Assembly (NCBI GenBank): GCA_017535635.1 | Contig: JAFXTU010000059.1 | Coordinates: 1-64,000, forward strand | Source of the DNA: Oscillospiraceae bacterium | GTDB lineage: Bacteria; Bacillota; Clostridia; Oscillospirales; Oscillospiraceae | Length of the DNA stretch: 64,000 bases | Direction: 5' to 3' | Shown here: piece after piece, positions 1-64,000 of the stretch | Layout: each line of letters starts with the position of its first letter | Position numbering within the stretch: position 1 is the stretch's first letter | Position numbers and translations under genes: made by a program | Notes under the pieces: model-generated | What the model was told of the DNA's origin: nothing | The model's input: only the letters and a program-made list of their open reading frames with translations | The model's database searches: none

Positions 1-40
1 CAAAGGCGACCTTTGACCATGTTCTAAAACAGACGCACTC

Positions 41-439
41 TTGGTGGCAAACCGTCCCCCGGCCTTGCTCCGCAGTTCCAGCTTACCACCTTTTTCATCC
101 ATTGTGTGCGTGGCTTTTTTGACGCTTCATGCGGTGTTCTCCACCATTGCCCTGGTCCTCTCCTTCCTGGCCAAAAGCTATACGGACGCGCCGCGCTTCA
201 CCTCCTATATCATCACGCCCATGTCCTTCCTCTGCAACACCTTCTTTTCTACGGAGCAGATGCCCTCGGGCTTCCGGCAGGTAATCTCCATCCTGCCTCT
301 CAGCCAGGCCAGCGGAATGATCCGCGCCGTAGCCCACGGAGAGGAGGCCGGTCTGTTCGGCTTTGCGGTGCTGGCGGCCTATCTCCTGGTCTTCGGTCTG
401 CTCTCGGTGTGGTTCATCTATCGAAAGAAAAACCTTTGA
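41..439 (+). CDS. ABC-2 type transporter permease, C-terminal part (partial or disrupted)
   Basis: About 132 residues with three hydrophobic segments ending in the positively charged tail YRKKNL. The stretch containing FLAKSYTDAPRF, a TPMSFLCNTFFS segment and the motif ILPLSQASGMIR matches the C-terminal half of ABC-2/NodJ-type export permeases. A full permease has about 250 residues, so the N-terminal half is missing. In this frame a TGA lies at 14-16, and the first 25 residues (Pro/Ser/Arg-rich) do not look like membrane protein, so the gene may be frameshifted or rearranged near the window start rather than simply cut by it. The start is arbitrary. It is followed 21 bp later by the CbiK-like gene, suggesting co-transcription. 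Confidence 0.55.
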   Translation: MVANRPPALLRSSSLPPFSSIVCVAFLTLHAVFSTIALVLSFLAKSYTDAPRFTSYIITPMSFLCNTFFSTEQMPSGFRQVISILPLSQASGMIRAVAHGEEAGLFGFAVLAAYLLVFGLLSVWFIYRKKNL

Positions 440-460
440 GTTACGGAAAGGATACATACC

Positions 461-1237
461 ATGAGTAAAGCCCTGCTGGTGGTCAGCTTCGGCACCTCTT
501 ATGCCGAAACAAGAAAGAAAACCATTGAAGCGCTGGAAGGCGCACTTGCCTCCGCTTTCCCGGAACGAAAGGCATACCGGGCCTGGACCAGTTCCATCAT
601 CCGAAAAAAGCTTCTTCGAACGGAGGGGCTGCAGATCGACTCCGTGGAGGAAGCCATGGAGCGGATGCTCTCCCAGGGGGTGACCGATCTTCTGGTCCAG
701 CCCACTCACATGATGATCGGAGAAGAGTATCAGAAGGCCGTGGAGGGCATCAAAGCTTTTCAGGGTCGCTTTTCCCGCCTGGCCCTGGGGACGCCCTTGC
801 TCACTTCGGAGGAGGATCTTAGGCGGATGGCGAAGGTCCTGGAGGAAAGCTTTCCCCAGGTCAAAGAGAATGAGCTGCTGGCCCTGATGGGCCATGGAAG
901 CGCAGTTGCAGAGCCGAATCCCTATGTGATCGTCAATCGCGCGCTGGCTGCGGACGGTTACAGTCGCTTCCAGATCGGAACCGTGGAATTTGAGCCTGGC
1001 TTTGAACCTTTGCTGGAGGCAGCGCGGGCCGGAAAACCGGAGAAGATCTGGCTTGCTCCCTTTATGGTGGTGGCGGGAGACCATGCCTGCAACGATATGG
1101 CCGGAGAGGAGGACTCCTGGGCCTCCCGCTTCCAGGCGGCGGGATTTGAAACGGTCAGTCTTCTCCGGGGTCTGGGCGAATACAGCGCCGTTCAGGACAT
1201 GTACGTATCTCACGCCAGGGAAGCCGTCGTTCTATGA
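461..1237 (+). CDS. cbiK: Sirohydrochlorin cobaltochelatase CbiK-type (class II chelatase)
   Basis: 258 residues, the normal CbiK length, predicted cytosolic with no signal peptide. CbiK inserts Co2+ into sirohydrochlorin in anaerobic B12 synthesis. The N-terminus has the family signature LLVVSFGTSYAETR, and the two metal-binding histidines are present as H145 (LMGHGS) and H208 (VAGDHACNDMAG), matching the Salmonella CbiK positions. A GAAAGG ribosome site precedes ATG 461. The stop overlaps the next start (ATGA, 1234-1237). No other cobalamin genes are visible. The neighbours are an export permease and a NEAT-like surface protein, so a role in haem or other tetrapyrrole metal handling is possible (inference). 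Confidence 0.88.
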   Translation: MSKALLVVSFGTSYAETRKKTIEALEGALASAFPERKAYRAWTSSIIRKKLLRTEGLQIDSVEEAMERMLSQGVTDLLVQPTHMMIGEEYQKAVEGIKAFQGRFSRLALGTPLLTSEEDLRRMAKVLEESFPQVKENELLALMGHGSAVAEPNPYVIVNRALAADGYSRFQIGTVEFEPGFEPLLEAARAGKPEKIWLAPFMVVAGDHACNDMAGEEDSWASRFQAAGFETVSLLRGLGEYSAVQDMYVSHAREAVVL

Positions 1238-2334
1238 ACCGATTTCTGAACCGGGGAACACGACTTCTTCGCCTGACTGCTTTGGTCCTGCTGCTGATCC
1301 TCTTCCTGTCCCTTCCCTCCGCCGCTGAAACGGAGGACCAGACGGACGAACAGGAGAAGACCATTGCGGAGCGGGCAGCAGAGGCGCAGAAGGACATCCG
1401 CTCCCGCTCCGTGGGACAATACGGGATGCTGCCGGTCTATGGACGGGACATTCAGGACGGGAGCTATCCTGTCCGGGTGGATTCCAGCTCGGCCTTTTTC
1501 CGCATCCTGGATGCGCAGCTGACCGTGGACGGCGAAGAACTGAGCGTGAAGATCACCGTCTCCAGTCTCAGCTATCTCTACGTCTTTCCAGGCTCGGCGG
1601 AGGAAGCGGAGCGGGCGCCGGAGGGAGAATACATTTCCTACGAGGAAGACAGCGGCCACGCCGTATTTACGCTTCCCATCGAGGCTCTGGATACCCCGGT
1701 CCCCTGCGCGGCCTACAGCAAGCGGCGCAAGCGCTGGTATGACCGGGAGCTGGTTTTCTACGCCTCCTCTCTTCCGGAGGACGTCCTCCGCCTGGAGCTG
1801 CCGGACTACGAGCTGATCGAAGCGGCCATCCGCGCCTATGACGCGGGTCCTCTGGAGGAATCTCGGCCTTCCGCTCCCCACAAGCTTCCGGAGCCGGTCT
1901 CACTCCCCCGCTCGGACGGAGAATACTCCATCGAGGTCAACATGGTGGGCGGCAGCGGACGGGCCGCCATCTCTTCACCCACGCTGCTGATCGTCCGGGA
2001 CGGAAAAGCCTATGCCCGTCTCCTGTGGAGCAGCCCCAACTACGACTACATGATCCTGGAGGAGGAGGTCTATCACAACTTGAGCACCGACGGCGGCAAC
2101 TCCACCTTTGAGATCCCCATCACGGTGATGGACAAGGGGATGCCGGTCATTGCGGATACCACTGCCATGGGAGACCCGGTGGAGATCGAGTACACCCTCA
2201 CCTTCTACGCCGAGAGCATCGGCGATAAGGGGATGATCCCCCAGGAGGCGGCGAAAAAGGTGCTCCTGGTGGCGGCGGTCATCATCGTCCTGGGCGGAGT
2301 GCTGAACTGGCTTTTGAAAAAGAAACGGAAATGA
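1234..2334 (+). CDS. Membrane-anchored protein with two NEAT-like domains
   Basis: 366 residues: signal peptide (LTALVLLLILFLSLPSAAA-type, about residues 13-32), two beta-rich repeats, then a C-terminal membrane helix (about 342-360) and KKKRK tail, giving an extracytoplasmic protein held in the membrane. The second repeat (about 230-330) has YSIEVNMVGGSGRA, LLWSSPNYDYMI and STFEIPITVMD, a pattern seen in Clostridial proteins related to iron-transport-associated (NEAT) haem-binding domains. The first repeat (about 80-180) has the related SLSYLYVF and HAVFTLPIEALDTP blocks. Translationally coupled to the CbiK-like gene by a 4-bp overlap. Haem or corrin binding is inferred from fold-like motifs only; the ligand is unknown. 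Confidence 0.55.
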   Translation: MNRFLNRGTRLLRLTALVLLLILFLSLPSAAETEDQTDEQEKTIAERAAEAQKDIRSRSVGQYGMLPVYGRDIQDGSYPVRVDSSSAFFRILDAQLTVDGEELSVKITVSSLSYLYVFPGSAEEAERAPEGEYISYEEDSGHAVFTLPIEALDTPVPCAAYSKRRKRWYDRELVFYASSLPEDVLRLELPDYELIEAAIRAYDAGPLEESRPSAPHKLPEPVSLPRSDGEYSIEVNMVGGSGRAAISSPTLLIVRDGKAYARLLWSSPNYDYMILEEEVYHNLSTDGGNSTFEIPITVMDKGMPVIADTTAMGDPVEIEYTLTFYAESIGDKGMIPQEAAKKVLLVAAVIIVLGGVLNWLLKKKRK

Positions 2335-2340
2335 GAAAAA

Positions 2341-2366
2341 GACCGCAGGGCTTTCGCCCTGCGGTC
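2341..2366 (+). terminator. Rho-independent terminator after the NEAT-like gene
   Basis: Perfect 11-bp stem (gaccgcagggc / gccctgcggtc) with a TTTC loop, 6 bp after the stop codon. An A-run lies upstream, so it may also serve the convergent SDR gene. Confidence 0.8.
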
Positions 2367-2390
2367 ACCGGTTTATTCAGGAATCAGTTT

Positions 2391-3392
2391 TCAGTCCTTC
2401 TTCACGAACTCAAAAGCGGGAACCTGCTCCTGCTGCTCGTAGATCGGGTTGTAGATGTTGCCGCGGAACACGGTGGCGAAGCCCGGGGTGAGGGGCTCGT
2501 CGGGGAAGGCGCGGAGGATGGCGTTCATGCTCAGCTCCCAGCCGGACTTGAAGTCCACATGGGTGAGGATGAACTTGTCGCCCCGCTTGATGCCGCGGAC
2601 CACACGCTCGCCGGCGTCGTCGGGATCCCGGGAGAGCTTGCTGAAGTCGATGGGATTGCCGTTCTCGTCCTTCGGGGGCTCGAACTTGGGCATGGGCAGG
2701 GGCTTGCCGTCCTTGTCCTTGGGAATCTCGAACTTGGGCGCCTTGGGCACGGCGTCCTCGCCCAGGTGCTTGCGGAGCACTTCCTGAGAGCTGGTGCCCA
2801 GGTTCGTGGAGTAGGGGCCGGGGCAGAAGGCGGCGGATCCAACGTTGGTGCCCTCCAGCTCCATGGCCAGCTCTTCCATCAGGGTAATGACGGCCATCTT
2901 CAGAGAGTCGTACATGGGGAAGCCCTTCACCGGGAAAATGCCGGACATGGAGGCGGTGGAAACGACGTAGCCGCCCTCGCCGTGCTTGGTGATGCGGGGA
3001 AGGATGGTGCCGATGCCGTTCAGGATGCCGCGGTAGTTGACGTCGATGCAGAGGTCGATGGTCTTCCAGTCGAACTCGCCGGTGGTCAGCCTGGGCTCGG
3101 CGTTGCCGATGCCGGCATTGTTCACCAGAACATGGATGTTGCCGAACTTGGCTTCCGTCTCGTCGGCGGCCTTGACATAGCCCTCACGGTCGGTCACGTC
3201 CAGGCAGATGCCGTGGGCCGGGAAGCCGTGGCTCTTGAACCAGGGCAGGGCCTCGTCGATGGCGCTCTGGCGGAAGTCGGCGATGACGACGTTCATGCCC
3301 TCCCGGGCGCAGGCCTTGGCGATGCCCAGGCCCATGCCGCTGGCGCCGCCGGTGATAAATGCGGTTTTTCCCTTCAGGTCGATAAAGCTCAT
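2391..3392 (-). CDS. Short-chain dehydrogenase/reductase (SDR) family oxidoreductase
   Basis: 333 residues. Classical SDR: NAD(P)-binding TGGASGMG (residues 14-21), the NNAG motif, catalytic Ser in STASMSG and the YDSLK (YxxxK) pair, so it should be an active NAD(P)H oxidoreductase; the substrate is not evident. An upstream reading-frame extension exists, but GGAGGT at 3399-3404 sits 6 nt from ATG 3392 and fixes this start. About 60-80 residues longer than typical SDRs: after the catalytic region an insert carries two near copies of PKFExPKDxxGxP (PKFEIPKDKDGKP and PKFEPPKDENGNP). Single-gene transcript with its own promoter, convergent with the NEAT-like gene. Confidence 0.85.
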   Translation of the reverse strand: MSFIDLKGKTAFITGGASGMGLGIAKACAREGMNVVIADFRQSAIDEALPWFKSHGFPAHGICLDVTDREGYVKAADETEAKFGNIHVLVNNAGIGNAEPRLTTGEFDWKTIDLCIDVNYRGILNGIGTILPRITKHGEGGYVVSTASMSGIFPVKGFPMYDSLKMAVITLMEELAMELEGTNVGSAAFCPGPYSTNLGTSSQEVLRKHLGEDAVPKAPKFEIPKDKDGKPLPMPKFEPPKDENGNPIDFSKLSRDPDDAGERVVRGIKRGDKFILTHVDFKSGWELSMNAILRAFPDEPLTPGFATVFRGNIYNPIYEQQEQVPAFEFVKKD

Positions 3393-3430
3393 GTTCATAC
3401 CTCCAAAAAGTGTTTTCTTTTGATGGTCAT

Positions 3431-3460
3431 ATTCTACAACCAGGCGGCGCTCTCTGTCAA
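3431..3460 (-). promoter_or_regulatory. Sigma-A-type promoter for the SDR gene
   Basis: On the minus strand TTGACA (3455-3460), 18-bp spacer, TAGAAT (3431-3436), about 30 bp upstream of the SDR ribosome site. Confidence 0.7.
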
Positions 3461-3490
3461 GCGTTATGGACACTTTGGCGCAAAGAACCC

Positions 3491-3519
3491 TTGCCTTTCC
3501 CCTTCTGCCGTGCTAAAGT
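3491..3519 (+). promoter_or_regulatory. Candidate sigma-A promoter for mutY-ridA
   Basis: TTGCCT (3491-3496), 17-bp spacer, TAAAGT (3514-3519), just upstream of mutY and divergent from the SDR promoter. Confidence 0.45.
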
Positions 3520-3540
3520 GGGGCGAAAGGTCGGATCATT

Positions 3541-4602
3541 TTGGAGCTTGAAAGGCAAATCCCGCAGCTGCTGCTTCCCTGGTACGATAAGGCCAAACGC
3601 CCCCTGCCCTGGCGAGCGGATCAGGAACCTTACCACGTCTGGATCAGTGAGGTCATGTGCCAGCAGACCCGGGTGGAGGCCGTCAAGGGATACTATCTCC
3701 GTTTTCTGAAGGCATTGCCCGGGATCCGGGAGCTGGCCGCCTGCCCGGAGGATGAGCTGCACAAGCTTTGGGAGGGCCTGGGCTACTATTCCAGGGCCAG
3801 AAACCTGAAGCGGGCTGCGGAGATCATCGCAAACGATCATGACGGACAGTTTCCCACGGACTATGCGTCCATCCGCGCTCTTCCCGGCATCGGGGACTAC
3901 ACCGCCGCCGCCATCGCCTCCATCTGCTTTGATCTTCCCTGCCCCGCCGTGGACGGGAATGTGCTGCGGGTCGTCACCCGACTCACGGCCTCCCGGCTGG
4001 ACGTCACCCAGGAGGCGACGAAAGCGGAGGTGCGGGAGGCTCTGCGTCCCTTATACTCTAACGCGCCCTGCTCAGAGCTGACCCAGGCGTTCATGGAGCT
4101 GGGAGCCCTGGTCTGCGTCCCGAACCACGAGCCGAAATGCCCGGAATGTCCTCTGCGAAGCCTCTGCGCCTCATCCGATGGGGGATTATGGAAAGAGATC
4201 CCGGTGAAAAGCCCGAAAAAGCCCCGAAAAACCGAGGTCTTTACCGTCTTTCTCCTTAACTGCGGCGGGCGTTTCGCCCTGCGCCGCCGGGAGGAAAAGG
4301 GATTGCTGGCCGGTCTCTGGGAATTCCCGAATCTCTCCGGAAGGCTGGGAGCGCAGGATGCGCTGGACACGGCGAAGGACTGGGGCTGCCGTCCCAGGAC
4401 ACTTCTGCGGCAGACGGAACGAAACCACATTTTTACTCACCGGAATTGGGAGCTTCCCGCCTTTCTGATCCTTTGTGAAGAGATGCCTGATGCATTCACC
4501 TGGGCTGACATCCCGGAGATAGAGGATCTCTATTCCCTGCCCACCGCATTCCGTCAGTTTATGGAAGATATCCGCATAGAACCTGAAGGAGGTACATCAT
4601 GA
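3541..4602 (+). CDS. mutY: A/G-specific adenine DNA glycosylase MutY
   Basis: 353 residues, usual MutY length; removes adenine opposite 8-oxoguanine in base excision repair. Seen in order: catalytic Glu37 in WISEVMCQQTR, helix-hairpin-helix LPGIGDY (114-120), catalytic Asp138 in AVDGN, the 4Fe-4S cluster ligands C192, C200, C203 and C209, and a C-terminal NUDIX-like 8-oxoG recognition domain (about 225-350). The start is TTG with GAAAGG 11 nt upstream; no better ATG lies before the conserved LLPWYDKAKRPLPWR block. The stop overlaps the ridA start (ATGA). Confidence 0.93.
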   Translation: MELERQIPQLLLPWYDKAKRPLPWRADQEPYHVWISEVMCQQTRVEAVKGYYLRFLKALPGIRELAACPEDELHKLWEGLGYYSRARNLKRAAEIIANDHDGQFPTDYASIRALPGIGDYTAAAIASICFDLPCPAVDGNVLRVVTRLTASRLDVTQEATKAEVREALRPLYSNAPCSELTQAFMELGALVCVPNHEPKCPECPLRSLCASSDGGLWKEIPVKSPKKPRKTEVFTVFLLNCGGRFALRRREEKGLLAGLWEFPNLSGRLGAQDALDTAKDWGCRPRTLLRQTERNHIFTHRNWELPAFLILCEEMPDAFTWADIPEIEDLYSLPTAFRQFMEDIRIEPEGGTS

Positions 4603-4973
4603 AAAAAGCGATCGTCAGCAACAATGCCCCCGCCGCCATCGGCCCCTATTCCCAGGCCATCCGCTCCGGCGGGATGCTCTACGTCTCCGGGATGCTGGGC
4701 ATCGACCCGGCAAGCGGAGAATTGAAAGAAGGCGTCCTTGATCAGGCGGAGCAGGCGCTGAAGAACCTTGCCGCCGTACTCAAGGAAGCCGGAACGGACA
4801 CCTCCGCCGTAGTGAAGACCACCGTGTTTATCACAGACATGGGCTCCTTCGGCGCGGTGAACGAGCTCTACGCCAAATACTTCACCGCCCCCTTCCCCGC
4901 CCGCTCCTGCGTGGAAGTGTGCAAGCTTCCCAAAGGGGGACTCTTTGAGATCGAGGCCATCGCGGAGCTGTAA
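4599..4973 (+). CDS. ridA: RidA family 2-iminobutanoate/2-iminopropanoate deaminase
   Basis: 124 residues, full RidA/YjgF length. Hydrolyses reactive enamine/imine intermediates released by PLP enzymes, as a cytosolic trimer. Conserved IGPYSQA near the N-terminus, the substrate-binding Arg102 in FPARSCVEV and the C-terminal EIEAIA with Glu119 are all present, as in active RidA. GGAGGT precedes the ATG, which overlaps the mutY stop by 4 bp, so the two are a translationally coupled operon. Confidence 0.93.
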   Translation: MKKAIVSNNAPAAIGPYSQAIRSGGMLYVSGMLGIDPASGELKEGVLDQAEQALKNLAAVLKEAGTDTSAVVKTTVFITDMGSFGAVNELYAKYFTAPFPARSCVEVCKLPKGGLFEIEAIAEL

Positions 4974-4996
4974 GGCTCCGCCTGATAGAAACGCAT

Positions 4997-5038
4997 CACC
5001 CGCCCGGTGTCTCCAAGACTGGAGACGCCGGGCGGGTG
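4997..5038 (+). terminator. Terminator after mutY-ridA, possibly bidirectional
   Basis: Long GC stem (cacccgcccgg / ccgggcgggtg plus inner gtctcc / ggagac) with an AAGACT loop, followed by CATTATTTC. It lies between convergent ridA and the ABC exporter gene. Confidence 0.75.
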
Positions 5039-5113
5039 CATTATTTCTGCGTCCGATCTGTTAAGAAAAGGAGCAGCCTTTTTGCGCACGATATTACTGA
5101 ACAACGGCTGCCC

Positions 5114-6871
5114 TCATTTCACGTAGTTCTCCGCTTGTCGCCTGAACATCTCGGCGTACTTGCCGCCCAATGCCATCAGTTCCTCATGGCTCCCCTGCTC
5201 TGCCACTTCCCCGTCGCTGATGAGGTAGATCCGGTCCGCGTCCCGGATGGTGCTGAGGCGGTGGGCGATCATGATGGTGGTGGTATTCGACACGTCGAAC
5301 ATCAGCTTGGTCATCTTATATTCCGCCAGGGGATCCAGGGCGCTGGAGGGCTCGTCCAGGATCAGAACGCCGAAATCGTCCATCAGCAGCCGGGCCAAAG
5401 CAAGCTTCTGTGTCTCGCCCCCGGAGAGCATGACGCCGTCCTCCATGAACTCCCGGGAAACCGTCTGATCCAGGTCCTCCAGCCGATCCAGCCCCACGGT
5501 TTTCAGGGCTTTCAGCCGCTCCTCGTCGCTGGCCTCCGGGTTGTAATACTGAAGGTTTTCACGAAGCGTCAGGGCGTAGAGATTGGCGTCCTGAAAGGCG
5601 ATGCCCACTCGCCTGCGCAGCTCGTGTACGTCCCATTCGTTGATCGGTCTGCCATTGTATAGGATCACTCCTTCGCCCACATCGTAGAGCCGCAGCAGCA
5701 GCTTTGCCAGGGTGGATTTGCCCGCCCCGTTTTCCCCCACGATGCCGATCTTCTCCCCCGGCGCGATCTTCAGGCTCAGGTGCTTCAGGCAGAAGTCTGC
5801 CTCGGGGTAGGCGAAGCTCACGTCCCTGAGCTCCAGTGAAAAGGGTCCCTTCGGCGGCTTCTCCCCCTTCGACGGCTCGATGACGCTGGGAAGATCGAAG
5901 AACTCCCTGGCCTGCTCCGCCTGGATGGCGGTCCGGGCCATATCCGTGAAGATGCCGAACAGCTCGCGCAGCTGGCTTGAAAGAGTGGTGCTGGCGGCAA
6001 TGAGGGCGGCGTAGTCGCCGATGCTGCCGATCTTTCCGCTGCTGATGCCCCACACCACGTAGGCGATGGTCCCCAGGGTGGTAGCGTGGTTAAGCAGGTT
6101 GATGACGAGGCTGACGGCTGCCCGCGGCCGGAAAAAGCGCACATAGGCGCTCTTGATCCAACCGATGTACCTGTCCACCCAGCCCAGCACGTAGGCCCCC
6201 ATGCTGCTGACCTTCATATCCGCGGCGTACTGCCGCTCCTGGAGCATCCGGGAGCCATAGCTGATGCCCCGGTTCTTTTCCGTCAGCTCCCGGCTCATCT
6301 GCATTTCATACTTGACGTTTTTCAGGCCCACGAGCACCTGCGCGACGGTGCCCACGACGACAATCAGCACTACCCAGGGCCCCAGCAGGGCAATGACGGC
6401 GAACATGGCCGCGCTGGTCAGCAAGGCGCCCAGGAGGGTCACAAAGCTGTAAACGATGTTTTGGGAGCCGGTGGCGAACTGCTGGTAGGTCAGCTGGTAT
6501 TTCGCGTAGTATTCCGGCTTATCCAGGAAACGGTAATCCGTAGCGATGCTCTGCCCGAGGATCAGCTTCGTGATGGAGAGGGAGAACTCCGCCTGCTTGA
6601 TCTGAAAACCTAAGTTCAGGAGGCTGGTCGCCAAGCTCACCGCCAGCTGCGCCAGGATCAGCAGTCCCACCTTCAGGATAATCCTGCCCACCGGCGTTCC
6701 GTTCAGGAGCCCGTCGATGGCCACCTTGGGCGTGGCCACCGTGACCAGGGAATTCACCAGAGTGGGGAGCGCCTGAACGACCAGCATCAGCAGCAGGAGT
6801 ACCTTCCCGTACTTAACGGCAGGTCGAAGGAGAAACATAATGTTGCCCACGGTGCGTTTCAGCTTTTTCAT
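5114..6871 (-). CDS. ABC exporter half-transporter (fused membrane and ATPase domains)
   Basis: 585 residues, type I ABC exporter architecture: transmembrane domain (about 1-330, hydrophobic helices starting near residue 20) and nucleotide-binding domain (about 345-585). Motifs seen: Walker A GENGAGKST, Q-loop FQDANLYALT, signature LSGGETQ, Walker B VLILDEPSSALD, H-loop AHRLST. It has no partner half-transporter next door, so it probably works as a homodimer exporting lipid, drug or peptide; the substrate cannot be told. GGAGG precedes ATG 6871. Monocistronic, with its own promoter. Confidence 0.88.
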   Translation of the reverse strand: MKKLKRTVGNIMFLLRPAVKYGKVLLLLMLVVQALPTLVNSLVTVATPKVAIDGLLNGTPVGRIILKVGLLILAQLAVSLATSLLNLGFQIKQAEFSLSITKLILGQSIATDYRFLDKPEYYAKYQLTYQQFATGSQNIVYSFVTLLGALLTSAAMFAVIALLGPWVVLIVVVGTVAQVLVGLKNVKYEMQMSRELTEKNRGISYGSRMLQERQYAADMKVSSMGAYVLGWVDRYIGWIKSAYVRFFRPRAAVSLVINLLNHATTLGTIAYVVWGISSGKIGSIGDYAALIAASTTLSSQLRELFGIFTDMARTAIQAEQAREFFDLPSVIEPSKGEKPPKGPFSLELRDVSFAYPEADFCLKHLSLKIAPGEKIGIVGENGAGKSTLAKLLLRLYDVGEGVILYNGRPINEWDVHELRRRVGIAFQDANLYALTLRENLQYYNPEASDEERLKALKTVGLDRLEDLDQTVSREFMEDGVMLSGGETQKLALARLLMDDFGVLILDEPSSALDPLAEYKMTKLMFDVSNTTTIMIAHRLSTIRDADRIYLISDGEVAEQGSHEELMALGGKYAEMFRRQAENYVK

Positions 6872-6898
6872 TGGCAGGCCTCCTCTCCGTTTGTGTTG

Positions 6899-6927
6899 AT
6901 TCTAACAGGCCAAATATTGCGAGTCAA
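6899..6927 (-). promoter_or_regulatory. Sigma-A-type promoter for the ABC exporter
   Basis: Minus strand TTGACT (6922-6927), 17-bp spacer, TAGAAT (6899-6904), about 28 bp upstream of the start codon. Confidence 0.65.
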
Positions 6928-6973
6928 ACAACTGTATGTTGAATGATTCTCTTTTCTGTATACTATTACAGAC

Positions 6974-7019
6974 AGTCCGGCGGAGGGCTCGTTCAAAAGA
7001 TCCGGACCTCCGCCGGACT
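6974..7019 (-). terminator. Stem-loop terminator after the XRE/TPR-like regulator
   Basis: Perfect 13-bp inverted repeat (agtccggcggagg / cctccgccggact) with a 20-nt loop just downstream of the minus-strand regulator stop. The following T content is modest, so termination strength is uncertain. Confidence 0.55.
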
Positions 7020-7033
7020 TGCGCCGGGACGCT

Positions 7034-8182
7034 TTATCCTTCCGTCGTCTGCGCCTCCACCTTCTCCCGGAGGGCCCGGAACACCGCCTCTTCCCGCAGG
7101 GGTTCCAGCTCCGGGTGGTCCAGATGTCGGAGAAGACGCTTCATTTGATAACGCAGGAAATCCTCCCCTGCCGGTTCCTGAGCTAAGGAATGGCGGAATA
7201 AGGCCGTCTCTACGGATTTTGCCTGCCCTGCCAAATGGACCTCCAGCTCGTAATCACACATTCGCAGGAGCCAGCCGAGGGCTTCCTCCCTCCGCCCCAG
7301 CCCCAGGCAGGCCCGGGCCGCCTGCTGCATCAGATTCCCAGTGTCCCGGTCATGCAAAGGCGGCAGCGCCGTCTCCCGGCCGCAAAGAAGAGGAATGAGT
7401 TTCAGGGCTGTTTCCGCACATTCCAGGGCAAGGCCCGGCTGCCTCTGGACCAGATAGTTTTCCGCCTGGTTCCCGGCAGTGTCCAACAAAAAGGCCGCCG
7501 CCATGGCGCTGCTGGTGATCAGATGATACCGCTCCAGCTGCGTATTTCCCAAAAGGTGGTACAGCCTTGCCAGCCAGGGCGTTCTCAGGCTGTCCCAGTA
7601 ATTGAGCGCGTCCCCGGCCAGGGTCAGCGCCCGCTCCCCTTCCCCGGCCATAACCAGCAGCTCCGACAGCAGGCGATCAAAGGAAAAGCGCAGATCATGG
7701 GCTTCGGGAGCGCGCATCCGATCCGCCTGCTCCTCCGCAAAAGCCAGTGTTTTTTGCAGGACCTCCTCAGCCTGCTCTTTGCAGTACAGAAGGGACTCCG
7801 GATTCGAGATCCGGTAGCCGGTATAAAGGAAATACCAGATAAATACTTCCTGGGAGAGATGCGGTGGCAGGCCGTCTTTCACGGCGGCCTCCATCTGCCT
7901 CCAGGCGGCAAGGGCTTTCTCCGGGTCCCAGGGGTAAGCGCCCAGGCCGTCCAACGCAAGGGGCGGGGTAGTGTTGTCCATGCCGAAGAGCTCGTCCGTG
8001 GTAACGCCGAAGGTCCGGGCCAGCAGGGGCACCTGGGAGATATCCGGCAGGCTCTGCTCCGTCTCCCATTTGCTCACCGCCTGGGACGTGACGCTGATCC
8101 GCTCCGCCAGGGCTTCCTGGGTCCAGCCCCGTTCCGTCCGGAGACGCCGGATGACGCTTCCCATACTCTCGCTTGCTTTCAT
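7034..8182 (-). CDS. XRE-family transcriptional regulator with helical C-terminal domain
   Basis: 382 residues. The N-terminal helix-turn-helix (about 8-65) has TERGWTQEALAERISVTSQAVSKWETEQ split across its helices, the Cro/C1 pattern common in Clostridia. The remaining 300 residues are all-helical with TPR-like repeats (for example EGERALTLAGDALNYW, ALECAETALKLIPLL, GLGRREEALGWLLRM), likely a sensor or dimerisation domain. GGAGG lies upstream of ATG 8182. It sits 88 bp downstream of a second XRE gene with a near-identical HTH. Targets and signal unknown. Confidence 0.8.
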   Translation of the reverse strand: MKASESMGSVIRRLRTERGWTQEALAERISVTSQAVSKWETEQSLPDISQVPLLARTFGVTTDELFGMDNTTPPLALDGLGAYPWDPEKALAAWRQMEAAVKDGLPPHLSQEVFIWYFLYTGYRISNPESLLYCKEQAEEVLQKTLAFAEEQADRMRAPEAHDLRFSFDRLLSELLVMAGEGERALTLAGDALNYWDSLRTPWLARLYHLLGNTQLERYHLITSSAMAAAFLLDTAGNQAENYLVQRQPGLALECAETALKLIPLLCGRETALPPLHDRDTGNLMQQAARACLGLGRREEALGWLLRMCDYELEVHLAGQAKSVETALFRHSLAQEPAGEDFLRYQMKRLLRHLDHPELEPLREEAVFRALREKVEAQTTEG

Positions 8183-8269
8183 GGTTCAGCCTCCTTTTGT
8201 TGATCTGAGGCCAGCATAACACGCGCTCCGGCGGAATACCAGCAACTCATCCGGCAGCGGACTCAACCG

Positions 8270-9124
8270 TCAGTTGGATGAAGTCTCCTTCTCTCCGAAG
8301 GAGATGGGATAGTCGCCGGGACTCATGCAGCAGGCGACGCCCCGAAAGCTGTATCGCTGCATCTCCAGCGTGGCCAGGAGGATGCAGAGGCAGGTGTGAA
8401 ACATCTCTTGAACGTCGTAGGTCCTGCCCAGCGCCTTGTGCTTGGACTCCTTTTCCACCAGGATTTTGGCATTTTTGAGAGCATCCAAAGCGTTCATCAG
8501 CACTGCCTCCTCCAGATCCGGCAGCTTTTCCTTCAGTTCAAAATAGCTGATATCGCTCATGCTGACGACCGCCGCCAGGACGCGAACCGCGCCGGGGACC
8601 GCCAGGGTTTTGAACAACTCTTCCCCCAGGACCAGGCTTTCCCGGTTGATCCATGAAAAGAAATCCCTGGTCACAATGGCGCCGTAACCCCTGCCGGAGA
8701 GCAGGGACAGCCCGTTCTGGTTGGAGATGTGGGCAGGGATATCATAGAAAAAGTCCCCGTCGGGAGCATCTTTATAGTTGATCAGATTCTTATGGGAGAT
8801 CCCGTGATGGGCGGCTGCGAATAACTTGAGCGCCTCCTGATAGGATTCCTTTCCCATTTGCTCCGGAATTGCGGCGACCCGCTCGGTCACCTTGGCGTAA
8901 ATATCGTCGTAAGCCATGTCTTCCCCGTAAAACAGATAGTCGATGCTGACACGAAAATAGGAGGCAATGGCCGCCAGGGTCTGGGTGTCCGGCTGGTTGG
9001 TCCCCGTTTCCCACTTGGACACGGCCTGGCCGGAAATGTGCAGAGCTGCTGCCAGCTCCTCCTGGGTGACGCCGGCCTTCTTCCGCAGCTCCGTGATGTT
9101 TTTGGCGAAGTTGATTTCTCTCAT
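8270..9124 (-). CDS. XRE-family transcriptional regulator
   Basis: 284 residues from the ATG at 9124; GGAGA 6-7 nt upstream supports this start over an upstream in-frame one. HTH at about 3-60 with GVTQEELAAALHISGQAVSKWE, split by turn residues as in Cro/C1 repressors. The C-terminal region (about 75-284) is unassigned; it contains a segment with SYFELKEKLPDLEEAVLMNALDAL-type winged-helix spacing and two cysteine pairs (CLC near 250, CC near 270). Adjacent to another XRE gene; may be co-transcribed with it. Function beyond DNA binding unknown. Confidence 0.78.
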   Translation of the reverse strand: MREINFAKNITELRKKAGVTQEELAAALHISGQAVSKWETGTNQPDTQTLAAIASYFRVSIDYLFYGEDMAYDDIYAKVTERVAAIPEQMGKESYQEALKLFAAAHHGISHKNLINYKDAPDGDFFYDIPAHISNQNGLSLLSGRGYGAIVTRDFFSWINRESLVLGEELFKTLAVPGAVRVLAAVVSMSDISYFELKEKLPDLEEAVLMNALDALKNAKILVEKESKHKALGRTYDVQEMFHTCLCILLATLEMQRYSFRGVACCMSPGDYPISFGEKETSSN

Positions 9125-9171
9125 TTTGCTTCTCCTTCCGTCGTAATCTGTCCGGTGCACCTGACGCTTTC

Positions 9172-9200
9172 ATTGTAGACAGTGTAACCACAGAGCGCAA
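9172..9200 (-). promoter_or_regulatory. Candidate promoter for the 284-residue XRE regulator
   Basis: Minus strand TTGCGC (9195-9200), 17-bp spacer, TACAAT (9172-9177). Confidence 0.55.
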
Positions 9201-9265
9201 TAACGCCTTGCGTCAGGGATCCAACTGCCCGTTGAGCGCCCTTCCCATGATCCAACCGCGGGTCG

Positions 9266-9313
9266 AAAAAGCCCCGGTCCCGGGTGAAGTCCTTTCTTCA
9301 GCCGGGGCCGGGG
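9266..9313 (-). terminator. Terminator after the cyclophilin lipoprotein gene
   Basis: 18-bp GC-rich stem (9272-9289 with 9296-9313; one mismatch, one G-U) and a 6-nt loop. On the minus strand it is followed directly by CTTTTTCG (9264-9271). Confidence 0.85.
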
Positions 9314-9334
9314 ATCATATTGTCAGCTCAAAAA

Positions 9335-9991
9335 TCAATAGATATGGACGCTGGTTTTCTCCAGAGTCTTGGGCTCGGAGGGCTTGTAATCGAAGCACTC
9401 CACCCGGGCGGAGACGATGTAGATCTCGTCTCTGGGGGCGTCGTTGGCATCCGTGTCCATCTTGGAGATGGCGATGATCTCGTCCATCCCGGTGATGACC
9501 TTGCCGAAGGCGGCGTAATACCCGTCCATGCTGGCCTTGGGCTCCAGCATAAAGAAGAACTGACTGCTGGCCGTGTTGTAATACTCCTTGGACTCTCCGT
9601 CGGTGCTGAGCCGGGCCATGCCCACGATGCCCTTGGCAAAGGTCAGATCGCCCTTGGAGTGGCCGTTGGCGGAAAACTCGCCCTTGATGTAATAGCCCGC
9701 GTCCGTCTCCTTGCTGTTCGCCGGCGTGCCCATCTGGACCAGAACGTATTCCTGGATGCGGTGGACGGGGCTGCCGTCGTAGAAGCCGGAATTGCAGAGC
9801 TTGATGAAGTTATTGACGGTGTTGGGGCACTTGTCCGGATACAGGCGGAAGCGCACCTCGCCCCCGTCGGAAAAGGTCAGCGTGCAGATGGGCTTTCTCT
9901 CCCCGATGACGACGCAGCCGGTAAAAAGTGCCAGGATTAAAACCATACTGAGGAGCAGCGCGGGGATGCGCAGTTTTCTACAGGCTTTCAC
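9335..9991 (-). CDS. Lipoprotein peptidyl-prolyl cis-trans isomerase, cyclophilin type
   Basis: 218 residues. Lipoprotein signal with lipobox LFTGC (Cys about 26), so it should be lipid-anchored outside the membrane. The rest is a cyclophilin domain: GEVRFRLYPDKCPNTVNNFIKL, split by family-typical turns, then VHRI (the catalytic Arg of the FHR motif kept, Phe changed to Val), QMG, and SQFFFM with the conserved active-site Phe, and AFGKVITGMD. Likely folds or chaperones exported proteins. Transcribed alone, divergent from pckA, with a clear promoter and terminator. Confidence 0.85.
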   Translation of the reverse strand: MKACRKLRIPALLLSMVLILALFTGCVVIGERKPICTLTFSDGGEVRFRLYPDKCPNTVNNFIKLCNSGFYDGSPVHRIQEYVLVQMGTPANSKETDAGYYIKGEFSANGHSKGDLTFAKGIVGMARLSTDGESKEYYNTASSQFFFMLEPKASMDGYYAAFGKVITGMDEIIAISKMDTDANDAPRDEIYIVSARVECFDYKPSEPKTLEKTSVHIY

Positions 9992-10038
9992 AGCGAATTC
10001 CTCCGAAGGAACGGGATAATACCGAGGGACTTGTTCAT

Positions 10039-10067
10039 CTTATACCATATCGGGGCAGAAAAAGCAA
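10039..10067 (-). promoter_or_regulatory. Promoter for the cyclophilin lipoprotein gene
   Basis: Minus strand TTGCTT (10062-10067), 17-bp spacer, TATAAG (10039-10044), 48 bp from the start codon. Confidence 0.6.
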
Positions 10068-10088
10068 CTTCATGATCGAAAATTCCTA

Positions 10089-10116
10089 TTGCCTTTGGTG
10101 GCCTATCTGCTATAAT
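10089..10116 (+). promoter_or_regulatory. Promoter for pckA
   Basis: TTGCCT (10089-10094), 16-bp spacer, consensus TATAAT (10111-10116); divergent from the cyclophilin promoter. Confidence 0.65.
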
Positions 10117-10158
10117 ATATTGGATTGAACAAAAGTTCCGAAAGGAGACCGCGTTTTC

Positions 10159-11739
<1,581 letters not shown>

Positions 11740-11761
11740 GCGATCTACGAGATCAAGCAGC

Positions 11762-11796
11762 GGCAGCACCGTTTGCCGTCAACAAGCGGTGCTGCC
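11762..11796 (+). other. Stem-loop between pckA and the XpaC-like gene
   Basis: 10-bp perfect stem (ggcagcaccg / cggtgctgcc) with a 15-nt loop, not followed by a T-run. It could be an RNA-processing or stability element or a weak terminator. Confidence 0.4.
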
Positions 11797-11826
11797 CGAA
11801 GCCAATTCCAGACAGTGGGGGAAACC

Positions 11827-13137
11827 ATGAACGGGAAAAAGAAGCCAATTAAAGTGAGTGGAGAAGCCAACATCGTTTCCTGGGTGATCACCGCGATCCT
11901 GTTGGGCGTCAACGCGTTCCCTGTCGGTCTCTTTTTCCTGATCGCCAAGCTGGCCGGTCACGACATTATCGGAAGGATCTTCATGGCCTTCCAGGAAGGT
12001 TTGAACTCCACAAACAGCGCCGATTCCAACCGTTCCTCCACCTATCGGGGCGGGCAGAATCCGGCCTCCAATTCCTCCTCCCGTTCCCGGGCGGATAATG
12101 CCGGGAATCCTCACGTATATTATCAGGTCCCCCAGCAGAGACCCGCACAGCAGGCGAAGGCACAGCAGGGGCAGACTCCCCCTGTGTATCAGGCCCCGCC
12201 CGCTCAGGCAGCATCCGCCGAGACGGAGAAAAACAAAAAGCCGGACGACGGCATCCAGCATATCTCCAACGGAAAAAAGGCCCTCTTCATTTTGGGCTGG
12301 GTCGTTCTTGGCCTGGGCATTCTGTGGGGCATCCGCTCCATCGCCGTTTCCAGCGCATTGTGGCGGATCCTTCAGTGCATCGCTGTGACCGTGGGCGGCG
12401 CGGGGATGCTCTATGCGGCGCATATGAAGGACAAGAAGGAGCGGCTTTATCAGAACCTGGTCAAGATCGTGGGCGACAAGGCCTTCGTGGACATCAAGGC
12501 TCTGTCCTCCGCGGCAGGGATCAAGGAAAAAAAGCTGGTCCGGGAGCTGGACGAAATGCTGGAGAGAGGTTATCTTCCCCCCTCTGCCTACCTGGATATG
12601 TCCAGAAACATTCTGGTGATGAATGCCAGTGAGATGGACAATTATGTGGAGCCTGCCACACCGGCGGAGAGCACGGAAGGAGAAGAGGACAAGTTCGACC
12701 TGCTCCTGAAGGAGATGGATCGGGCCTGCGGGCGGATCCGGGATCGGGATATGCTGGAAAAGGTGGTCCAGGTCCGGGGGCTCGCCGCCGCGATCTTCCA
12801 TGCGGTGCGGGAGGACCCGGACAAGCAGCCCCAGATCAGCAGCTTCCTGAACTACTACTTCCCCACCACGCTGAAGCTCCTGGACAGTTACGCCGATTTT
12901 GAGGAAAAGGGCTACCGGGGCGACAAGCTGAACCAGACCACAGAGCGGATCGAGAACACCATGGACACCATTATCGCCGCCTATCGGAAGCAGCTGGACA
13001 ACCTCTACCTGCCGGACACCATGGATGTGGATACGGACATCGACGTGCTGGAGACCATGCTCAAGCGGGACGGACTCTCCGACAGCGACTTCTCTCCCCT
13101 GGGTCAGGAGGAAGGCACTCCCGGCACGATGAATTGA
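11827..13137 (+). CDS. XpaC-like (5-bromo-4-chloroindolyl phosphate hydrolysis family) membrane protein
   Basis: 436 residues from ATG 11827 (preceded by GTGGGGG). Membrane segment near the N-terminus (about 16-42), a Ser/Asn/Gln/Pro-rich linker (about 55-140), two more hydrophobic segments (about 153-196), then a soluble helical domain (about 200-436). The RELDEMLERGYLP block and the LNYYFPTTLKLLDSYADFE block, each within the soluble part, are typical of the XpaC/halogen-hydrolase family, whose biochemical role is poorly defined. XpaC often pairs with TelA; no telA is beside it here. Follows pckA by 87 bp. Confidence 0.7.
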   Translation: MNGKKKPIKVSGEANIVSWVITAILLGVNAFPVGLFFLIAKLAGHDIIGRIFMAFQEGLNSTNSADSNRSSTYRGGQNPASNSSSRSRADNAGNPHVYYQVPQQRPAQQAKAQQGQTPPVYQAPPAQAASAETEKNKKPDDGIQHISNGKKALFILGWVVLGLGILWGIRSIAVSSALWRILQCIAVTVGGAGMLYAAHMKDKKERLYQNLVKIVGDKAFVDIKALSSAAGIKEKKLVRELDEMLERGYLPPSAYLDMSRNILVMNASEMDNYVEPATPAESTEGEEDKFDLLLKEMDRACGRIRDRDMLEKVVQVRGLAAAIFHAVREDPDKQPQISSFLNYYFPTTLKLLDSYADFEEKGYRGDKLNQTTERIENTMDTIIAAYRKQLDNLYLPDTMDVDTDIDVLETMLKRDGLSDSDFSPLGQEEGTPGTMN

Positions 13138-13160
13138 AATGAAAACTGTATATATGCTTT

Positions 13161-13193
13161 GACCGCCGCCGATGGAGTTCATCGGCGGCGGTC
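13161..13193 (+). terminator. Terminator between the XpaC-like gene and atpC
   Basis: Perfect 14-bp stem (gaccgccgccgatg / catcggcggcggtc) with a GAGTT loop followed by CGCATTTTCT; separates convergent transcripts and may act both ways. Confidence 0.8.
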
Positions 13194-13211
13194 CGCATTT
13201 TCTCTATGCAG

Positions 13212-15922
<2,711 letters not shown>

Positions 15923-15930
<8 letters not shown>

Positions 15931-17668
15931 GCCCGGCCTCGCTTTCCTCCTTCAGAGAGGAAACCAGCTCGCTCAGCTCCTCCGGCAGGTTCCCCACTTC
16001 GTCCACCTCCCGGCAGAGGTCCGGCCTGAGCTCTTCGACCCGCTTCACGAACCGACTTGCGGCCCTCGGGATCAACTCCGGCTTCATATCGTCAAAGAAA
16101 TGCCGCATGGCGCAGAGGAGATAAATGACCTGGGCATGGCGGGAAAGCGGGCTGTGCAGCGGCTGACGGAGCAGCCTCATCAGGCTGCTCCCATATTGCA
16201 GCTGTCTTCTGGTCGCCTCGTCCAGATCGCCGGAAAACTGGGTGAAGACTGCCATCTCCCGATACTGGGCCAGATCCAGCCGCAGGGTCCCCACTGCTTT
16301 CTTGATCGCCTGGGCCTGGGCGGAGCTGCCCACGCGGGAAACGGAGATGCCCACATTCACGGCGGGCCGCTGCCCGGAGAAAAAGAGTTCGCTTTCCAGA
16401 AAGAGCTGCCCGTCCGTAATGGAGATCACGTTGGTGGGGATATAGGCGGAAACGTCTCCCGCCTGCGTTTCAATGATGGGCAGCGCGGTCATGCTGCCGC
16501 CGCCCTTCTCCTTGGAGAGCTGGGCCGCCCGCTCCAGAAGCCGGGAATGGATATAAAACACGTCGCCGGGATAGGCCTCCCGCCCCGGCGAGCGCTCCAG
16601 GAGGAGACTCAGGGTTCGATAGGAGGTGGCGTGCTTGCTCAGGTCGTCATAGACGATCAGCACGTCCTTACCCTGGTACATAAAATGCTCGCCGATGGCA
16701 CAGCCGGAATAGGGAGCGATGAACTGCATCGGTGCGCTCATACCCGCGGTTGCCGCCACGACCACGGTTTTTTCCAGGACCTCCCGCTCCCGCAGGGTCT
16801 CCACCAGCCTGGCCACGCTGCTGGACTTCTGTCCGATGGCCACATAGATGCAGATCACGTCCTTGCCCTTCTGGTTCAGGATCGTGTCCAGGGCAATGGA
16901 GGTCTTCCCGGTCTGCCGGTCGCCGATGATCAGCTCTCGCTGACCGCGGCCAATGGGAAACATGGCGTCGATGGTGAGGATCCCGGTCTCCAGGGGCCGG
17001 TTCACGGACTGCCGGTCCAGGATCCCAGGGGCGGGCATCTCCGCAGGCCGGTAGCCCTCCGCCTGGATGGGACCCAGTCCGTCCAGCGGCTCTCCCAGGG
17101 GATCCACCACCCGGCCCAGGAATGCGCTTCCCACCGGGATGCCGGCGGTGCGGCCCGTGCCGCGCACGCTGCAGCCCTGGGTCACTTCCCGCTCGTCGCC
17201 AAAGAGGATGCAGTCGATCCGGTTGGGCTTCAGACCCTGGACCATGCCCTTGACGCCGTTTTCAAAGAGCAGGATCTCCCCGTAGGCCGCATGATCCAGC
17301 CCCCGGATGGAGGCGATGCCGTCCCCGGTCCGCAGGACCGTTCCCAGCTCCTCCGGCTGCACCACAGGATTCCAGGAGCGAATATCCGTGACCAGCGGGA
17401 TGACGCCCTTGTGATGCTCCGTCGCCAGCTCATGCCAATGCTGCTCCAGCTGCTTCAGCCGAGCCTCCTCCGTCCAGTCGTAGGTGTCGTCCCCTACCAC
17501 GATGCGAAAGCCGCTGTAGATGCTCTTGTCCTCCCGCCAGAGGATATTGAGCTTGGGGCCGTATTTTCCCTGCAGAAGCTCCAGGACTATTTTCTTCTGC
17601 TCCGGGGAAGGCTCCACAGGACTGTAGAGGACTGCCTCCGAGACTCTCCTTTTCTGCTGATTACTCAT
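15923..17668 (-). CDS. atpA: F0F1 ATP synthase subunit alpha with N-terminal delta-like domain
   Basis: 581 residues against about 500-510 for ordinary alpha. Residues from about 95 on are alpha: EELGTVLRTGDGIASIRGL, P-loop GDRQTGKTS, the AYSGC-containing and RPAVNVGISVSRVG blocks. Residues about 10-78 instead resemble the C-terminal domain of subunit delta (AtpH/OSCP): PSPEQKKIVLELLQGKYG, then SGFRIVVGDDTYDWT, then RLKQLEQHW. The amphipathic helix that normally starts alpha and binds delta is absent. No separate atpH exists in the operon; atpF runs straight into atpA with an 8-bp overlap (ATGAGTAA), which supports ATG 17668. A TTG at 17698 in frame is a less likely start. I infer a delta-alpha fusion. 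Confidence 0.9.
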
Positions 17669-18149
17669 TGTCCGTACCGTCTTTGAAGGAAGCGGCAAAG
17701 GAGTCGTAGGCCTCTTCCTGCTCCACCAGCAGCTTCCTCACCGCATCGGAGGCCAGCTGGATGACCTCGTGCTGGGCGTCGTCCAAAAGCTCCTTGCGCT
17801 CTTCCTCCGCCTTCCTCCTCGTATCCGTCAAAAGCTGCTCGGCCATGTGCTTGGCCTCCTCGATGGTCTCTCTGGCGGCGTCATCGGCAGCCTTGGCGCT
17901 CTCTGAAAGCTTCAGCCTTGCCTCCTTTTCGGCAGAGGCCAGCTTTTCCTCATAGCTTTTCCGAAGCTCCTCCGCCTCAGAGATCCTCTTCTCCGCCTCG
18001 GCCTCCCGTTCCTCGTACTGCCTGGCCCGATCATCCATAAATGCCTTGACCGGCTTGTACAGGAGCAGCCAGAGACCGCCTGCCAGGATGCCGAAGTTGA
18101 AGAGATGAAGAAGGATCTGCCTCCAGTCGATATTCAGTGGGATGTTCAT
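17661..18149 (-). CDS. atpF: F0F1 ATP synthase subunit b
   Basis: 162 residues: one N-terminal membrane helix (ILLHLFNFGILAGGLWLLL, about 12-30), the conserved YKPVKAFMDDRA start of the cytoplasmic part, then a long charged coiled coil to the end. Peripheral stalk subunit. There is no delta domain on this protein, unlike the mycobacterial b-delta fusion. Lies between atpE and atpA; overlaps atpA by 8 bp. Confidence 0.93.
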   Translation of the reverse strand: MNIPLNIDWRQILLHLFNFGILAGGLWLLLYKPVKAFMDDRARQYEEREAEAEKRISEAEELRKSYEEKLASAEKEARLKLSESAKAADDAARETIEEAKHMAEQLLTDTRRKAEEERKELLDDAQHEVIQLASDAVRKLLVEQEEAYDSFAASFKDGTDNE

Positions 18150-18160
18150 GGCGCTCGCCT

Positions 18161-18514
18161 CTACAGGACAAAGATGATCAAGATGGCCACGATCAGTGCG
18201 TAGATGATGGCAGTTTCCAGGAAGACCAGACCCAGCATCAGGCTGCTGCGGATGCTGCCGGAGGCCTCCGGCTGACGGGCGGTGCTCTCAGCGGACTTGC
18301 CGATGGAGATGGCCATGCTGACCGCACCGGCCCCGGCGGCGACGGCGATGAGCCCGGCGGCAGCCAGAGCCTTAACCGACTTAACGTCCAGCGCGGAGCT
18401 CTCCTCAGGCGACGCTGCCTCCCCTTCCTCCGCGGCCAGGGCCGGCAAGGCAAAGAGCGAGGCAAGGACTGTGACCAGCAGCAGGAACAGAAGAATTCTA
18501 ACAATCGGTTTCAT
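18161..18514 (-). CDS. atpE: F0F1 ATP synthase subunit c with signal-peptide-like extension
   Basis: 117 residues from ATG 18514 (GGAT upstream; TTG 18532 is an alternative). Residues 1-27 look like a cleavable signal peptide (LLFLLLVTVLASLFALPALA, then AEEGEAASPEESS). From about 40 comes the c hairpin: GLIAVAAGAGAVSMAISIGK, the polar loop ARQPEAS, and helix 2 with the ion-binding Glu100 in FLETAIIY. Typical c subunits are 70-90 residues without an extension. The helix-1 Gln found in Na+-translocating c rings is replaced by Met, while the Thr after Glu and the Tyr four further are kept, so I lean to H+ coupling, weakly. Confidence 0.92.
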   Translation of the reverse strand: MKPIVRILLFLLLVTVLASLFALPALAAEEGEAASPEESSALDVKSVKALAAAGLIAVAAGAGAVSMAISIGKSAESTARQPEASGSIRSSLMLGLVFLETAIIYALIVAILIIFVL

Positions 18515-18559
18515 CGTATCATCCTTTCCCAATCAGACAGAAAACTGGTTCTTTCTCTA

Positions 18560-19375
18560 TTATCTCTTACTTTTTTTTATGTGAGGCTCCGTGACTTCAC
18601 CGAAAAAGATACTGGTCAGGGTCGTAAGCACATAGGTCTGAATGACTGCGTGAAGCAGCGTAAAGAGGACTCCCACGGCCACCGGCAAAAGGAAGCTGAG
18701 GCGGATGCTGTAATAGACCAGTTCCGTCACCAGAAGTCCGCTGAGCAGGGCCCCGAAAAGCCGAAAGCTCATGGAGATGGGCAGAGAGAACTCCTTCAGG
18801 CCGCTCACGGCGCCGTGGAGCTTGTTGACCACAATGCCGCTCAGAAGGATCACCAGATAGCTGAGGCAGCCCAGGGCAATGGCCCCGTTGATATCGGAGA
18901 GCGGAGCGGGAAGAGAGATGCTGTGCCCTGCCAGGGTGACGGCCTGGAGGCCAAAGAGCTCAAAAACCGTCCCGAAAAAGATGTAGCTGCCGGCTACAAA
19001 GAGATAGGCTCCCAGAAAAGCGTTGTGATGGGGACTGTTTGTTCTGGCCATATCCGCAAAAAAGCTCACCCAAGTCTCCAGAAGGAGCTGTAGCTTTCCG
19101 GGAACCCTTCGGAAGCGCGGGATCACAAAGATACGGAGCAAGGCAGCCAGCAGAAGCAGGATCCCCGTCACCACAAAAGCGGAAATGAGGCCGGGGTTCA
19201 CCTCCAGCAGTCCGAAGAGGGAGATGCGCCCGCTCTCATGCAGAACGGCATCCCGCATCACCTCCTGGATACTCTCCGCCTTCGGCCGCTCCCCCACCAG
19301 AATGCTGCCCAGCAGACAGATCAGCAGGAATCCGCCGACAATGAGATAAAACCATTTCCTTTTTTGCTTCGGCAC
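18560..19375 (-). CDS. atpB: F0F1 ATP synthase subunit a
   Basis: 271 residues, membrane protein with about five or six helices. The essential stator Arg is in MSFRLFGALLSG, and the C-terminal helix block LLHAVIQTYVLTTLTSIFF is conserved. The usual TADLN/TDPN-type motif is SDINGAIAL here. Start is GTG at 19375 with GGAGAG 10 nt upstream; a nearer ATG is out of frame. First gene of the atp operon; no atpI precedes it. Confidence 0.93.
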   Translation of the reverse strand: MPKQKRKWFYLIVGGFLLICLLGSILVGERPKAESIQEVMRDAVLHESGRISLFGLLEVNPGLISAFVVTGILLLLAALLRIFVIPRFRRVPGKLQLLLETWVSFFADMARTNSPHHNAFLGAYLFVAGSYIFFGTVFELFGLQAVTLAGHSISLPAPLSDINGAIALGCLSYLVILLSGIVVNKLHGAVSGLKEFSLPISMSFRLFGALLSGLLVTELVYYSIRLSFLLPVAVGVLFTLLHAVIQTYVLTTLTSIFFGEVTEPHIKKSKR

Positions 19376-19420
19376 AGAAACATCACTCTCCTTCCGAAGC
19401 AGTTCCCGGTATTATGCAAA

Positions 19421-19446
19421 AGGCAGGCCGGAATCCTGGCCTGCCT
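19421..19446 (-). terminator. Terminator between HPr gene and atpB
   Basis: Perfect 9-bp stem (aggcaggcc / ggcctgcct), 8-nt loop, followed on the minus strand by TTTGCATAAT. It separates ptsH from the atp operon, whose own promoter I could not identify in the short remaining gap. Confidence 0.7.
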
Positions 19447-19471
19447 ATCTGCTCGAACATGGGACGTTGGA

Positions 19472-19744
19472 TCAGCTCTCAAACTCCTTGAAATTCGTCT
19501 CGATCAGCTTTTCCAAGGCCAGGACCGCCTGTTCCTCATCCGTCCCCTCCGCGCCGATCACAATATCGGTGCCCTTGATGATGCCCAGGGAGAGGACTCC
19601 CAGCAGGCTTTTGGCGTTGACCTTGCGTTCCTCCCGCTCGATCCATATGGAACTCTTGAATTCGTTGGCTTTTTGAATAAAAAACGTTGCGGGTCTTGCA
19701 TGAAGACCGACCTGATTATTCACTGTGATAGTCTTGCTGTACAT
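19472..19744 (-). CDS. ptsH: Phosphocarrier protein HPr
   Basis: 90 residues. Phosphotransfer protein of the PTS: PEP/EI-dependent site His15 in GLHARPA and the HPr-kinase site Ser46 in NAKSLLG are both present, so it is HPr rather than Crh. AAAGGT precedes ATG 19744. No ptsI or HPr kinase is next to it. It is monocistronic between its own promoter and the terminator at 19421-19446. Confidence 0.9.
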   Translation of the reverse strand: MYSKTITVNNQVGLHARPATFFIQKANEFKSSIWIEREERKVNAKSLLGVLSLGIIKGTDIVIGAEGTDEEQAVLALEKLIETNFKEFES

Positions 19745-19800
19745 AATACGACACGACCTTTTCTTTGATTTTCCCTGTGATATCCCTTTTTCAATTTAGC

Positions 19801-19829
19801 ATTGTAGCAAGGAAATCATCGTCCGTCAA
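19801..19829 (-). promoter_or_regulatory. Promoter for the HPr gene
   Basis: Minus strand TTGACG (19824-19829), 17-bp spacer, TACAAT (19801-19806). Confidence 0.7.
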
Positions 19830-19878
19830 TAGTCAATGTGCCAATATACAGAACGGTATGCTTTGTGGTTTCAGCGCA

Positions 19879-22272
19879 TCAGATCTTCAGCTCCGCCACG
19901 GTGACGCCGTCCTCTCCCTCGCCGTAGCGGCCCAGACGGAAGCTGCGCACGCCGGAGTCCCGGCGCAGATAGTCCTGTACCGCCCGGCGCAGGGCGCCGG
20001 TCCCCTTTCCGTGGATGATGCGGACGCTGGGGAGCTTCGCGGTCCTTGCGGAATCCAGATACCGCTCCAGCATCAGCAGCGCCTCGTCCGTCATGCAGCC
20101 GCGAAGATCTACCTCCGGGCTGACGGCCAGCTTATGAAGCTGGGCATCCGTCTTTTTCTGGAAGCGCACCTTGACCTTCTCCGCCTCTTCCACCAGCCGA
20201 ACCTCCTCCTGCTTCGCCTTGGTCCGGAGGATCCCGGCCTGGAGGGTGAGGGACCCGTCCGGGTTCACCTCCAGGACGCTGGCCTGGGTCCCCAGCTTCA
20301 GCAGAAGCACCGTATCCCCCGCCTTCACCGGCCTGGTGGGCGCCCGGAGCGGTTCTTCCTCCTCCGGGGCGGAGCCGAGACTGTCCTGGGCGCTGTTCAG
20401 CTTTTTCACCAGCTCCACCCTGGCCTCGTTCATCTGCTGGGCGTTATCGGCCCTGGCGGCCATTTTCCGCATCTCGTTCAGTTCGTCAAAGACCTCTTCC
20501 GAGACTCTCCGCGCTTCCCGAAGAAGTCGGTCCGCCTCCCGACGGGCGCTGACGCCTGCCTTCTGACGCTCCTCCTCCGCCTTCTGTCGCTGTTGGGCGG
20601 CGATGCGGGCGTCTTCAGAAGCCTGGGCGCGCAGCTTTTCCGCCTCCTCCTGGGCCGCTTCCAGCCGATGCTGCTCTTTCTGCAGCAGAGAGAGGACCTG
20701 TTCAAAATCCGCCTGCTCCGAATCCATACGTCCCTTGGCGTCTTCGATGATGCTCTCGTCCAAGCCCAGACGGCGGGAGATCTCGAAGGCGTTGGATTTG
20801 CCGGGGATCCCCATCAGGAGTCGATAGGTGGGACGCAGGGTCTCCACGTCGAATTCGCAGGAGGCGTTCATGACCCCCGGCGTGGCGGTAGCATAGACCT
20901 TGAGCTCCGCGTAATGAGTGGTGGCCGCGATCCGGCTTCCCTGGCTGCGGGCATATTCGATGATGGCAATGGCCAGGGCCGCACCCTCGGCAGGGTCAGT
21001 CCCCGCCCCCAGCTCGTCAAAAAGCATCAGGGTGTCTTCATCCGCCTCCGCCAGGATCCCCACGATGTTCCGCATGTGGGAGGAGAAGGTGGAGAGGGAC
21101 TGCTCAATGCTCTGCTCGTCCCCCACGTCCGCCAGGATCTTCTTCAGCACCGGCAGCTCGCTGCCGCTGTCCGCCGGGATGTGCAGGCCGCAGGCGGCCA
21201 TGAGGCAGCTGAGTCCCAGGGTTTTGAGGCTCACGGTTTTGCCGCCGGTGTTGGGACCGGTGATCACCAGGGTATCGAATTCTCCCCCCACGGAGATGTC
21301 GATGGGGACCGCCTTTCTCGGGTCCAGAAGCGGATGCCTTGCGCGGCGGAGGCGGATCGGGCCCCGTTCACTGAGCTGGGGCTCGTTCCCGTTCATGCGG
21401 AAGCTGAGCTTGGCCTTGGCAAAGATCAGGTCCAGCCGGACCAGCACATGCTGGTCGCAGAGGATATCCTCCTCGAACCCGGCGGCGTCATTGCTCAGCT
21501 CCATCAAGATCCGCTCGATCTCCTTTTTCTCCTTGGCCTGGAGCTCCCGGATCTCATTGTTGGCCTGCACCACCTGCATGGGCTCGATAAACAGGGTCTG
21601 CCCGCTGGAGGAAACGTCATGCACAAGCCCGCTCACTGCGCTCTTGTGCTCCGCCTTTACCGGGATCACATAACGGTCCGACCGCATGGTGATGATGGGC
21701 TCCTGGAGCACCTTGGAATAGGAAGAGGAGGAAATGATCTTGTTCAGCACCTCCCGGATCCTGGCGTTGGCGGCCCGCATATGCCGGCGGATGGAGGCCA
21801 GCTCGCTGCTGGCAGCGTCGGCGATCTCATCTTCCCCCACGATGGAGAGGGAGATCTTGTCCTCCAGAAACTTATTAGCGATCAGGGTGCCGAAAAGCCC
21901 GCGCAGGGATCCCGGATCGTCCGGGCTCCAGGCCTTGAGCTGCCGGGCGGAGCGAAGGACCCCGGCGATGTCCAGCAGTTCTCTGGTGTTCAGCATGCCG
22001 CCCAGCCTGGCCCGGGCCAGGCTGCCGCTGACCTCCCGGATGTCGGAAAGGGGCGGCGTTCCCTTCGTGGAGATCATCCGCTTGGCGTCGGTGGTCTCCT
22101 GCAGACGGGAAGAGACCTCCGAGAGGATGTCGGAGGGCTTCAGCTTCAGTGCCTCTTCCCGGGCGCTTTCGCAGACCGCCTCCTCCCGCAAAAGCTGCAG
22201 GATCGCCGGAAGCTCCATGGTCTGCATGGATTTTTCATAAAATGCCGTCTGTTCCATAAGGACCTCGATCAT
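19879..22272 (-). CDS. mutS2: Endonuclease/ribosome-rescue ATPase MutS2
   Basis: 797 residues, full MutS2 length. No mismatch-recognition domain; clamp/lever helices, then MutS ATPase with Walker A GPNTGGKT and Walker B LMLFDELGAGTDP, a long coiled coil (about 520-640), a KOW-like segment, and a C-terminal Smr domain (VDLRGCMTDEALLML, HGKGTGALR). MutS2 suppresses homologous recombination and splits collided ribosomes in Bacillus (family knowledge). ATG 22272 overlaps the recO stop by 4 bp; a second Met at residue 6 is possible. End of the yqfC-phoH-era-recO operon. Confidence 0.95.
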   Translation of the reverse strand: MIEVLMEQTAFYEKSMQTMELPAILQLLREEAVCESAREEALKLKPSDILSEVSSRLQETTDAKRMISTKGTPPLSDIREVSGSLARARLGGMLNTRELLDIAGVLRSARQLKAWSPDDPGSLRGLFGTLIANKFLEDKISLSIVGEDEIADAASSELASIRRHMRAANARIREVLNKIISSSSYSKVLQEPIITMRSDRYVIPVKAEHKSAVSGLVHDVSSSGQTLFIEPMQVVQANNEIRELQAKEKKEIERILMELSNDAAGFEEDILCDQHVLVRLDLIFAKAKLSFRMNGNEPQLSERGPIRLRRARHPLLDPRKAVPIDISVGGEFDTLVITGPNTGGKTVSLKTLGLSCLMAACGLHIPADSGSELPVLKKILADVGDEQSIEQSLSTFSSHMRNIVGILAEADEDTLMLFDELGAGTDPAEGAALAIAIIEYARSQGSRIAATTHYAELKVYATATPGVMNASCEFDVETLRPTYRLLMGIPGKSNAFEISRRLGLDESIIEDAKGRMDSEQADFEQVLSLLQKEQHRLEAAQEEAEKLRAQASEDARIAAQQRQKAEEERQKAGVSARREADRLLREARRVSEEVFDELNEMRKMAARADNAQQMNEARVELVKKLNSAQDSLGSAPEEEEPLRAPTRPVKAGDTVLLLKLGTQASVLEVNPDGSLTLQAGILRTKAKQEEVRLVEEAEKVKVRFQKKTDAQLHKLAVSPEVDLRGCMTDEALLMLERYLDSARTAKLPSVRIIHGKGTGALRRAVQDYLRRDSGVRSFRLGRYGEGEDGVTVAELKI

Positions 22273-23015
22273 ATGCTTTTGTAGTAATCCAGTGTGCGGA
22301 AGCTGCGCTCCATCTGTTCGGAGACATATGCTTCCGCGATATCACCGAGCCGCCGGAGAGCTCCTTCCCGAAGCTGGAAGGAAAACACCCTGCTGCGGGG
22401 CGAGAAGAGGATAAAACGGAGGGCTTGAAGGCTCCCCTCGTCCAGGGCTTTGGGACGCTGGGCCATGGCCTCCAGGGCGCAGTCATGGCAGTAGAGGGCG
22501 CCGCCGCGCAGATCCAGTACCGGGGAATCCGGTGTCTCTTTCCCGCAGACGGCACAGGCCTCCGCCTCCGGCTGATAGCCCAGCAGCGCCATGAGTCGCA
22601 GCTCGAAAGCGGCCTTGACGAGATGCGGGTCCTTCTTTCCCTCGGAGAGAAGCCAGAGGGCATTCAGCCCCAGGGTCAGAGCCTCCGGCTCCTCCACAGT
22701 CTCGGGGCAGGCAGCATCCAGGAGCTCCAGAAAATAGCAGCCCAGGGCGTAGCGCCCGAGATCCGCCGTCATGCCGGAGAACAGCTCCAGGGTGGAGGCT
22801 TCCTTCAAATAATACCGCTCCCGGCTTTCGGATATGGTCATCTCCGAAAAGGCCATGGGCTGGCAGGCAGCGGCCACGCGGCTTTTCAGCCGGGCGGCCC
22901 CTCGGGCAGAGACGCTGATCTTCCCCAGGGCGTCGGTCAGCACGGTGAGCATCTTGCTGCTTTCCTTATAGTCCGCCGTGCGCAGCACCAGGCCCTTGAG
23001 GACGAGATCACTCAT
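22269..23015 (-). CDS. recO: DNA repair protein RecO
   Basis: 248 residues. N-terminal OB fold (KGLVLRTADYKESSKMLTVL region), helical middle, and zinc-finger cysteines CAVC and CHDC about 25 residues apart. Loads RecA onto SSB-coated DNA with RecR. Overlaps era by 8 bp and mutS2 by 4 bp. Confidence 0.93.
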   Translation of the reverse strand: MSDLVLKGLVLRTADYKESSKMLTVLTDALGKISVSARGAARLKSRVAAACQPMAFSEMTISESRERYYLKEASTLELFSGMTADLGRYALGCYFLELLDAACPETVEEPEALTLGLNALWLLSEGKKDPHLVKAAFELRLMALLGYQPEAEACAVCGKETPDSPVLDLRGGALYCHDCALEAMAQRPKALDEGSLQALRFILFSPRSRVFSFQLREGALRRLGDIAEAYVSEQMERSFRTLDYYKSI

Positions 23016-23901
23016 GATAGCCGAAGTTACGCAGCAGGGCGTCCTGGTCCCGCCAGTTTTCCTTGACCTTCACCCAGCTTTGCAGAAAGACCTTGGTGCC
23101 CATATATCGCTCCACGTCCTTCCGGGCCAGCTCCCCGATGCGCTTGAGCATACTTCCCTTCTTTCCGATGATGATGCGCTTGTGGCCTTCCTTTTCGCAG
23201 TAGATGGTCACGTCCAGGTCGATGATCCCGTCGTCCCGCTCGCTGAAGCGAGTGACCTCCACGGCAGTGCCGTGGGGGATCTCCTCTTCCAGGCAGTAAA
23301 GGAGCTTCTCCCGGACGATCTCAGCGACGACCTGCCGATCCGGCTGGTCCGTGGTCATATCCTCCGGGAAGAGCTTGGGTCCCTCCACAGCGTAGGCGGA
23401 AAGGAGCGTCAACAGCTCCTCGACGCCGTCCCCGGTCTTTGCCGAAATGGGCACGATCTCGGCAAACTGACCCGCTTGAGCATAGGTATCCATGACGGCC
23501 AGGAGCTCCGGTTTTTTCACAGTATCGCATTTATTGATGGCCAGGATCATTGGCGAGCCGGAGGCGGCGATCATACGGATCAGGGCTTCCTCCTGCTTTC
23601 CCACGTTGGGGATGGGCTCCACCACCAGCACCACGGCGTCCATACTGTCCGCCACACTGGACTCCACGATCCGGTCCATATAGCTGTCCAGAGCGTTCCT
23701 GGGCTTATGGTAGCCGGGGGTATCCAGGAAAACCAGCTGGGTCTCTCCCCGGTTGCAGATGGCGCTGATCCGGTTCCTGGTGGTCTGCGGCTTATGGGAG
23801 ACGATGGCGACCTTCTCCCCCGCGATGCGGTTGGCAAGGGTGCTCTTGCCCACATTGGGCCGCCCTGCAATGGTAAATACACCGGTCTTTGTCATGCTCA
23901 T
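23008..23901 (-). CDS. era: GTPase Era
   Basis: 297 residues. GTPase motifs GRPNVGKST (G1), DTPGY (G3), NKCD (G4) and a C-terminal KH domain with GKKGSMLKRIG that binds the 16S rRNA 3' end during 30S assembly. Overlaps ybeY upstream by 4 bp. Confidence 0.96.
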   Translation of the reverse strand: MSMTKTGVFTIAGRPNVGKSTLANRIAGEKVAIVSHKPQTTRNRISAICNRGETQLVFLDTPGYHKPRNALDSYMDRIVESSVADSMDAVVLVVEPIPNVGKQEEALIRMIAASGSPMILAINKCDTVKKPELLAVMDTYAQAGQFAEIVPISAKTGDGVEELLTLLSAYAVEGPKLFPEDMTTDQPDRQVVAEIVREKLLYCLEEEIPHGTAVEVTRFSERDDGIIDLDVTIYCEKEGHKRIIIGKKGSMLKRIGELARKDVERYMGTKVFLQSWVKVKENWRDQDALLRNFGYHE

Positions 23902-24380
23902 AACCTCATGATCCTCATGATCGCCCGTTCTCTTCCCCGCATCTGCTTTTTCTGCGGCCCTTCATCCGTGTGGTCATATCCCAGGAGATGAAGAGAACTG
24001 TGTACCGTCAGATACGCCGTTTCATGCTTGTCCCCCGTCCGGTACTCCACTGCCTGTCTTCGGATCTGCCGGAGGTCCAGGGCCATATCCCCCAGGGGGA
24101 GCAATCCTGTTTCGGGGTCGATCTCCCCCTCCGCAGGATCGAAGTCCTCCGGACGGAAGCTGAAGGCCGGGAAGGACAGCACATCCGTCACCCGGTCCGT
24201 GTCCCGCAGCTCCCGGTTTAAGGCACGAATGCCCGCGTCATCGGTAAACAACACATTGATCTCGCAGGGGACCCGGACCCCTTCCAGACGAAGGACGGTG
24301 CGGATGCAGCGCTTTACCAGCCGGGCCGCCCACCTGGGATAGGGGACCTCCCCGGAAACCAAAATCGAATGAAGCGCCAT
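23898..24380 (-). CDS. ybeY: rRNA maturation endoribonuclease YbeY
   Basis: 160 residues with the metal-binding signature HSSLHLLGYDH near the C-terminus and the upstream NRELRDTDRVTDVLSFP block. Acts in 16S rRNA 3' processing and ribosome quality control. Its ATG shares one base with the phoH stop (TGATG). Confidence 0.94.
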   Translation of the reverse strand: MALHSILVSGEVPYPRWAARLVKRCIRTVLRLEGVRVPCEINVLFTDDAGIRALNRELRDTDRVTDVLSFPAFSFRPEDFDPAEGEIDPETGLLPLGDMALDLRQIRRQAVEYRTGDKHETAYLTVHSSLHLLGYDHTDEGPQKKQMRGRERAIMRIMRL

Positions 24381-25381
24381 CAGCTCTGCCTCCTGCGTCT
24401 GGCCGCCGGGGCTGCGCCGTCCCTGGGATGGCCCTTCTCATATTTTTCGTATGCTTCAATGATCTTCTGCACCAGAGCGTGACGCACCACGTCCTCTCCC
24501 GTCAGGCGGCAGATCTCAATGTCGTCGATGTCCCGCAGGACGGTCACGACCTCCTTCAGGCCGCTGACCTTGTCCTTGGGCAGGTCGATCTGGGTCACGT
24601 CCCCGGTGATGACCGCCTTGCTCCCGAAGCCGATGCGGGTGAGGAACATTTTCATCTGCTCCCGGGAGGTGTTCTGTGCCTCGTCCAGGATGATGAAGGA
24701 ATCGTCCAGGGTCCGGCCTCGCATATACGCAAGGGGCGCGACCTCGATATTACCCTTTTCCAGATAGTTCTGGTAGGTCTCCGGGCCCAGCATATCAAAG
24801 AGGGCGTCATACAGGGGCCGCAGATAGGGGTCGACCTTATTCTGAAGATCGCCGGGAAGGAAGCCCAGCTTTTCTCCGGCTTCCACGGCGGGCCGGGTCA
24901 GGATGATGCGGTTGACCTCCTTGGCCCGGAACGCGGTCACCGCACAGGCTACGGCAAGATAGGTCTTTCCCGTTCCCGCAGGGCCGACGGCCAAGGTCAC
25001 GGTATTGTTCCGTATGGCTTCGATATAGCTGCGCTGCCCCAGGGTCTTGGCCTTGATGGGCTTTCCCTTCGCCGTGATGCAGACCACGTCGTCCGCCAGC
25101 TGGGAGATGCGCTCCGCCCGCCCGTCCAGGGCGAGCTTCAGGGCATAGCGCACGTTCTGCGTAGTAATGGGCTCTCCCCGGGAGGCAAGACCGATCAGGC
25201 CCGAAAGCGCCTGCTCGGCATAGAACACCGGCTCCTCCTCCCCCGTGATATGGAGCTCCGAATCCCGGTCGGTGATATGGACGCCCAGTTCGTTTTCCAC
25301 GATGTGCAGATTCTCATCAAAGGAGCCGAAAACATTGATCAGGTTTTCGATCCGGTCGATCCCAATGGTTTTTTCCGCCAT
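24380..25381 (-). CDS. phoH: PhoH-like ATPase
   Basis: 333 residues from ATG 25381 (an in-frame GTG at 25390 is an alternative). N-terminal KH-like region, then ATPase with Walker A GPAGTGKTYLA, TRPAVEAGEKLGFLPGD, Walker B FIILDEAQN and sensor GDVTQIDLP. RNA-linked ATPase of unclear role, nearly always in an operon with ybeY. C-terminus ends in an Arg-rich tail (ARRRRQS). Confidence 0.93.
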   Translation of the reverse strand: MAEKTIGIDRIENLINVFGSFDENLHIVENELGVHITDRDSELHITGEEEPVFYAEQALSGLIGLASRGEPITTQNVRYALKLALDGRAERISQLADDVVCITAKGKPIKAKTLGQRSYIEAIRNNTVTLAVGPAGTGKTYLAVACAVTAFRAKEVNRIILTRPAVEAGEKLGFLPGDLQNKVDPYLRPLYDALFDMLGPETYQNYLEKGNIEVAPLAYMRGRTLDDSFIILDEAQNTSREQMKMFLTRIGFGSKAVITGDVTQIDLPKDKVSGLKEVVTVLRDIDDIEICRLTGEDVVRHALVQKIIEAYEKYEKGHPRDGAAPAARRRRQS

Positions 25382-25418
25382 AGCTCTCACTTTCTTTTGT
25401 ATCGCCGATTCTTTTGTT

Positions 25419-26591
25419 CTAGGGTGTCACGGGGCGCTCCGCGCCGATGTCCTCCCGGCAGACGGCAAGCATCGTCACACGGACCGATCTGTCTGTGACC
25501 TCGGTACGGAAGTCCGCCTGCAGGAGCTCTGCCTTGGGTGCGCTGGTCCGCAGCCAGTACAGGAGGCGCTCTCTCAGCACCTCCTCCGCTTCGGAGGTGG
25601 CGATCGAACGCTCCCGCAGCGTGTACTCTCTCGCCTCCTGACGCAGGACAAAGAGCGGAAGTCCGAGCTCCCGAAGACTGAGCTGCTGAACATTGTTTAT
25701 TTTATCATAGAAGTCCAGGGAAATGCTACCTTCCCTGCCCATTTTCAGGGACAAATCTCCGATTTTTATCCCCCACCGGCTGTTTTCCGAGCCGGTCACC
25801 ACCTTTTCCGATACCGTCAGCGGGACCTCCATCGCCTTTTCATACCAGGTTCTGGCGATGACCCGGCCCTGGGCATGGACCAGCCGAAGCTCCGCCTGCC
25901 GGTCGGTCAGCGTTCCGGTGATGAGCAGGTCTCCCGGCAGGACCGTATCGCCGCGGCGGACCACCGCCTTCCCCTGGAGGACCTGCAGGGATTCCACAGT
26001 CCCGGCCTTGGCCGCAGCCACCTCCCGCACCAGGCTCTCATCCACGATCTCCGGCGGTTTCCGCCGTTCCCGCACCACGACCAGAGCCCTGCTGCCGCGG
26101 ACCTGGACGGTGCACCAGATGAGTTCCGGCAAAAGCGACTGCATCCTGCTCCGGATCTGGGGATTGTCCAAATGGAGACCGCTGACGCCGGGATAGACGC
26201 CTACCGTCTCCAGGGCGGATAAGATCTCCGAGCTGTTCAGGGTTTCGTTTCCCACGACCCGGATCTCCCACAGAAAGGTGGAAAGCCAGAGGAAAGATAG
26301 AAGGAGAAGAAGCGGGATCAACAGCAGAAAGACTCGCTTTCGGAACCTTCGCAGGAAATGACGGGAGCCGCGCCGGCGCAGAACCGTGACCTCAACGCCG
26401 CACTTCCCGGCGAGACGCCGAATGGCGTCCAACTCTCCTGCGCCGACAGAAAAGCTGTAGTGCTGTTCTCCCTGATCCCTTAGCTCAGAGACCCGGATGT
26501 TCTCCCTGCACAGCGCATTGATCAGCTCTGCCGGATCGCTGCACAGGACGGAAACCTCCGCACCCTCCGTAAGCCAAAGTTCAGTACGCAT
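25419..26591 (-). CDS. yqfD: Sporulation protein YqfD
   Basis: 390 residues. Cytoplasmic N-terminus (about 1-85), one membrane helix (FLLLIPLLLLLSFLWLSTFLW, about 87-107, read in two pieces), then an extracytoplasmic part with ETLNSSEILSALETVGVYPG (POTRA-like) and VRRGDTVLPGDLLITG (biotinyl-lipoyl-like hairpin). Sporulation-specific membrane protein in the sigma-E regulon of Bacillus. Overlaps yqfC by 11 bp. Confidence 0.9.
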   Translation of the reverse strand: MRTELWLTEGAEVSVLCSDPAELINALCRENIRVSELRDQGEQHYSFSVGAGELDAIRRLAGKCGVEVTVLRRRGSRHFLRRFRKRVFLLLIPLLLLLSFLWLSTFLWEIRVVGNETLNSSEILSALETVGVYPGVSGLHLDNPQIRSRMQSLLPELIWCTVQVRGSRALVVVRERRKPPEIVDESLVREVAAAKAGTVESLQVLQGKAVVRRGDTVLPGDLLITGTLTDRQAELRLVHAQGRVIARTWYEKAMEVPLTVSEKVVTGSENSRWGIKIGDLSLKMGREGSISLDFYDKINNVQQLSLRELGLPLFVLRQEAREYTLRERSIATSEAEEVLRERLLYWLRTSAPKAELLQADFRTEVTDRSVRVTMLAVCREDIGAERPVTP

Positions 26592-26868
26592 GTCGGTCCA
26601 CCATTTCCAGGGAAATGATCTCCCCGGTCAGCCTCAGCTCACCCGATGCCACGTTTTGCAGGGTAAGCTCCGCACCGCGGATACAGAGCAGACCCAGCCC
26701 GGTCTCCACAAGCACGCAGTCGCCGGCAAAGGCGCGAAGCCCCCGATGGGGCTCTATGGTCAACGCCCTCATCCCGGAAATCCGGATCTCCGGCAGGCCC
26801 GCCGAGAGACCCAGGGGGATCGCGCTGGCTCCCGACAGTCTTGCCAGGGAGTTTTTCACACCCTTCAT
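26581..26868 (-). CDS. yqfC: YabP/YqfC family sporulation protein
   Basis: 95 residues, all-beta small protein. The block ALTIEPHRGLRAFAGDCVLV, followed by LTLQNVASGELRLTGEI, is characteristic of YqfC, which pairs with YqfD. GGAGG precedes ATG 26868. First gene of the operon running through mutS2, divergent from ylbJ. Confidence 0.88.
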   Translation of the reverse strand: MKGVKNSLARLSGASAIPLGLSAGLPEIRISGMRALTIEPHRGLRAFAGDCVLVETGLGLLCIRGAELTLQNVASGELRLTGEIISLEMVDRHAY

Positions 26869-26932
26869 GCAAATCAGCCTCCCCGGTCACATAGATTTCT
26901 ATGGACATTTCTATCCCTGGGGAGGCTCAGAT

Positions 26933-27919
26933 ATGCGCTCAGATCCCGCCGGAAAGCTCCTGACATACCTGCCGGTCCTGGCAGCCTTTCTCCTGCTTAC
27001 CCTTCGGCCCGGCTCCGCCTCCGAGGCCGCGGCGGCAGGGTTGGAAACCTGCCTCCGCGCAGTGATCCCCGCCCTCTTTCCGTTTCTCGTCCTGACCAGC
27101 GCCATTTTGCGTCTGGGAATACCAAAGAGAGTGGAAAGGTTCCTGGGCGCGCCCTTCGAGCGGCTGTTCCGCATCCGCCGCAGCGCGCTTCCGGTTTTCC
27201 TCCTGGGGCTTGCGGGGGGCTATCCCGTAGGTGCTGCGGCGGCAGCGGAAAGCTTCCGCCGGGGCGCCTGCAGCCGTGAGGAGGCCGAACGATTGGTCAT
27301 TTTTTCCAACAACTGCAGTCCGGGTTTCCTGCTGGGGCTGGCAGGCGGACAGATCCTGGGAAACCGGCGCGCAGCGCTGTTCCTGCTGTTCCTGCAATGG
27401 ATGGTCTCCGTCTATATGGGATGGCTCCTGGGGTTTGGGTGCGCCCCCTCCAAACGGAACGATGATCTTCGGGAAAGCCCCGCGCCATCCCCGGCAGAGC
27501 TTTTGACCGGATCGGTCCGCGACGGCGGTCGGACCTGTCTGCTGATCTGTGCCTATGTGGTCTTTTTCAGCGTTCTGGCTTCCTTCCTCCCTGCGCTGCC
27601 CCTCCTTCGGGGAATGCTGGAAATGACCGGGGGTCTTCTGCTTCTCGGTGGCGACACGCTTCCGAAGCTGATGCAGGCAGCGTTTCTTCTTGGCTTCGGA
27701 GGTCTCTCCATCGCCTGCCAGGCGGCGGCTGCGGCCCAGGCCGGAGGCCTGCACAGCGGGCGTTATCTTCCCCTGCGCCTGCTTCACGGTCTGTGTATGG
27801 CGTTTTGTACCTGGTGCTTTCTATCCGGGCCGGGCTGGATCCCCGTTCCCTTTATTTTTGGAGCAGCGGTCCCGTTCTTAATGAAAAGAGGTGGAAAAAA
27901 GGAGAAAAGTGTTGTATAG
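26933..27919 (+). CDS. ylbJ: Sporulation integral membrane protein YlbJ-like
   Basis: 328 residues; GGGGAGG 7 nt before ATG 26933 sets the start, although the frame is open far upstream. About eight hydrophobic helices with nucleoside-transporter-like gate motifs: ALFPFLVLTSAIL, LLGLAGGYPVGA, and IFSNNCSPGFLLG. These are the YlbJ signatures. YlbJ is needed for cortex formation in Bacillus spores. Divergent from yqfC, which suggests joint mother-cell control. Confidence 0.85.
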   Translation: MRSDPAGKLLTYLPVLAAFLLLTLRPGSASEAAAAGLETCLRAVIPALFPFLVLTSAILRLGIPKRVERFLGAPFERLFRIRRSALPVFLLGLAGGYPVGAAAAAESFRRGACSREEAERLVIFSNNCSPGFLLGLAGGQILGNRRAALFLLFLQWMVSVYMGWLLGFGCAPSKRNDDLRESPAPSPAELLTGSVRDGGRTCLLICAYVVFFSVLASFLPALPLLRGMLEMTGGLLLLGGDTLPKLMQAAFLLGFGGLSIACQAAAAAQAGGLHSGRYLPLRLLHGLCMAFCTWCFLSGPGWIPVPFIFGAAVPFLMKRGGKKEKSVV

Positions 27920-27939
27920 TGGTATTGAGGTGACCTTCT

Positions 27940-28146
27940 TTGCTGTTCAGAAATAACATAGAACCTGCCTGCGTATACTGTATTTTCGCCCGCTCCGGCG
28001 AAGAGGACACGGTGATCTGTCCGAAGCACGGCATCCGGCAGCCCTGGCAGCAGTGCCGGAGCTTTCGCTATGACCCTCTCCGGCGTGTTCCCGAAACGGA
28101 GCCGTCTCCAGTCCTGGATGTGGACCCGGAGGCGTTTCAGCTTTGA
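27940..28146 (+). CDS. Small conserved-looking Cys-containing protein
   Basis: 68 residues from a TTG start with GAGGTG about 8 nt upstream. Four cysteines in the order C-X2-C, then C (VICPKHG) and C (QQCRSF), a possible zinc knuckle, followed by RYDPLRRVP, a basic/aromatic stretch, and an acidic tail (DVDPEAFQL). No known family recognised with certainty. Lies 20 bp after ylbJ and may be co-transcribed with it. Confidence 0.55.
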   Translation: MLFRNNIEPACVYCIFARSGEEDTVICPKHGIRQPWQQCRSFRYDPLRRVPETEPSPVLDVDPEAFQL

Positions 28147-28176
28147 CTCTCGGCGGGCGAAAACTCCATTTTGCAG

Positions 28177-28205
28177 TTGCATCGGATGCTGGTTCATGAT
28201 ATCAT
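28177..28205 (+). promoter_or_regulatory. Candidate promoter for the CNNM/CorC pair
   Basis: TTGCAT (28177-28182), 17-bp spacer, TATCAT (28200-28205). Confidence 0.5.
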
Positions 28206-28278
28206 ATATTTTAATAACAAATGTCCGGGCCGGAAGCGTCCTTTTGTCCGTCCCGGGGGCTGGAGCTGATATCCTTCT

Positions 28279-29289
28279 ATGGACGACATACCCCGAAGTA
28301 TTCTGATTCTGTTATTGATCCTCATTGGCGGCGGATTTGCCGGAAGCGAGACCGCTCTGAGTTACTGCAATAAGCTCAGAGCGCACAAACACGCAGAGGA
28401 AGGGAACAAGGAAGCCCGCATGCTGGTCTACGTTTTGGACCGGTTTGACAAGGCGCTCTCCACGATCCTGATCTGCACCAATGTTTGCTATGTTTTCGCT
28501 TCCTCCTTCGCCGCCATGCTTTTTGTCCGGCACATGGGTTCTCTCGGCGCGGCGGCATCCACCGTGGTGATGACCCTTCTGATCTTTTTCTTCGCCGAAA
28601 CGATCCCGAAAAACATCGCCAGAGCCAATGCGGACGCCTACGCGCAGATCTGCACGGTCCCCATCTCCGGACTCATGTGGGTCCTGACCCCGCTGACGGC
28701 CCTGTTTTCCGCCATCGGCTGGGTGGTGAAACGGCTCCTGCCCCATGATAAGGAGCAGCCCAGCATCACCGAGGACGAATTCACCTCCATCATCGACAAC
28801 ATTCAGGAGGAGGGACTTCTGGAGCCGGAGGAAACCAAGCTGATCAAATCCGCGGTGGAATTCAGCGACAAGACCGCCGTGGAGATCATGACTCCCCTGA
28901 GCAGCATGGTGGCTGTCTCCATCCGGGAGGACCCGGAAAGGATCCGCGAGCTGGTCCTGCGGGAAAAGTACTCCCGCCTGCCCGTATACGCCGCCTCTCC
29001 TGACCGCATCATCGGGATCCTGCAGACGAAGGACTATCTCCAGAGTCTCCTTCACGGCGTCAGACCGGACATCGGCACCATCATGAAGCTCACCTACGAC
29101 GTGCCGCCGGAGATCACCCTGAACGAGCTCTTCGAGGGCCTGGGCCGCAGGAGAACGCATATGGCCATCGTCATCGACGTCAGCGGCAGCGCCCTGGGGT
29201 TTGTGACCATGGAGGACATCCTGGAAGAACTGGTGGGCGAGATCTATGACGAGGACGATGCCTCCGACCGGAAGGGGGCGGGTGCATGA
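28279..29289 (+). CDS. CNNM/hemolysin-family transporter, short form (CBS domains)
   Basis: 336 residues. N-terminal CNNM membrane domain with about three or four helices (GGGFAGSETALSYCNK; FFFAETIPKNIARANA) and two CBS domains (EIMTPLSSMVAVS to GFVTMEDILEELVGEIYDE). It ends right after the second CBS, without the CorC_HlyC C-terminal domain its downstream neighbour carries. Probably involved in Mg2+/divalent cation transport. Its stop overlaps the next start (ATGA). The start codon at 28279 has no strong ribosome site; CTGGAGC is 8-10 nt upstream. Confidence 0.85.
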   Translation: MDDIPRSILILLLILIGGGFAGSETALSYCNKLRAHKHAEEGNKEARMLVYVLDRFDKALSTILICTNVCYVFASSFAAMLFVRHMGSLGAAASTVVMTLLIFFFAETIPKNIARANADAYAQICTVPISGLMWVLTPLTALFSAIGWVVKRLLPHDKEQPSITEDEFTSIIDNIQEEGLLEPEETKLIKSAVEFSDKTAVEIMTPLSSMVAVSIREDPERIRELVLREKYSRLPVYAASPDRIIGILQTKDYLQSLLHGVRPDIGTIMKLTYDVPPEITLNELFEGLGRRRTHMAIVIDVSGSALGFVTMEDILEELVGEIYDEDDASDRKGAGA

Positions 29290-30551
29290 GCTTCCTTCTG
29301 ATCCCCCTGATGGTGCTTCTGGTCCTCTGCTCCGCGTTTTTCTCCAGCTCTGAGATCTCCTACGCCTCCGCCAACAAGCTTCACATCCGCTCCGCTGCGG
29401 AAAAGGGCGGCAAACGGGCGAGCCGCGTTCTGAAGATACAGGAACAGTTCACCAGGTTCCTCTCCACCATTCTTGTGGGAAACAACCTGGTCAATATCGC
29501 GTTTTCCTCCGTAATGACGCTGCTTCTTGCGGAAAACCTCGGGAGCAGAGGAGAGCGAACTGCGCCGTTGGTCAGCACGGCCGTACTTCTGGTCTTCGGC
29601 GAGATTATCCCGAAGCTGGTGGGCGCCAACCAGGCGGACAAGCTCGTCTACCTCTACGTCGGTCCCCTTCGCTTCTTCATGCTCCTGTTCAGCCCTGTGG
29701 TCACCGTCGTCAATGCCATAGTATCCAGGCTCAGTCGTTTCTGGACCCCGAAAGAGACAGAGCCGGAGGTCACGGACGACGAACTCGTCACGATCCTGGA
29801 GACCATCGAGGAGGAAGGCGTCTTTACGGAGCAGGAAAGCGAGCTTATCAAATCCGCCATCGAATTCAGCGACGTTATGGCCATGGATATATTCATCCCG
29901 AGAGTAGACGTCGCCGCGTTCAACGTGGAAGACGGGCTGGAGGAGCTATTGCAGGACGACGACCTTCTGAGCTATTCCCGCATTCCGGTCTATCAGGAGA
30001 CCATAGACCATATTCTGGGGATCCTCTCCACAAAAAAACTCATGAAATCCGCTGTAACGATGCCGCTCAACGAGATAAAACTGGAAGACCTGCTCTCCCC
30101 TGCCGTTTACGTCCACAAAACGAGAACGATCTCCTCCATCCTGCGGGAGCTGCTGAAGAAGCACCTGATGATGGCTGTGGTGGCAGACGAATTCGGAGGG
30201 ACCATGGGCATCCTCACCCTGGAGGACATCCTGGAAGAGATCGTAGGCGATATCTACGATGAGAGCGACGAGATCGAGGAGGACGTGGTGGCCGAGGGGG
30301 AGAACACCTTCACCGTTGACGGCAGCATGAACATCGAGGACTTTTTCGACTATGTGGGATACACACCGCCGGACTTTGATTCCGAGTACACCACCATGGG
30401 CGGCTGGGCCATTGAAAAGCTGGACCGCTTTCCCAAGAGCGGCGATCATTTTGTATGGGACCGATTTGACGTCACCGTCACAGCGGCGGAGGCCATGCGG
30501 GTGGAGCAGTTGAAGATCCGACTCCTGCCCCCTCCGGAAAAAGAGGATTAG
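29286..30551 (+). CDS. CNNM/hemolysin-family transporter with CBS and CorC_HlyC domains
   Basis: 421 residues. Membrane domain (FFSSSEISYASANKL; GEIIPKLVGANQAD), CBS pair (MDIFIPRVDVAAFN to GILTLEDILEEIVGDIYDE) and C-terminal CorC_HlyC domain (about 335-415: TFTVDGSMNIEDFFDYVGY, then TTMGGWAIEKLDRFPKSGD). Paralogue of the upstream gene and translationally coupled to it. Likely divalent cation exporter/transporter; such pairs may form heterodimers (inference). Confidence 0.88.
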   Translation: MSFLLIPLMVLLVLCSAFFSSSEISYASANKLHIRSAAEKGGKRASRVLKIQEQFTRFLSTILVGNNLVNIAFSSVMTLLLAENLGSRGERTAPLVSTAVLLVFGEIIPKLVGANQADKLVYLYVGPLRFFMLLFSPVVTVVNAIVSRLSRFWTPKETEPEVTDDELVTILETIEEEGVFTEQESELIKSAIEFSDVMAMDIFIPRVDVAAFNVEDGLEELLQDDDLLSYSRIPVYQETIDHILGILSTKKLMKSAVTMPLNEIKLEDLLSPAVYVHKTRTISSILRELLKKHLMMAVVADEFGGTMGILTLEDILEEIVGDIYDESDEIEEDVVAEGENTFTVDGSMNIEDFFDYVGYTPPDFDSEYTTMGGWAIEKLDRFPKSGDHFVWDRFDVTVTAAEAMRVEQLKIRLLPPPEKED

Positions 30552-30561
30552 ACCGAAGCAC

Positions 30562-30585
30562 CCGAGGCCGAAACCGGCCTCGGGC
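30562..30585 (+). terminator. Terminator after the CNNM/CorC pair
   Basis: 9-bp stem (cccgaggcc / ggcctcggg), GAAACC loop, followed by CGCTTTGCTT. Confidence 0.7.
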
Positions 30586-30607
30586 GCTTTGCTTCCAAGG
30601 AAAACAC

Positions 30608-30637
30608 ATTGGGGCGCAGCATCGACTGCGCCCCAAT
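30608..30637 (-). terminator. Terminator after the zinc-ribbon gene
   Basis: Perfect 12-bp stem (attggggcgcag / ctgcgccccaat), 6-nt loop, followed on the minus strand by GTGTTTTCCTT. Back-to-back with the plus-strand terminator at 30562. Confidence 0.8.
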
Positions 30638-30659
30638 GGCATTCATGAATCCGATCCGA

Positions 30660-30938
30660 TCAAGCCTGACCCCGCATGATCGCGAAGCAATCGCTGCAGT
30701 AAACGGGCCGGTCGGACTTGGGCTCGAAGGGAACCCGGGCTTCCTTGCCGCAGCGAGCGCAAACGGCGGTGAAGTACTCACGGGGACCACGAGCGGCGTT
30801 CTTCCGAGCGTCGCGGCAGGCCTTGCAGCGCTGGGGCTCATTCTGGAAGCCGCGCTCAGCGTAGAATTCCTGCTCACCGGCGGTGAAAACGAACTCCTGC
30901 CCACATTCCTTGCATACCAAAGTCTTGTCCTGATACAT
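30660..30938 (-). CDS. Small zinc-ribbon protein
   Basis: 92 residues with two zinc ribbons: CKEC...CKAC (with the conserved EFVFTAGEQEFYAERGFQ between) and CARC...CSDC. Widely found in Clostridia, function not known; probably RNA- or ribosome-associated by analogy (inference). Start ATG 30938 with GAGGA upstream. Lies 50 bp after the sigma factor gene on the same strand and may be co-transcribed. Confidence 0.8.
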   Translation of the reverse strand: MYQDKTLVCKECGQEFVFTAGEQEFYAERGFQNEPQRCKACRDARKNAARGPREYFTAVCARCGKEARVPFEPKSDRPVYCSDCFAIMRGQA

Positions 30939-30988
30939 CGCTAATCCTCACTTTTGACTAATCTTGGCCTCTCGGCCTTGTATTTGCG

Positions 30989-31609
30989 TCAGCCGAAGCT
31001 GGTGTCGCCGGGGGTGAGCTTTTGGAACTTGCGGCGGATCCGCTGAACGGCGTTATCCACGGCTTTTTCCGATCTGTTGGTGGTCTTTGCGATTTCTCTG
31101 TATGACATTCCTCTTAGGAAACAACGCAGGACCGACTGTTCAAATGCTGACAAACGCTGAAGCAAGTTCTGATACCGCTTCTGGGATTCTTCCCTGTCAA
31201 TGAGCAGTTCTTCCGGACCGCGCATATTGTCATTCCGAGATGAAAGTTCGTCAAAAAGAGAGGACTCCAAAGACAGACAGTCGTCGAGAGAAACATTCTG
31301 TGTGCCGGCGGATTCCCTCACCGCGGAAATCAACCGACGCCGGATGCAAAGCATGGCAAAGGTCCTAAAGCTTGCATTCTTACCGGCATCGTAGCCGCGG
31401 ATGGCACTTAACAAACCCAGCATGCCCTCCTGCAGCAGATCCTCCTGATCTCCGCCGGTAAGGAAAAACGGTCTGGCCAAGCTGCGAACGACACGACTAT
31501 ACCGGCGGATCATCGTTTCTTCCGCCTGAAGATCGCCCGCCGAAGCCAAGGCGAGAAGCTCTTCATCTGTCATTGATTCGTAAAGCAAGCTAGATTTCCC
31601 GCTTCCCAT
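30989..31609 (-). CDS. sigH: RNA polymerase sigma factor, SigH/Spo0H-like (sigma-70 family)
   Basis: 206 residues. Region 2 (MIRRYSRVVRSLARPFF, GGDQEDLLQEGMLGLLSAI) and region 4 HTH (LRGMSYREIAKTTNRSEKAVDNAVQRI, across two helices) with the RYQNLLQRLSAFEQSVLRCFL linker match stage 0 sigma H. It drives early sporulation and stationary-phase genes in spore formers. The start is uncertain: ATG 31609 lies only about 5 nt from the predicted transcription start; TTG 31588 or ATG 31573 (MTDEELL) are alternatives without strong ribosome sites. Confidence 0.85.
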   Translation of the reverse strand: MGSGKSSLLYESMTDEELLALASAGDLQAEETMIRRYSRVVRSLARPFFLTGGDQEDLLQEGMLGLLSAIRGYDAGKNASFRTFAMLCIRRRLISAVRESAGTQNVSLDDCLSLESSLFDELSSRNDNMRGPEELLIDREESQKRYQNLLQRLSAFEQSVLRCFLRGMSYREIAKTTNRSEKAVDNAVQRIRRKFQKLTPGDTSFG

Positions 31610-31621
31610 TTATGCTCTTGT

Positions 31622-31650
31622 ATTATAGACACCTATATTTGGAATGTCAA
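31622..31650 (-). promoter_or_regulatory. Strong sigma-A promoter for the sigH-like gene
   Basis: Minus strand consensus TTGACA (31645-31650), 17-bp spacer, TATAAT (31622-31627). Both hexamers are perfect. Confidence 0.85.
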
Positions 31651-31691
31651 GGCAATCAAAGGAAAATCTCAAAGAATTACCGCCTTTTTTA

Positions 31692-32762
31692 CTAAAAATC
31701 CATTTTGATCTGCCCGTCATTTCTGTTGTTTTCCATAGGAAAGGGCAAACCCAGGTGTTCATAGGCCAATTTTGTCACGCACCGTCCCCTGGGGGTCCGG
31801 GTCAGGAAGCCCTGCTGCAGGAGATAGGGCTCATAAACATCCTCTATGGTGACCGTCTCCTCATTCACCGTGGCTGCCAAGGTATCCAGACCCACCGGGC
31901 CGCCGCCGTACTGCTGAATGATGCTCCGAAGAAGCTTTCGGTCCACGTTGTCCAGCCCCAGCCGGTCGATATCCAGCCGCGTCAGGGCGTCGTCCGCCAC
32001 GGCCTTGGTGATCACCCCGTCCGCCGTCACCTCCGCAAAATCCCGTACTCGCTTCAGGAGCCGGTTTGCGATCCGGGGCGTGCCCCGGCAGCGTCTGGCG
32101 ATCTCCTCCGCGCCGGAGGGCTCGATCCCGATGCTCAGCAGCTCGGCGCTGCGTCGGATGATCAGCTCCAGCTCCTCCGGGGTATAGAGCTCCAGCTTGA
32201 GGATTACGCCGAAGCGGTCCCGCAGGGGGGCGGAGATCTGACCGCTGCGGGTGGTGGCACCGATGAGGGTAAACTTTTTCAAGGGCAGCCGGATGGAATT
32301 GGCGGAGGGCCCCTGCCCAAGAATGATGTCGATCTCACCGTCCTCCATGGCAGGATAGAGGATCTCCTCCACGCTCCGGTTCAATCGGTGGATCTCATCC
32401 ACGAAAAGAATGTCGTGATCGTTCAGATTGGTCAGCAGGGCCGCCAGATCTCTCGGCTTCTCTATGGCAGGGCCGGAGGTCTTTCGGATGCTGACTCCCA
32501 TCTCATTGGCGATGATCTGGGCCAGCGTGGTTTTTCCCAGGCCCGGAGGCCCATGAAGGAGCACATGGTCCAGCGCCTCCTCCCGTCTTCTGGCCGCCTC
32601 GATGAAAACGGACAGATTCTCCTTGGCTTTCTTCTGGCCGATATACTCCTTCAATGTCTGGGGACGGAGTGAGAATTCCCCCTCATCCTCCGGGACGTAG
32701 CGGGCCGAGGTCAGCTCCTTGGATTCCTGGGGAAGGATCTCCCCCGTGATCTCAATGCTCAT
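31692..32762 (-). CDS. ruvB: Holliday junction branch migration ATPase RuvB
   Basis: 356 residues. AAA+ motor: Walker [15 protein letters not shown], Walker [11 protein letters not shown], sensor GATTRSGQ, and C-terminal winged helix ending in [12 protein letters not shown]. Lies 10 bp after ruvA in a ruvC-ruvA-ruvB operon. Confidence 0.97.
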
Positions 32763-32772
32763 TTCTCATTCC

Positions 32773-33378
32773 TCATCTCAGCGAGCCCTTCAGGACCTCG
32801 CGGATCGCCTCTTCTACGGACAGGCCGGACAGATCCAGCTTTCCCAGGGCGGCGTTGATCTCCGACGGACTGTAGCCCAGAACGGAGAGGGCCGCTCCGA
32901 TATCCCGGGTCTTCTGGTCTCCCGCCGGGACAATCCCGCTCGGAGCGGAGATCGTTCCCGGCGTCATGAGGCTGAGATCCTGGGCCACCTTGTCCTTCAG
33001 CTCCAGCAGGATGCGCTGGGCAAGCTTTTTGCCGATCCCGGGCGCGATGGTCAGGGCCTTTTCATTGCCGCTGGTGATGGCCAGAGCCAGGTCCTCCGGG
33101 CTGCTGGCGGAAAGGATGGACAGCGCCGCCTTCGGGCCGACGCCGGAGATGCCGGTGAGCATCTTGAAGCTCCCCAGTTCCGCCTGGGTGGTAAAGCCAT
33201 AGATGTCAAAGGCGTCTTCCCGGATCACACATGTGGTGAACAGCTTTGCCGTCTCCCCCAGCTTCAGCATGCTCAGGCTCCGCAGGGATGTATTGCAGCT
33301 GAAGCCTACGCCGCCGCAGTCGATGACCGCGAGGCAGTTCTCCAGGGCAGCGACCGTACCGTTTAAGTAGTAGAACAT
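32773..33378 (-). CDS. ruvA: Holliday junction branch migration protein RuvA
   Basis: 201 residues from ATG 33378 (GGGAGAG upstream); begins MFYYLNGTVA as RuvA does. OB fold, HhH repeats (LTGISGVGPKAAL and APGIGKKLAQRI) and the C-terminal RuvB-binding domain. Overlaps the ruvC end by 16 bp. Confidence 0.96.
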   Translation of the reverse strand: MFYYLNGTVAALENCLAVIDCGGVGFSCNTSLRSLSMLKLGETAKLFTTCVIREDAFDIYGFTTQAELGSFKMLTGISGVGPKAALSILSASSPEDLALAITSGNEKALTIAPGIGKKLAQRILLELKDKVAQDLSLMTPGTISAPSGIVPAGDQKTRDIGAALSVLGYSPSEINAALGKLDLSGLSVEEAIREVLKGSLR

Positions 33379-33911
33379 GTGGTATTCTCTCCCGCCTGAA
33401 ATAGAAGTGAGGTGGCCGCCCGACCGTGGCAAAGGGCGATGGCCAGGGCGTCGGCCGCGTCATCCGGCCGGGGGACCTCTTTCAGATGCAGCATGCGCAT
33501 GGTCATCTCCATGACCTGCCGCTTTTCCGCCCGGCCATAGCCCACTACGCTCTGCTTGACCTGCAGGGGCGTATACTCATAAATGGGGATCCCCTTCTGC
33601 CGACAGACCAGAAGCAGGATCCCCCGTCCGTGGGCCACACTGATGCCGGTAGTGATGTTCGTGTTGAAAAACAACTCCTCAATGGCCACCGCCTCCGGTG
33701 CGACGGCGTCCAGCAACTGTCCCAGATCGTTGTAGATGATCTCCAGCCGCTCCGAAAGGGGCAGCCCCGCCTCCGTCCGAATGGCGCCGTAGGTCATTGG
33801 GCGAAAGTCACCCCGAACGGCTTCCACCACGCCGAAGCCCACAATGGCAATGCCGGGGTCCAGCCCCAGGATCCGCAAAGCACTCACATCCTTTGTTCCT
33901 GAGTTTACCAT
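33363..33911 (-). CDS. ruvC: Crossover junction endodeoxyribonuclease RuvC
   Basis: 182 residues. Catalytic acidic residues in LGLDPG, AIEELFF and PDDAADALAIA. Resolves Holliday junctions. The conserved protein begins at RILGLDPG; ATG 33911 has only a weak upstream site, while GTG or TTG codons 8-11 codons further in (after AAAGGA) are also possible starts. First gene of the ruvCAB operon. Confidence 0.94.
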   Translation of the reverse strand: MVNSGTKDVSALRILGLDPGIAIVGFGVVEAVRGDFRPMTYGAIRTEAGLPLSERLEIIYNDLGQLLDAVAPEAVAIEELFFNTNITTGISVAHGRGILLLVCRQKGIPIYEYTPLQVKQSVVGYGRAEKRQVMEMTMRMLHLKEVPRPDDAADALAIALCHGRAATSLLFQAGENTTCSTT

Positions 33912-33974
33912 AAATCTGCCTGCTTCGCAACGAATTCACGGAAAAACCGCATACCCGGAAAGGGGGATATGCCC

Positions 33975-36902
33975 TCAGGTGAATTCCGCCAGCAGCTTCG
34001 CGCACTGAGCCCTTGTCAGATCGCCCTTCGGATCCAGTCTCACCCCGTCCCCGTTCATGACGCCCATAAAGGCCAGCTCGGACAGATACCCTTCCGCCCA
34101 GGCAGGGACCTCCTCCGCGTCCTCGAAATCCAGAACTCCTTTCATCCGCCCTGCCTCCATGGTCCGTCCCAGCACCGTCGCCGCCTGGGACCGGGTGATG
34201 TGCTCCCCGGGAAGGAAGCAGATGCCCTCCTGGGTCATGACGCCCTGGATGTAGCCCTTGGCCGCCGCCGCATGAACGTAGTCAAGCGCCCAGGCCGGGA
34301 CATCCGCCTCATCGGCAAAGCGCACCGTCTCTTCCCCTTCTTCGCTGCCGATGCCCTGCCAACGGCAGAGCATGGCGGCGAATTCCGCCCGGGTCATGGG
34401 CGTATTGGGGTCGAAGAGAGTCTCCCCTTCTCCTCCGGCGCGGCCGTTCACGACACCGAGAGCGCAGAGGTAATCCACATAGCCCTCCGCCCAATGTCCA
34501 TCCATGTCTCCAAAGGGGGACTCTCCTTCCGTTCCGGTATAGAGGGAGACGGAATGATAATTCCCGCTGTGATCCCGGGCGTACAGGACGACATGCCGAA
34601 GCCTGCCGTCTTCCGGCAGGACTGCGGTAAGGCTACCCTCCTCCTGACGGTATTCAAAAGGCCATTCCGCTCCGTCCACCGTGAGGGAGATCAGCTCCGG
34701 AGGAAGAATGCCTTCCGCCAGGTCCCGGACCTCCCCTGTCAGCATTCCCTCCGCTTCGGCAAGCCGGAGGATGGGCGCCTCCGTGTCCGCATCCTCATTC
34801 ACGCTGAGAACGATCTGATCCAGTCGGATCGTTCCTTTTCCTTCACCGGCGATCCGAAGACCCTGGATGGGACCGAAGCGGCCTGTGTTCACCGTAAAGG
34901 GGATCCAGCCCTCCCGATCCATCGTGCAGAGCAGGAGCTCCGCCCCCTCATGCACGGAGTAGAGCCGGTTTCCGCTTCCGTCGCTCCGGATCCAGAAGGA
35001 CACATAGTTCAGGAGTCCGGTATCCACATCCTCCATCGGGAAGAGGACGCTCCCCTGCTCCAGATCGTATTCCAGGCGCAGGCTGCCGAAGCCGTATCGG
35101 GCCTGGTCCCGCTGCCGTTCCTGGGTCCAGATCAGTCCCTCCGTGCTCCCGGAAGCATAGGTCTCATAATCCGCCGCGCAGATCACCGGCTCCGTGACCA
35201 GGACCTGGATCTCCCGGCGAAGGGAGCCGCAGGAAACAACGATGGTCCCGCTCCCGGAGCTGCTGCCCGCCGTAAAGGTCCCGTCTTCCTCCAGACTGCC
35301 CGCTTCCCCCTCCAGGCTCCATTGGAACACTTCGTCCTCCGCCTGGAGCTGGAAGGTATGCCATACGGCGCGCGCCGTCAGCTCCGCTTTCTCACCGGGC
35401 AGCAGCTTCAGGGAGGAGACCTCCCTGCCGGTATCCTCCCGACGTACCGTCAGGGAATCCGGATCGGATACCACGGGGATGCGAAGGCTGCCGCTCACAT
35501 CGCCGCAGACCGCGGTGATGACGGCCTCTCCGGCCTCCATAGGCGCGGTATAGATGCCCTCCGCATCGATGCTTCCCCGATCCGCGCTCCACTGAGGCTC
35601 GTCCACAGGAGCCGGAGCGCCGTTCCGGTCGCAGCCGCCGACGCGGAAGGAGGCGCTGCTGCCGCAGAGAAGAGCCCGCTGCTCCGAGAAAACGGCCAGG
35701 GTACACAACTCCCCCGCCTCCTCCTTCGGCGCGGTCAGAAGCAGGAACTGGGGCGTTTTCCGGACCGTACCCAGGGAGGGCTCGTTTACAATGGAGCAGG
35801 CGTCCTCGCCGGGCATCTGCGCTCCCAGCAGCGTGGAGGCTCCGCCGTCCAGAGCCCCGGCAGCCACACAGCCCAGCTCCAGAAGACGGTGCGCGTCCTC
35901 CTCCAGAGTCAGGCCAAGGGAGTACCCCGGCTGCCGCCCGTCCACGGTATAGAAGAGGACTGAGCCGTCCTCCCGGATGCCGATGGAGGTCCTGGGAGCC
36001 TTGGACTTGTCCAGCTTTTCCAGACCTTCCTCCACCGCTCCGTCCCATACCAGCCGATAGAGGCAGCCAAGCGCGGTTTGGCAGGCGTTGAACTGTTCGT
36101 CCCCTGCCTCCGCGTGCAGCGTCAGCTCCATCCCCTCTTCCAGCGATTCCAGAAACGAGAGCCGCCAATCATCACTGTCTGCCGTAAGGCAGAGAAGATA
36201 CTTGCCTTCCGGTATGGGAGCCGGCCCTTCGGAGCGACAGACAGACTCCAGCGTACAGCTCGCTTCCCCTCCGACAGAAAGCACCTCCGCCTCTTCCGGG
36301 ACCAGGACCAGGTTCCAAGTTTCTCTCACAGCAGGGGTCGATTCGCCCCAGGCGGAAGAATAGAGGCAGAAGACTCCGTTCCGAAAGCTTTTGTTAAAGC
36401 AGCCGATCGGCATGGAGGATCCCTCCTTGCTTACAGACAGACGCAGCTCCGGTTTTCCCAGAAACGCGGAACCGTCCTCCAGGAAGCCGAAGGCATAATT
36501 CCCGTCGTCTGAGGAAAGCAGTTCTCCGGACTGCACGACGAGGCCCAAGGGCATTCCGGTGGCCATCACGAAAAAATCCCCGTTGATCCCGGCGATGATC
36601 CGCTCTTCGGTGCTTTCCAGCGCCTGGGCGAAGTCCAGCTTCTCCAGAAGCGACGAGCCGAAAGCCAGCTGCGGCCGGACACTGCCGCCCGGGATCAGGC
36701 AAAGAATTCGCTCCGTTTGGCGGGAGGCGTTGGAAAAGACCGTTTCCGTCAGGGTGAGGGTTTGGGAGAGCGGGGTCTCCCTGGTCCAAAGCAGCTCCGG
36801 CTCCGGGAAAGCAGGCTCCGCCTCGCCTTCCGCAGCAGCGGAAAACGGCAGGACCAGAAACAGGAGGGTCAGAAGAAAGGAGATCGTGCGAAACAGCTTC
36901 AT
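33975..36902 (-). CDS. SLH-anchored phosphodiester glycosidase (NAGPA)-domain exoprotein
   Basis: 975 residues: signal peptide (about 1-24), a NAGPA-type domain (about 60-400) with INGDFFVMATGMPLGLVV, SIGIREDGSVLFYTVDGRQ and the GALDGGASTLL core, Ig-like beta domains (about 410-560), a galactose-binding-like segment (about 575-700), and three C-terminal SLH repeats (about 795-975: FGDMDGHWAEGYVDYL, FADEADVPAWALDYVHAA, FEDAEEVPAWAEGYLSEL). Secreted and bound to cell-wall polymer. NAGPA-domain proteins cleave GlcNAc-phosphodiesters in eukaryotes and act on wall polymers in Bacillus YpbE/YngK-like cases; the substrate here is unknown. Confidence 0.85.
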   Translation of the reverse strand: MKLFRTISFLLTLLFLVLPFSAAAEGEAEPAFPEPELLWTRETPLSQTLTLTETVFSNASRQTERILCLIPGGSVRPQLAFGSSLLEKLDFAQALESTEERIIAGINGDFFVMATGMPLGLVVQSGELLSSDDGNYAFGFLEDGSAFLGKPELRLSVSKEGSSMPIGCFNKSFRNGVFCLYSSAWGESTPAVRETWNLVLVPEEAEVLSVGGEASCTLESVCRSEGPAPIPEGKYLLCLTADSDDWRLSFLESLEEGMELTLHAEAGDEQFNACQTALGCLYRLVWDGAVEEGLEKLDKSKAPRTSIGIREDGSVLFYTVDGRQPGYSLGLTLEEDAHRLLELGCVAAGALDGGASTLLGAQMPGEDACSIVNEPSLGTVRKTPQFLLLTAPKEEAGELCTLAVFSEQRALLCGSSASFRVGGCDRNGAPAPVDEPQWSADRGSIDAEGIYTAPMEAGEAVITAVCGDVSGSLRIPVVSDPDSLTVRREDTGREVSSLKLLPGEKAELTARAVWHTFQLQAEDEVFQWSLEGEAGSLEEDGTFTAGSSSGSGTIVVSCGSLRREIQVLVTEPVICAADYETYASGSTEGLIWTQERQRDQARYGFGSLRLEYDLEQGSVLFPMEDVDTGLLNYVSFWIRSDGSGNRLYSVHEGAELLLCTMDREGWIPFTVNTGRFGPIQGLRIAGEGKGTIRLDQIVLSVNEDADTEAPILRLAEAEGMLTGEVRDLAEGILPPELISLTVDGAEWPFEYRQEEGSLTAVLPEDGRLRHVVLYARDHSGNYHSVSLYTGTEGESPFGDMDGHWAEGYVDYLCALGVVNGRAGGEGETLFDPNTPMTRAEFAAMLCRWQGIGSEEGEETVRFADEADVPAWALDYVHAAAAKGYIQGVMTQEGICFLPGEHITRSQAATVLGRTMEAGRMKGVLDFEDAEEVPAWAEGYLSELAFMGVMNGDGVRLDPKGDLTRAQCAKLLAEFT

Positions 36903-36962
36903 AACAATAGCTCTCTTTCGCGGCTGAAGGGCCGGGCAAAACCGGAGTCCTTTTCTGTCTGC

Positions 36963-36991
36963 ATTTTACCACACGGCCCGCCCCCTGACAA
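36963..36991 (-). promoter_or_regulatory. Candidate promoter for the NAGPA-SLH gene
   Basis: Minus strand TTGTCA (36986-36991), 17-bp spacer, TAAAAT (36963-36968), about 60 bp upstream of the start. Confidence 0.55.
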
Positions 36992-37027
36992 TCGGCGGAA
37001 TTTGGCTCTTTGGGTCGAAATACAGCC

Positions 37028-37075
37028 GCGCCGCAGCCTTCCGGACCGGGAAGACCCGGCAGAAGAATGCGGCGC
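37028..37075 (-). terminator. Possible terminator after the HtrA-like gene
   Basis: 8-bp outer stem (gcgccgca / tgcggcgc) enclosing a smaller ccggg/cccgg hairpin, 24 bp after the protease stop on the minus strand. The T-run is weak. Confidence 0.35.
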
Positions 37076-37098
37076 TGCTGAAACAAAAGTGAGGAAGC

Positions 37099-38400
37099 TT
37101 ATTTTGCCCTGGCGGCATCCATCAGCGTGAAGGATACCTCGCTGATCTCCCGGTCACGGCAGATGGTCAGCGTCAGGAGGTCTCCGGCGGCCATCCCGTT
37201 GATGACCGCGTAGATCTCATTGACGGAGCCCACCGTCACCCCATTGGCCTCCAGGATCAGATCGCCTCGCATCAGTCCGGCATCGGCAGCCGGACTGGAG
37301 GCATCCACGGCGGAGATATACAGGCAGGAGGGATATCCGTAGTAGGCGGCATAGGCAGCGGGCAGCTCAGAGACCGTTAGTCCCGAAGAGGGGCGGCCCG
37401 CGACACAGCCATTCTGCAGGAGCTCATCCATGACCGGCCTGGCGCTGCGCATGGAGATCGCCATGAAAACGCCCTCGGCTTCCGGAAGCTCAGAGCCAAG
37501 CTCCGCGTCCAGGATCCCGATAATCTGACCGGAGGCGTTCACCAGGGCGCTTCCGGAAGCGACATCTCCCAGGGCCATACCGATCTGCAGGACCTCCATG
37601 GGAAAGCCGCGATAAAGATAGGAGGGATTCACGGCGGAAAGGATCCCGTCCCGGATGCTGACGACGCCGAGAGCGGGATCGCCGATGACGGCGATGGGCT
37701 CTCCCGGGAGATACTGATCGTCCCCGCAGAAGGTGGCCGCGGCCAGGTTTTCTGCTTCGATCTTCAAAACCGCCAGATCGGTGGCATAGTCCAGGCCGAT
37801 CAGTTGGGCTTCATAGCTGCTGTCATTCAGGGAAACGCTGATACTGTCGGCCCCGCTGACCAGATGGGCACTGGCAAGGAGGGCGCCGTCCTCCGTCATA
37901 ACAATGACCGCGCCCTTCTTTACCCTGCCGTTTCTGCTGACGCTCTCCAAAACGCCCACGGAGGGAGCACATCGGCTGTAGAGCTGGGCATAACTCAAGG
38001 GATCCTTCTGGCCTGCGCTGGAAATGCGCATCCTTGCCCCGCTCCATTCGTAGCCTCCGCTCTGCACGGGAAGGACCGGGAGCTCCGCAGGCTCCGGCGA
38101 AGCCGGAGCTTCCGGATGAAGGAGCTTTTCGCTTCGGTCACGACTGACAAGCGCCAGGGAAAAGCCCTTTCCTTCATGCTGCAGGGAGATCCTGAGGTGC
38201 AGGATGAGCACAAAAAAGGCGCTGCAAAGTGCCAGGATGATCAGCACCGCCGCGATAAGGGGCGCTGCACCGTGTTTTTTGGGAGGCTCCGGCGCTTTTG
38301 GCTGCGGGGGTTCCAAACGGGAGGAAAACTGGAACTCTCCGTTCTCCACCGGCGCGGTATACGCATTGGGGTTCGGTTCCCGGTCCTGATTCTCTGACAT
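37099..38400 (-). CDS. HtrA-like membrane-anchored serine protease with PDZ domain
   Basis: 433 residues; GGAGG 5 nt before ATG 38400 favours this start over ATG 38412. Pro-rich cytoplasmic N-terminus, one membrane helix (about 45-68), trypsin-like domain (about 140-320) and a C-terminal PDZ (about 340-430, AGLMRGDLILEANGVTVG). The catalytic His (LLASAHLV) and Asp (ATDLAVLKI) are kept; the usual GNSGGP serine motif is altered to VASGSA, with Ser still at the nucleophile position. Surface protein quality control is likely, but activity is not assured. Located 56 bp downstream of the histidine kinase gene. Confidence 0.83.
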   Translation of the reverse strand: MSENQDREPNPNAYTAPVENGEFQFSSRLEPPQPKAPEPPKKHGAAPLIAAVLIILALCSAFFVLILHLRISLQHEGKGFSLALVSRDRSEKLLHPEAPASPEPAELPVLPVQSGGYEWSGARMRISSAGQKDPLSYAQLYSRCAPSVGVLESVSRNGRVKKGAVIVMTEDGALLASAHLVSGADSISVSLNDSSYEAQLIGLDYATDLAVLKIEAENLAAATFCGDDQYLPGEPIAVIGDPALGVVSIRDGILSAVNPSYLYRGFPMEVLQIGMALGDVASGSALVNASGQIIGILDAELGSELPEAEGVFMAISMRSARPVMDELLQNGCVAGRPSSGLTVSELPAAYAAYYGYPSCLYISAVDASSPAADAGLMRGDLILEANGVTVGSVNEIYAVINGMAAGDLLTLTICRDREISEVSFTLMDAARAK

Positions 38401-38456
38401 GGCTTCCTCCATGGGTGCTCCGGCGGGCGGAGTCCAGCTTCAAATGATAAGGGAAA

Positions 38457-39872
38457 TCAAACGATGGTCAGGGAAAAACGGAACTCCGTCTCTCCATCCC
38501 GGGAGCGGACCCAGATATCCTCCCCCATCCGATCCAGCACGGTCTTTACGATGTAAAGGCCAAGACCCACGCCGTCCCGGTCCAGACTGCGGGACCGGTC
38601 CGACTTATGGAATCGGTCAAAAATCACGGGCAGCTCCGACTCCGGGATCGTCTCTCCCCGGTCCTGGATGGAAATGAACGCCTTGGTCCCCTGCTTATAG
38701 AGACTGACGGACAGATCGGAGCCCGGGTGAGAGAACTTGATGGCATTTTCCAGAATATTGTAGATCACGCGGGAGACATCGTCCTCGCTGCCCCGGACCT
38801 GAATGGGATCCTCCGGGATCTCGGCCCGGAGCTGCAGCCCCTTGTCCTCCATCCGGTCATACAGCGTTGTGATGCTGCGGCGCAGGCACTCCACCGCGTC
38901 GAAGGCGGAAAAGGACGTTTCTTTTTTGTCCTGGATCCGGCTGATGTCCAGCATCTGCCGCACCAGGCGGCTGAGCCGCTTCGTCTCTCCGGAGATGATG
39001 GACAGATACTTGGGAGCCTTATCCATGGGGATCGTCCCGTCCAGCAGGCCGTCGGCAAAACCGGAGATGGTGGTCATGGGCGTTTTCAGCTCGTGAGATA
39101 CACTGGAAATGAATTCTTTTCTCCGGCTCTCCGAGGTCTCCAGCGCGTCGGCCATCTGGTTGAACGCCTCACAGAGCTCGCCGACCTCGTCGGTGCGATG
39201 AGTGCTTTTCACCCTCGCCCCCAGCTCGCCCTTGGCAAACTGGCGTGCGGCGGCGGCCATCTCCTTCAGCGGCGCCGTCTCCCTGCGGGTGGAGATCACT
39301 GAAACGGGAATGGCGATCAGAAGGACAAAGAAAGCCGTGAGGACCATGATGGCGGTGAAGGAGCGCCAGAGCTTCCGCACAAACCCGATCTCCGCCGACG
39401 CAAAGACATAGCCCTCGATCTCTCCGCCGCGCTTGAGGACCGGTACGGCGGCGACATATCGCTTTTCGCCGTAGAAGCCGGAGAGATCGGTCAGACGGGG
39501 GACGCTACCGCTCTCCGGAACGGCGGAGAGCAGCTCTCCGGAAACATATCTTCCGATGTGCTCACAGGTCACCAGGGCATCGGAGCAGACTGCCACCCGG
39601 CCTCTTGAGTCGCAGATAAAGATGTGAAGTCCCGTTGCCCGGGATATGGCGGACGCCTGAAGGCCCAGCTCCCAGTTGTCCGTATCCGATACATCGTTGA
39701 CCGCAGCGACCACGTCCGACATCACGGCGGCGGTGGACTCCAGCAGGTTTTTACGTTCCCGGATCACATAGGTATAGCTCACCGCCGAGAACGCAAGGCT
39801 CAGAATGAAAAAGCTGATCACCACCAGCCCCGCGCTGAGAAGGACGTTGCGGGTCTGTATATTACTTCTCAT
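38457..39872 (-). CDS. Sensor histidine kinase
   Basis: 471 residues: membrane helix (about 10-33), extracytoplasmic domain (about 35-168), second helix (about 170-192), HAMP (about 195-245), HisKA with His260 in SSVSHELKTPMTT, HATPase with N box ILENAIKF and G box DGVGLGLYIVK. Autophosphorylates and passes phosphate to the regulator just upstream, whose stop it overlaps by 11 bp. Signal unknown; the HtrA-like gene downstream suggests an envelope stress role (inference). Confidence 0.92.
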   Translation of the reverse strand: MRSNIQTRNVLLSAGLVVISFFILSLAFSAVSYTYVIRERKNLLESTAAVMSDVVAAVNDVSDTDNWELGLQASAISRATGLHIFICDSRGRVAVCSDALVTCEHIGRYVSGELLSAVPESGSVPRLTDLSGFYGEKRYVAAVPVLKRGGEIEGYVFASAEIGFVRKLWRSFTAIMVLTAFFVLLIAIPVSVISTRRETAPLKEMAAAARQFAKGELGARVKSTHRTDEVGELCEAFNQMADALETSESRRKEFISSVSHELKTPMTTISGFADGLLDGTIPMDKAPKYLSIISGETKRLSRLVRQMLDISRIQDKKETSFSAFDAVECLRRSITTLYDRMEDKGLQLRAEIPEDPIQVRGSEDDVSRVIYNILENAIKFSHPGSDLSVSLYKQGTKAFISIQDRGETIPESELPVIFDRFHKSDRSRSLDRDGVGLGLYIVKTVLDRMGEDIWVRSRDGETEFRFSLTIV

Positions 39873-40563
39873 TTTTCTCGGGGAAGGTCTCGAACTTATA
39901 CCCTACGCCCCAGACCGTGGAAAGCGCCCAGCGGGGGCTGACCCCCTCCAGCTTTTCCCGGAGCCGCTTGATATGAACGTCCACCGTGCGGGAATCTCCC
40001 AGGTAATCAAAGCCCCAGACCTCGTCCAGCAGCTGATTGCGGGTATAGACCCGGTTGGGCGAGGAGGCCAGGTGGAACAGCAGCGCCATCTCCTTGGGGG
40101 GTGTGTCGATCTTCTTTCCGTCCACGATGAGCTCATAGGAATCCATATTGATCTCCAGCTTGTCAAAGGTGAGCACCTGGCTCCGGCGCTCCTCCTCCCC
40201 GCCGGAGCGGCGAAGCACCGCGTGGATCCGGGCAAGAAGTTCCCGGGTCTCAAAGGGCTTCGTCAGATAATCATCCGCTCCCAGCTCCAGGCCATGGACC
40301 TTGTCGTCCGTCTCCTCCTTGGCGGTGAGCATGATCACCGGCGTCTTTCCAATCTCCCGGATGGCGGCCAGGACCTGCCATCCGTCCATGACCGGCAGCA
40401 TGATGTCCAGCAGGACCAGGTCCGGTGAAAGCTCCCGAAACAGACGGACTCCGGTGCCTCCGTCTCCGGCGATCTGAACGGCATAGCCGTCATTCTCCAG
40501 ATAAATGCGCACCAGGTCCGCGATATTGGCGTCGTCCTCCACCACCAGGATCGTCTTCTGCAT
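39862..40563 (-). CDS. OmpR/PhoB-family response regulator
   Basis: 233 residues: receiver domain with phosphoacceptor Asp53 (LLDIMLPVMDG), acidic pocket VVEDD and Lys in LTKPF; C-terminal winged helix with WGFDYLGDSRTVDVHIKRLR, within the OmpR fold. Operon with the histidine kinase. The start codon region shows AGGA about 9 nt upstream. Confidence 0.93.
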   Translation of the reverse strand: MQKTILVVEDDANIADLVRIYLENDGYAVQIAGDGGTGVRLFRELSPDLVLLDIMLPVMDGWQVLAAIREIGKTPVIMLTAKEETDDKVHGLELGADDYLTKPFETRELLARIHAVLRRSGGEEERRSQVLTFDKLEINMDSYELIVDGKKIDTPPKEMALLFHLASSPNRVYTRNQLLDEVWGFDYLGDSRTVDVHIKRLREKLEGVSPRWALSTVWGVGYKFETFPEKNEK

Positions 40564-40595
40564 ATGCTCTCCTCCCGTCCTCTGGCTTCTCTCTC

Positions 40596-40625
40596 ATCAT
40601 AGCATTTTCCTCGGTGGAATGGTAA
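40596..40625 (-). promoter_or_regulatory. Candidate promoter for the two-component operon
   Basis: Minus strand TTACCA (40620-40625), 18-bp spacer, TATGAT (40596-40601). Confidence 0.45.
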
Positions 40626-40659
40626 ACAATTCGTAAATTCGGCCCCTTAAGGCAGAAAT

Positions 40660-40689
40660 ACACCGGGAACCCAAAAGGGTCCCCGGTGT
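40660..40689 (-). terminator. Terminator after rplL
   Basis: 13-bp stem (40660-40672 with 40677-40689, one G-U pair on the transcript) and a 4-nt loop, followed on the minus strand by ATTTCTG. Ends the rplJL transcript. Confidence 0.75.
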
Positions 40690-40707
40690 AAAAACGGCGG
40701 AATAAAC

Positions 40708-41094
40708 TCACTTGATCTCGACGGTGGCGCCGGCTTCCTCGAGCTTCTTCTTGATCTCCTCGGCCTCTTCCTTCTGGATGGCTTCCTTGATCTTGGCGGG
40801 GATGCCTTCCACCAGCGCCTTGGCCTCAGCCAGGCCCAGGCCGGAAACGATCTCACGAACCACCTTGATGACGTTGACCTTCTTCTCGCCGAAGCTGGTC
40901 ATCACCACGTCGAACTCGGTCTTCTCTTCCACTTCCTCCACGGGAGCGGCGACGGCGGGGCCGGCGGCCACAGCCACGGGGGCGGCGGCGGAAACGCCAA
41001 ACTTCTCCTCCAGAGCATGGACGAGCTCGCTCAGCTCCAGAACGGTCAGGTTGGAAACTTCTTCAATCAGAGCATCGATCTTTTCGCTAGCCAT
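40708..41094 (-). CDS. rplL: 50S ribosomal protein L7/L12
   Basis: 128 residues: N-terminal dimerisation domain, Ala/Val/Pro hinge ([19 protein letters not shown]) and C-terminal domain with [11 protein letters not shown] and [13 protein letters not shown], the factor-binding face. AGGAGGA precedes ATG 41094. Confidence 0.97.
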
Positions 41095-41136
41095 TTTACA
41101 TTTTCCTCCTAATTTAGAGATTGTCGGTCGCTGGCC

Positions 41137-41679
41137 TCAGGCCGCGCCTTCGGATTTCTTGTCGGCGATCGCCTGAAGAGCGACGGCCAGACCGCGGATG
41201 TTGGCGTTGAGAACGGTCGCGAAGCTGGTGACAGGTGCCATCATCGTACCCAGGACCTGGGCCACGAGGGCTTCCTTGGAGGGCAGCTCGCTCAGGGCAT
41301 GGACTTCTTCGGGAGAGATGACCTTTCCGTCCACGAAGCCAGCCTTGATCTGAATGGTGCTGTCCTTTTTGTCGGCGTACTCGCAGATGATCTTGGCCGC
41401 CGCCACCGGGTCAGAATGGCACACCGCCATGGCCGTTGCGCCGTGCAGGATCGGGTCCAGGGCATTGAAGCCCACCTGATCGGCAGCGAGCCTGGTAAGG
41501 GTGTTCTTGATGACGGAGTATTCGACGCCGGCGGCGCGCATGGCGCGGCGCATTTCCGTATCGGCAGCGACGGTGGTTCCCGTGTAGTCCACGAAAACGC
41601 CGCCCTGGGCCTCGCGGAACTTGCTCGCGAGCTCTTCCACGACCGCCTGCTTCTCACTCAGTACCCGTGCGTTTGGCAT
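41137..41679 (-). CDS. rplJ: 50S ribosomal protein L10
   Basis: 180 residues from ATG 41679 (GGAGGTGA upstream). N-terminal rRNA-binding domain (EKQAVVEELASKFREAQ, YSVIKNTLTRLA) and C-terminal helix that binds L7/L12 dimers. Co-transcribed with rplL and expected to regulate its own synthesis by binding the leader. Confidence 0.96.
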   Translation of the reverse strand: MPNARVLSEKQAVVEELASKFREAQGGVFVDYTGTTVAADTEMRRAMRAAGVEYSVIKNTLTRLAADQVGFNALDPILHGATAMAVCHSDPVAAAKIICEYADKKDSTIQIKAGFVDGKVISPEEVHALSELPSKEALVAQVLGTMMAPVTSFATVLNANIRGLAVALQAIADKKSEGAA

Positions 41680-41710
41680 TGTTTCACCTCCGTGCAAAAA
41701 TTGCGCCCAT

Positions 41711-41739
41711 AAGAAAGCCCTCCGGCCAAAGGCAGGAGG
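41711..41739 (-). terminator. Attenuator-like hairpin in the rplJ leader
   Basis: Hairpin at 41719-41739 (cctcc-g-gcc / ggc-a-ggagg, AAA loop), followed on the minus strand by CTTTCTT (41711-41717), upstream of the rplJ ribosome site. Confidence 0.6.
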
Positions 41740-41775
41740 ACAGTAAGCATCAAAGCAAATCTCACTTTGGAAGCT

Positions 41776-41819
41776 CTCCTCGGCGGGACTTCCGCATTTC
41801 TGCCGCCCGCTGTCTTTGG
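41776..41819 (-). ncRNA. Ribosomal protein L10 leader (autoregulatory mRNA element)
   Basis: On the minus strand the 5' UTR contains CCAAAGACAGCGGGCGG and AAGTCCCGCCGAGG, pairing as in the bacterial L10 leader, where the L10(L12)4 complex binds the kink-turn. It lies between the rplJ promoter and the hairpin at 41719. Confidence 0.8.
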
Positions 41820-41830
41820 AACGCTAGAGC

Positions 41831-41859
41831 ATTATACCTGCCCAGCACCCCTTTGTCAA
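41831..41859 (-). promoter_or_regulatory. Strong sigma-A promoter for rplJ-rplL
   Basis: Minus strand consensus TTGACA (41854-41859), 17-bp spacer, TATAAT (41831-41836). Leader of about 145 nt follows. Confidence 0.88.
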
Positions 41860-41962
41860 CATCAAAATGGATTTTTTCGATCAATTATTCCAGAAGGAGG
41901 ATCCTTTAGGGCTTTCCCGGAACTCCATCCAGCTTTTATATGGCAATTCTACCGCTGGTCGG

Positions 41963-41992
41963 TTGCGGCCATACGACCTCGCCGGCTATACT
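41963..41992 (+). promoter_or_regulatory. Candidate promoter for the membrane XRE regulator
   Basis: TTGCGG (41963-41968), 18-bp spacer, TATACT (41987-41992), 17 bp from the start codon. Confidence 0.4.
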
Positions 41993-42009
41993 GGCGCCGA
42001 GGTGATACT

Positions 42010-43044
42010 ATGGAAAAAGAACGATTCGGCGCATTTGTTTCAGAAAAGCGAAAAAGCCTTGGTATGACACAGAAGGACCTGGCGGAAAGGCTGAACGTCA
42101 CCGACAAAGCGGTGAGCAAATGGGAGCGGGGTCTCAGCTATCCGGACGTGACATTGCTGGAGCCCTTAGCGGATCATCTGGAACTGAGCGTTGCGGAGCT
42201 CATCGCCTGCCAAGAAGAAACGGCAGAGAGCAAAGTCTCTTTGAAAACAGAAGCACAAAAGGAGGAGATCATGCAGAGTATTCTGGACATATCGGAGGAA
42301 AGCGTGCGCCGGGAAAGAGGCCGGGGGCGGAGATGGATCATGTTCCTGTCAGTACTGCTGCTGGGAGTGATACTGGCAACCATTCTATTCATCTCGCGAA
42401 ACCAACAGGTGAAAGAAGATGGCAGGATCGTGATCCTGTATAAAGAAAATTTGGACAATACCCGCTATATCTATCTGGAACGGGAAGGGCATCTTCTGCG
42501 GCTGGAATGTGCCCCGGAAGTGGATTATGACGGCATCGACCCGAAGAGCAGCGATGAGTGGACCGCCTCTTTTCACTGGAACCGACGGACTTATCAGGGA
42601 AGGCTTTTGTCTCTGAGAACCAGGCAGGGGCTTCGACTGGGAACACCTATGGACGAAGTCGGCGCAAGCGACAGCCTGTACGCCTGGGACGGTGACGCTC
42701 TCTTTGGTTTTCCAAATGTGATGATGAAGATCGAAGACCGTTATCCGAACCCCGCCGGAAGCGGCTATCTCTCCTCCTACAGCTTTTTTAAAGGTGGTGA
42801 CGAGGCGGACTGGTATCGTCACGCCGATGAACTCCTGGTGAAGGTGGATCACTGCCTGGGTTACGGAAGCTATGGCGACGGAGGCTGGCAAACGGCGGAC
42901 GTGGATGACGACGGACGCAGAGAATTGCTGGTGAGGACGCCCTGGACTGAAAAGCCCTGCATTCTGTATGACCTGGAAGACGGCGAAGTGACGGAAACCT
43001 GGCTGGACGAGATACCGCCGGAGCTGAACGCCCCGGCGGAATGA
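42010..43044 (+). CDS. Membrane-bound XRE-family regulator with extracytoplasmic domain
   Basis: 344 residues from ATG 42010 (GAGGTGATACT upstream). HTH (about 5-62) with GMTQKDLAERLNVTDKAVSKWE over its helices, linker, one membrane helix (about 109-129), and a 210-residue outer domain. The outer domain contains TADVDDDGRRELLVRTPW, a calcium-loop-like DxDxDG motif resembling FG-GAP/EF-hand repeats. This looks like a one-component sensor that links an outside signal directly to DNA binding (inference). Regulon unknown. Confidence 0.75.
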   Translation: MEKERFGAFVSEKRKSLGMTQKDLAERLNVTDKAVSKWERGLSYPDVTLLEPLADHLELSVAELIACQEETAESKVSLKTEAQKEEIMQSILDISEESVRRERGRGRRWIMFLSVLLLGVILATILFISRNQQVKEDGRIVILYKENLDNTRYIYLEREGHLLRLECAPEVDYDGIDPKSSDEWTASFHWNRRTYQGRLLSLRTRQGLRLGTPMDEVGASDSLYAWDGDALFGFPNVMMKIEDRYPNPAGSGYLSSYSFFKGGDEADWYRHADELLVKVDHCLGYGSYGDGGWQTADVDDDGRRELLVRTPWTEKPCILYDLEDGEVTETWLDEIPPELNAPAE

Positions 43045-43061
43045 TTCGGAATCATGGGATC

Positions 43062-43098
43062 GCGGCCCGGAGCAAATTGCCCCTGGCCGCAGCTTTTT
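43062..43098 (+). terminator. Terminator after the membrane XRE regulator
   Basis: Stem gcggcc / ggccgc with extra inner GG/CC pairs (43062-43090), followed by AGCTTTTTCTT. Confidence 0.7.
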
Positions 43099-43114
43099 CT
43101 TCTCCATTCAGCAC

Positions 43115-43849
43115 TCATCCCAGGTTCCCGCTCTCGTACATCACCGCAGCCAGGGCAGCCAAAGGAGCTGTCTCGCAGCGGAGGATCCGCTCCCCCAAGG
43201 TGACGGCGGCAAAGCCCGCCGCCTCTGCCTGGGCAGCTTCTTCCGGAGAAAAACCGCCTTCCGGGCCGGAGATCAGCGCCGCAGAGCGGAAGAGCGCCCT
43301 TTGCTGTAATGCAGAGCGCAGAGATGCATCCCGCTCCCCTTCCCAAAGGAACGCCCGCACTTCCCTTTCACAGGCGTCCGCCAATACGGAAGCCAGGTCC
43401 GGCAGCCAGCGAACCTCCGGGATCCTGCCCCGGAAGGACTGCATGGCAGCGGCCTCCGCGATTTTATTCAGGCGTTCCATCTTCCCTCTTGTCGATTTCG
43501 CGTCCGGCCGGGAGACGCAGCGGTCCGTAAGGAAAAAGCAGATCCCTTCCGCACCCAGCTCCACCGCCTTCTGAACGATGGTCTCCGCCTTGTCCCCTTT
43601 CGGCAGGGAGGCATAAACGACGGCAGAAACGGTGGGTTCTCCCCTGGACGGCAGGGTTTCCAGGACACGGAGGCGCACGCTTCCGCCCAAAAGCTCCACA
43701 GCGCAGCGGGCATCCCTCCCCCGAGTGTCGCAGAGAAGGATCTCTTCCCCGATCCGGACCCGGAGAACCTTCAGATGCTCCGCGTTGGAGCCGGTGAGGG
43801 TCACGGTCCCGGCACTGAGATCGCATTCCGGCACAAAAAACTTCGGCAT
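43115..43849 (-). CDS. rsmE: 16S rRNA (uracil1498-N3)-methyltransferase RsmE
   Basis: 244 residues. SPOUT-class methyltransferase: N-terminal PUA-like domain (HLKVLRVRIGEEILLCD), LPKGDKAETIVQKAVELG, and the C-terminal knot LISGPEGGFSPEEAAQA and LGERILRCETAPLAALA. Monocistronic here; the usual partner prmA is not adjacent. Confidence 0.94.
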   Translation of the reverse strand: MPKFFVPECDLSAGTVTLTGSNAEHLKVLRVRIGEEILLCDTRGRDARCAVELLGGSVRLRVLETLPSRGEPTVSAVVYASLPKGDKAETIVQKAVELGAEGICFFLTDRCVSRPDAKSTRGKMERLNKIAEAAAMQSFRGRIPEVRWLPDLASVLADACEREVRAFLWEGERDASLRSALQQRALFRSAALISGPEGGFSPEEAAQAEAAGFAAVTLGERILRCETAPLAALAAVMYESGNLG

Positions 43850-43914
43850 GTGTCGTCCACGTCCTTTCCCTCATAGGATGGATTGTAATCAGAAAAAGGA
43901 AGGAAGGATGCCCA

Positions 43915-44364
43915 ATGGAGCCGAGCTTCTCCGCCGTCTGGAGCCGGGTCACCGGCGCTGTCCCGGCAGAGGATGAGCTACTTTCGCTCCGCCGCTGGAG
44001 CCAGGAAGCAGCAGAGGCGGCACGGTACTTTTCCGTCCTGTCCCGGAGGACGGGAGATCCCGCCATCAGGGAGACCCTGCGGACCATCCACCGGGAGGAA
44101 GAAAAACAGTTTCGGCGACTGTCGTCCCTCTACTACCTTCGCACAGGTGAGCGGCTGAGTCCCGCCTCCGGGGAAAGCATACCCCGCCGCCCCCTCCTGG
44201 AGGACCTGCGGGAACGGTACTTGCTTGCCCAGGAGCGCTCGGAAGCCTACATCCGTGCTTCCGAGAGCGCCCAGGAGGACACAAAAGAGCTGTGCCTGAC
44301 CCTCTGTGAGGAAGAGAAGAGGCACGCCCGGCAGCTGAAGGTCCTGGTGGAACGCTTACTCTGA
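43915..44364 (+). CDS. Small ferritin-like/rubrerythrin-related protein
   Basis: 149 residues, four-helix pattern with carboxylates spaced as in ferritin-like diiron proteins: SQEAAEAARYFS, HREEEKQFRRLSSLY, LAQERSEAYIRA, and EEEKRHARQL. The second helix has EEEKQ where rubrerythrins usually have ExxH, so one His ligand may be missing. No rubredoxin domain. GGAAGG precedes ATG 43915. Its end overlaps the convergent cdd end by 9 bp. Confidence 0.65.
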   Translation: MEPSFSAVWSRVTGAVPAEDELLSLRRWSQEAAEAARYFSVLSRRTGDPAIRETLRTIHREEEKQFRRLSSLYYLRTGERLSPASGESIPRRPLLEDLRERYLLAQERSEAYIRASESAQEDTKELCLTLCEEEKRHARQLKVLVERLL

Positions 44365-44772
44365 ATCCTGCGTCAGCTCGTCCATCGCGCTCTTAATGGA
44401 AGTCCTGGGCAGGAGAGCACTGAGCTTATAGCTCACATACCGGCCGTCGCCTCGGACGCCCAGGATCACCATATCATCCGGTGAAAACTCCCGCAGGACC
44501 TGAAGGCAGCTCCCGCAGGGCAGACAATACTCCCCGGAGGCGGCCGCCACGGCGATGCGGCGGAATTCCCGCCGCCCCTCGCTGACCGCCTTAACCACGG
44601 CGCAGCGTTCCGCGCAGACCGTATCCCCGAAAGAGGCGTTTTCCACAGTACAGCCCAGGAAGACGCTGCCGTCGGCACATTCCAGGGCAGCCCCCACCCG
44701 GAAACCGGAGTAGGGGGCATAGGCGTTTTCCAAGGCGGAAAAGGCCAGGTTAATGAGTTCTCTGTCGGTCAT
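44356..44772 (-). CDS. cdd: Cytidine deaminase
   Basis: 138 residues, homotetrameric-type Cdd. Zinc ligands C53 (with catalytic Glu55, VCAERCAVV), C86 and C89 (LPCGSC). Deaminates cytidine/deoxycytidine to uridine forms. Lies 32 bp after the solute-binding protein gene, at the end of the secA run; in Bacillus it sits instead between ybeY and era. Confidence 0.95.
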   Translation of the reverse strand: MTDRELINLAFSALENAYAPYSGFRVGAALECADGSVFLGCTVENASFGDTVCAERCAVVKAVSEGRREFRRIAVAAASGEYCLPCGSCLQVLREFSPDDMVILGVRGDGRYVSYKLSALLPRTSIKSAMDELTQDSE

Positions 44773-44804
44773 ATCCGTACCTCCGTTCTATCTGTGCTCC
44801 CGTA

Positions 44805-46352
44805 TCATCCGCCGACATTCCATTCCGCCAGGTTTCGGAAGGGATCCGTCCAGCTGGGCTCCATGTTTTCTATGGCCCCCTGGGGAAACCAGATCGCCCG
44901 TTTCAGAAAGCATAAAGGCAGTACCAGGGAGCATTCCGCACTGTAGGCCCCCAGGGACGAGGCGGCTTGAAACCGGCCCTCCCCCTCCGAAGAGCGGTAT
45001 TCTTCGGCGAAGAGCCGAAGAAGGTCGTCTCCGATCCCCTGGTACAGAGAACTCAGGTCATGATCCGCCGTCAGGCGCATGGAGGCAATGTACGCCTCAT
45101 ACTCCCCGTTCCGCACCGCCCGGAGAAACTCGCTTTCGCTGAGAAGCCGAAGTTCCATGCTGATCCCCTGGGCCCGGAGATCGTCCGCCATGCTGCGGGC
45201 CGCAGCCATGGCAGCTTCATTCTCCGAGCAGACCAGCAGCTGAAAGGAAAGCGGTACCGGCGTTCCCTCCCGGAAGTACTCCAGTGTCCCGTCTCCGTCG
45301 TAATCCTCCGTGAGGATATCAATACAGTATGAAGCGATATCCCGGGGGATCCAGGCCCTTGCCTCCGTGACGTCGTACTCCGGGAGCGCAGGGTTGACGG
45401 GGATCAGCGCCGCCTCTCCTCCCAGGATGGATGAAAGGCTTCCCCGGTCCAGACAGGCGTTCACCAGCCTTCTTCTCTCGGGAGCCGCCAGCGCTTCGCA
45501 GCGGGGGTTTAGCGCGATGTAATAAAGGATAGAGGTGGGAAGGCTTCGGCGGACTGCCCCCTCCACCACCGAAGGGTTCAGCGCACCGGGATCACCCACC
45601 AGAAGATCCAGGGACCCGGCTGTCAGGGCGGCCAGCACTTCTTCCGCGGCGAAGGAGCGAAGCTCGATGCGCTCATAGGGCAAGGAAGACTTGTCTCTGA
45701 AGGGATTCGGAAGCAGAGCTTGCCCGTCCTCTTCCGAGAGGACATAGGGGCCGGAGCCCAGGGGAAGGTCCCGGTAGGCCGTCCCCTCCTTCACCACGGG
45801 GATATCCAGGCGGAGCGGGAAGGAGGGCAAGGGGCTGGTGAGCGAAACGGTCAGTCCGCTGCCTGTCACGCTCACGTCCCGGATGCAGCGCAGACGTCCC
45901 GCATAGCCGGAGGTCTCCTCCCGGGCCCGGTTCAGGGAATAGGCGGCGTCCCAGGCGGACATGGGAGTGCCGTCCGAAAAGCAGACGTCCTGCCGCAGCT
46001 CCAGCGTAAAGGTCATGCCTCCGTCCTGGCTGCTCCAGGCAGTGCACAGAGCCGGTTTCGCCTGAAAATCAGGGGTTATGTCCACAAGCCTTTCGTAAAA
46101 AAGAGAACTCAGCAGACGGTTCACCTCAGAGGCGCAGGAGAAGGGATTCAGACTGTCCTCCGGCACGTAACGGAGCGTGAAATGGCCGTCGTCGGGAATT
46201 CTTGCAAGCTCTGTGTTTGTCAGACCCGGCTCCTGCAGCGGGTATTCCGTATCCTGCGGAGCTTCCGTTGGACTGCTTTCCCGCTCCGGGAGCGGAAAGG
46301 AGCATGCGCTGAGAAGAAGCAGCGCGCAGAACAGAGGAATCAGGCGTTTCAT
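44805..46352 (-). CDS. Extracellular solute-binding lipoprotein, family 5 (peptide/nickel type)
   Basis: 515 residues. Lipobox LLSAC (Cys16), then an SBP_bac_5 fold: FTLRYVPEDSLNPFSC, LRQDVCFSDGTPMSAWDAAYSLNRA (as family-typical pieces), LPLGSGPYVL. Such proteins feed oligopeptide or nickel ABC importers, but no permease or ATPase gene is nearby, so it is an orphan. Overlaps pgeF by 4 bp. Confidence 0.85.
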   Translation of the reverse strand: MKRLIPLFCALLLLSACSFPLPERESSPTEAPQDTEYPLQEPGLTNTELARIPDDGHFTLRYVPEDSLNPFSCASEVNRLLSSLFYERLVDITPDFQAKPALCTAWSSQDGGMTFTLELRQDVCFSDGTPMSAWDAAYSLNRAREETSGYAGRLRCIRDVSVTGSGLTVSLTSPLPSFPLRLDIPVVKEGTAYRDLPLGSGPYVLSEEDGQALLPNPFRDKSSLPYERIELRSFAAEEVLAALTAGSLDLLVGDPGALNPSVVEGAVRRSLPTSILYYIALNPRCEALAAPERRRLVNACLDRGSLSSILGGEAALIPVNPALPEYDVTEARAWIPRDIASYCIDILTEDYDGDGTLEYFREGTPVPLSFQLLVCSENEAAMAAARSMADDLRAQGISMELRLLSESEFLRAVRNGEYEAYIASMRLTADHDLSSLYQGIGDDLLRLFAEEYRSSEGEGRFQAASSLGAYSAECSLVLPLCFLKRAIWFPQGAIENMEPSWTDPFRNLAEWNVGG

Positions 46353-47065
46353 CCCTTGCTCTCCCCGTTCAGCACGATCACCCCGGCCTGAACGCCGCGA
46401 ACGCCGCCCGTATAGCGGTGAGACCAGTACTCCTCATGACTGCACATGGTACAGATGGGGCTGACCTCTACTTCCCGTACACCGCTGTCTTCCAACAAGC
46501 GGCGGTTGAAGCCTTTAAGGTCCACCCGGTCCTCCTGAAAAAAGGCTCTGGCCTCAGCTCCCAGGCACTCGAGCATGGCCTCCCGCACCTCCTCCCCCAC
46601 CTGATAGCAGCAGGGCCCGATGGCGGGGCCGATCCAGGCCCGGACCGAAGCAGGGTCACATTCCATCTCCCGGACCGCCTTGGCGGCGATTCCCTTCACA
46701 GTGCCTCGCCAGCCCGCGTGCACGGCGGCCACCACACCCGGCCCCTCCAGAAGGATGGGCACACAATCCGCCGCAAAGACCATGAGGGCCAGCTCCGGCG
46801 TCCTGGTCACCATGCCGTCCGCCTCAACGAGAGGGTCAAACACATCCTGCAGGGCATCCCGCTCGTCCACATGGAGGATCCGATCTGTGTGCTGCTGGCT
46901 GAGAAAGACGAAGCTCTGGCAGCCGATCATGTCTCCCACCCGGCAGAAGTTTTCCCGTACGTTCTCCGGGGGATCGTCGCAGCTGCGGCGCAGGTTCAGG
47001 CTGGCGTAGGCGCCTCTGGAGACGCCTCCTCTTCGGTCTGTGAAAAGGTGTCGGGATATCTCCAT
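46349..47065 (-). CDS. pgeF: Purine nucleoside phosphorylase/deaminase YfiH (PgeF) family protein
   Basis: 238 residues with the multicopper-like zinc site of the YfiH family: QQHTDRIL (His), GPAIGPCCYQVG (Cys) and VHAGWRGTVKGI (His). Members phosphorolyse purine nucleosides and have been linked to peptidoglycan editing in E. coli. The stop of secA and its ATG share one base (47065). Confidence 0.9.
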   Translation of the reverse strand: MEISRHLFTDRRGGVSRGAYASLNLRRSCDDPPENVRENFCRVGDMIGCQSFVFLSQQHTDRILHVDERDALQDVFDPLVEADGMVTRTPELALMVFAADCVPILLEGPGVVAAVHAGWRGTVKGIAAKAVREMECDPASVRAWIGPAIGPCCYQVGEEVREAMLECLGAEARAFFQEDRVDLKGFNRRLLEDSGVREVEVSPICTMCSHEEYWSHRYTGGVRGVQAGVIVLNGESKG

Positions 47066-49824
47066 CAGCGGTCCCTTCCGTGGCAGTACTTGTATTTTTT
47101 CCCACTGCCGCAGGGGCAGAGCTCGTTCCGCCCGATCTTGGTCTTGCGGACCGGCTGGGCCTTCTCCTGCTCACCGCCCAGATTGTTGAGAGATTCCTTG
47201 GCCACCCTGTGCCTCTGTACACTTTCCTCCGGCCTCTTGATCTCTACCGTCAGGATCTTCCGGGTCACTTCGGATTTGATGCCGTTGATCATGGCGTCGA
47301 ACATCTCAAAGCCTTCCTGCTTGTAAGCGTCGATGGGCTTGGTGTTGCCGTAGCCCCGAAGGCCGATGCCCCGACGGAGATCGTCCATGGCGTCGATGTG
47401 CTCCATCCAGTTCTCGTCCACAGCCCGAAGGAGGATCACCCGCTCCAGTTCCCGCATCACGGGAGTCTCGGTGCCCGGCAGGAAGCCGAAACGCTTTTCC
47501 TTGGCATCCAGGTATTCAAACGCCAGCTGCTTGAGCCGGTCCAGAAGGTATTCCTTCGTATAGCTGTTGAGCTCCACCACCGTGGGCTGAAAATCCTCTT
47601 CCTTCACAAACAGGCTCTTGTAGGGAGCAATGATGGTCTGCAGCTCATTCAGATCGCTGACAAACCCCTTTTCCTTCATGGCATCCGACATGTTCATCTC
47701 AATGGTGTCGGCCACCATATTGCGGATGCTCTGGCTCACGTCCTCCCCGTCCAACACCTGCTTGCGCTGCTTATAGATGAGCTCACGCTGCTGGTTCATC
47801 ACGTCGTCGTATTCCAGTACCGTCTTCCGGGACTGGAAATTGCGGCTCTCCACCCGTTTCTGTGCGTTCTCCAGGGCATTGGAGATGAGCTTGTTGTCGA
47901 TGGGCATATCGTCCTCCATGCCCATGCCCTCCATGATGGCCTGGACCCGCTCGCCGCCGAAGAGACGCATCAGGTCGTCCGTCATGGCGATATAGAAGCG
48001 GGTCTCGCCCGGGTCGCCCTGACGGCCGCTGCGGCCCCGGAGCTGGTTGTCGATGCGCCGGGACTCGTGCCGTTCCGTGCCCAGGATAAAGAGGCCGCCG
48101 GCGGCCTTGACCTTCTCCGCCTCCGTACTGGTCTCCGCTTTGTGGGCGGCCATGGCGCTCTGGAAGAGCTCCCGGGCACTCAGAATGCGTTCGTCGGAAG
48201 TATCGCCGTAGCCCGTGGCCTCATTGATCTCCTCTTCGGTGTACTCCGCCTTGCGGAGATCGTTCTTCGCCATGTATTCCGGGTTGCCGCCCAGCATGAT
48301 GTCCGTGCCTCGCCCGGCCATGTTGGTGGCGATGGTGACGGCGCCGAACTTGCCCGCCTGGGCCACGATCTCCGCTTCCCTCTCATGCTGCTTGGCGTTG
48401 AGAACGTTGTGGGGAATCTTCTTTTGGCTCAGCAGGCGGCTGAGATGCTCGCTCTTCTCAATGGAGATGGTACCCACCAGCACCGGCTGCCCCTTCTCAT
48501 GGCAGGCGGCAATCTGCTGGAGAATGGCGGCGTCCTTCCCCTCTCCATTTTTGTAGATCACGTCCGGACGGTCCAGACGGATCACGGGCTTGTTTGTGGG
48601 GATCTCCACCACGTCCAGATTGTAAATGGTGTTGAATTCCTCCTCCTCCGTGAGGGCCGTGCCGGTCATGCCGCTGAGCTTCTGGTACATGCGGAAGAAG
48701 TTCTGGAAGGTGATGGTGGCCAGGGTCTTGTTTTCCGACTGGACCTGGACCCCCTCCTTGGCCTCGGTGGCCTGGTGCAGACCCTCGTTGTAGCGGCGGC
48801 CGAACATGAGGCGGCCGGTGAATTCATCCACGATGATGATCTCCCCATCCTTGATGACGTAGTCCACGTCCCGCTTCATGACGCCGTGGGCCTTCAGGGC
48901 CTGGTTGATGTGGTGGCTGAGGGTGCTGTTTTCCAGGTCGCCCAGGTTCTCAATGCCGAAGTGCTGCTCCGCCTTGGCGATGCCCCGGGCCGTCAGGGTG
49001 GCGGTGTTGGCCTTTTCATCCACGATGTAGTCGGCATCGACGTTTTCGTCCTCCTCCTGCTTTTCATCGGTGGAGGCGTAGACCTTCTTTTTCAGACGCC
49101 GCACAAAGAGGTCCGCCTGCTGGTAGAGGTCCGTGGAGTCGTCGCCCTTGCCGGAGATGATCAGCGGCGTCCGCGCCTCGTCGATGAGGATGGAGTCCAC
49201 CTCGTCCACGATGGCAAAGACATGGCCCCGCTGCACCAGTTCCTTCTTATACACGGCCATGTTGTCCCGCAGGTAGTCGAAGCCCAGCTCGTTGTTGGTG
49301 CCGTAGGTGATGTCGGCCGCATAGGCCGCCCGCCGCTCTTCGCTGGAGAGCCCGTGGACGATGAGGCCCACGCTGAGGCCCAGAAAGCGGTGGACCTTTC
49401 CCATCCACTCGCTGTCCCGCTTGGCCAGATAGTCGTTCACCGTCACGATATGGACGCCCTGGCCGTTCAGGGCGTTGAGATAGGCCGGCAGCGTGGCTAC
49501 CAGGGTCTTGCCCTCGCCGGTCTTCATTTCGGCGATCCGGCCCTGGTGCAGGACCACGCCGCCGATGAGCTGCACCGGATAATGACGCATTCCCAGTACC
49601 CGGCCTGCCGCCTCCCGCACCGTGGCAAAGGCCTCCGGCAGGATGTCGTCCAGGGTCTCCCCCGCAGCCAGCCGGTTTTTGAATTCCGGGGTCTTGGCCT
49701 TGAGTTCTTCGTCGGAAAGGCGCTGATAGCTCTCTTCCATGGCTTCGATCTTCTCTACCAGGGGCATGATCTTCTTGACCTCCCGGCTGGACCGGGAGCC
49801 AAACAGCTTCGTAATAATGCTCAT
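47065..49824 (-). CDS. secA: Preprotein translocase ATPase SecA
   Basis: 919 residues. Motor with Walker [46 protein letters not shown] and [16 protein letters not shown]-terminal SEC-C zinc motif [14 protein letters not shown] is intact. Drives Sec export. Usually followed by prfB; here pgeF follows with a 1-bp overlap. Confidence 0.97.
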
Positions 49825-49867
49825 ATAGTTAAAACCGCCTTGTTGTGAATGATCGGATCATTTTGTT

Positions 49868-49873
49868 ATTATA
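49868..49873 (-). promoter_or_regulatory. Candidate -10 of the secA promoter
   Basis: Minus strand TGATATAATAAC, an exact TATAAT; the -35 region is AT-rich without a good TTGACA match. Confidence 0.4.
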
Positions 49874-49947
49874 TCACCCGTTTGTAAAAAAATAAAGTGC
49901 GGGATGGCAAAAGTTGGCGTTCACTTCCAAGGGACCTCCGCGGTGTA

Positions 49948-49976
49948 TTTACAATTCCCTTCCAATCTGATAAACT
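49948..49976 (+). promoter_or_regulatory. Promoter for the MutS-like pair and ylmH
   Basis: TTTACA (49948-49953), 17-bp spacer, TAAACT (49971-49976). The predicted start of transcription (about 49983) excludes the upstream GTG at 49980 as start codon. Confidence 0.6.
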
Positions 49977-50009
49977 GCTGTGGATTCTGAACCAAAGGAA
50001 GCTTTGTCT

Positions 50010-51476
50010 ATGAGCTATCCAAGCTTGCTGTTTTCCGACCGGGCCTCCGGCGTCCGAGTGGAACCCCACGTCTTTGAGGACGTGAAGCTCACCGCCTTTT
50101 TTTCGGAGGAGTCGGTAGGCGCCATGCGCATCCTCTGCCGCCCGGAGGACATTCCGCTCCGTCAGGAGCTGCTTCGTTTCCTGAGTGAGGACCCCGCCTC
50201 CGGCAGAACGCTGCAGGAGCTCTCCGGGATCACGGTGGAGCTCCAGCGGCTCCACGCGGCCCTGCAGGACGTAAAGTGCGAAAACGAGCGGCACTATGTT
50301 TTTGTGGGCCTGATGGCCGCTGTGGCGGACTTTGCGGAGAAGGCAGCCGGCCTGCCGAAGGAGAGCGGCGCGCTGCTCCGGCGCTTCGGCGCCCGCTTCC
50401 GTGCCGACGCCGCCAATCCGGAGTGGTCCAGGCTGGCGGAACGGGCCAGGTCTCTCCGGGAAAAGGCGGAGATCGCCCGGCGGGAGACCTTCCGCATGGC
50501 CGGAGACAACCTCTGGATGCGGCCGGACTATCGGGAGAGCTATGTGGACCGGCTGCTGCGCTGCGCCGATGAGTTGGGTCTGGAGCCCATGCGTCCCCGC
50601 CGGGACGTTTCCCTTCGGCTGGACGCCCGGATGGTGAACGCTCTGGCCAGACTCCACCCCGAGGCTTTTCTGGCCTTTCGGGAATTCTATACCGAATTCG
50701 GCGGGAAATTCGACGAGACCATTCTCAGCTACCGCTTTGAGCTGAATTTCTACCTGGAGGCCCTGGCGCTGATGGAGCGCATCCGGGCCGCCGGGCTTCC
50801 CCTTTGCTGGCCCGAGACCAGCTCCCGGCGCCGCCTGGAGATCCGGGAGCTCTATGACATCTCCCTGCTGTTGAAAGAGGGCGTGAGCATCGTCCCCAAC
50901 GATGCTCTTTTCACGGAGGAGGAACCCTTCTTCTTCCTCACCGGGGCCAACGGCGGAGGCAAGACCACCTACCTCCGGGCCATCGGCATCGCGGTCCTTC
51001 TGTATCTCTCCGGCTGTCCCGTCTGCGCTGAAACGGCGGAGATCCGTCCCTTCCGCAGCGTTTTCACTCATTTCCCCAAGGATGAGCGCTTTGAGGCCGA
51101 CGGCAGATATGCCGACGAGCAGAAACGGGTTGGCGGGATCCTGGCTTCTCACGGGGGAGATAGCCTCATTCTGCTGAATGAGACCTATTCCACCACCAAC
51201 GAGGAGCTGGCCGTCAGCAGCACCCTGGAGCTCACGGAAAAGCTGAAATCCAGCGGCAGCTTTACCCTCTATATCACCCACCAGCGGGGTCTGGAGAGTG
51301 CCGGGGTCCCCTTTCTCAGCGTCATCGTGGACGCTCGCGACCAGAACCGGAGGACCTACCGCATCGCCCGGCGAAAGGAATTCGAGAGCTCCTTTGCCTT
51401 GGACATCCTTCGGCGATACAGCCTGGACGAGGAGAGCCTGATACGCCGGTTCCCCGGAGAGGAGGCAGGAGCATGA
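50010..51476 (+). CDS. MutS-like ATPase (no mismatch-binding domain), first of a pair
   Basis: 488 residues from ATG 50010 (AAGGAAG upstream). Helical lever/clamp region (about 50-290), then a MutS-type ABC ATPase: Walker A TGANGGGKTTYLR (about 311), QKRVGGILASHGG, Walker B SLILLNETYSTTNEE with Asn where MutS has Asp (DE), and THQRGLE. Lacks MutS domain I (no Phe-x-Glu) and any Smr domain, so it is neither MutS1 nor MutS2. Overlaps its paralogue by 4 bp (ATGA). Function unknown. Confidence 0.8.
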   Translation: MSYPSLLFSDRASGVRVEPHVFEDVKLTAFFSEESVGAMRILCRPEDIPLRQELLRFLSEDPASGRTLQELSGITVELQRLHAALQDVKCENERHYVFVGLMAAVADFAEKAAGLPKESGALLRRFGARFRADAANPEWSRLAERARSLREKAEIARRETFRMAGDNLWMRPDYRESYVDRLLRCADELGLEPMRPRRDVSLRLDARMVNALARLHPEAFLAFREFYTEFGGKFDETILSYRFELNFYLEALALMERIRAAGLPLCWPETSSRRRLEIRELYDISLLLKEGVSIVPNDALFTEEEPFFFLTGANGGGKTTYLRAIGIAVLLYLSGCPVCAETAEIRPFRSVFTHFPKDERFEADGRYADEQKRVGGILASHGGDSLILLNETYSTTNEELAVSSTLELTEKLKSSGSFTLYITHQRGLESAGVPFLSVIVDARDQNRRTYRIARRKEFESSFALDILRRYSLDEESLIRRFPGEEAGA

Positions 51477-52984
51477 AATTCAGCCTGTTGTTCCCTGCGG
51501 AGGAGGAGACAAGAGAATTCTCCGTGACCCCCTACCGGGAGGCCATGGAGGAGACCGTCTACGATCTCTCTGTGGACAAGGCCGTTCTGGAGCTCTGCTC
51601 CGGCGGCGAAGAGGGCCGCTATACCCTGGAGGTCCTGAAAAACCCGCTGAAAACCGTAGAGGAGATCGAATACCGGCAGGCGGTCCTGCTGGACTTCGTG
51701 GGCAATCCCCATCTTTTGGAGGAACTGCAGGAGATCTTCAAGAATTACGACACCCTCCAGAGCGACTGGCGGGAGATGCAGACGGGCATCTACACCTACG
51801 GCGTTCCCCAGACCTCCGGCGGCATTCTGGACGCCACTTATGAAGCCTTGAAGCTCACCGCCGCCTTTGCCCGGAAAACCGTCAGCTATTTCCGCTCCGT
51901 CTATGAGACCGTGGGCAAATATGAGGTGACCTCCCAGGGGCTCCGGGGCATCCGGGAATACTGCCGGGAAATGATGGAGAACCGCTCCCTGGATGAGATC
52001 GGCTCCATCTCCGCCTTATTTGAGCGGGAGACCGTGGCCCAATACCGCTTTAAGGTGAGAACGGAGACGGACGACACCCTGCGCATCGTTTCCGCCAGCC
52101 TCCAGGAGGCCCTGGAGCTGGAGGACGCAAGCCTTGCGGGAAAAATGAAGCGCCTGGCGGCAAAACTCACCAAAACCGCACCGCCTCCGGACGACACCCC
52201 GGAGGTGGACATGGGGGAATTCCACCTGGAGACCGCCAGGAGCATCCTCAACGAGGCCCTGTACGAGCTGTATACCGTACTGGGCGGCATTGCCGGAAAC
52301 ATCTATGAGTTCTTCCGGGGTCTGAGCGGTGAGCTGGGCTTTTACGACACCGGGCTCCGCTTCGTGCGGAGGCTCGCGGAGGCCGGGGCCCCCTTCTGCA
52401 TGCCGAAGCTCCTCCCCGGAGAGGACGACTGCTTCCGGGCCAAAGGGCTCTACGATCTGCACCTGCTTCTGGAGGGCATGCCCATCGGGGACATCGTGCG
52501 CAACGACGTCCGAATCGAAAACTGCGACGGGACGCTGATCCGCGGCGCGAATTCCACAGGCAAGACCTGCACCATCCGCTCCATCGGCGCTCTGATCCTT
52601 TTTGCCCAGGCGGGCTTCCCGGTCTGCGCGGAGAGCGCAGAGGTAAGCCTGCGGGAGATGCTCTTCTGCCAGTTCTCCTCCGCAGAAAAGGACTTCGACG
52701 CCTCCGACGCCGCCGGGCGCTTTGAAGGAGAAGTCAAGGAAGTGGCCGCCATCCTCCGGCAGGTCACGCCCCAGTCCCTGGTCCTTTTCAACGAGACCTT
52801 CCAGACCACCTCCTATGCCGAGGGGGCGGCGGGGATGGTCCACATCCTGGAGGCCCTGTCCAGGGCCGGAAGCCGCTATATCTTTGTGACCCACATGCCG
52901 GTCTTTGACCGGATGAGCTCTCCCCGGGTCCTGAAGCTGGAATTCGGCCGGGACTACCGGATCACCAGGCTGGAAAAATGCTGA
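51473..52984 (+). CDS. MutS-like ATPase, second of a pair
   Basis: 503 residues. Same layout as its neighbour: helical region (about 20-330), ATPase with Walker A RGANSTGKTCTIR (about 357), PVCAESAEVSL, Walker B SLVLFNETFQTTSYAEG (again Asn-Glu), and VTHMPVF. Like the first, no mismatch-recognition or nuclease domain. The two share the PVCAE(T/S)AE block after Walker A and are likely to form a heterodimer, as MutS ATPases work as composite dimers (inference). Overlaps ylmH by 7 bp. Confidence 0.8.
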   Translation: MKFSLLFPAEEETREFSVTPYREAMEETVYDLSVDKAVLELCSGGEEGRYTLEVLKNPLKTVEEIEYRQAVLLDFVGNPHLLEELQEIFKNYDTLQSDWREMQTGIYTYGVPQTSGGILDATYEALKLTAAFARKTVSYFRSVYETVGKYEVTSQGLRGIREYCREMMENRSLDEIGSISALFERETVAQYRFKVRTETDDTLRIVSASLQEALELEDASLAGKMKRLAAKLTKTAPPPDDTPEVDMGEFHLETARSILNEALYELYTVLGGIAGNIYEFFRGLSGELGFYDTGLRFVRRLAEAGAPFCMPKLLPGEDDCFRAKGLYDLHLLLEGMPIGDIVRNDVRIENCDGTLIRGANSTGKTCTIRSIGALILFAQAGFPVCAESAEVSLREMLFCQFSSAEKDFDASDAAGRFEGEVKEVAAILRQVTPQSLVLFNETFQTTSYAEGAAGMVHILEALSRAGSRYIFVTHMPVFDRMSSPRVLKLEFGRDYRITRLEKC

Positions 52985-53778
52985 ACCGGGAATACCGCGC
53001 CGAGCTGCTCCGCAAGTACGCCCGCAGCGCCGAGGACGACGAGCTGCTGGCCCGGGTGCTGGACAAGATCGACATTCGGGAGCGCTCCGGGCGAATGCAG
53101 CACAGCCGATTCCTCTCGGAACGGGACCGACTCTGCATCGAGCCCGTCCTCCGGGAATTGGGAACGACTGCGGTGTTCTGGGGAGGCTGCCCGGAAGCGG
53201 AACGAACGGTATTCATCCTCCCTGCCGACTGGCAGACGGAGGAACAGGTCAGGACCGGAGAGGATTCCCCCGTATGCGTGCTCCGGGCCCATTGGCGGGG
53301 TGCGGAGGGGCTTGGCCACCGGGATTTCCTGGGGGCCCTCATGGCCCTGGGCATTGAGAGGGACCTGATCGGGGACATCATCCCACGGGAGGGAAGCTGC
53401 GATATCGTCCTGCTCCGGGAGATCGCCCCCTATGTCCTGCAGAACCTGTCCTCCGCCGGGCGGACTGCCCTGACCCTGGAGGAGATCCCGGAGGCGGAGG
53501 CCCGGGAAGCGGAATTCCGCCTGATCCGGGATACCGTGGCCAGTCTTCGGCTGGATGCCATCGTAGGGAGCGGGTTTTCCCTCTCCAGAGAGAAGGCTTC
53601 CGCCGCCATCCGGGCGGGAAGGGTCACGCTGAACGGCATGGAGTGCCTCAAGCCGGACAAGCCGGTGGAAGCGGGCTCAAAAATCTCCCTCCGGGGCCTG
53701 GGAAAGATCCGGCTGGCGGAGGCCGGCGGCCTCAGCCGCAAGGGAAGGACCCAGGTGCTCATCCATCGATTCGTATAG
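52978..53778 (+). CDS. ylmH: S4-domain RNA-binding protein YlmH
   Basis: 266 residues. N-terminal YlmH region (HRDFLGALMALGIERDLIGDI is its signature, in pieces) and C-terminal S4 domain (GSGFSLSREKASAAIRAGR, VTLNG). In Bacillus YlmH sits in the ylm/divIVA cell-division cluster and has been linked to ribosome rescue; here it follows the MutS-like pair instead. Confidence 0.9.
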   Translation: MLNREYRAELLRKYARSAEDDELLARVLDKIDIRERSGRMQHSRFLSERDRLCIEPVLRELGTTAVFWGGCPEAERTVFILPADWQTEEQVRTGEDSPVCVLRAHWRGAEGLGHRDFLGALMALGIERDLIGDIIPREGSCDIVLLREIAPYVLQNLSSAGRTALTLEEIPEAEAREAEFRLIRDTVASLRLDAIVGSGFSLSREKASAAIRAGRVTLNGMECLKPDKPVEAGSKISLRGLGKIRLAEAGGLSRKGRTQVLIHRFV

Positions 53779-53806
53779 CCTGATCCATATCTGTCCATGG
53801 AATCTG

Positions 53807-53838
53807 TTGAGGGAGCGGACCGCGGTCCGCTCCCTCAA
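53807..53838. terminator. Bidirectional terminator between ylmH and the large SLH gene
   Basis: Perfect 32-bp palindrome (16-bp arms, ttgagggagcggaccg and its complement, no loop bases) placed between convergent stops. T-runs are short on both sides. Confidence 0.7.
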
Positions 53839-53865
53839 TCACATGTTATGGGTTATTTCGTTTTC

Positions 53866-56800
53866 TCAGCTCTGGGGCTCCTCCCATTCCGGCTTCACCG
53901 GCACATGCTCCACGTCGACGGTCACACCCTCCGGCAGGAGAATGGTCATCGCCAGTCCGGGATCGTCATCCGGCCCGGCGGCAAACCACGCTTCTCCGGC
54001 CTTCTTCGACAGGTGCGTTTTCTCCTCTCCATCGACATGGTATTCATCTTCGTGATACATCCACTGGCTGTCCACATACAGATCATAGAGTACAGAATCG
54101 TCGTCGATCCCGATGTATACGCAGGGCTCCTCGGTATACTCCCTGACGCCGAAAATATGAGGATCGATCCGGTATCCGTTCACGCTCACCCAGGTGGAGA
54201 CATAATCGTTCCCGGAGGGTCCGGCAAAGGCCAAATCGCTCCCGAGGACCCGGATCACGGCATTCTTCGCCTCCACGATCTCGATCCCGCAGCCCCACTG
54301 CATGTACTCTCCGTCGTTATGAGACCGGAGCTCCGCGGGATTGCTGCCCAGCGCCACCCGCGTGGGGGCCCACATGTCAGAGATGCTGATGACTTCCACC
54401 GCGGAGGCGTCCAACTCCGTGATGTCCACACTGCCCTGCATGATGCGCAGTTCGTTGTAAGCCGGCATGACCCCGCAGAGCTTCACGGGAGTCTCACCTG
54501 CGTCGGCGTCGATCTGGAGGACGCTCCAGTTTCTCCCCAGCTCCCCGTTGAACTCATCCCAGGTCCTCAGGTTGAACCCGTCATCGTACCCGGACGAAAC
54601 GTCGACGGAGGTGCTGCCCACCGTCAGGGCCGAAGCGCTGTTGTAAGCCCTGAGCCATGCGCCGGGCTGGTTGTTCAGTTCACCGTTCACCTCCAGCCGT
54701 GCTGCCTCATTGCTGCCCGCCGAGCCGAGGGTGATGCTCTGGTTATTATCCAGGCTGTTTACCCGCAGGACACCTTCTACGGTGATATCCCCGTCGTTCC
54801 ACAGATGGCCTCCCAGGGTGAGGGCAGCTCCATGCTCCACGATCAGGCCGCTGCCCGGCTCGATGTTCATATCCATGAGCATGGACACGTTCTCCGTCAC
54901 GGTGATGGCGCAGTCCTCCCGGATATACACCCGGTGGAAGGGAGGATCGGAAGAGAGCGCAGCCGTCTTCAGTCCGGCAAGTGTGCGGGCCTCAAAGGCG
55001 CTGACCGCGTTGTCCGGGGCGCCCGTCACAGGGCAGTCCTCGGGACGGAATATGCTCCCGTCGTAGACCATCTCCCAGTTTTCCTCATCAAAGACACCGC
55101 CCTCGTGATACCGCACCTCAAAGACGCCGTCGTTTTCCACGGTGCCGGTGCAGGCGAAGCTGCCGTAGCTCCAGATCTCCACCAGACCGTGATCGATATG
55201 GGGAATGCCCTGCTCCCAGTCCTCTTCCTGCTCGCTCTGGATCACCAGCGTACCCCGGACGTCCAGCTTATTGGGAACAAAGAATTCCATCCTGTCCTCC
55301 ATGCCGTTCACCCGAAGCGCGTTATCCCGCGCCACGGTCAGGGTGACGCCCTCGGGAACGGTCAGGACGGTACCGACCGCGGTATAACCCAGGTGAGCGC
55401 CTTCCGCTCCCGCTTCCGCCTCGACCCAGTCCTGGAGCGCCTCGTCCCAGCGATACCACCTTTCCTCTTCATGGTTCTGGAGCCAGTAATCGCGGAAAGA
55501 ACCCAGGGTCAGGTCTTCGGTCAGGGTGATGTCCCCGCAGATGTCCATCCGATTGTAGCGGTTGTCGCAGGAAACGCTGTCGTCCTCAAAGGCTGCGATC
55601 CTTCTGAGCTGCTCCGCCTCGGCGGCCTTCATGCCCGCAAGGTCGAAGACCTGCGCCGCATAGTCGCACCAGTGGGAGTCGTTCTGTTTCTGATTCCAGG
55701 TGGTAAAGAAATCCTCGAAGCCGCTCAGGTCGCAGGGGTTGTAGTCCGCTCCGTACTGGTCCGTGATGCGCAGATATCCCTCGTTCAGGAACTCGCCGCC
55801 GCTGGGGACCGTGATGCTGCCGCCCCGGATATCCAGGCCGGAGGAGTTATAAGTGACCAGCTTGCCTGGAGAGGCCTGCGTATAGTCCGTATCCGAAAGG
55901 TCCAGACTGCCGTTGTTGACGAGACTGCCCCGGTTCACCAGACTGCCGCCCCGCATCGCCAGCATGGCCCAGGAGCCGTTGTCGGTCTCACCCACACCGG
56001 TGATCGCGTCGTTGTTCAGCGTACCGGCGACCGTAACGGAAGTATCTTCGCAGAAAATAATGCTTCGGTTGTTGAAGGTCGCTCCCGCTTCCAGGGTGAG
56101 GACGGCGCCCGAGAGGTTGAGATCCCCGAGATTCTCGACCGTGCCTCCCAGGAACCGGACGCTGCCGTTGAGCGAGGAATTCCCGTCCAGGATAACGCTG
56201 CCGCTGCTCTCCAGGCTGCCTCCGGCGTCCAGGAAGGAATCCGTAAATCTCAGGGACGCCCCCGCTTCCACTGCAATGTTCATGGAGATATAGCTGTCGA
56301 TCAGCTCCAGGCTCACGCCGGAGGGAACGGTGAGGGTATAGGTATTCCCGAACGCCTCCTGATCGATCGGCCCCAGGATGGCCAGCGCGAGAACGTCGCT
56401 GCGGTTGACCCGGATGTCTGTCCCGAAGGAAGTGACTCCGTTGCCTCCCTCAAAGCGAAGACCCCGGACCCCTTCCGGGTCCTCCGGAGCATCGCCGATG
56501 AGCTGAACGGCGCAGTCCCGGCTGAAGCCGTAGGATCCATCGTTCAGATAAAGCGCTCCTTCGGGCGCCTGTACGATGAGCTTGGCCGGGGTCCGGAAGC
56601 GGCCATCTCCCAGCGCGGCTGCCTCCGCAAGACTGCTGTTGTTTCCGCTCAGGGTCAGCGTCCCCAGCACCCGCAGGGAATGACCGGCAGGAAGATTCAG
56701 ATTCTCCAGGCTGTCCGCCCCGGTGAGCTCGATGCGGGGGTAGAATTCCCAGATCTCTCCCTCGTCCTCGTCCCGATAGAGATGCTTTTCCGCCTCGGCC

Positions 56801-58293
56801 ATAGCCTCTTCCAGGGTGGAGAAGCTGAGATGCGCTCCGCCTTCCTCTTCACTCAGGACCACAGTATACAGCGTTTCCTCCGGTTCCGGCGGGGAATCGC
56901 CGGAGTCGTCGTCAGGATCATCGACGCCGCTGCCGCTGCCTGTGTCTCCTCCGGAGGAAGCGGTCTCCTCCTCCAGCTGTTTGGTGAGGACGGTCTCCCC
57001 CGCCTCCACTGCTTGTCCGTTCTGCGAAACGCCCTGCGCGCCTTCCTCCACGGTGAGGGAGGTGCCCGCGGTGTTCACCTGGGTATTGCCGCCGGAAACC
57101 TGGGCGACATCCACCTTCCCTTCGCCGGAGACCACCACGCTCTCCGCCTGGGATTCCAACGCGGCGACCTTTGCGGACTCGTCCACCGAAAGCGTCGCGC
57201 CCTCGGCCTTTTCCGCCACAAGGACGGCGCTGACCTCGGTTTCGCCCCGGAGGCGCACATCCGCCCCCTCCGCCTTCACCGTAAGGCCCACCGCCTGAAC
57301 ATCCTCCAGGATGACCGGGGCATCGGTATCAATGACGATCTGATTGAATTCGCCGTCCAGAATAATGACGTCGCTCCCATCGTCGATGTAGACCGCCTCA
57401 ATGCGGCAGCCCTCCTCGGTGCGGAGGCGGACGCCGCCGTCCCCGGTCTTGCCGATGCGGGCGCTGCCCACGGTGGAATTGTTTTTCAGAATGATGGAAT
57501 GGTCGCCGCCGCCCCGGATCACCAGGCGGCCGGTGACCTCCGTACCGTCCAGCACGACCTCGCCGGAGCCCACGCCCTCTCCCAGGAGCAGATCGCCGCG
57601 GATCTTCATATCCTTCAGCGTCACGCCGGGGACGTTCACCATCACGTTCCCCTCCGCGTCGGCAGAGTATTCCCCGCTGCTGCTCACATAGGTCTTCAGA
57701 AGGTTGAAAAAGACCTGGGCAAAGGCTTCCCGGGAGATGTTCGCCTTGGGCTCCAGACCGGCCTGGGTGCCCTGGATGTATCCGCCCTCCACAAGGGCAG
57801 CCAGGGGCCCCCGGGCATAGCCGGAGATCTCATCCGCATCCGGGAACTTTTCTAACATTGTCTCGTCCCCGTCTTCCAGAAGGAAGGCCCGGGCGATCAC
57901 CGTAAAGGCCTGCTCCCGGGTGATGGGGGCATCCGGCTCCATCAGGCCGCTGCCGTTTCCCCGGAAGGTGCCCATACGCAAAGCCTTGGCCAGCTCCGGC
58001 ACATACCACGCACCGGCCTGAATATCCCGGAAACCGCCGAGATCCGCCGTATCCTCTGCGCCAAAGGCCCGGTTCACGATCGCCGCCATCTGCGCCCTGG
58101 TCAGCGTCCCCTTCGGGTCCAGCCGTCCGTCCTCTGTGCCTCGCAGCAGACCGTTGTCCACAGCCGCCTGAAGGGCGGCGTAGGACCAATGGTCCTTTTC
58201 CGGCATGTCCGGGAACTCCGGCGCCGCCGAAGCGACGGAAACCAGAGAACAGAGCATGACCAGGCATAAAAGAATGCTGAGCGTTTTCCGCAT
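53866..58293 (-). CDS. Giant secreted SLH-domain surface protein
   Basis: 1475 residues. Signal peptide (about 1-23, ending VSVASAA), three N-terminal SLH repeats (about 27-200: FPDMPEKDHWSYAALQAA, FRDIQAGAWYVPELAKAL, FPDADEISGYARGPLAAL), then a beta-helix-like region (about 215-420) with short repeated turns (VVLDGTEVTGRLVIRGG, VIILDGEFNQIVID), an Asp/Ser/Gly-rich spacer (about 450-480), and a second, longer right-handed beta-helix-like part built of GTL/GSL turns (ESSGSVILDGNSSLNGSV, GGSLVNRGSLVNNGSLDL). The exported protein should bind cell-wall polymer. It has only a few Cys residues. No enzymatic motif seen; adhesin or S-layer-associated protein likely. Confidence 0.88.
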   Translation of the reverse strand: MRKTLSILLCLVMLCSLVSVASAAPEFPDMPEKDHWSYAALQAAVDNGLLRGTEDGRLDPKGTLTRAQMAAIVNRAFGAEDTADLGGFRDIQAGAWYVPELAKALRMGTFRGNGSGLMEPDAPITREQAFTVIARAFLLEDGDETMLEKFPDADEISGYARGPLAALVEGGYIQGTQAGLEPKANISREAFAQVFFNLLKTYVSSSGEYSADAEGNVMVNVPGVTLKDMKIRGDLLLGEGVGSGEVVLDGTEVTGRLVIRGGGDHSIILKNNSTVGSARIGKTGDGGVRLRTEEGCRIEAVYIDDGSDVIILDGEFNQIVIDTDAPVILEDVQAVGLTVKAEGADVRLRGETEVSAVLVAEKAEGATLSVDESAKVAALESQAESVVVSGEGKVDVAQVSGGNTQVNTAGTSLTVEEGAQGVSQNGQAVEAGETVLTKQLEEETASSGGDTGSGSGVDDPDDDSGDSPPEPEETLYTVVLSEEEGGAHLSFSTLEEAMAEAEKHLYRDEDEGEIWEFYPRIELTGADSLENLNLPAGHSLRVLGTLTLSGNNSSLAEAAALGDGRFRTPAKLIVQAPEGALYLNDGSYGFSRDCAVQLIGDAPEDPEGVRGLRFEGGNGVTSFGTDIRVNRSDVLALAILGPIDQEAFGNTYTLTVPSGVSLELIDSYISMNIAVEAGASLRFTDSFLDAGGSLESSGSVILDGNSSLNGSVRFLGGTVENLGDLNLSGAVLTLEAGATFNNRSIIFCEDTSVTVAGTLNNDAITGVGETDNGSWAMLAMRGGSLVNRGSLVNNGSLDLSDTDYTQASPGKLVTYNSSGLDIRGGSITVPSGGEFLNEGYLRITDQYGADYNPCDLSGFEDFFTTWNQKQNDSHWCDYAAQVFDLAGMKAAEAEQLRRIAAFEDDSVSCDNRYNRMDICGDITLTEDLTLGSFRDYWLQNHEEERWYRWDEALQDWVEAEAGAEGAHLGYTAVGTVLTVPEGVTLTVARDNALRVNGMEDRMEFFVPNKLDVRGTLVIQSEQEEDWEQGIPHIDHGLVEIWSYGSFACTGTVENDGVFEVRYHEGGVFDEENWEMVYDGSIFRPEDCPVTGAPDNAVSAFEARTLAGLKTAALSSDPPFHRVYIREDCAITVTENVSMLMDMNIEPGSGLIVEHGAALTLGGHLWNDGDITVEGVLRVNSLDNNQSITLGSAGSNEAARLEVNGELNNQPGAWLRAYNSASALTVGSTSVDVSSGYDDGFNLRTWDEFNGELGRNWSVLQIDADAGETPVKLCGVMPAYNELRIMQGSVDITELDASAVEVISISDMWAPTRVALGSNPAELRSHNDGEYMQWGCGIEIVEAKNAVIRVLGSDLAFAGPSGNDYVSTWVSVNGYRIDPHIFGVREYTEEPCVYIGIDDDSVLYDLYVDSQWMYHEDEYHVDGEEKTHLSKKAGEAWFAAGPDDDPGLAMTILLPEGVTVDVEHVPVKPEWEEPQS

Positions 58294-58310
58294 CGTATTC
58301 GCTCCTTTCG

Positions 58311-58333
58311 GCAGCAGACTCCAGCCTGCTGCT
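58311..58333 (-). other. Stem-loop in the 5' UTR of the large SLH gene
   Basis: On the transcript GCAGCAG and CTGCTGC pair around an 8-nt loop, between the promoter and the AAAGGAG ribosome site; could protect the mRNA 5' end or modulate translation. Confidence 0.45.
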
Positions 58334-58348
58334 CACTTAATTAAATCT

Positions 58349-58377
58349 ATAGTACCTTGTAATTAACGCCCCGTCAA
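58349..58377 (-). promoter_or_regulatory. Promoter for the large SLH gene
   Basis: Minus strand TTGACG (58372-58377), 17-bp spacer, TACTAT (58349-58354); 5' UTR of about 50 nt. Confidence 0.65.
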
Positions 58378-58432
58378 CTTGTTTTTGACAATCCCGGCAT
58401 TTGTGTTCCGATATTTCTTCTGCCGGAAGCAA

Positions 58433-58463
58433 AAGGTGCGCGGACGCAAGGCCCGCGCACCTT
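58433..58463 (-). terminator. Terminator after the PLMP-like protein gene
   Basis: Perfect 11-bp stem (aaggtgcgcgg / ccgcgcacctt), 9-nt loop, followed on the minus strand by TTGCTTCC. Confidence 0.75.
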
Positions 58464-58495
58464 CCCGATCATTTGCTTTTCACGCAAAAGCGAAC

Positions 58496-59314
58496 TCACA
58501 CAGTCTCTGTATCCACTTCCTTCTCCGCGCTTCTGCCGTTTTCCGGCCAGAGGAACGAGTTCTTTTTCATCTGGCGCTCAACTTCCAGGTCTTTTTCTTT
58601 CTCCTGCTCCGCCTTCCGCTCCTCCAGCCAGGCTTCGTAGTCCAGGTCCTCCATAAGCCCGTAGGCGGCGCAGTCCTCCGCCGGGAAGATCTGCTCTTTC
58701 GCGCCCAAAGCGGCGAAAACGATCCGCCAGTTCTCCTGCTCCCCCGTGTGGAAGGGCAACTCGAACACCCGCAAAAGCCCGGTCCCGTCCCGCTTGCTGA
58801 GGACTGGGCGAAGGCGGCTTTCCTCCAGAGAAAAGGTCAGCCGTTCCTCCCAGGCCTCCTCTTCCGTCTCAAAGCCGTCCAGGCCGTAAAGCACAGCCTT
58901 GGACACAACGGAGCCGCGCATGCTCAAATCCTTGATACCGCCGGTCATGGCAAAGCGGAACAGATAATCGGTGCTCTTTTCCAGCTTTTTCTCGCAGACG
59001 ATCCGGGTCCCCATGCTGTAGGTGTCCCCGATCTCCCAGGCTTCCACGGTGTTTCCCAGCGCGGTGGTCAGAAAGACCCGCTCCCCGAAGCCACCGGAAA
59101 GGGATTTATCCATTTTGAATTCTCTTGCGTTAAAATCAATGACATTACTCATATTCCGTTCCTCCGCAGAATGATATGCAGCCGGAGCGTGAGTATTCAA
59201 AAGCCGTATTTCCCGGTCGCCGATATACTCAGCCCGACCGTTTTTGACCAGCCCCTTCGCCCGTTTCGGGTAGGTGCTGCCGATTTGCTTCCCCTCGGCG
59301 TCCGTTACGATCAC
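58496..59314 (-). CDS. Protein with IscB PLMP-like N-terminal motif, function unknown
   Basis: 272 residues from a GTG at 59314. Residues 1-40 read IVTDAEGKQIGSTYPKRAK followed by GLVKNGRAEYIGDREIRLL. The pattern (short beta strand, GK, a P preceding (K/R)RA(K/R), L(V/L)KxGRA, IRL) resembles the N-terminal PLMP domain of IscB/IsrB proteins. No RuvC or HNH motif follows. The middle (about 60-230) is unassigned, and the C-terminus is a charged coiled coil (about 228-272). The start is uncertain: no ribosome site precedes the GTG, and the frame stays open upstream through the leader without an ATG. Homologous N-termini are, to my knowledge, frequent on uncharacterised Clostridial proteins. Confidence 0.6.
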   Translation of the reverse strand: MIVTDAEGKQIGSTYPKRAKGLVKNGRAEYIGDREIRLLNTHAPAAYHSAEERNMSNVIDFNAREFKMDKSLSGGFGERVFLTTALGNTVEAWEIGDTYSMGTRIVCEKKLEKSTDYLFRFAMTGGIKDLSMRGSVVSKAVLYGLDGFETEEEAWEERLTFSLEESRLRPVLSKRDGTGLLRVFELPFHTGEQENWRIVFAALGAKEQIFPAEDCAAYGLMEDLDYEAWLEERKAEQEKEKDLEVERQMKKNSFLWPENGRSAEKEVDTETV

Positions 59315-59423
59315 GTTTTTTTCTATGGGTGCCGCCCCCTTGATAACTCCGCGAGGGATGATAATGCGTGACTTCCGTTTTTTCTCATGGGTGTCGTCCC
59401 CGGGGCGGTTGCCGCCCGGTCAC
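59315..59423 (-). promoter_or_regulatory. Structured leader with a small upstream ORF and a direct repeat
   Basis: About 108-nt 5' UTR. It opens with a GC hairpin (ccgggcgg, CAA loop, ccgccccgg), then an ORF of 21 codons from ATG 59388 to TAG at 59325-59323, with GGGGA about 10 nt before it; its stop lies 8 nt before the GTG of the next gene. Two imperfect copies of CACCCAT-(G)AGAAAAAACG occur, about 60 nt apart (around 59391-59374 and 59330-59315). Confidence 0.5.
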
Positions 59424-59429
59424 ATTAAT

Positions 59430-59458
59430 ATATTAGCATAAACAGCTGTTTCTGTCAA
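59430..59458 (-). promoter_or_regulatory. Promoter for the PLMP-like protein gene
   Basis: Minus strand consensus TTGACA (59453-59458), 17-bp spacer, TAATAT (59430-59435). Confidence 0.75.
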
Positions 59459-59467
59459 TTAAAACAC

Positions 59468-59506
59468 CTTTCCCCGGACATACCGATAAGGTCCGTCCGG
59501 GGAAAG
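59468..59506 (-). terminator. Terminator after metG
   Basis: 12-bp stem (ctttccccggac / gtccggggaaag), 15-nt loop, followed on the minus strand by GTGTTTTAATT. Confidence 0.8.
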
Positions 59507-59525
59507 AACAGATTGACAGATTATT

Positions 59526-61475
59526 TCAGGAGAGGCGGCTGCCGGAGGGAAGGTCTTCCTCCAGGAAGATCACCCGCGCCCGGTCGCCCACCGCGGCGGC
59601 CAGGAGCATCCCGGCGGATTCCACGCCCCGCAGCTTCGCCGGGGCCAGGTTGTAGACCACCAGGACCTTTTTGCCGATCAGGTCCTGCGGCTCGTACCAG
59701 GTATGGATGCCGGAGACGATCTGCCGCGTCTCGGCTCCCACCTCCACCTGGAGGCAGAGGAGCTTGTCGGACTTCTTCACCGGCTCGCAGGCAAGGATCT
59801 TCCCCACCCGCAGGTCCACCTTCTGTAAATCGCCGATAGAGATGACACCCTCCACCGTGCTTTCCTTCTTCTCCTCTTCCGCCGGAGCCTGGGGCTTTTT
59901 CGTGGCGTGGATGGCCTCCAGGGCCTCCAGCTCCTTTTTCAGGTCGATCCGAGGAAAGACGTTCTCCCCCTTGCTCACCGCCGTACCGGGGGTGAGCACG
60001 CCCCGGAGAAGGGCGTCGTCCCAGCCGAAGCGGTCCGCCGGGATGCCCAGCATGGCCCGGAACTTCTCGCAGCTCTCCGGAATGAAGGGCTTCAGGAGGG
60101 TGACGCAGACCCGCTCCGCCTCCAGAAGGTTGTAGAGGACGCCGCCCAGCCGGGCCTTCTTCCCATCGTCCTTACTGAGGACCCAGGGCGCGGTCTCGTC
60201 GATATACTTGTTGGCCCGGGAGAGGACCTTGAAGACCTCCTGCAGGGCCTGCTGGAAGGCGTACTTCTCCATCTGCTCCTCAAAGCGGCTGGGAAGCTCT
60301 TTCACCATCCGGAGCAGTTCCCCGTCCTCACTCCCCCCTTCCCGGTCCTCCGGGATGACGCCGCCGAAGTACTTCTCCATCATGGCGGCGCTGCGGGAGA
60401 TGAGGTTCCCCAGGTCGTTGGCCAGGTCGGCGTTGATGCGGGCGATCAGGGCCTCGTTGGAGAAATTGCCGTCGCTGCCGAAGGGGAACTCCCGCAGGAG
60501 GAAGTACCGCAGTGCGTCCACCCCGTAGCGCTGGGCCAGGACCACCGGGTCCACCACGTTCCCCTTGCTCTTGGACATCTTTCCCCCGTCCAGCAGCAGC
60601 CAGCCGTGGCCGTAGACCTTCTTCGGCAGGGGCAGGTCCAGGCTCATGAGGAAGGCGGGCCAGTAAATGGAGTGGAAGCGGACGATCTCCTTGCCAACGA
60701 AGTGCACGTCCGCGGGCCAGAACTTCTCCAGATCGTGATGGGCGTCGTTGCAGTAACCCAGCGCCGTCATATAGTTGAACAGGGCGTCCAGCCACACATA
60801 GACCACATGGCCCGGATCAAAGTCCACGGGGATGCCCCATCGGAAGGTGGTGCGGCTGACGCAGAGGTCCTGCAGGCCGCCCTCGCAGTCCAGGAAGTTG
60901 TTGATCATTTCATTGACGCGGCTGGCGGGCTCCAGGAAGCTGCCGCTCTTCAGCAAATCCCGGACCCGGTCGGCGTATTTGCTGGCCCGGAAGAAGTAGG
61001 CCTCTTCCTCGGCGTACTTCACTTCCCCGCCGCAGTCGGGGCATTTGCCGTCAACCAGCTGGCTCTCGGTCCAGAAGCTCTCGCAGGGGGTGCAGTAGAG
61101 GCCCCGGTAGGAACCCTTATAGATATCCCCCTTCTCATACATCATTTTAAAGATGCGCTGGATGGAGGAGACGTGATAGTCGTCGGTGGTGCGGATGAAG
61201 CGGTCGTAAGAGACGTTCATGAGCTTCCACAGCTCCTTAATCCCGGCCACTACCTTGTCCACAAACTGCTGGGGGGTAACGCCGGCGTCTCTGGCCTTTT
61301 CCTCGATCTTCAGGCCGTGCTCATCCGTCCCGGTGAGGAACATCACGTCAAAACCCCGCATTCGCTTATACCGCGCCATGACATCGGTGGCCACGGTGCA
61401 GTAGGTGTGCCCGATGTGGAGATTGGCAGACGGATAGTAGATGGGAGTTGTGATGTAAAATGTTCCTTTGCTCAT
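59526..61475 (-). CDS. metG: Methionyl-tRNA synthetase
   Basis: 649 residues from ATG 61475 (GGAGG at 61484-61488). HIGH motif as HIGHTY, zinc site CTPCESFW and CPDCGG, KMSKS motif GGKMSKSKGNV, helical anticodon-binding domain, and a C-terminal EMAP/tRNA-binding domain (about 545-649: DLRVGKILACEPVKKSDKL). Dimeric bacterial MetRS. Single-gene transcript. I saw no T-box in the short leader. Confidence 0.96.
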   Translation of the reverse strand: MSKGTFYITTPIYYPSANLHIGHTYCTVATDVMARYKRMRGFDVMFLTGTDEHGLKIEEKARDAGVTPQQFVDKVVAGIKELWKLMNVSYDRFIRTTDDYHVSSIQRIFKMMYEKGDIYKGSYRGLYCTPCESFWTESQLVDGKCPDCGGEVKYAEEEAYFFRASKYADRVRDLLKSGSFLEPASRVNEMINNFLDCEGGLQDLCVSRTTFRWGIPVDFDPGHVVYVWLDALFNYMTALGYCNDAHHDLEKFWPADVHFVGKEIVRFHSIYWPAFLMSLDLPLPKKVYGHGWLLLDGGKMSKSKGNVVDPVVLAQRYGVDALRYFLLREFPFGSDGNFSNEALIARINADLANDLGNLISRSAAMMEKYFGGVIPEDREGGSEDGELLRMVKELPSRFEEQMEKYAFQQALQEVFKVLSRANKYIDETAPWVLSKDDGKKARLGGVLYNLLEAERVCVTLLKPFIPESCEKFRAMLGIPADRFGWDDALLRGVLTPGTAVSKGENVFPRIDLKKELEALEAIHATKKPQAPAEEEKKESTVEGVISIGDLQKVDLRVGKILACEPVKKSDKLLCLQVEVGAETRQIVSGIHTWYEPQDLIGKKVLVVYNLAPAKLRGVESAGMLLAAAVGDRARVIFLEEDLPSGSRLS

Positions 61476-61506
61476 TGCTTTGCCTCCTATAGTGTTGTAG
61501 AACTTT

Positions 61507-61535
61507 ATTAAAACACCGCAGCCTGGAAAAGTCAA
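61507..61535 (-). promoter_or_regulatory. Promoter for metG
   Basis: Minus strand TTGACT (61530-61535), 17-bp spacer, TTTAAT (61507-61512). The 336-bp gap between metG and the uracil permease (61476-61811) holds this promoter and the permease control region described separately; I saw no gene in it. Confidence 0.65.
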
Positions 61536-61625
61536 CTTCTTCCTGCGCCCCAAAGGCATTTTCTTTTACTTCCGTTCACCCTGCCTCCGGGCCCGCGGTT
61601 TTTTGTCGGACCATGTCGTTTTTCG

Positions 61626-61654
61626 TTGACAGAAGAGAGCGCCTGTGCTACCAT
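61626..61654 (+). promoter_or_regulatory. Promoter for the uracil permease
   Basis: TTGACA (61626-61631), 17-bp spacer, TACCAT (61649-61654); the transcript starts about 61661, right at the PyrR-type stem. Confidence 0.65.
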
Positions 61655-61661
61655 ATCTTGT

Positions 61662-61700
61662 GATAACTTTAAGACGGCTCAGAGAAGCCGACAAGATATC
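61662..61700 (+). ncRNA. PyrR-binding anti-antiterminator stem-loop
   Basis: GAT...ATC outer stem with internal TTTAAGA/ACAAG bulges and an upper stem CGGCT/AGCCG closed by the hexaloop CAGAGA (61680-61685), matching the PyrR recognition loop CNGNGA of pyr operon leaders. UMP-bound PyrR would stabilise this stem and allow the terminator at 61738 to form. Confidence 0.8.
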
Positions 61701-61737
61701 GCACAAGGGGATAAGGGCGCAGTGTAGCGCGGAGTGC

Positions 61738-61767
61738 ATACCTTGCCGGCGGATCGCGGCGGGGTAT
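61738..61767 (+). terminator. Attenuator terminator in the uracil permease leader
   Basis: 11-bp stem (ataccttgccg / cggcggggtat, two G-U pairs), 8-nt loop, followed by TTTTCTTTG; 45 bp before the permease start. Confidence 0.8.
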
Positions 61768-61811
61768 TTTTCTTTGCCGTTCCCAACAGCCGGAAGAAAC
61801 GGAGGATCCTT

Positions 61812-63140
61812 ATGAAACTGATCTACGGCATCAAGGACAAGCCAAAAACCGGACAGGTCTTTCTCTTCGCCCTGCAGCAGCTTCTGGCCATTATGGCGGC
61901 CACCATCGCGGTCCCCGCCGTGGTCAACAGCATCACCGGCTCCGCCCTCACCGCCTCCGCCGCCCTCTTCGGCGCAGGCTGCGGCAGCATCATTTACATG
62001 CTCTTCACCAAGTCCTCCAGCCCCGTCTTCCTGGGCAGCTCCTTCGCCTTCATCGGCTCCATGTGCTCCGCCTTCGGCGGCGCCGCCTCCATGGCCGCAG
62101 GCTACTGGGGCCTGATCATCGGCGCGTTGATGGCGGGCCTCGTCTATGTGATCCTGGCCATCGTCATCAAGTTCTGCGGCGTCAAGTGGATCGACCGGCT
62201 GATGCCTCCCGTCATCATCGGCCCTACGGTGGCCATCATCGGCCTGAGCCTGGCCGGGAACGCAGTGGGCGACCTTACCAACGGCGCGGGCGGAAGCACC
62301 TACGTGGCCCTGGTCTGCGGCCTCGTCACCCTGGCGGTGACCATGCTGGCCTCTAGCTACGGCAAAAAGGGCATCAAGCTGGTCCCCTTCATCATCGGCA
62401 TCCTGGCGGGCTATCTCGTTGCCACCATCTTCTATTTCATCGGCAAGGCCACGGATAACCCCGCCCTCATCGTTATCAACTACTCCGCTTTTGTGGATTG
62501 CGGCGTCTTCGCCCTGCCGGACTTCAGCTTCATGCTGGGCAAGGGCGGTCTGTCCCAGGTGAACGGCTCCTATCTGCTGACCCTCTTCAGCGCCTACGTC
62601 CCCGTGGCCTTCGTGGTCTTTGCAGAGCACCTGGCGGACCATAAGAACCTCTCCAGCATCGTGGGCGTGAACCTTCTGGAAGAGCCGGGCCTCACCAGGA
62701 CTCTCCTGGGCGACGGCATCGGCAGCATCGCGGGCGCCTTCTTCGGCGGCTGCCCCAACACCACCTACGGCGAGTCCATCGCCACTGTAGCCATCACCCG
62801 CAACGCCTCCGCTGTCTCCATCCGGGGCGCGGCCTTCGCCTGCATCCTTTTCTCCCTCTTCTCCCCCCTGGTGGCCTTCCTGGAGACCATCCCCACCTGC
62901 GTCATGGGCGGCGTCTGCGTGGCCCTGTACGGCTTCATCGCCGTCTCCGGCTTCAAGATGCTCCAGAGCGTGGACCTGAACAAGAACCGCAATCTCTTCG
63001 TGGCCTCCATCATCTTCATCACCGGCGTAGGAGGCCTGGTGGTCACCTTCGGCGCGGTGGAGATCCGCACCGTGGCCTGCGCCCTGATCCTGGGCATCCT
63101 GGCCAATGTGATGCTCTCCAAGGAGAAGGAAGAGACCTGA
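61812..63140 (+). CDS. uraA: Uracil permease (uracil-xanthine/NCS2 family)
   Basis: 442 residues, about 14 hydrophobic segments. NCS2 motifs: QQLLAIMAATIAVP near the N-terminus, SSFAFIGS, FAEHLADHKNLSSIVG with the substrate-site Glu, and CPNTTYGESIATVAIT with the second conserved Glu. GGAGG at 61801-61805. The PyrR attenuator upstream points to uracil rather than xanthine as substrate: high UMP would shut uptake off. Own terminator downstream. Confidence 0.92.
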   Translation: MKLIYGIKDKPKTGQVFLFALQQLLAIMAATIAVPAVVNSITGSALTASAALFGAGCGSIIYMLFTKSSSPVFLGSSFAFIGSMCSAFGGAASMAAGYWGLIIGALMAGLVYVILAIVIKFCGVKWIDRLMPPVIIGPTVAIIGLSLAGNAVGDLTNGAGGSTYVALVCGLVTLAVTMLASSYGKKGIKLVPFIIGILAGYLVATIFYFIGKATDNPALIVINYSAFVDCGVFALPDFSFMLGKGGLSQVNGSYLLTLFSAYVPVAFVVFAEHLADHKNLSSIVGVNLLEEPGLTRTLLGDGIGSIAGAFFGGCPNTTYGESIATVAITRNASAVSIRGAAFACILFSLFSPLVAFLETIPTCVMGGVCVALYGFIAVSGFKMLQSVDLNKNRNLFVASIIFITGVGGLVVTFGAVEIRTVACALILGILANVMLSKEKEET

Positions 63141-63169
63141 TCCTTCTGCATGATCCCCATGAAAAGGAT

Positions 63170-63194
63170 CCCGCCCGGCGAGCTGCCGGGCGGG
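63170..63194 (+). terminator. Terminator after the uracil permease
   Basis: Perfect 10-bp stem (cccgcccggc / gccgggcggg), GAGCT loop, followed by GTTTTGTT. Confidence 0.85.
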
Positions 63195-63213
63195 GTTTTG
63201 TTCTGCCGCAGTT

Positions 63214-64000
63214 TTATTTTCCGTAGCGGTCCGCGAAGAAGAGGTAGCAGGAGGAAGCCCAGGAGGACCAGAAAAGCTGCTTCTCCCCGAAGGCCACCAG
63301 GCCCCGCTCCGGCTCCCCGGTGAGGGCGTTGAGGATGTGGAACATGCCGTTGTCCCGCAGGGCCCGGGCGTAGCGCAGGCCCATTTCTTTCGCCAGCTCC
63401 GGCTTCCCCGCCCCCTCCAGGGCGAGGCAGAGGATGAGCTGGGCCGGGACGATAACGCTGCCGGCGGTGAAGCCGTGGTTGAAGTAGGGGCTGTCCAGGC
63501 TCTCGGAGGCAAAGCCGTAGGGAGTGATAAAGCCGTTCTTCCAGATGAAATCCACGGTCTTGTCGATGATCTCCTGGGGAAGCCGCTTCCCCAGCAGGAG
63601 GGCAGCGAACATGGGCAGGCTCAGGCTGTCCCCCACGGCGCCGGTACGGGCGTTCACCACGACCCAGCGCTCCCCGTTCCAGAAGCGCTTGATGATCTTT
63701 TCCGTAAGCTCGTCCGCCCGCTTCGACCAGGCGGAGCATTCCGCCTCAGGAACGCCGATACTCTTCCCCAGCCTGGCCAGGGCGTCCATCATGCAGACGG
63801 TGTAGGCGTTCATGTCCGGGGAAGCCAGGGGGAAGCCCACGTAGAAATAGGCCGCGTCCTCCCAGCCGGTCTCAATGGCGCCCTGGTTCTCCCAGACGCC
63901 GTCCCCGTCCAGATCCCGGAACTTGAAGAAGAACTCCGTCCACTTCGCCATGCGCTCGTAGACCTCCCGCTTTTCCTCCGCGGGGATCCCCTCCAGGCAG
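63214..64000 (-). CDS. Glycoside hydrolase, MGH1/GH63-like (alpha/alpha6 toroid), 5' part cut by window
   Basis: 262 codons visible; the frame continues past the window end, so the N-terminus is missing and the Met at 63951 is internal. All-helical pattern of the (alpha/alpha)6 glycosidases: FRDLDGDGVWENQ, TGWEDAAYFYVGF (the DDA-like acid region), LSLPMFAALLLGKRL, ITPYGFASES, YFNHGFTAGSVIVPAQ, and the C-terminal FWSSWASSCYL. Related to the family of GH63 mannosyl-oligosaccharide glucosidase/mannosylglycerate hydrolase. Cytosolic as far as visible. Substrate unclear. Confidence 0.75.
   Translation of the reverse strand, partial: CLEGIPAEEKREVYERMAKWTEFFFKFRDLDGDGVWENQGAIETGWEDAAYFYVGFPLASPDMNAYTVCMMDALARLGKSIGVPEAECSAWSKRADELTEKIIKRFWNGERWVVVNARTGAVGDSLSLPMFAALLLGKRLPQEIIDKTVDFIWKNGFITPYGFASESLDSPYFNHGFTAGSVIVPAQLILCLALEGAGKPELAKEMGLRYARALRDNGMFHILNALTGEPERGLVAFGEKQLFWSSWASSCYLFFADRYGK

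Follow-up and report, generated by a model that had tools for sequence, protein, structure and literature searches.

Paired MutS-like ATPases with altered ATP sites in an Oscillospiraceae genome, and their relatives behind fluoride riboswitches

What is the use of two adjacent MutS-like ATPases that both lack the parts with which MutS reads mismatches, and that both carry an unusual residue in the catalytic site? The question arises from a window of 64,000 nucleotides, the whole stretch of Oscillospiraceae DNA that was analysed, where two paralogous genes share 4 bp at their junction and are followed without a gap by ylmH. An earlier note had described the products as proteins of about 490-500 residues that keep the Walker A motif and have Asn-Glu where Asp-Glu is expected. 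The reading frames, of 488 and 503 codons, agree with this and the motifs are confirmed in both sequences. The features of the locus are the following.

49948-49976, + strand: promoter-like site 5' of the pair (a consensus match only), with a short leader
49994-49999: AAAGGA, upstream of the ATG at 50010
50010-51476, + strand: subunit 1 (type A1), 488 aa, MutS domains III (core), IV (clamp) and V (ATPase)
50943-50966, + strand: Walker A of subunit 1, GANGGGKT, residues 312-319
51102-51107, + strand: altered signature Gly365-Arg366 of subunit 1, placed by alignment (Ser-Thr in MutS1, MutS2 and KamC)
51177-51182, + strand: Walker B Asn390-Glu391 of subunit 1 (LILLNE), from the sequence
51473-51476, + strand: ATGA shared by both subunit genes, a 4-bp overlap
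51473-52984, + strand: subunit 2 (type A2), 503 aa, MutS domains III, IV and V
52544-52567, + strand: Walker A of subunit 2, GANSTGKT, residues 358-365
52715-52720, + strand: altered signature Gly415-Arg416 of subunit 2, placed by alignment; G415 is invariant in a 31-row alignment
52790-52795, + strand: Walker B Asn440-Glu441 of subunit 2 (LVLFNE), invariant in the 31-row alignment
52978-53778, + strand: ylmH (YlmH_RBD and S4), 266 aa, co-directional with the pair, its start overlapping the subunit 2 gene by 7 bp

The Pfam search matched MutS_V in both subunits (3.7e-14 and 6.3e-17) and left a weak trace of MutS_III in subunit 2 alone; MutS_I, MutS_II, Smr and nuclease domains were not among the matches, as the earlier note had claimed. 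The third protein matched YlmH_RBD (1.4e-12, 48.2 bits) and S4 (1.8e-6, 28.0 bits), both above the cut-offs. AF2 models of subunit 1 (pLDDT 87.6, pTM 0.85) and subunit 2 (pLDDT 82.5, pTM 0.81) were compared by VIA-align with MutS, MSH2 and MutS2, and gave Z-scores of 24-29 and 22-28, respectively, with MSH2 as the top structural match. Both models match MutS domains III-V only, from about MutS residue 260 on (in subunit 1, residues ~10-480 align on ~260-790 of E. coli MutS), and both proteins end after the ATPase domain, where KOW and Smr domains are absent. On domain matches and predicted folds, each subunit is shown to consist of the MutS core, clamp and ATPase domains, with neither the mismatch-reading nor the connector domain. 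An identity with MutS1 was rejected (domains I and II are absent, and so are the Walker B Asp-Glu and the signature Ser), as was one with MutS2 (no C-terminal KOW/Smr, no canonical Asp-Glu, no signature Ser). A MutS2 of ~820 residues, whose C-terminus bears an Smr-like motif, does lie in the window, as noted earlier, on the minus strand at ~19.8-22.3 kb. It is very probable that the window pair does not work in mismatch repair.

The two proteins are subunits of what we define here as a family of tandem, Asn-Glu type MutS-like pairs, which occurs in many phyla. The tree, from whose counts KamC_L175 was left out because its motif escaped the search pattern, has separate subunit-1 and subunit-2 clades with one window protein in each. 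The Walker B Asp is replaced by Asn in 161 of 165 family members and the signature Ser by Gly in 154 of 165, followed by Lys or Arg in 156 of 165, while the Walker A Lys (K318 of subunit 1) is found in all 165. Asp and Ser are both kept in 13/13 outgroup proteins (MutS1, MutS2, KamC and others), and these hallmark changes are absent from MutS1, MutS2 and KamC. Since Asn is nearly constant across the family, it cannot be put down to chance in a single protein. The window subunits are adjacent, fall across the two clades and carry both hallmark changes; we are practically certain that they belong to the family. The MutS phylogeny also sets them apart from the characterised MutS families, in agreement with the unassigned class first proposed for them. 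The family could correspond to one of the uncharacterised MutS subfamilies of Sachadyn (2010) or Ogata (2011), and none of the papers that we searched describes these proteins as paired and catalytically altered.

That the two subunits form a heterodimer, as had been suggested from the sequence, is strongly favoured by this wider sample. The subunit trees mirror each other (r = 0.97, 62 pairs), the gene order is fixed with a spacing of -4 bp in 35 of the 50 adjacent pair loci, and in one genome (G012) the pair is split, yet both subunits are retained. An apparent fusion of the subunits (1059 residues, L147) was considered as Rosetta-stone evidence and discarded, because the subunit 1 part turns garbled at its C-terminus, ahead of the second start, which looks like a frameshift. 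Pairs of types B and C in the genus have no constant neighbour overall; type C pairs have an asnA-like gene beside them in two genomes (G000 and G001) and an Xdh-like one in three (these two and G002).

The best clue to function comes from sister lineages. In the largest clade of the family, the fluoride riboswitch (RF01734) lies at the pair in 17 of 33 loci; where pairs were sampled by protein similarity only, it lies at 7 of 12. Pairs with the switch include L102, L104, L107, L116, L121, L128, L138, L143, L145 and L147. Three of the 17 links are imperfect: in L107 subunit 1 lacks part of its N-terminus, and the reading frames called for L104 and L143 begin upstream of the switch, so that we infer the true start. 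CrcB is also encoded near pairs of this clade, in one case in an operon with the pair (L133). Genes read from the sequence as enolase, pyrophosphatase or phosphoglycerate mutase lie near L105, L106, L128, L138, L140, L143, L146 and L147; enolase and pyrophosphatase are enzymes inhibited by fluoride. A mutS was named among the genes of the crcB motif by Weinberg 2010 (PMC2864571), so the linkage was already noted then, and we infer that the largest clade is this 'mutS' of the fluoride regulon.

The window pair stands outside the fluoride clade. No known riboswitch, RF01734 included, was found upstream of it at the Rfam gathering threshold, with nothing relevant at E-values up to 10, and no fluoride genes adjoin it. 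The riboswitch was not found at pairs of the window's clade, of the Lachnospiraceae-type clade or of type C, and CrcB was not found in the window genome or its congeners. Hence, the fluoride clue reaches the window pair by descent only. Relatives placed behind a fluoride-sensing RNA nevertheless suggest for the family a role in stress protection rather than in DNA repair. Clostridia in which no CrcB was found have up to four pairs per genome, suggesting a use beyond fluoride.

How might such a pair work? The reading that we favour, and think somewhat likelier to be right than wrong, is an obligate heterodimeric, ATP-driven clamp of the MutS/ABC class, perhaps one that remodels enzymes. By analogy with MutS, two composite ATP sites would form at the ATPase-ATPase interface, each combining the Walker A and B motifs of one subunit with the signature of its partner. 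The Walker B Asn and the signature Gly-Lys/Arg would be expected to alter metal coordination and give a slow, switch-like turnover. Substitutions at residues 693-696 of E. coli MutS abolish its ATPase activity (PMC3848065), so the pair may act as a switch that binds nucleotide and hydrolyses little of it. On binding ATP the clamp would shut around a bulky partner, which would be let go or remodelled upon hydrolysis. This partner is likelier to be a protein or enzyme complex than mismatched DNA because the largest sister clade is controlled by the fluoride switch and lies beside fluoride exporters and fluoride-inhibited enzymes; in the window's clade the same machine would be under other control. 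That the pair serves in protein remodelling or protection is a reasonable guess, though one that we would not put above its alternatives taken together.

One alternative is that the pair clamps branched DNA or RNA, much as the MutS2 core does with Holliday junctions, and serves to repair or protect it. The layout of core, clamp and ATPase domains is that of the MutS2 core, and loss of domains I and II widens the DNA-binding site, according to a review of plant MutS proteins (PMC12292046). Weinberg 2010 (PMC2864571) also proposed a link of the crcB-motif mutS to DNA-damage stress, but this proposal predates the identification of fluoride as the ligand and was built on the annotation mutS (PMC7266159). 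Moreover, neighbourhoods read by eye do not consistently place a nuclease, helicase or MutL-type partner beside the pairs, and the linkage that holds clade-wide is to fluoride genes. We thus regard a nucleic-acid clamp as rather unlikely.

A bolder form of the protein-partner reading is that tandem pairs form a new class of heterodimeric remodelling ATPase with the MutS fold, that they rescue metal-dependent enzymes trapped by fluoride-metal-phosphate complexes, that the changes in the ATP sites are adapted to this and that the window's offshoot rescues other enzymes. We hold it to be a long shot. The offshoot concerned would be one of gut Clostridia without the fluoride exporter.

Action on ribosomes had been suggested from the neighbouring ylmH and the MutS2 in the window; in this reading the heterodimer and YlmH would split or remodel stalled ribosomes. 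In all four pair-bearing genomes of the genus ylmH overlaps or abuts the pair (the order is kept in L037, L041 and L047), and it was found only in these four, with none in the three congeners lacking the pair, which are 71-76% complete. Yet within the same family the order fails in G008 and G013: ylmH is absent beside the pair in L052 and L055, and G008 (96% complete) has the pair with no YlmH_RBD match. It is also absent beside the more distant type-A pairs L093, L094, L096 and L097. The candidate conserved partner was therefore dropped, and a link limited to one genus leaves the ribosomal role unsupported. MutS2 splits ribosomes and so exemplifies a MutS-class ATPase able to act on a machine other than DNA, but in B. 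subtilis its KOW and Smr domains bring it there (PMC10897456). The window pair has neither, and a normal MutS2 is already present in the window. Ribosome splitting or remodelling by the pair now looks improbable.

Membership of KamB/KamC was pursued because KamC, a stand-alone MutS-class ATPase named a reactivase by NCBIfam, is the best NCBIfam match of subunit 1 (8.4e-15, colinear over the ATPase domain), but was rejected on cut-off, motif and tree: the pair scores 54.5 and 60.8 bits on the model (NF052383) against a cut-off of 300, MutS1 and MutS2 of the same genomes score far above the pairs, and true KamC proteins keep both Asp-Glu and the signature Ser and fall with MutS2 in the tree. Lysine 5,6-aminomutase alpha matched in 0 of 40 relatives, the control set being equally silent. 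Membership is largely refuted and an aminomutase reactivase is very hard to credit, though the pair may work in a reactivase-like way on another enzyme. Anti-phage defence (weak P-loop matches alone in PADLOC) and phage origin (two PHROGs of unknown function, matched in the ATPase domain only) were discarded.

The 'DNA repair mutS' of the fluoride riboswitch has been on record since 2010 and coloured guesses about the ligand sensed. If it is in fact these paired non-repair ATPases, the annotation has been misleading and the fluoride response holds an unstudied machine. With Asn fixed where substitution of the Asp kills the ATPase of E. coli MutS, and with the signature Ser lost, how the heterodimer uses ATP is a puzzle in itself.

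Among the closest known systems is the fluoride-regulon 'mutS' of Weinberg 2010: the fluoride-linked clade has the same linkage, is the direct sister of the window pair and shares with it the tandem genes, the Asn-Glu Walker B and the Gly-Lys/Arg signature, whereas the window pair sits in a separate clade of Clostridia with no riboswitch, CrcB or adjoining fluoride genes. The MutS2 core likewise has domains III-IV-V without I-II (Z 24-29 for subunit 1), but MutS2 forms a homodimer, carries KOW and Smr domains and keeps the canonical Asp-Glu and the signature Ser. KamC (NF052383) resembles each subunit as a stand-alone MutS-class ATPase of ~500 residues and differs in its ATP site and its place beside MutS2. 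Finally, eukaryotic MSH2-MSH3 and MSH2-MSH6 differ from the pair in possessing the mismatch and connector domains along with canonical ATPase motifs, but are heterodimers of paralogous MutS-class subunits, the very arrangement predicted here.

The window carries two paralogous MutS-like genes, here called a pair, which overlap each other and run into ylmH.

Pair and ylmH in the window
50010-51476, + strand: subunit 1 gene, ORF of 488 aa
51473-52984, + strand: subunit 2 gene, ORF of 503 aa, sharing 4 bp with the subunit 1 ORF
52978 (start), + strand: ylmH, overlapping the subunit 2 gene by 7 bp

ORF and sequence reading bears out the coordinates and motifs that the earlier note gave for the two MutS-like genes. 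Walker A is unbroken in both subunits, Walker B reads NE (Asn-Glu) instead of the usual DE, and MutS_V is the sole Pfam domain above cut-off in either. A site resembling a promoter and an AAAGGA resembling a Shine-Dalgarno sequence lie 5' of the first ATG of the pair, and the short leader has no relevant Rfam match. Convergent with ylmH, 53866-58293 (- strand) encodes a 1475-residue protein with N-terminal SLH-like repeats.

Such pairs are widespread. Among 249 genomes sampled from the phylum, a 30-member profile gave strong full-length matches, mostly adjacent pairs, in about 20 (hand count); among named genomes it found pairs in Bacillota, Actinomycetota, Chloroflexota, Acidobacteria, Proteobacteria, Spirochaetes, Thermotogaceae, Bacteroidetes, Atribacteria and one Thermoplasmata archaeon. 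We distinguish types A (the window's own pair), B and C. The genome that contains the window, assembled to 2.0 Mb in 61 contigs and 82% complete, has a second pair, of type C, on contig C29, and relatives carry up to four. This type C pair (C29:17524-20941; L006:3525-6942) encodes 624 (as called) and 508 aa with NE in Walker B, and adjoins asnA-like and molybdenum-hydroxylase-like genes, both neighbours again in a congener (G001, locus L039). On the contig labelled archaeal (L124:813-3973) the called ORFs of the two subunits overlap extensively; close to the pair are a gene resembling phosphoglycerate mutase and a fluoride riboswitch.

The two subunits have descended together. In single FastTree runs, where some supports are low (0.50 at the whole-family node), types A and B have their first genes in one cluster (local support 0.75) and their second genes in another (0.87). 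This grouping points to a single ancient duplication, after which both copies descended together. Across 62 pairs, distances in one subunit tree track those in the other (r = 0.97); shared species history accounts for part of this correlation. The paired genes overlap by exactly 4 bp at 35 of 50 adjacent loci, and another genome, G012, retains both type-A subunits on separate contigs. Mirrored trees, overlaps and this joint retention are good indirect evidence for what would be an obligate heterodimer. Subunit 1 frames are broken near the C-terminus at L147:7266-10445 and L128:7335-8866, likely by sequencing frameshifts; an apparent 1059-residue fusion of the subunits at L147 is such a product and was rejected. 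From motif and descent we claim a distinct family; its sequences may already have been seen by others.

A wide clade of type-B pairs is linked to fluoride. Enolase, the fluoride exporter CrcB, pyrophosphatase, phosphoglycerate mutase and UspA adjoin its pairs (gene names mostly read by eye from sequence, not by profile search). Rfam searches detect the fluoride (crcB motif) riboswitch, RF01734, beside the pair at L102, L104, L107, L116, L121, L128, L138, L143, L145 and L147, within a crcB-pair operon at L133, and 5' of 7 of the 12 phylum-sample pairs, selected solely on protein similarity (L067, L068, L069, L071, L072, L073 and L075). Of the 33 clade loci whose upstream sequence was usable, 17 thus have the switch at the pair, 15 of them within about 410 nt of the called start (one touches the start; L107 is truncated); in L104 and L143 the link requires a start codon later than the called one. 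No RF01734 turned up in 26 loci drawn from the window's clade, the Lachnospiraceae-type clade and type C. The Fisher value for this association, 5e-6, is a rough guide, as it ignores relatedness and uses hand-set denominators. Weinberg et al. 2010 (PMC2864571) already name mutS among crcB-motif genes, and in a 2020 review 'DNA repair proteins' appear again (PMC7266159); we infer that this mutS corresponds to these tandem pairs. The window's pair falls outside the clade, and neither RF01734 nor CrcB was found in its 82% complete genome; congeners (assemblies 70-90% complete) likewise gave no CrcB and no RF01734 above cut-off. Hence, the fluoride link informs on the use of a sister machine, not on the function of the window's pair.

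The link to ylmH is real but local. The earlier note had coupled pair and ylmH. Every genome of the genus with the pair, four in all, has the three genes in this order, but neither order nor co-occurrence extends family-wide. ylmH is usually held to be widely conserved in Bacillota. Within the genus, YlmH_RBD was found in exactly the four genomes with a type-A pair; the other three, whose assemblies are 71-76% complete, gave no match. Joint gain or loss of these genes as one shared block accounts for this pattern as well as a functional tie does.

The altered ATPase motifs characterize the family. Walker-B Asn occurs in 161 of 165 members and the following Glu in 164; the signature position is Gly in 154, then Lys/Arg in 156, and Ser in all 13 comparison proteins (MutS1, MutS2, the MutS-class family KamC and an unrelated membrane-type MutS homologue). 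Residues 693-696 of E. coli MutS hold a Mg-bound water, and substitution there abolishes ATPase activity (PMC3848065). Since the Walker-A lysine and catalytic Glu are intact, the changes are probably functional rather than decay. The switch His after Walker B is Phe (VTFLDE) in 39 proteins, a tendency of fluoride-clade subunit 1 (e.g. L116:7332-8867) that suggests unequal ATP sites, one degenerate per heterodimer. Four members with no adjacent partner detected (L078, L079, L127, L144) have Asp-Glu (MDE..SST or SGT) for Asn-Glu, and may be intermediate forms linking the NE family to canonical MutS.

AlphaFold2, given alignments of window and fetched-locus proteins, produced confident models (mean pLDDT 87.6 and 82.5, pTM 0.85 and 0.81, for subunits 1 and 2), nearly the full length of which fits MutS, MSH2 and MutS2 in the PDB (Z 22-29). 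Because the matched part of E. coli MutS runs mostly from about residue 260 on, each subunit is predicted to comprise core (III), clamp (IV) and ATPase (V) domains, without mismatch (I) and connector (II) domains. At two composite sites the heterodimer would use ATP slowly or in a switch-like way, driving clamp closure on a bulky partner; one might guess at a protein or enzyme complex and not mismatched DNA. Such a role would have precedent, since NCBIfam labels KamC a reactivase and MutS2 targets ribosomes (PMC10897456). B. subtilis MutS2 is recruited there by its KOW and Smr domains (PMC10897456), whereas the window's subunits have neither.

What the first reader, a model, noticed from the sequence alone, without database searches (positions are those of the whole stretch)
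58496..59460. PLMP-like domain protein behind a structured leader with its own small ORF
The N-terminus resembles the PLMP domain of IscB, the RNA-guided Cas9 ancestor, but without RuvC or HNH. A consensus promoter makes a leader of about 108 nt with a GC hairpin, a 21-codon ORF ending 8 nt before the GTG start, and two copies of a CACCCAT-AGAAAAAACG element. No ribosome site serves the main start. Translation control through the leader, or an RNA partner for the PLMP-like domain, is possible. This is the least explained locus in the window.
Basis: partly seen in the sequence, partly recalled or inferred. Interest (0 to 1): 0.6.

Follow-up and report, generated by a model that had tools for sequence, protein, structure and literature searches.

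The report
IscB-type domain with tandem leader RNA
In many gut Clostridia, a small domain known from the RNA-guided nuclease IscB sits, without any nuclease, on an otherwise unstudied gene whose messenger RNA begins with a repeated folded element that contains the gene's own start site, which suggests that the protein controls its own production by binding its RNA.

Summary
The locus is real and part of a large family. The gene lies on the minus strand. Its first ~45 residues have the PLMP fold of IscB/IsrB: profile match to real IscB N-termini, and the nine best structural matches in the PDB are IscB/IsrB. There is no RuvC, HNH or omega RNA. The rest is a lectin-like beta-sandwich, replaced by unrelated helical parts in relatives.

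The two leader repeats are a structured RNA absent from Rfam: a covarying outer stem around GGGGAnGRCACCCAUAACAAAAAAC. Two, sometimes three, copies precede nearly every relative examined. RNA and domain co-occur almost perfectly.

A second ribosome site, GGAGG-8 nt-ATG, is conserved between the two domains in 104 of 110 loci although the amino acids differ, so a short product without PLMP is expected.

Best reading: the PLMP-like domain binds its own tandem leader and controls the first start site. This matches IsrB, whose PLMP domain holds two terminal hairpins carrying the Shine-Dalgarno sequence. Binding itself is untested. The 21-codon ORF is not conserved.

The parts
59430..59458 (-). promoter-like site TTGACA-17-TAATAT
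   Evidence: 10 of 12; 2 sites found in the region against a shuffle mean of 0.4; a promoter-like site lies upstream of the first copy in 62 of 100 loci against 16 in one shuffle
59368..59423 (-). first copy of the leader RNA element: outer stem GUGAC/GUCAC (59423-59419 with 59372-59368), an inserted GC hairpin (59417-59403), core GGGG..CACCC..AAAAAAC (59401-59377)
   Evidence: (34.3 bits, E 1.8e-6); covariation of the outer stem in relatives
59323..59388 (-).
   Evidence: AUG at this place in 6 of 104 first copies
59299..59348 (-). second copy of the element; holds the Shine-Dalgarno-like G run (59339-59335) and the start codon
   Evidence: 28.8 bits, E 5.2e-5; profile over 103 last copies
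59324..59326 (-). likely start codon AUA of the long product
   Evidence: AUN in frame at this place in 106 of 110 loci; no ATG/GTG/TTG in frame upstream in the window
59201..59326 (-). PLMP-like domain (beta-beta-alpha-beta-beta)
59161..59165 (-). internal Shine-Dalgarno sequence GGAGG
   Evidence: GGAGG in 104 of 110 loci, in eight different codon contexts
58496..59152 (-). short product from the internal ATG (MSNVIDFNAREF..): beta-sandwich and C-terminal helix, stop codon included
58496..59326 (-). whole coding region of the long product, stop codon included

Best explanation
A chromosomal gene family of Clostridia in which a stand-alone PLMP-type domain (known from IscB/IsrB) is encoded directly behind a tandem structured leader RNA. 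SHOWN by sequence and model: PLMP fold; tandem covarying RNA elements beginning close to the predicted transcription start; the last copy contains the Shine-Dalgarno sequence and the start codon of the PLMP part; a second, strong ribosome site and ATG precede the C-terminal domain; RNA and domain occur together. INFERRED: the PLMP-like domain of the long product binds the tandem elements of its own mRNA, stabilises the hairpin that buries the Shine-Dalgarno sequence and the AUN start codon, and so limits its own synthesis, while the internal start makes the C-terminal (in the window lectin-like) protein without that control. The locus thus sets the ratio of an RNA-binding long form to a short form by autogenous control of translation.
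For: PLMP: hhalign of 46 N-domains against 11 IscB N-termini gives 93.8%, E 1.7e-7, score 34.4 against a maximum of 18.1 in 200 column shuffles; 35 of 46 members touch Pfam RRXRR, below its cut-off; Foldseek hits 1-6 and the nine best by VIA-align (Z 7.5-5.5, next 3.6) are IscB/IsrB PLMP domains. RNA: outer stem of at least 4 bp in 55 of 72 non-redundant first copies against a mean of 23.5 and maximum of 34 in 500 flank swaps; first copies stand in all three frames relative to the last copy (36/35/33 of 104), so their conservation is not coding. Link: of 50 PLMP-positive genomes I count among the handles covered, 49 have the element by model and the 50th by eye. Start sites; internal site. The beta-sandwich part has 8 strong matches in 197 genomes, all at PLMP loci. 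[quoted passage not shown] in IscB the PLMP domain recognises the terminal hairpins (PMC9640706).
Against: No binding, expression or ribosome data. The window leader is not more stable than shuffles (z 0.10). The element does not resemble omega RNA: HEARO is found at 10 of 10 IscB loci tested but not in the window or the ten PLMP loci searched, and model R1 finds nothing in 23 IscB or IF3 loci; so the IsrB parallel is one of arrangement, not of RNA sequence. In 35 of 52 non-AUG loci another ATG/GTG/TTG stands in frame within 120 nt, often ATG in the hairpin loop 9 nt upstream, so the exact start is open for those. One degenerate element copy lies before a lipoprotein-like ORF instead. The wide conservation of both could also come from one inherited gene rather than from binding.
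Confidence: 0.5

Rival explanations
1. The tandem element is a ligand-sensing (riboswitch-like) or trans-factor-sensing control region; the PLMP-like domain has another role. Tandem copies give a steeper response, and the last copy hides the ribosome site.
For: Short conserved core with a variable covarying outer stem, tandem copies and an overlap with the start site are typical of such regions. The GGG/CCC hairpin followed by an A-rich strand recalls preQ1-I, and the ACGR-like loop recalls guanidine-II (recalled from memory).
Against: The element is nearly confined to this one gene: 51 of 295 genomes were hit, and the off-locus hits are one degenerate copy and two chance-like matches. Metabolite switches usually serve several transport or enzyme genes. 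No Rfam family matched the ten loci over these positions at E up to 1.
Confidence: 0.22
2. The PLMP part is mainly a translated leader: ribosomes starting at the weak AUA/AUC/AUG site set the access of others to the strong internal GGAGG-ATG site, and the non-AUG codons make it respond to initiation stringency (IF3). The PLMP fold, related to the N-domain of IF3, would be incidental or contribute.
For: Non-AUG start position in 52 of 106 loci; the internal site is the most uniform feature (104 of 110); in L003/L079 (one contig fetched twice) the PLMP ORF is separate from the next ORF.
Against: The PLMP segment is under protein-level constraint (9150 synonymous against 5223 replacement codon differences over pairs, mostly third-position changes; invariant residues), and AUG is the commonest start. 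The IF3 relation is weak (hhalign 14.5%, score 19.2 against a shuffle maximum of 20.2).
Confidence: 0.13
3. The leader is released or kept as a stable RNA that forms a ribonucleoprotein with the long product, a remnant of an OMEGA-type particle without guide or nuclease, with a function beyond its own expression.
For: PLMP homology and fold; tandem hairpins directly upstream of the ORF as in IsrB; near-perfect co-occurrence.
Against: No resemblance of the RNA to HEARO; the elements are short and overlap the coding start.
Confidence: 0.12

Closest known systems
PLMP domain of IscB/IsrB (N-terminal part of Pfam PF14239 RRXRR)
   Same: Fold, spacing of conserved residues (G, P, basic-A-basic, L, G, A), position directly behind an RNA with paired hairpins and the Shine-Dalgarno sequence.
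   Different: No PLMP motif proper (IGxTYP in its place), no RuvC/bridge helix/HNH, fused to lectin-like or helical parts, no omega RNA, below the Pfam cut-off.
[quoted passage not shown]
   Same: Same small alpha/beta topology; published as structurally similar to PLMP (PMC9581776, passages); appears in fold searches behind IscB.
   Different: Profile similarity is within the range of shuffles; no IF3 C-domain; the window's genome has its own IF3.
Autogenous leader control of translation (as in ribosomal-protein and infC genes; recalled)
   Same: Structured leader over the ribosome site of the gene for a nucleic-acid-binding fold.
   Different: Tandem repeated element, PLMP-type domain, internal second start; binding not shown.
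preQ1-I and guanidine-II riboswitches (recalled)
   Same: GGG/CCC hairpin plus A-rich strand; tandem hairpins with an ANGR loop.
   Different: An outer covarying stem encloses the whole core; no Rfam match at E up to 1 over these positions; associated with one gene only.

Membership tests
IscB/IsrB OMEGA nucleases | N-terminal PLMP domain | tested here: met
   hhalign 93.8%, E 1.7e-7; nine best PDB chains are IscB/IsrB; the four-letter PLMP motif itself is absent
IscB/IsrB OMEGA nucleases | RuvC domain with bridge helix (and HNH in IscB) | tested here: not met
   no Pfam match at E up to 0.1 for the 275-aa protein; AlphaFold2 model, pLDDT 90.6, shows a beta-sandwich and one long helix after the N-domain
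IscB/IsrB OMEGA nucleases | omega RNA (Rfam HEARO) upstream | tested here: not met
   none in the window or in ten PLMP loci; found at 10 of 10 IscB loci as control
Pfam PF14239 RRXRR | score over the curated cut-off of 25 bits | tested here: not met
   window 12.5 bits, E 0.14; 35 of 46 members listed, best E 0.0057
IF3 | IF3 N-domain sequence profile | tested here: inconclusive
   hhalign 14.5%, score 19.2, shuffle maximum 20.2
known Rfam RNA family | match at the gathering score | tested here: not met
   0 matches in the 64-kb window; in ten PLMP loci no listed match lies on the leader elements at E up to 1
autogenously regulated leader | conserved RNA structure over the ribosome site | tested here: met
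autogenously regulated leader | the gene product binds the leader | not testable with these tools
   needs binding and reporter experiments

The most novel reading that the evidence does not exclude
A domesticated, nuclease-free OMEGA-type module: the PLMP domain, set free from IscB-like proteins (or their forerunner), kept its habit of gripping paired hairpins that carry the gene's own Shine-Dalgarno sequence and now works as a general RNA-binding control or RNP domain attached to changing payloads, with its own previously undescribed tandem RNA partner, across gut Clostridia.
Probability: 0.3. Interest if true: 0.85.

Novelty: new variant of a known kind. Interest (0 to 1): 0.7.

Why it matters
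PLMP is among the least understood domains of the Cas9 ancestors. A nuclease-free family with one copy per genome, present in cultured species (Ruminococcus albus, R. bicirculans), would let one test what PLMP does with RNA by itself and whether control of its own ribosome site came before RNA-guided DNA cutting. It also adds a structured RNA class that is absent from Rfam 15, a set of genes that appear to start at AUA or AUC, and a conserved dual-start layout.

Tried and rejected
Programmed frameshift from the 21-codon ORF into the main frame through A-AAA-AAC: rejected, because AUG is present in 6 of 104 first copies and the first copies stand in all three frames. Sequencing error at the A run: not needed once the AUN start was seen in relatives. 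Coding explanation of the first copy: rejected on the same frame counts. Known RNA families: none. NCBIfam and PDB by sequence: nothing for the domain; the two PDB rows are chance. PF14239 in 147 order genomes: none over the cut-off. Viral contigs: 9 patterns, no relative. Plasmids: none. Two 'Bacteriophage sp.' records carry the locus but look like bacterial contigs. Gene neighbourhood of 11 relatives: no neighbour shared by eye from ORF starts, no profile search done. CRISPR-like repeat and mobile-element readings were dropped without a dedicated test.

Papers: PMC9581776, PMC9640706 and PMC2864571 seen as passages; PMC8040213 searched for four words, none found; other papers only as search listings. 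That a PLMP domain outside IscB/IsrB or this RNA is in print was not found in the searches and 101 of an open-licence library; most papers of subscription journals and the bioRxiv preprints are outside it.

Full report
What is in the window. The gene runs on the minus strand. The listed frame is GTG 59314 to stop 58496, 272 codons, and the frame stays open upstream without ATG, GTG or TTG. A promoter-like TTGACA-17-TAATAT lies at 59458-59430. The leader holds a GC hairpin and two copies of a GGGG..CACCCAU..AAAAAAC element. The minimum-energy fold forms GUGAC/GUCAC around the first copy, with the GC hairpin inserted, and a stem around the second, but its energy is no better than shuffles (z 0.10).

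The family. The protein's first 45 residues, not the rest, are shared widely. A profile of seven sequences (A1) matched 62 of 394 genomes of the order at E up to 1e-4, usually once per genome. In a scan of GTDB species genomes 397 stretches matched a pattern and 354 encoded a relative; the best 80 were kept, and their titles name Lachnospiraceae, Ruminococcus (including R. albus and R. bicirculans), Oscillospiraceae and other Clostridia. No match was found in plasmids and no confirmed one in viral contigs. The two 'phage' records with the locus look like bacterial contigs.

The RNA element. A strict pattern found at least one copy in 115 of 116 loci: two in 101, three in 5, one in 9, none in 1. 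L029, the one without, has diverged copies; L099 seems to have a single copy. Over 102 first and 103 last copies, GGGG, a G in the loop, ACCC, AU and AAAAAAC are almost invariant. Around this core lies a stem of variable sequence. In 72 non-redundant first copies, a stem of at least 4 bp at the expected place occurs in 55, against a mean of 23.5 and a maximum of 34 in 500 swaps of 3' flanks between loci. For stems of at least 5 bp it is 41 against 11.7 (maximum 20). In last copies it is 42 of 54 against 30.1 (maximum 36). On 33 selected copies 9 of 11 pairs show changes on both sides, and the register shifted by one to three columns does worse (these copies were chosen for having a stem). RNAalifold on the same alignment predicts only the inner GGG/CCC pairs, a result against the outer stem as a fixed consensus helix. 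L035 and G220 change GGG/CCC to GAG/CUC. First copies stand in all three frames relative to the last copy, 36/35/33 of 104, so their conservation is at the RNA level. A promoter-like site precedes the first copy in 62 of 100 loci, with a median of 13 nt from the -10 box to GGGG (16 of 100 in one shuffled control), so the first stem begins near the mRNA's 5' end.

Element and domain go together. A covariance model (R1) hit 51 of 295 genomes of the order. Forty-nine of these are PLMP-positive. Among the handles covered I count 50 PLMP-positive genomes; the one missed by the model, G220, has the element by eye. I inferred the overlap of the two genome samples from the handles; the tool does not state it. 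The other two hits, G151 and G299, look like chance, and G047 has a degenerate extra copy before a lipoprotein-like ORF. No Rfam family matches: 0 in the window at gathering scores, and among 9 weak or unrelated matches in ten loci none lies on the elements. HEARO, the IscB-associated RNA, is found at 10 of 10 IscB loci as a control, and R1 finds nothing in 23 IscB or IF3 loci.

Start sites. After removing duplicates, 109 of 110 loci carry a strict last copy; in 106 the AUN of CCC-AUN is in frame with the domain: AUG 54, AUA 30, AUC 22. In three (L084, L087, L088) both copies lie wholly upstream of an ordinary ATG. AUU, seen in 11 of 104 first copies, is not seen among the 100 last copies counted. 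For the 52 non-AUG loci, 17, the window included, have no ATG, GTG or TTG in frame within 120 nt upstream; 34 have one without, and one with, a Shine-Dalgarno-like word. So AUA is the best start call for the window (59326-59324), with the G run at 59339-59335 as ribosome site.

A second start. Between the two domains, an ATG with a match of at least five bases to the Shine-Dalgarno sequence upstream was found in 111 of 116 loci. GGAGG is present in 104 of 110, in eight codon contexts (ACG 48, TTG 23, TCG 14, ATG 10, AAG 5, CAG 2, GCG 1, GTG 1). ACG is 23% of Thr codons, TTG 11% of Leu and TCG 13% of Ser in the same genes. So the nucleotides rather than the residues are conserved, and a short product is expected. 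In the window GGAGG is 59165-59161 and ATG 59152. In L003/L079 (one contig fetched twice) the PLMP ORF ends by itself after 65 residues and the next ORF has its own site.

What the domains are. The window protein models with mean pLDDT 90.6: beta-beta-alpha-beta-beta in residues 4-41, a low-confidence linker, a beta-sandwich and a C-terminal helix. The N-domain alone (pLDDT 85.8) matches IscB and IsrB PLMP domains first: Foldseek ranks 1-6, E 0.031 to 0.27, TM up to 0.78; VIA-align Z 7.5 to 5.5 for nine chains, next IF3 at 3.6. By sequence, 35 of 46 members touch RRXRR, below its cut-off; 23 of 46 touch Diacid_rec as well, with a better best E-value (0.00018), a result against reading the Pfam hit alone. 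Profile-profile comparison with 11 IscB N-termini from this phylum gives 93.8% and E 1.7e-7, well outside 200 shuffles. IF3 is marginal. The beta-sandwich resembles carbohydrate-binding and Eph-type jelly rolls; its 8 strong matches in 197 genomes are all at PLMP loci, while 7 weak ones lie in other proteins of three further genomes. Other relatives carry unrelated, probably helical C-terminal parts.

How it may work. [quoted passage not shown] in IscB the terminal hairpins are recognised by PLMP (PMC9640706, passages). Here a PLMP-type domain is encoded directly behind tandem hairpins of which the last holds the Shine-Dalgarno sequence and start codon. The simplest reading is that the domain binds its own leader and shuts its own start site, while the internal site makes the rest of the protein. 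Binding, repression and the role of the short form are inference. A ligand-sensing element, a ribosome-sensing leader and a stable RNP remain open, as scored.

Noticed in passing
G047:C41:8836-8883 (L159): A degenerate single copy of the element with a promoter stands before a lipoprotein-like ORF, the only off-locus copy that looked real.
   Followed up: partly
L115:1415-1485 and 1527-1618: Gut-1 RNA copies near a PLMP locus, one over and one just below the Rfam gathering score.
   Followed up: no
MT838929.1 (L220), MT836355.1 (L221): Records labelled Bacteriophage sp. carry this locus beside ORFs also seen beside R. bicirculans or of bacterial type; they look like bacterial contigs.
   Followed up: partly
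L188 near 1498: An IscB gene whose frame begins, by eye, at a non-AUG codon (ATA or ATT) behind AGGAGG.
   Followed up: no
G637:C1:54683-54844; G611:C12:7-153: Short RRXRR/PLMP open frames of 64-74 aa, fragments or further stand-alone PLMP proteins.
   Followed up: no
window 53866-58293, minus strand: A 1475-codon ORF next to the locus with a signal-like start and repeated beta-like sequence; by eye a surface-layer type protein.
   Followed up: no
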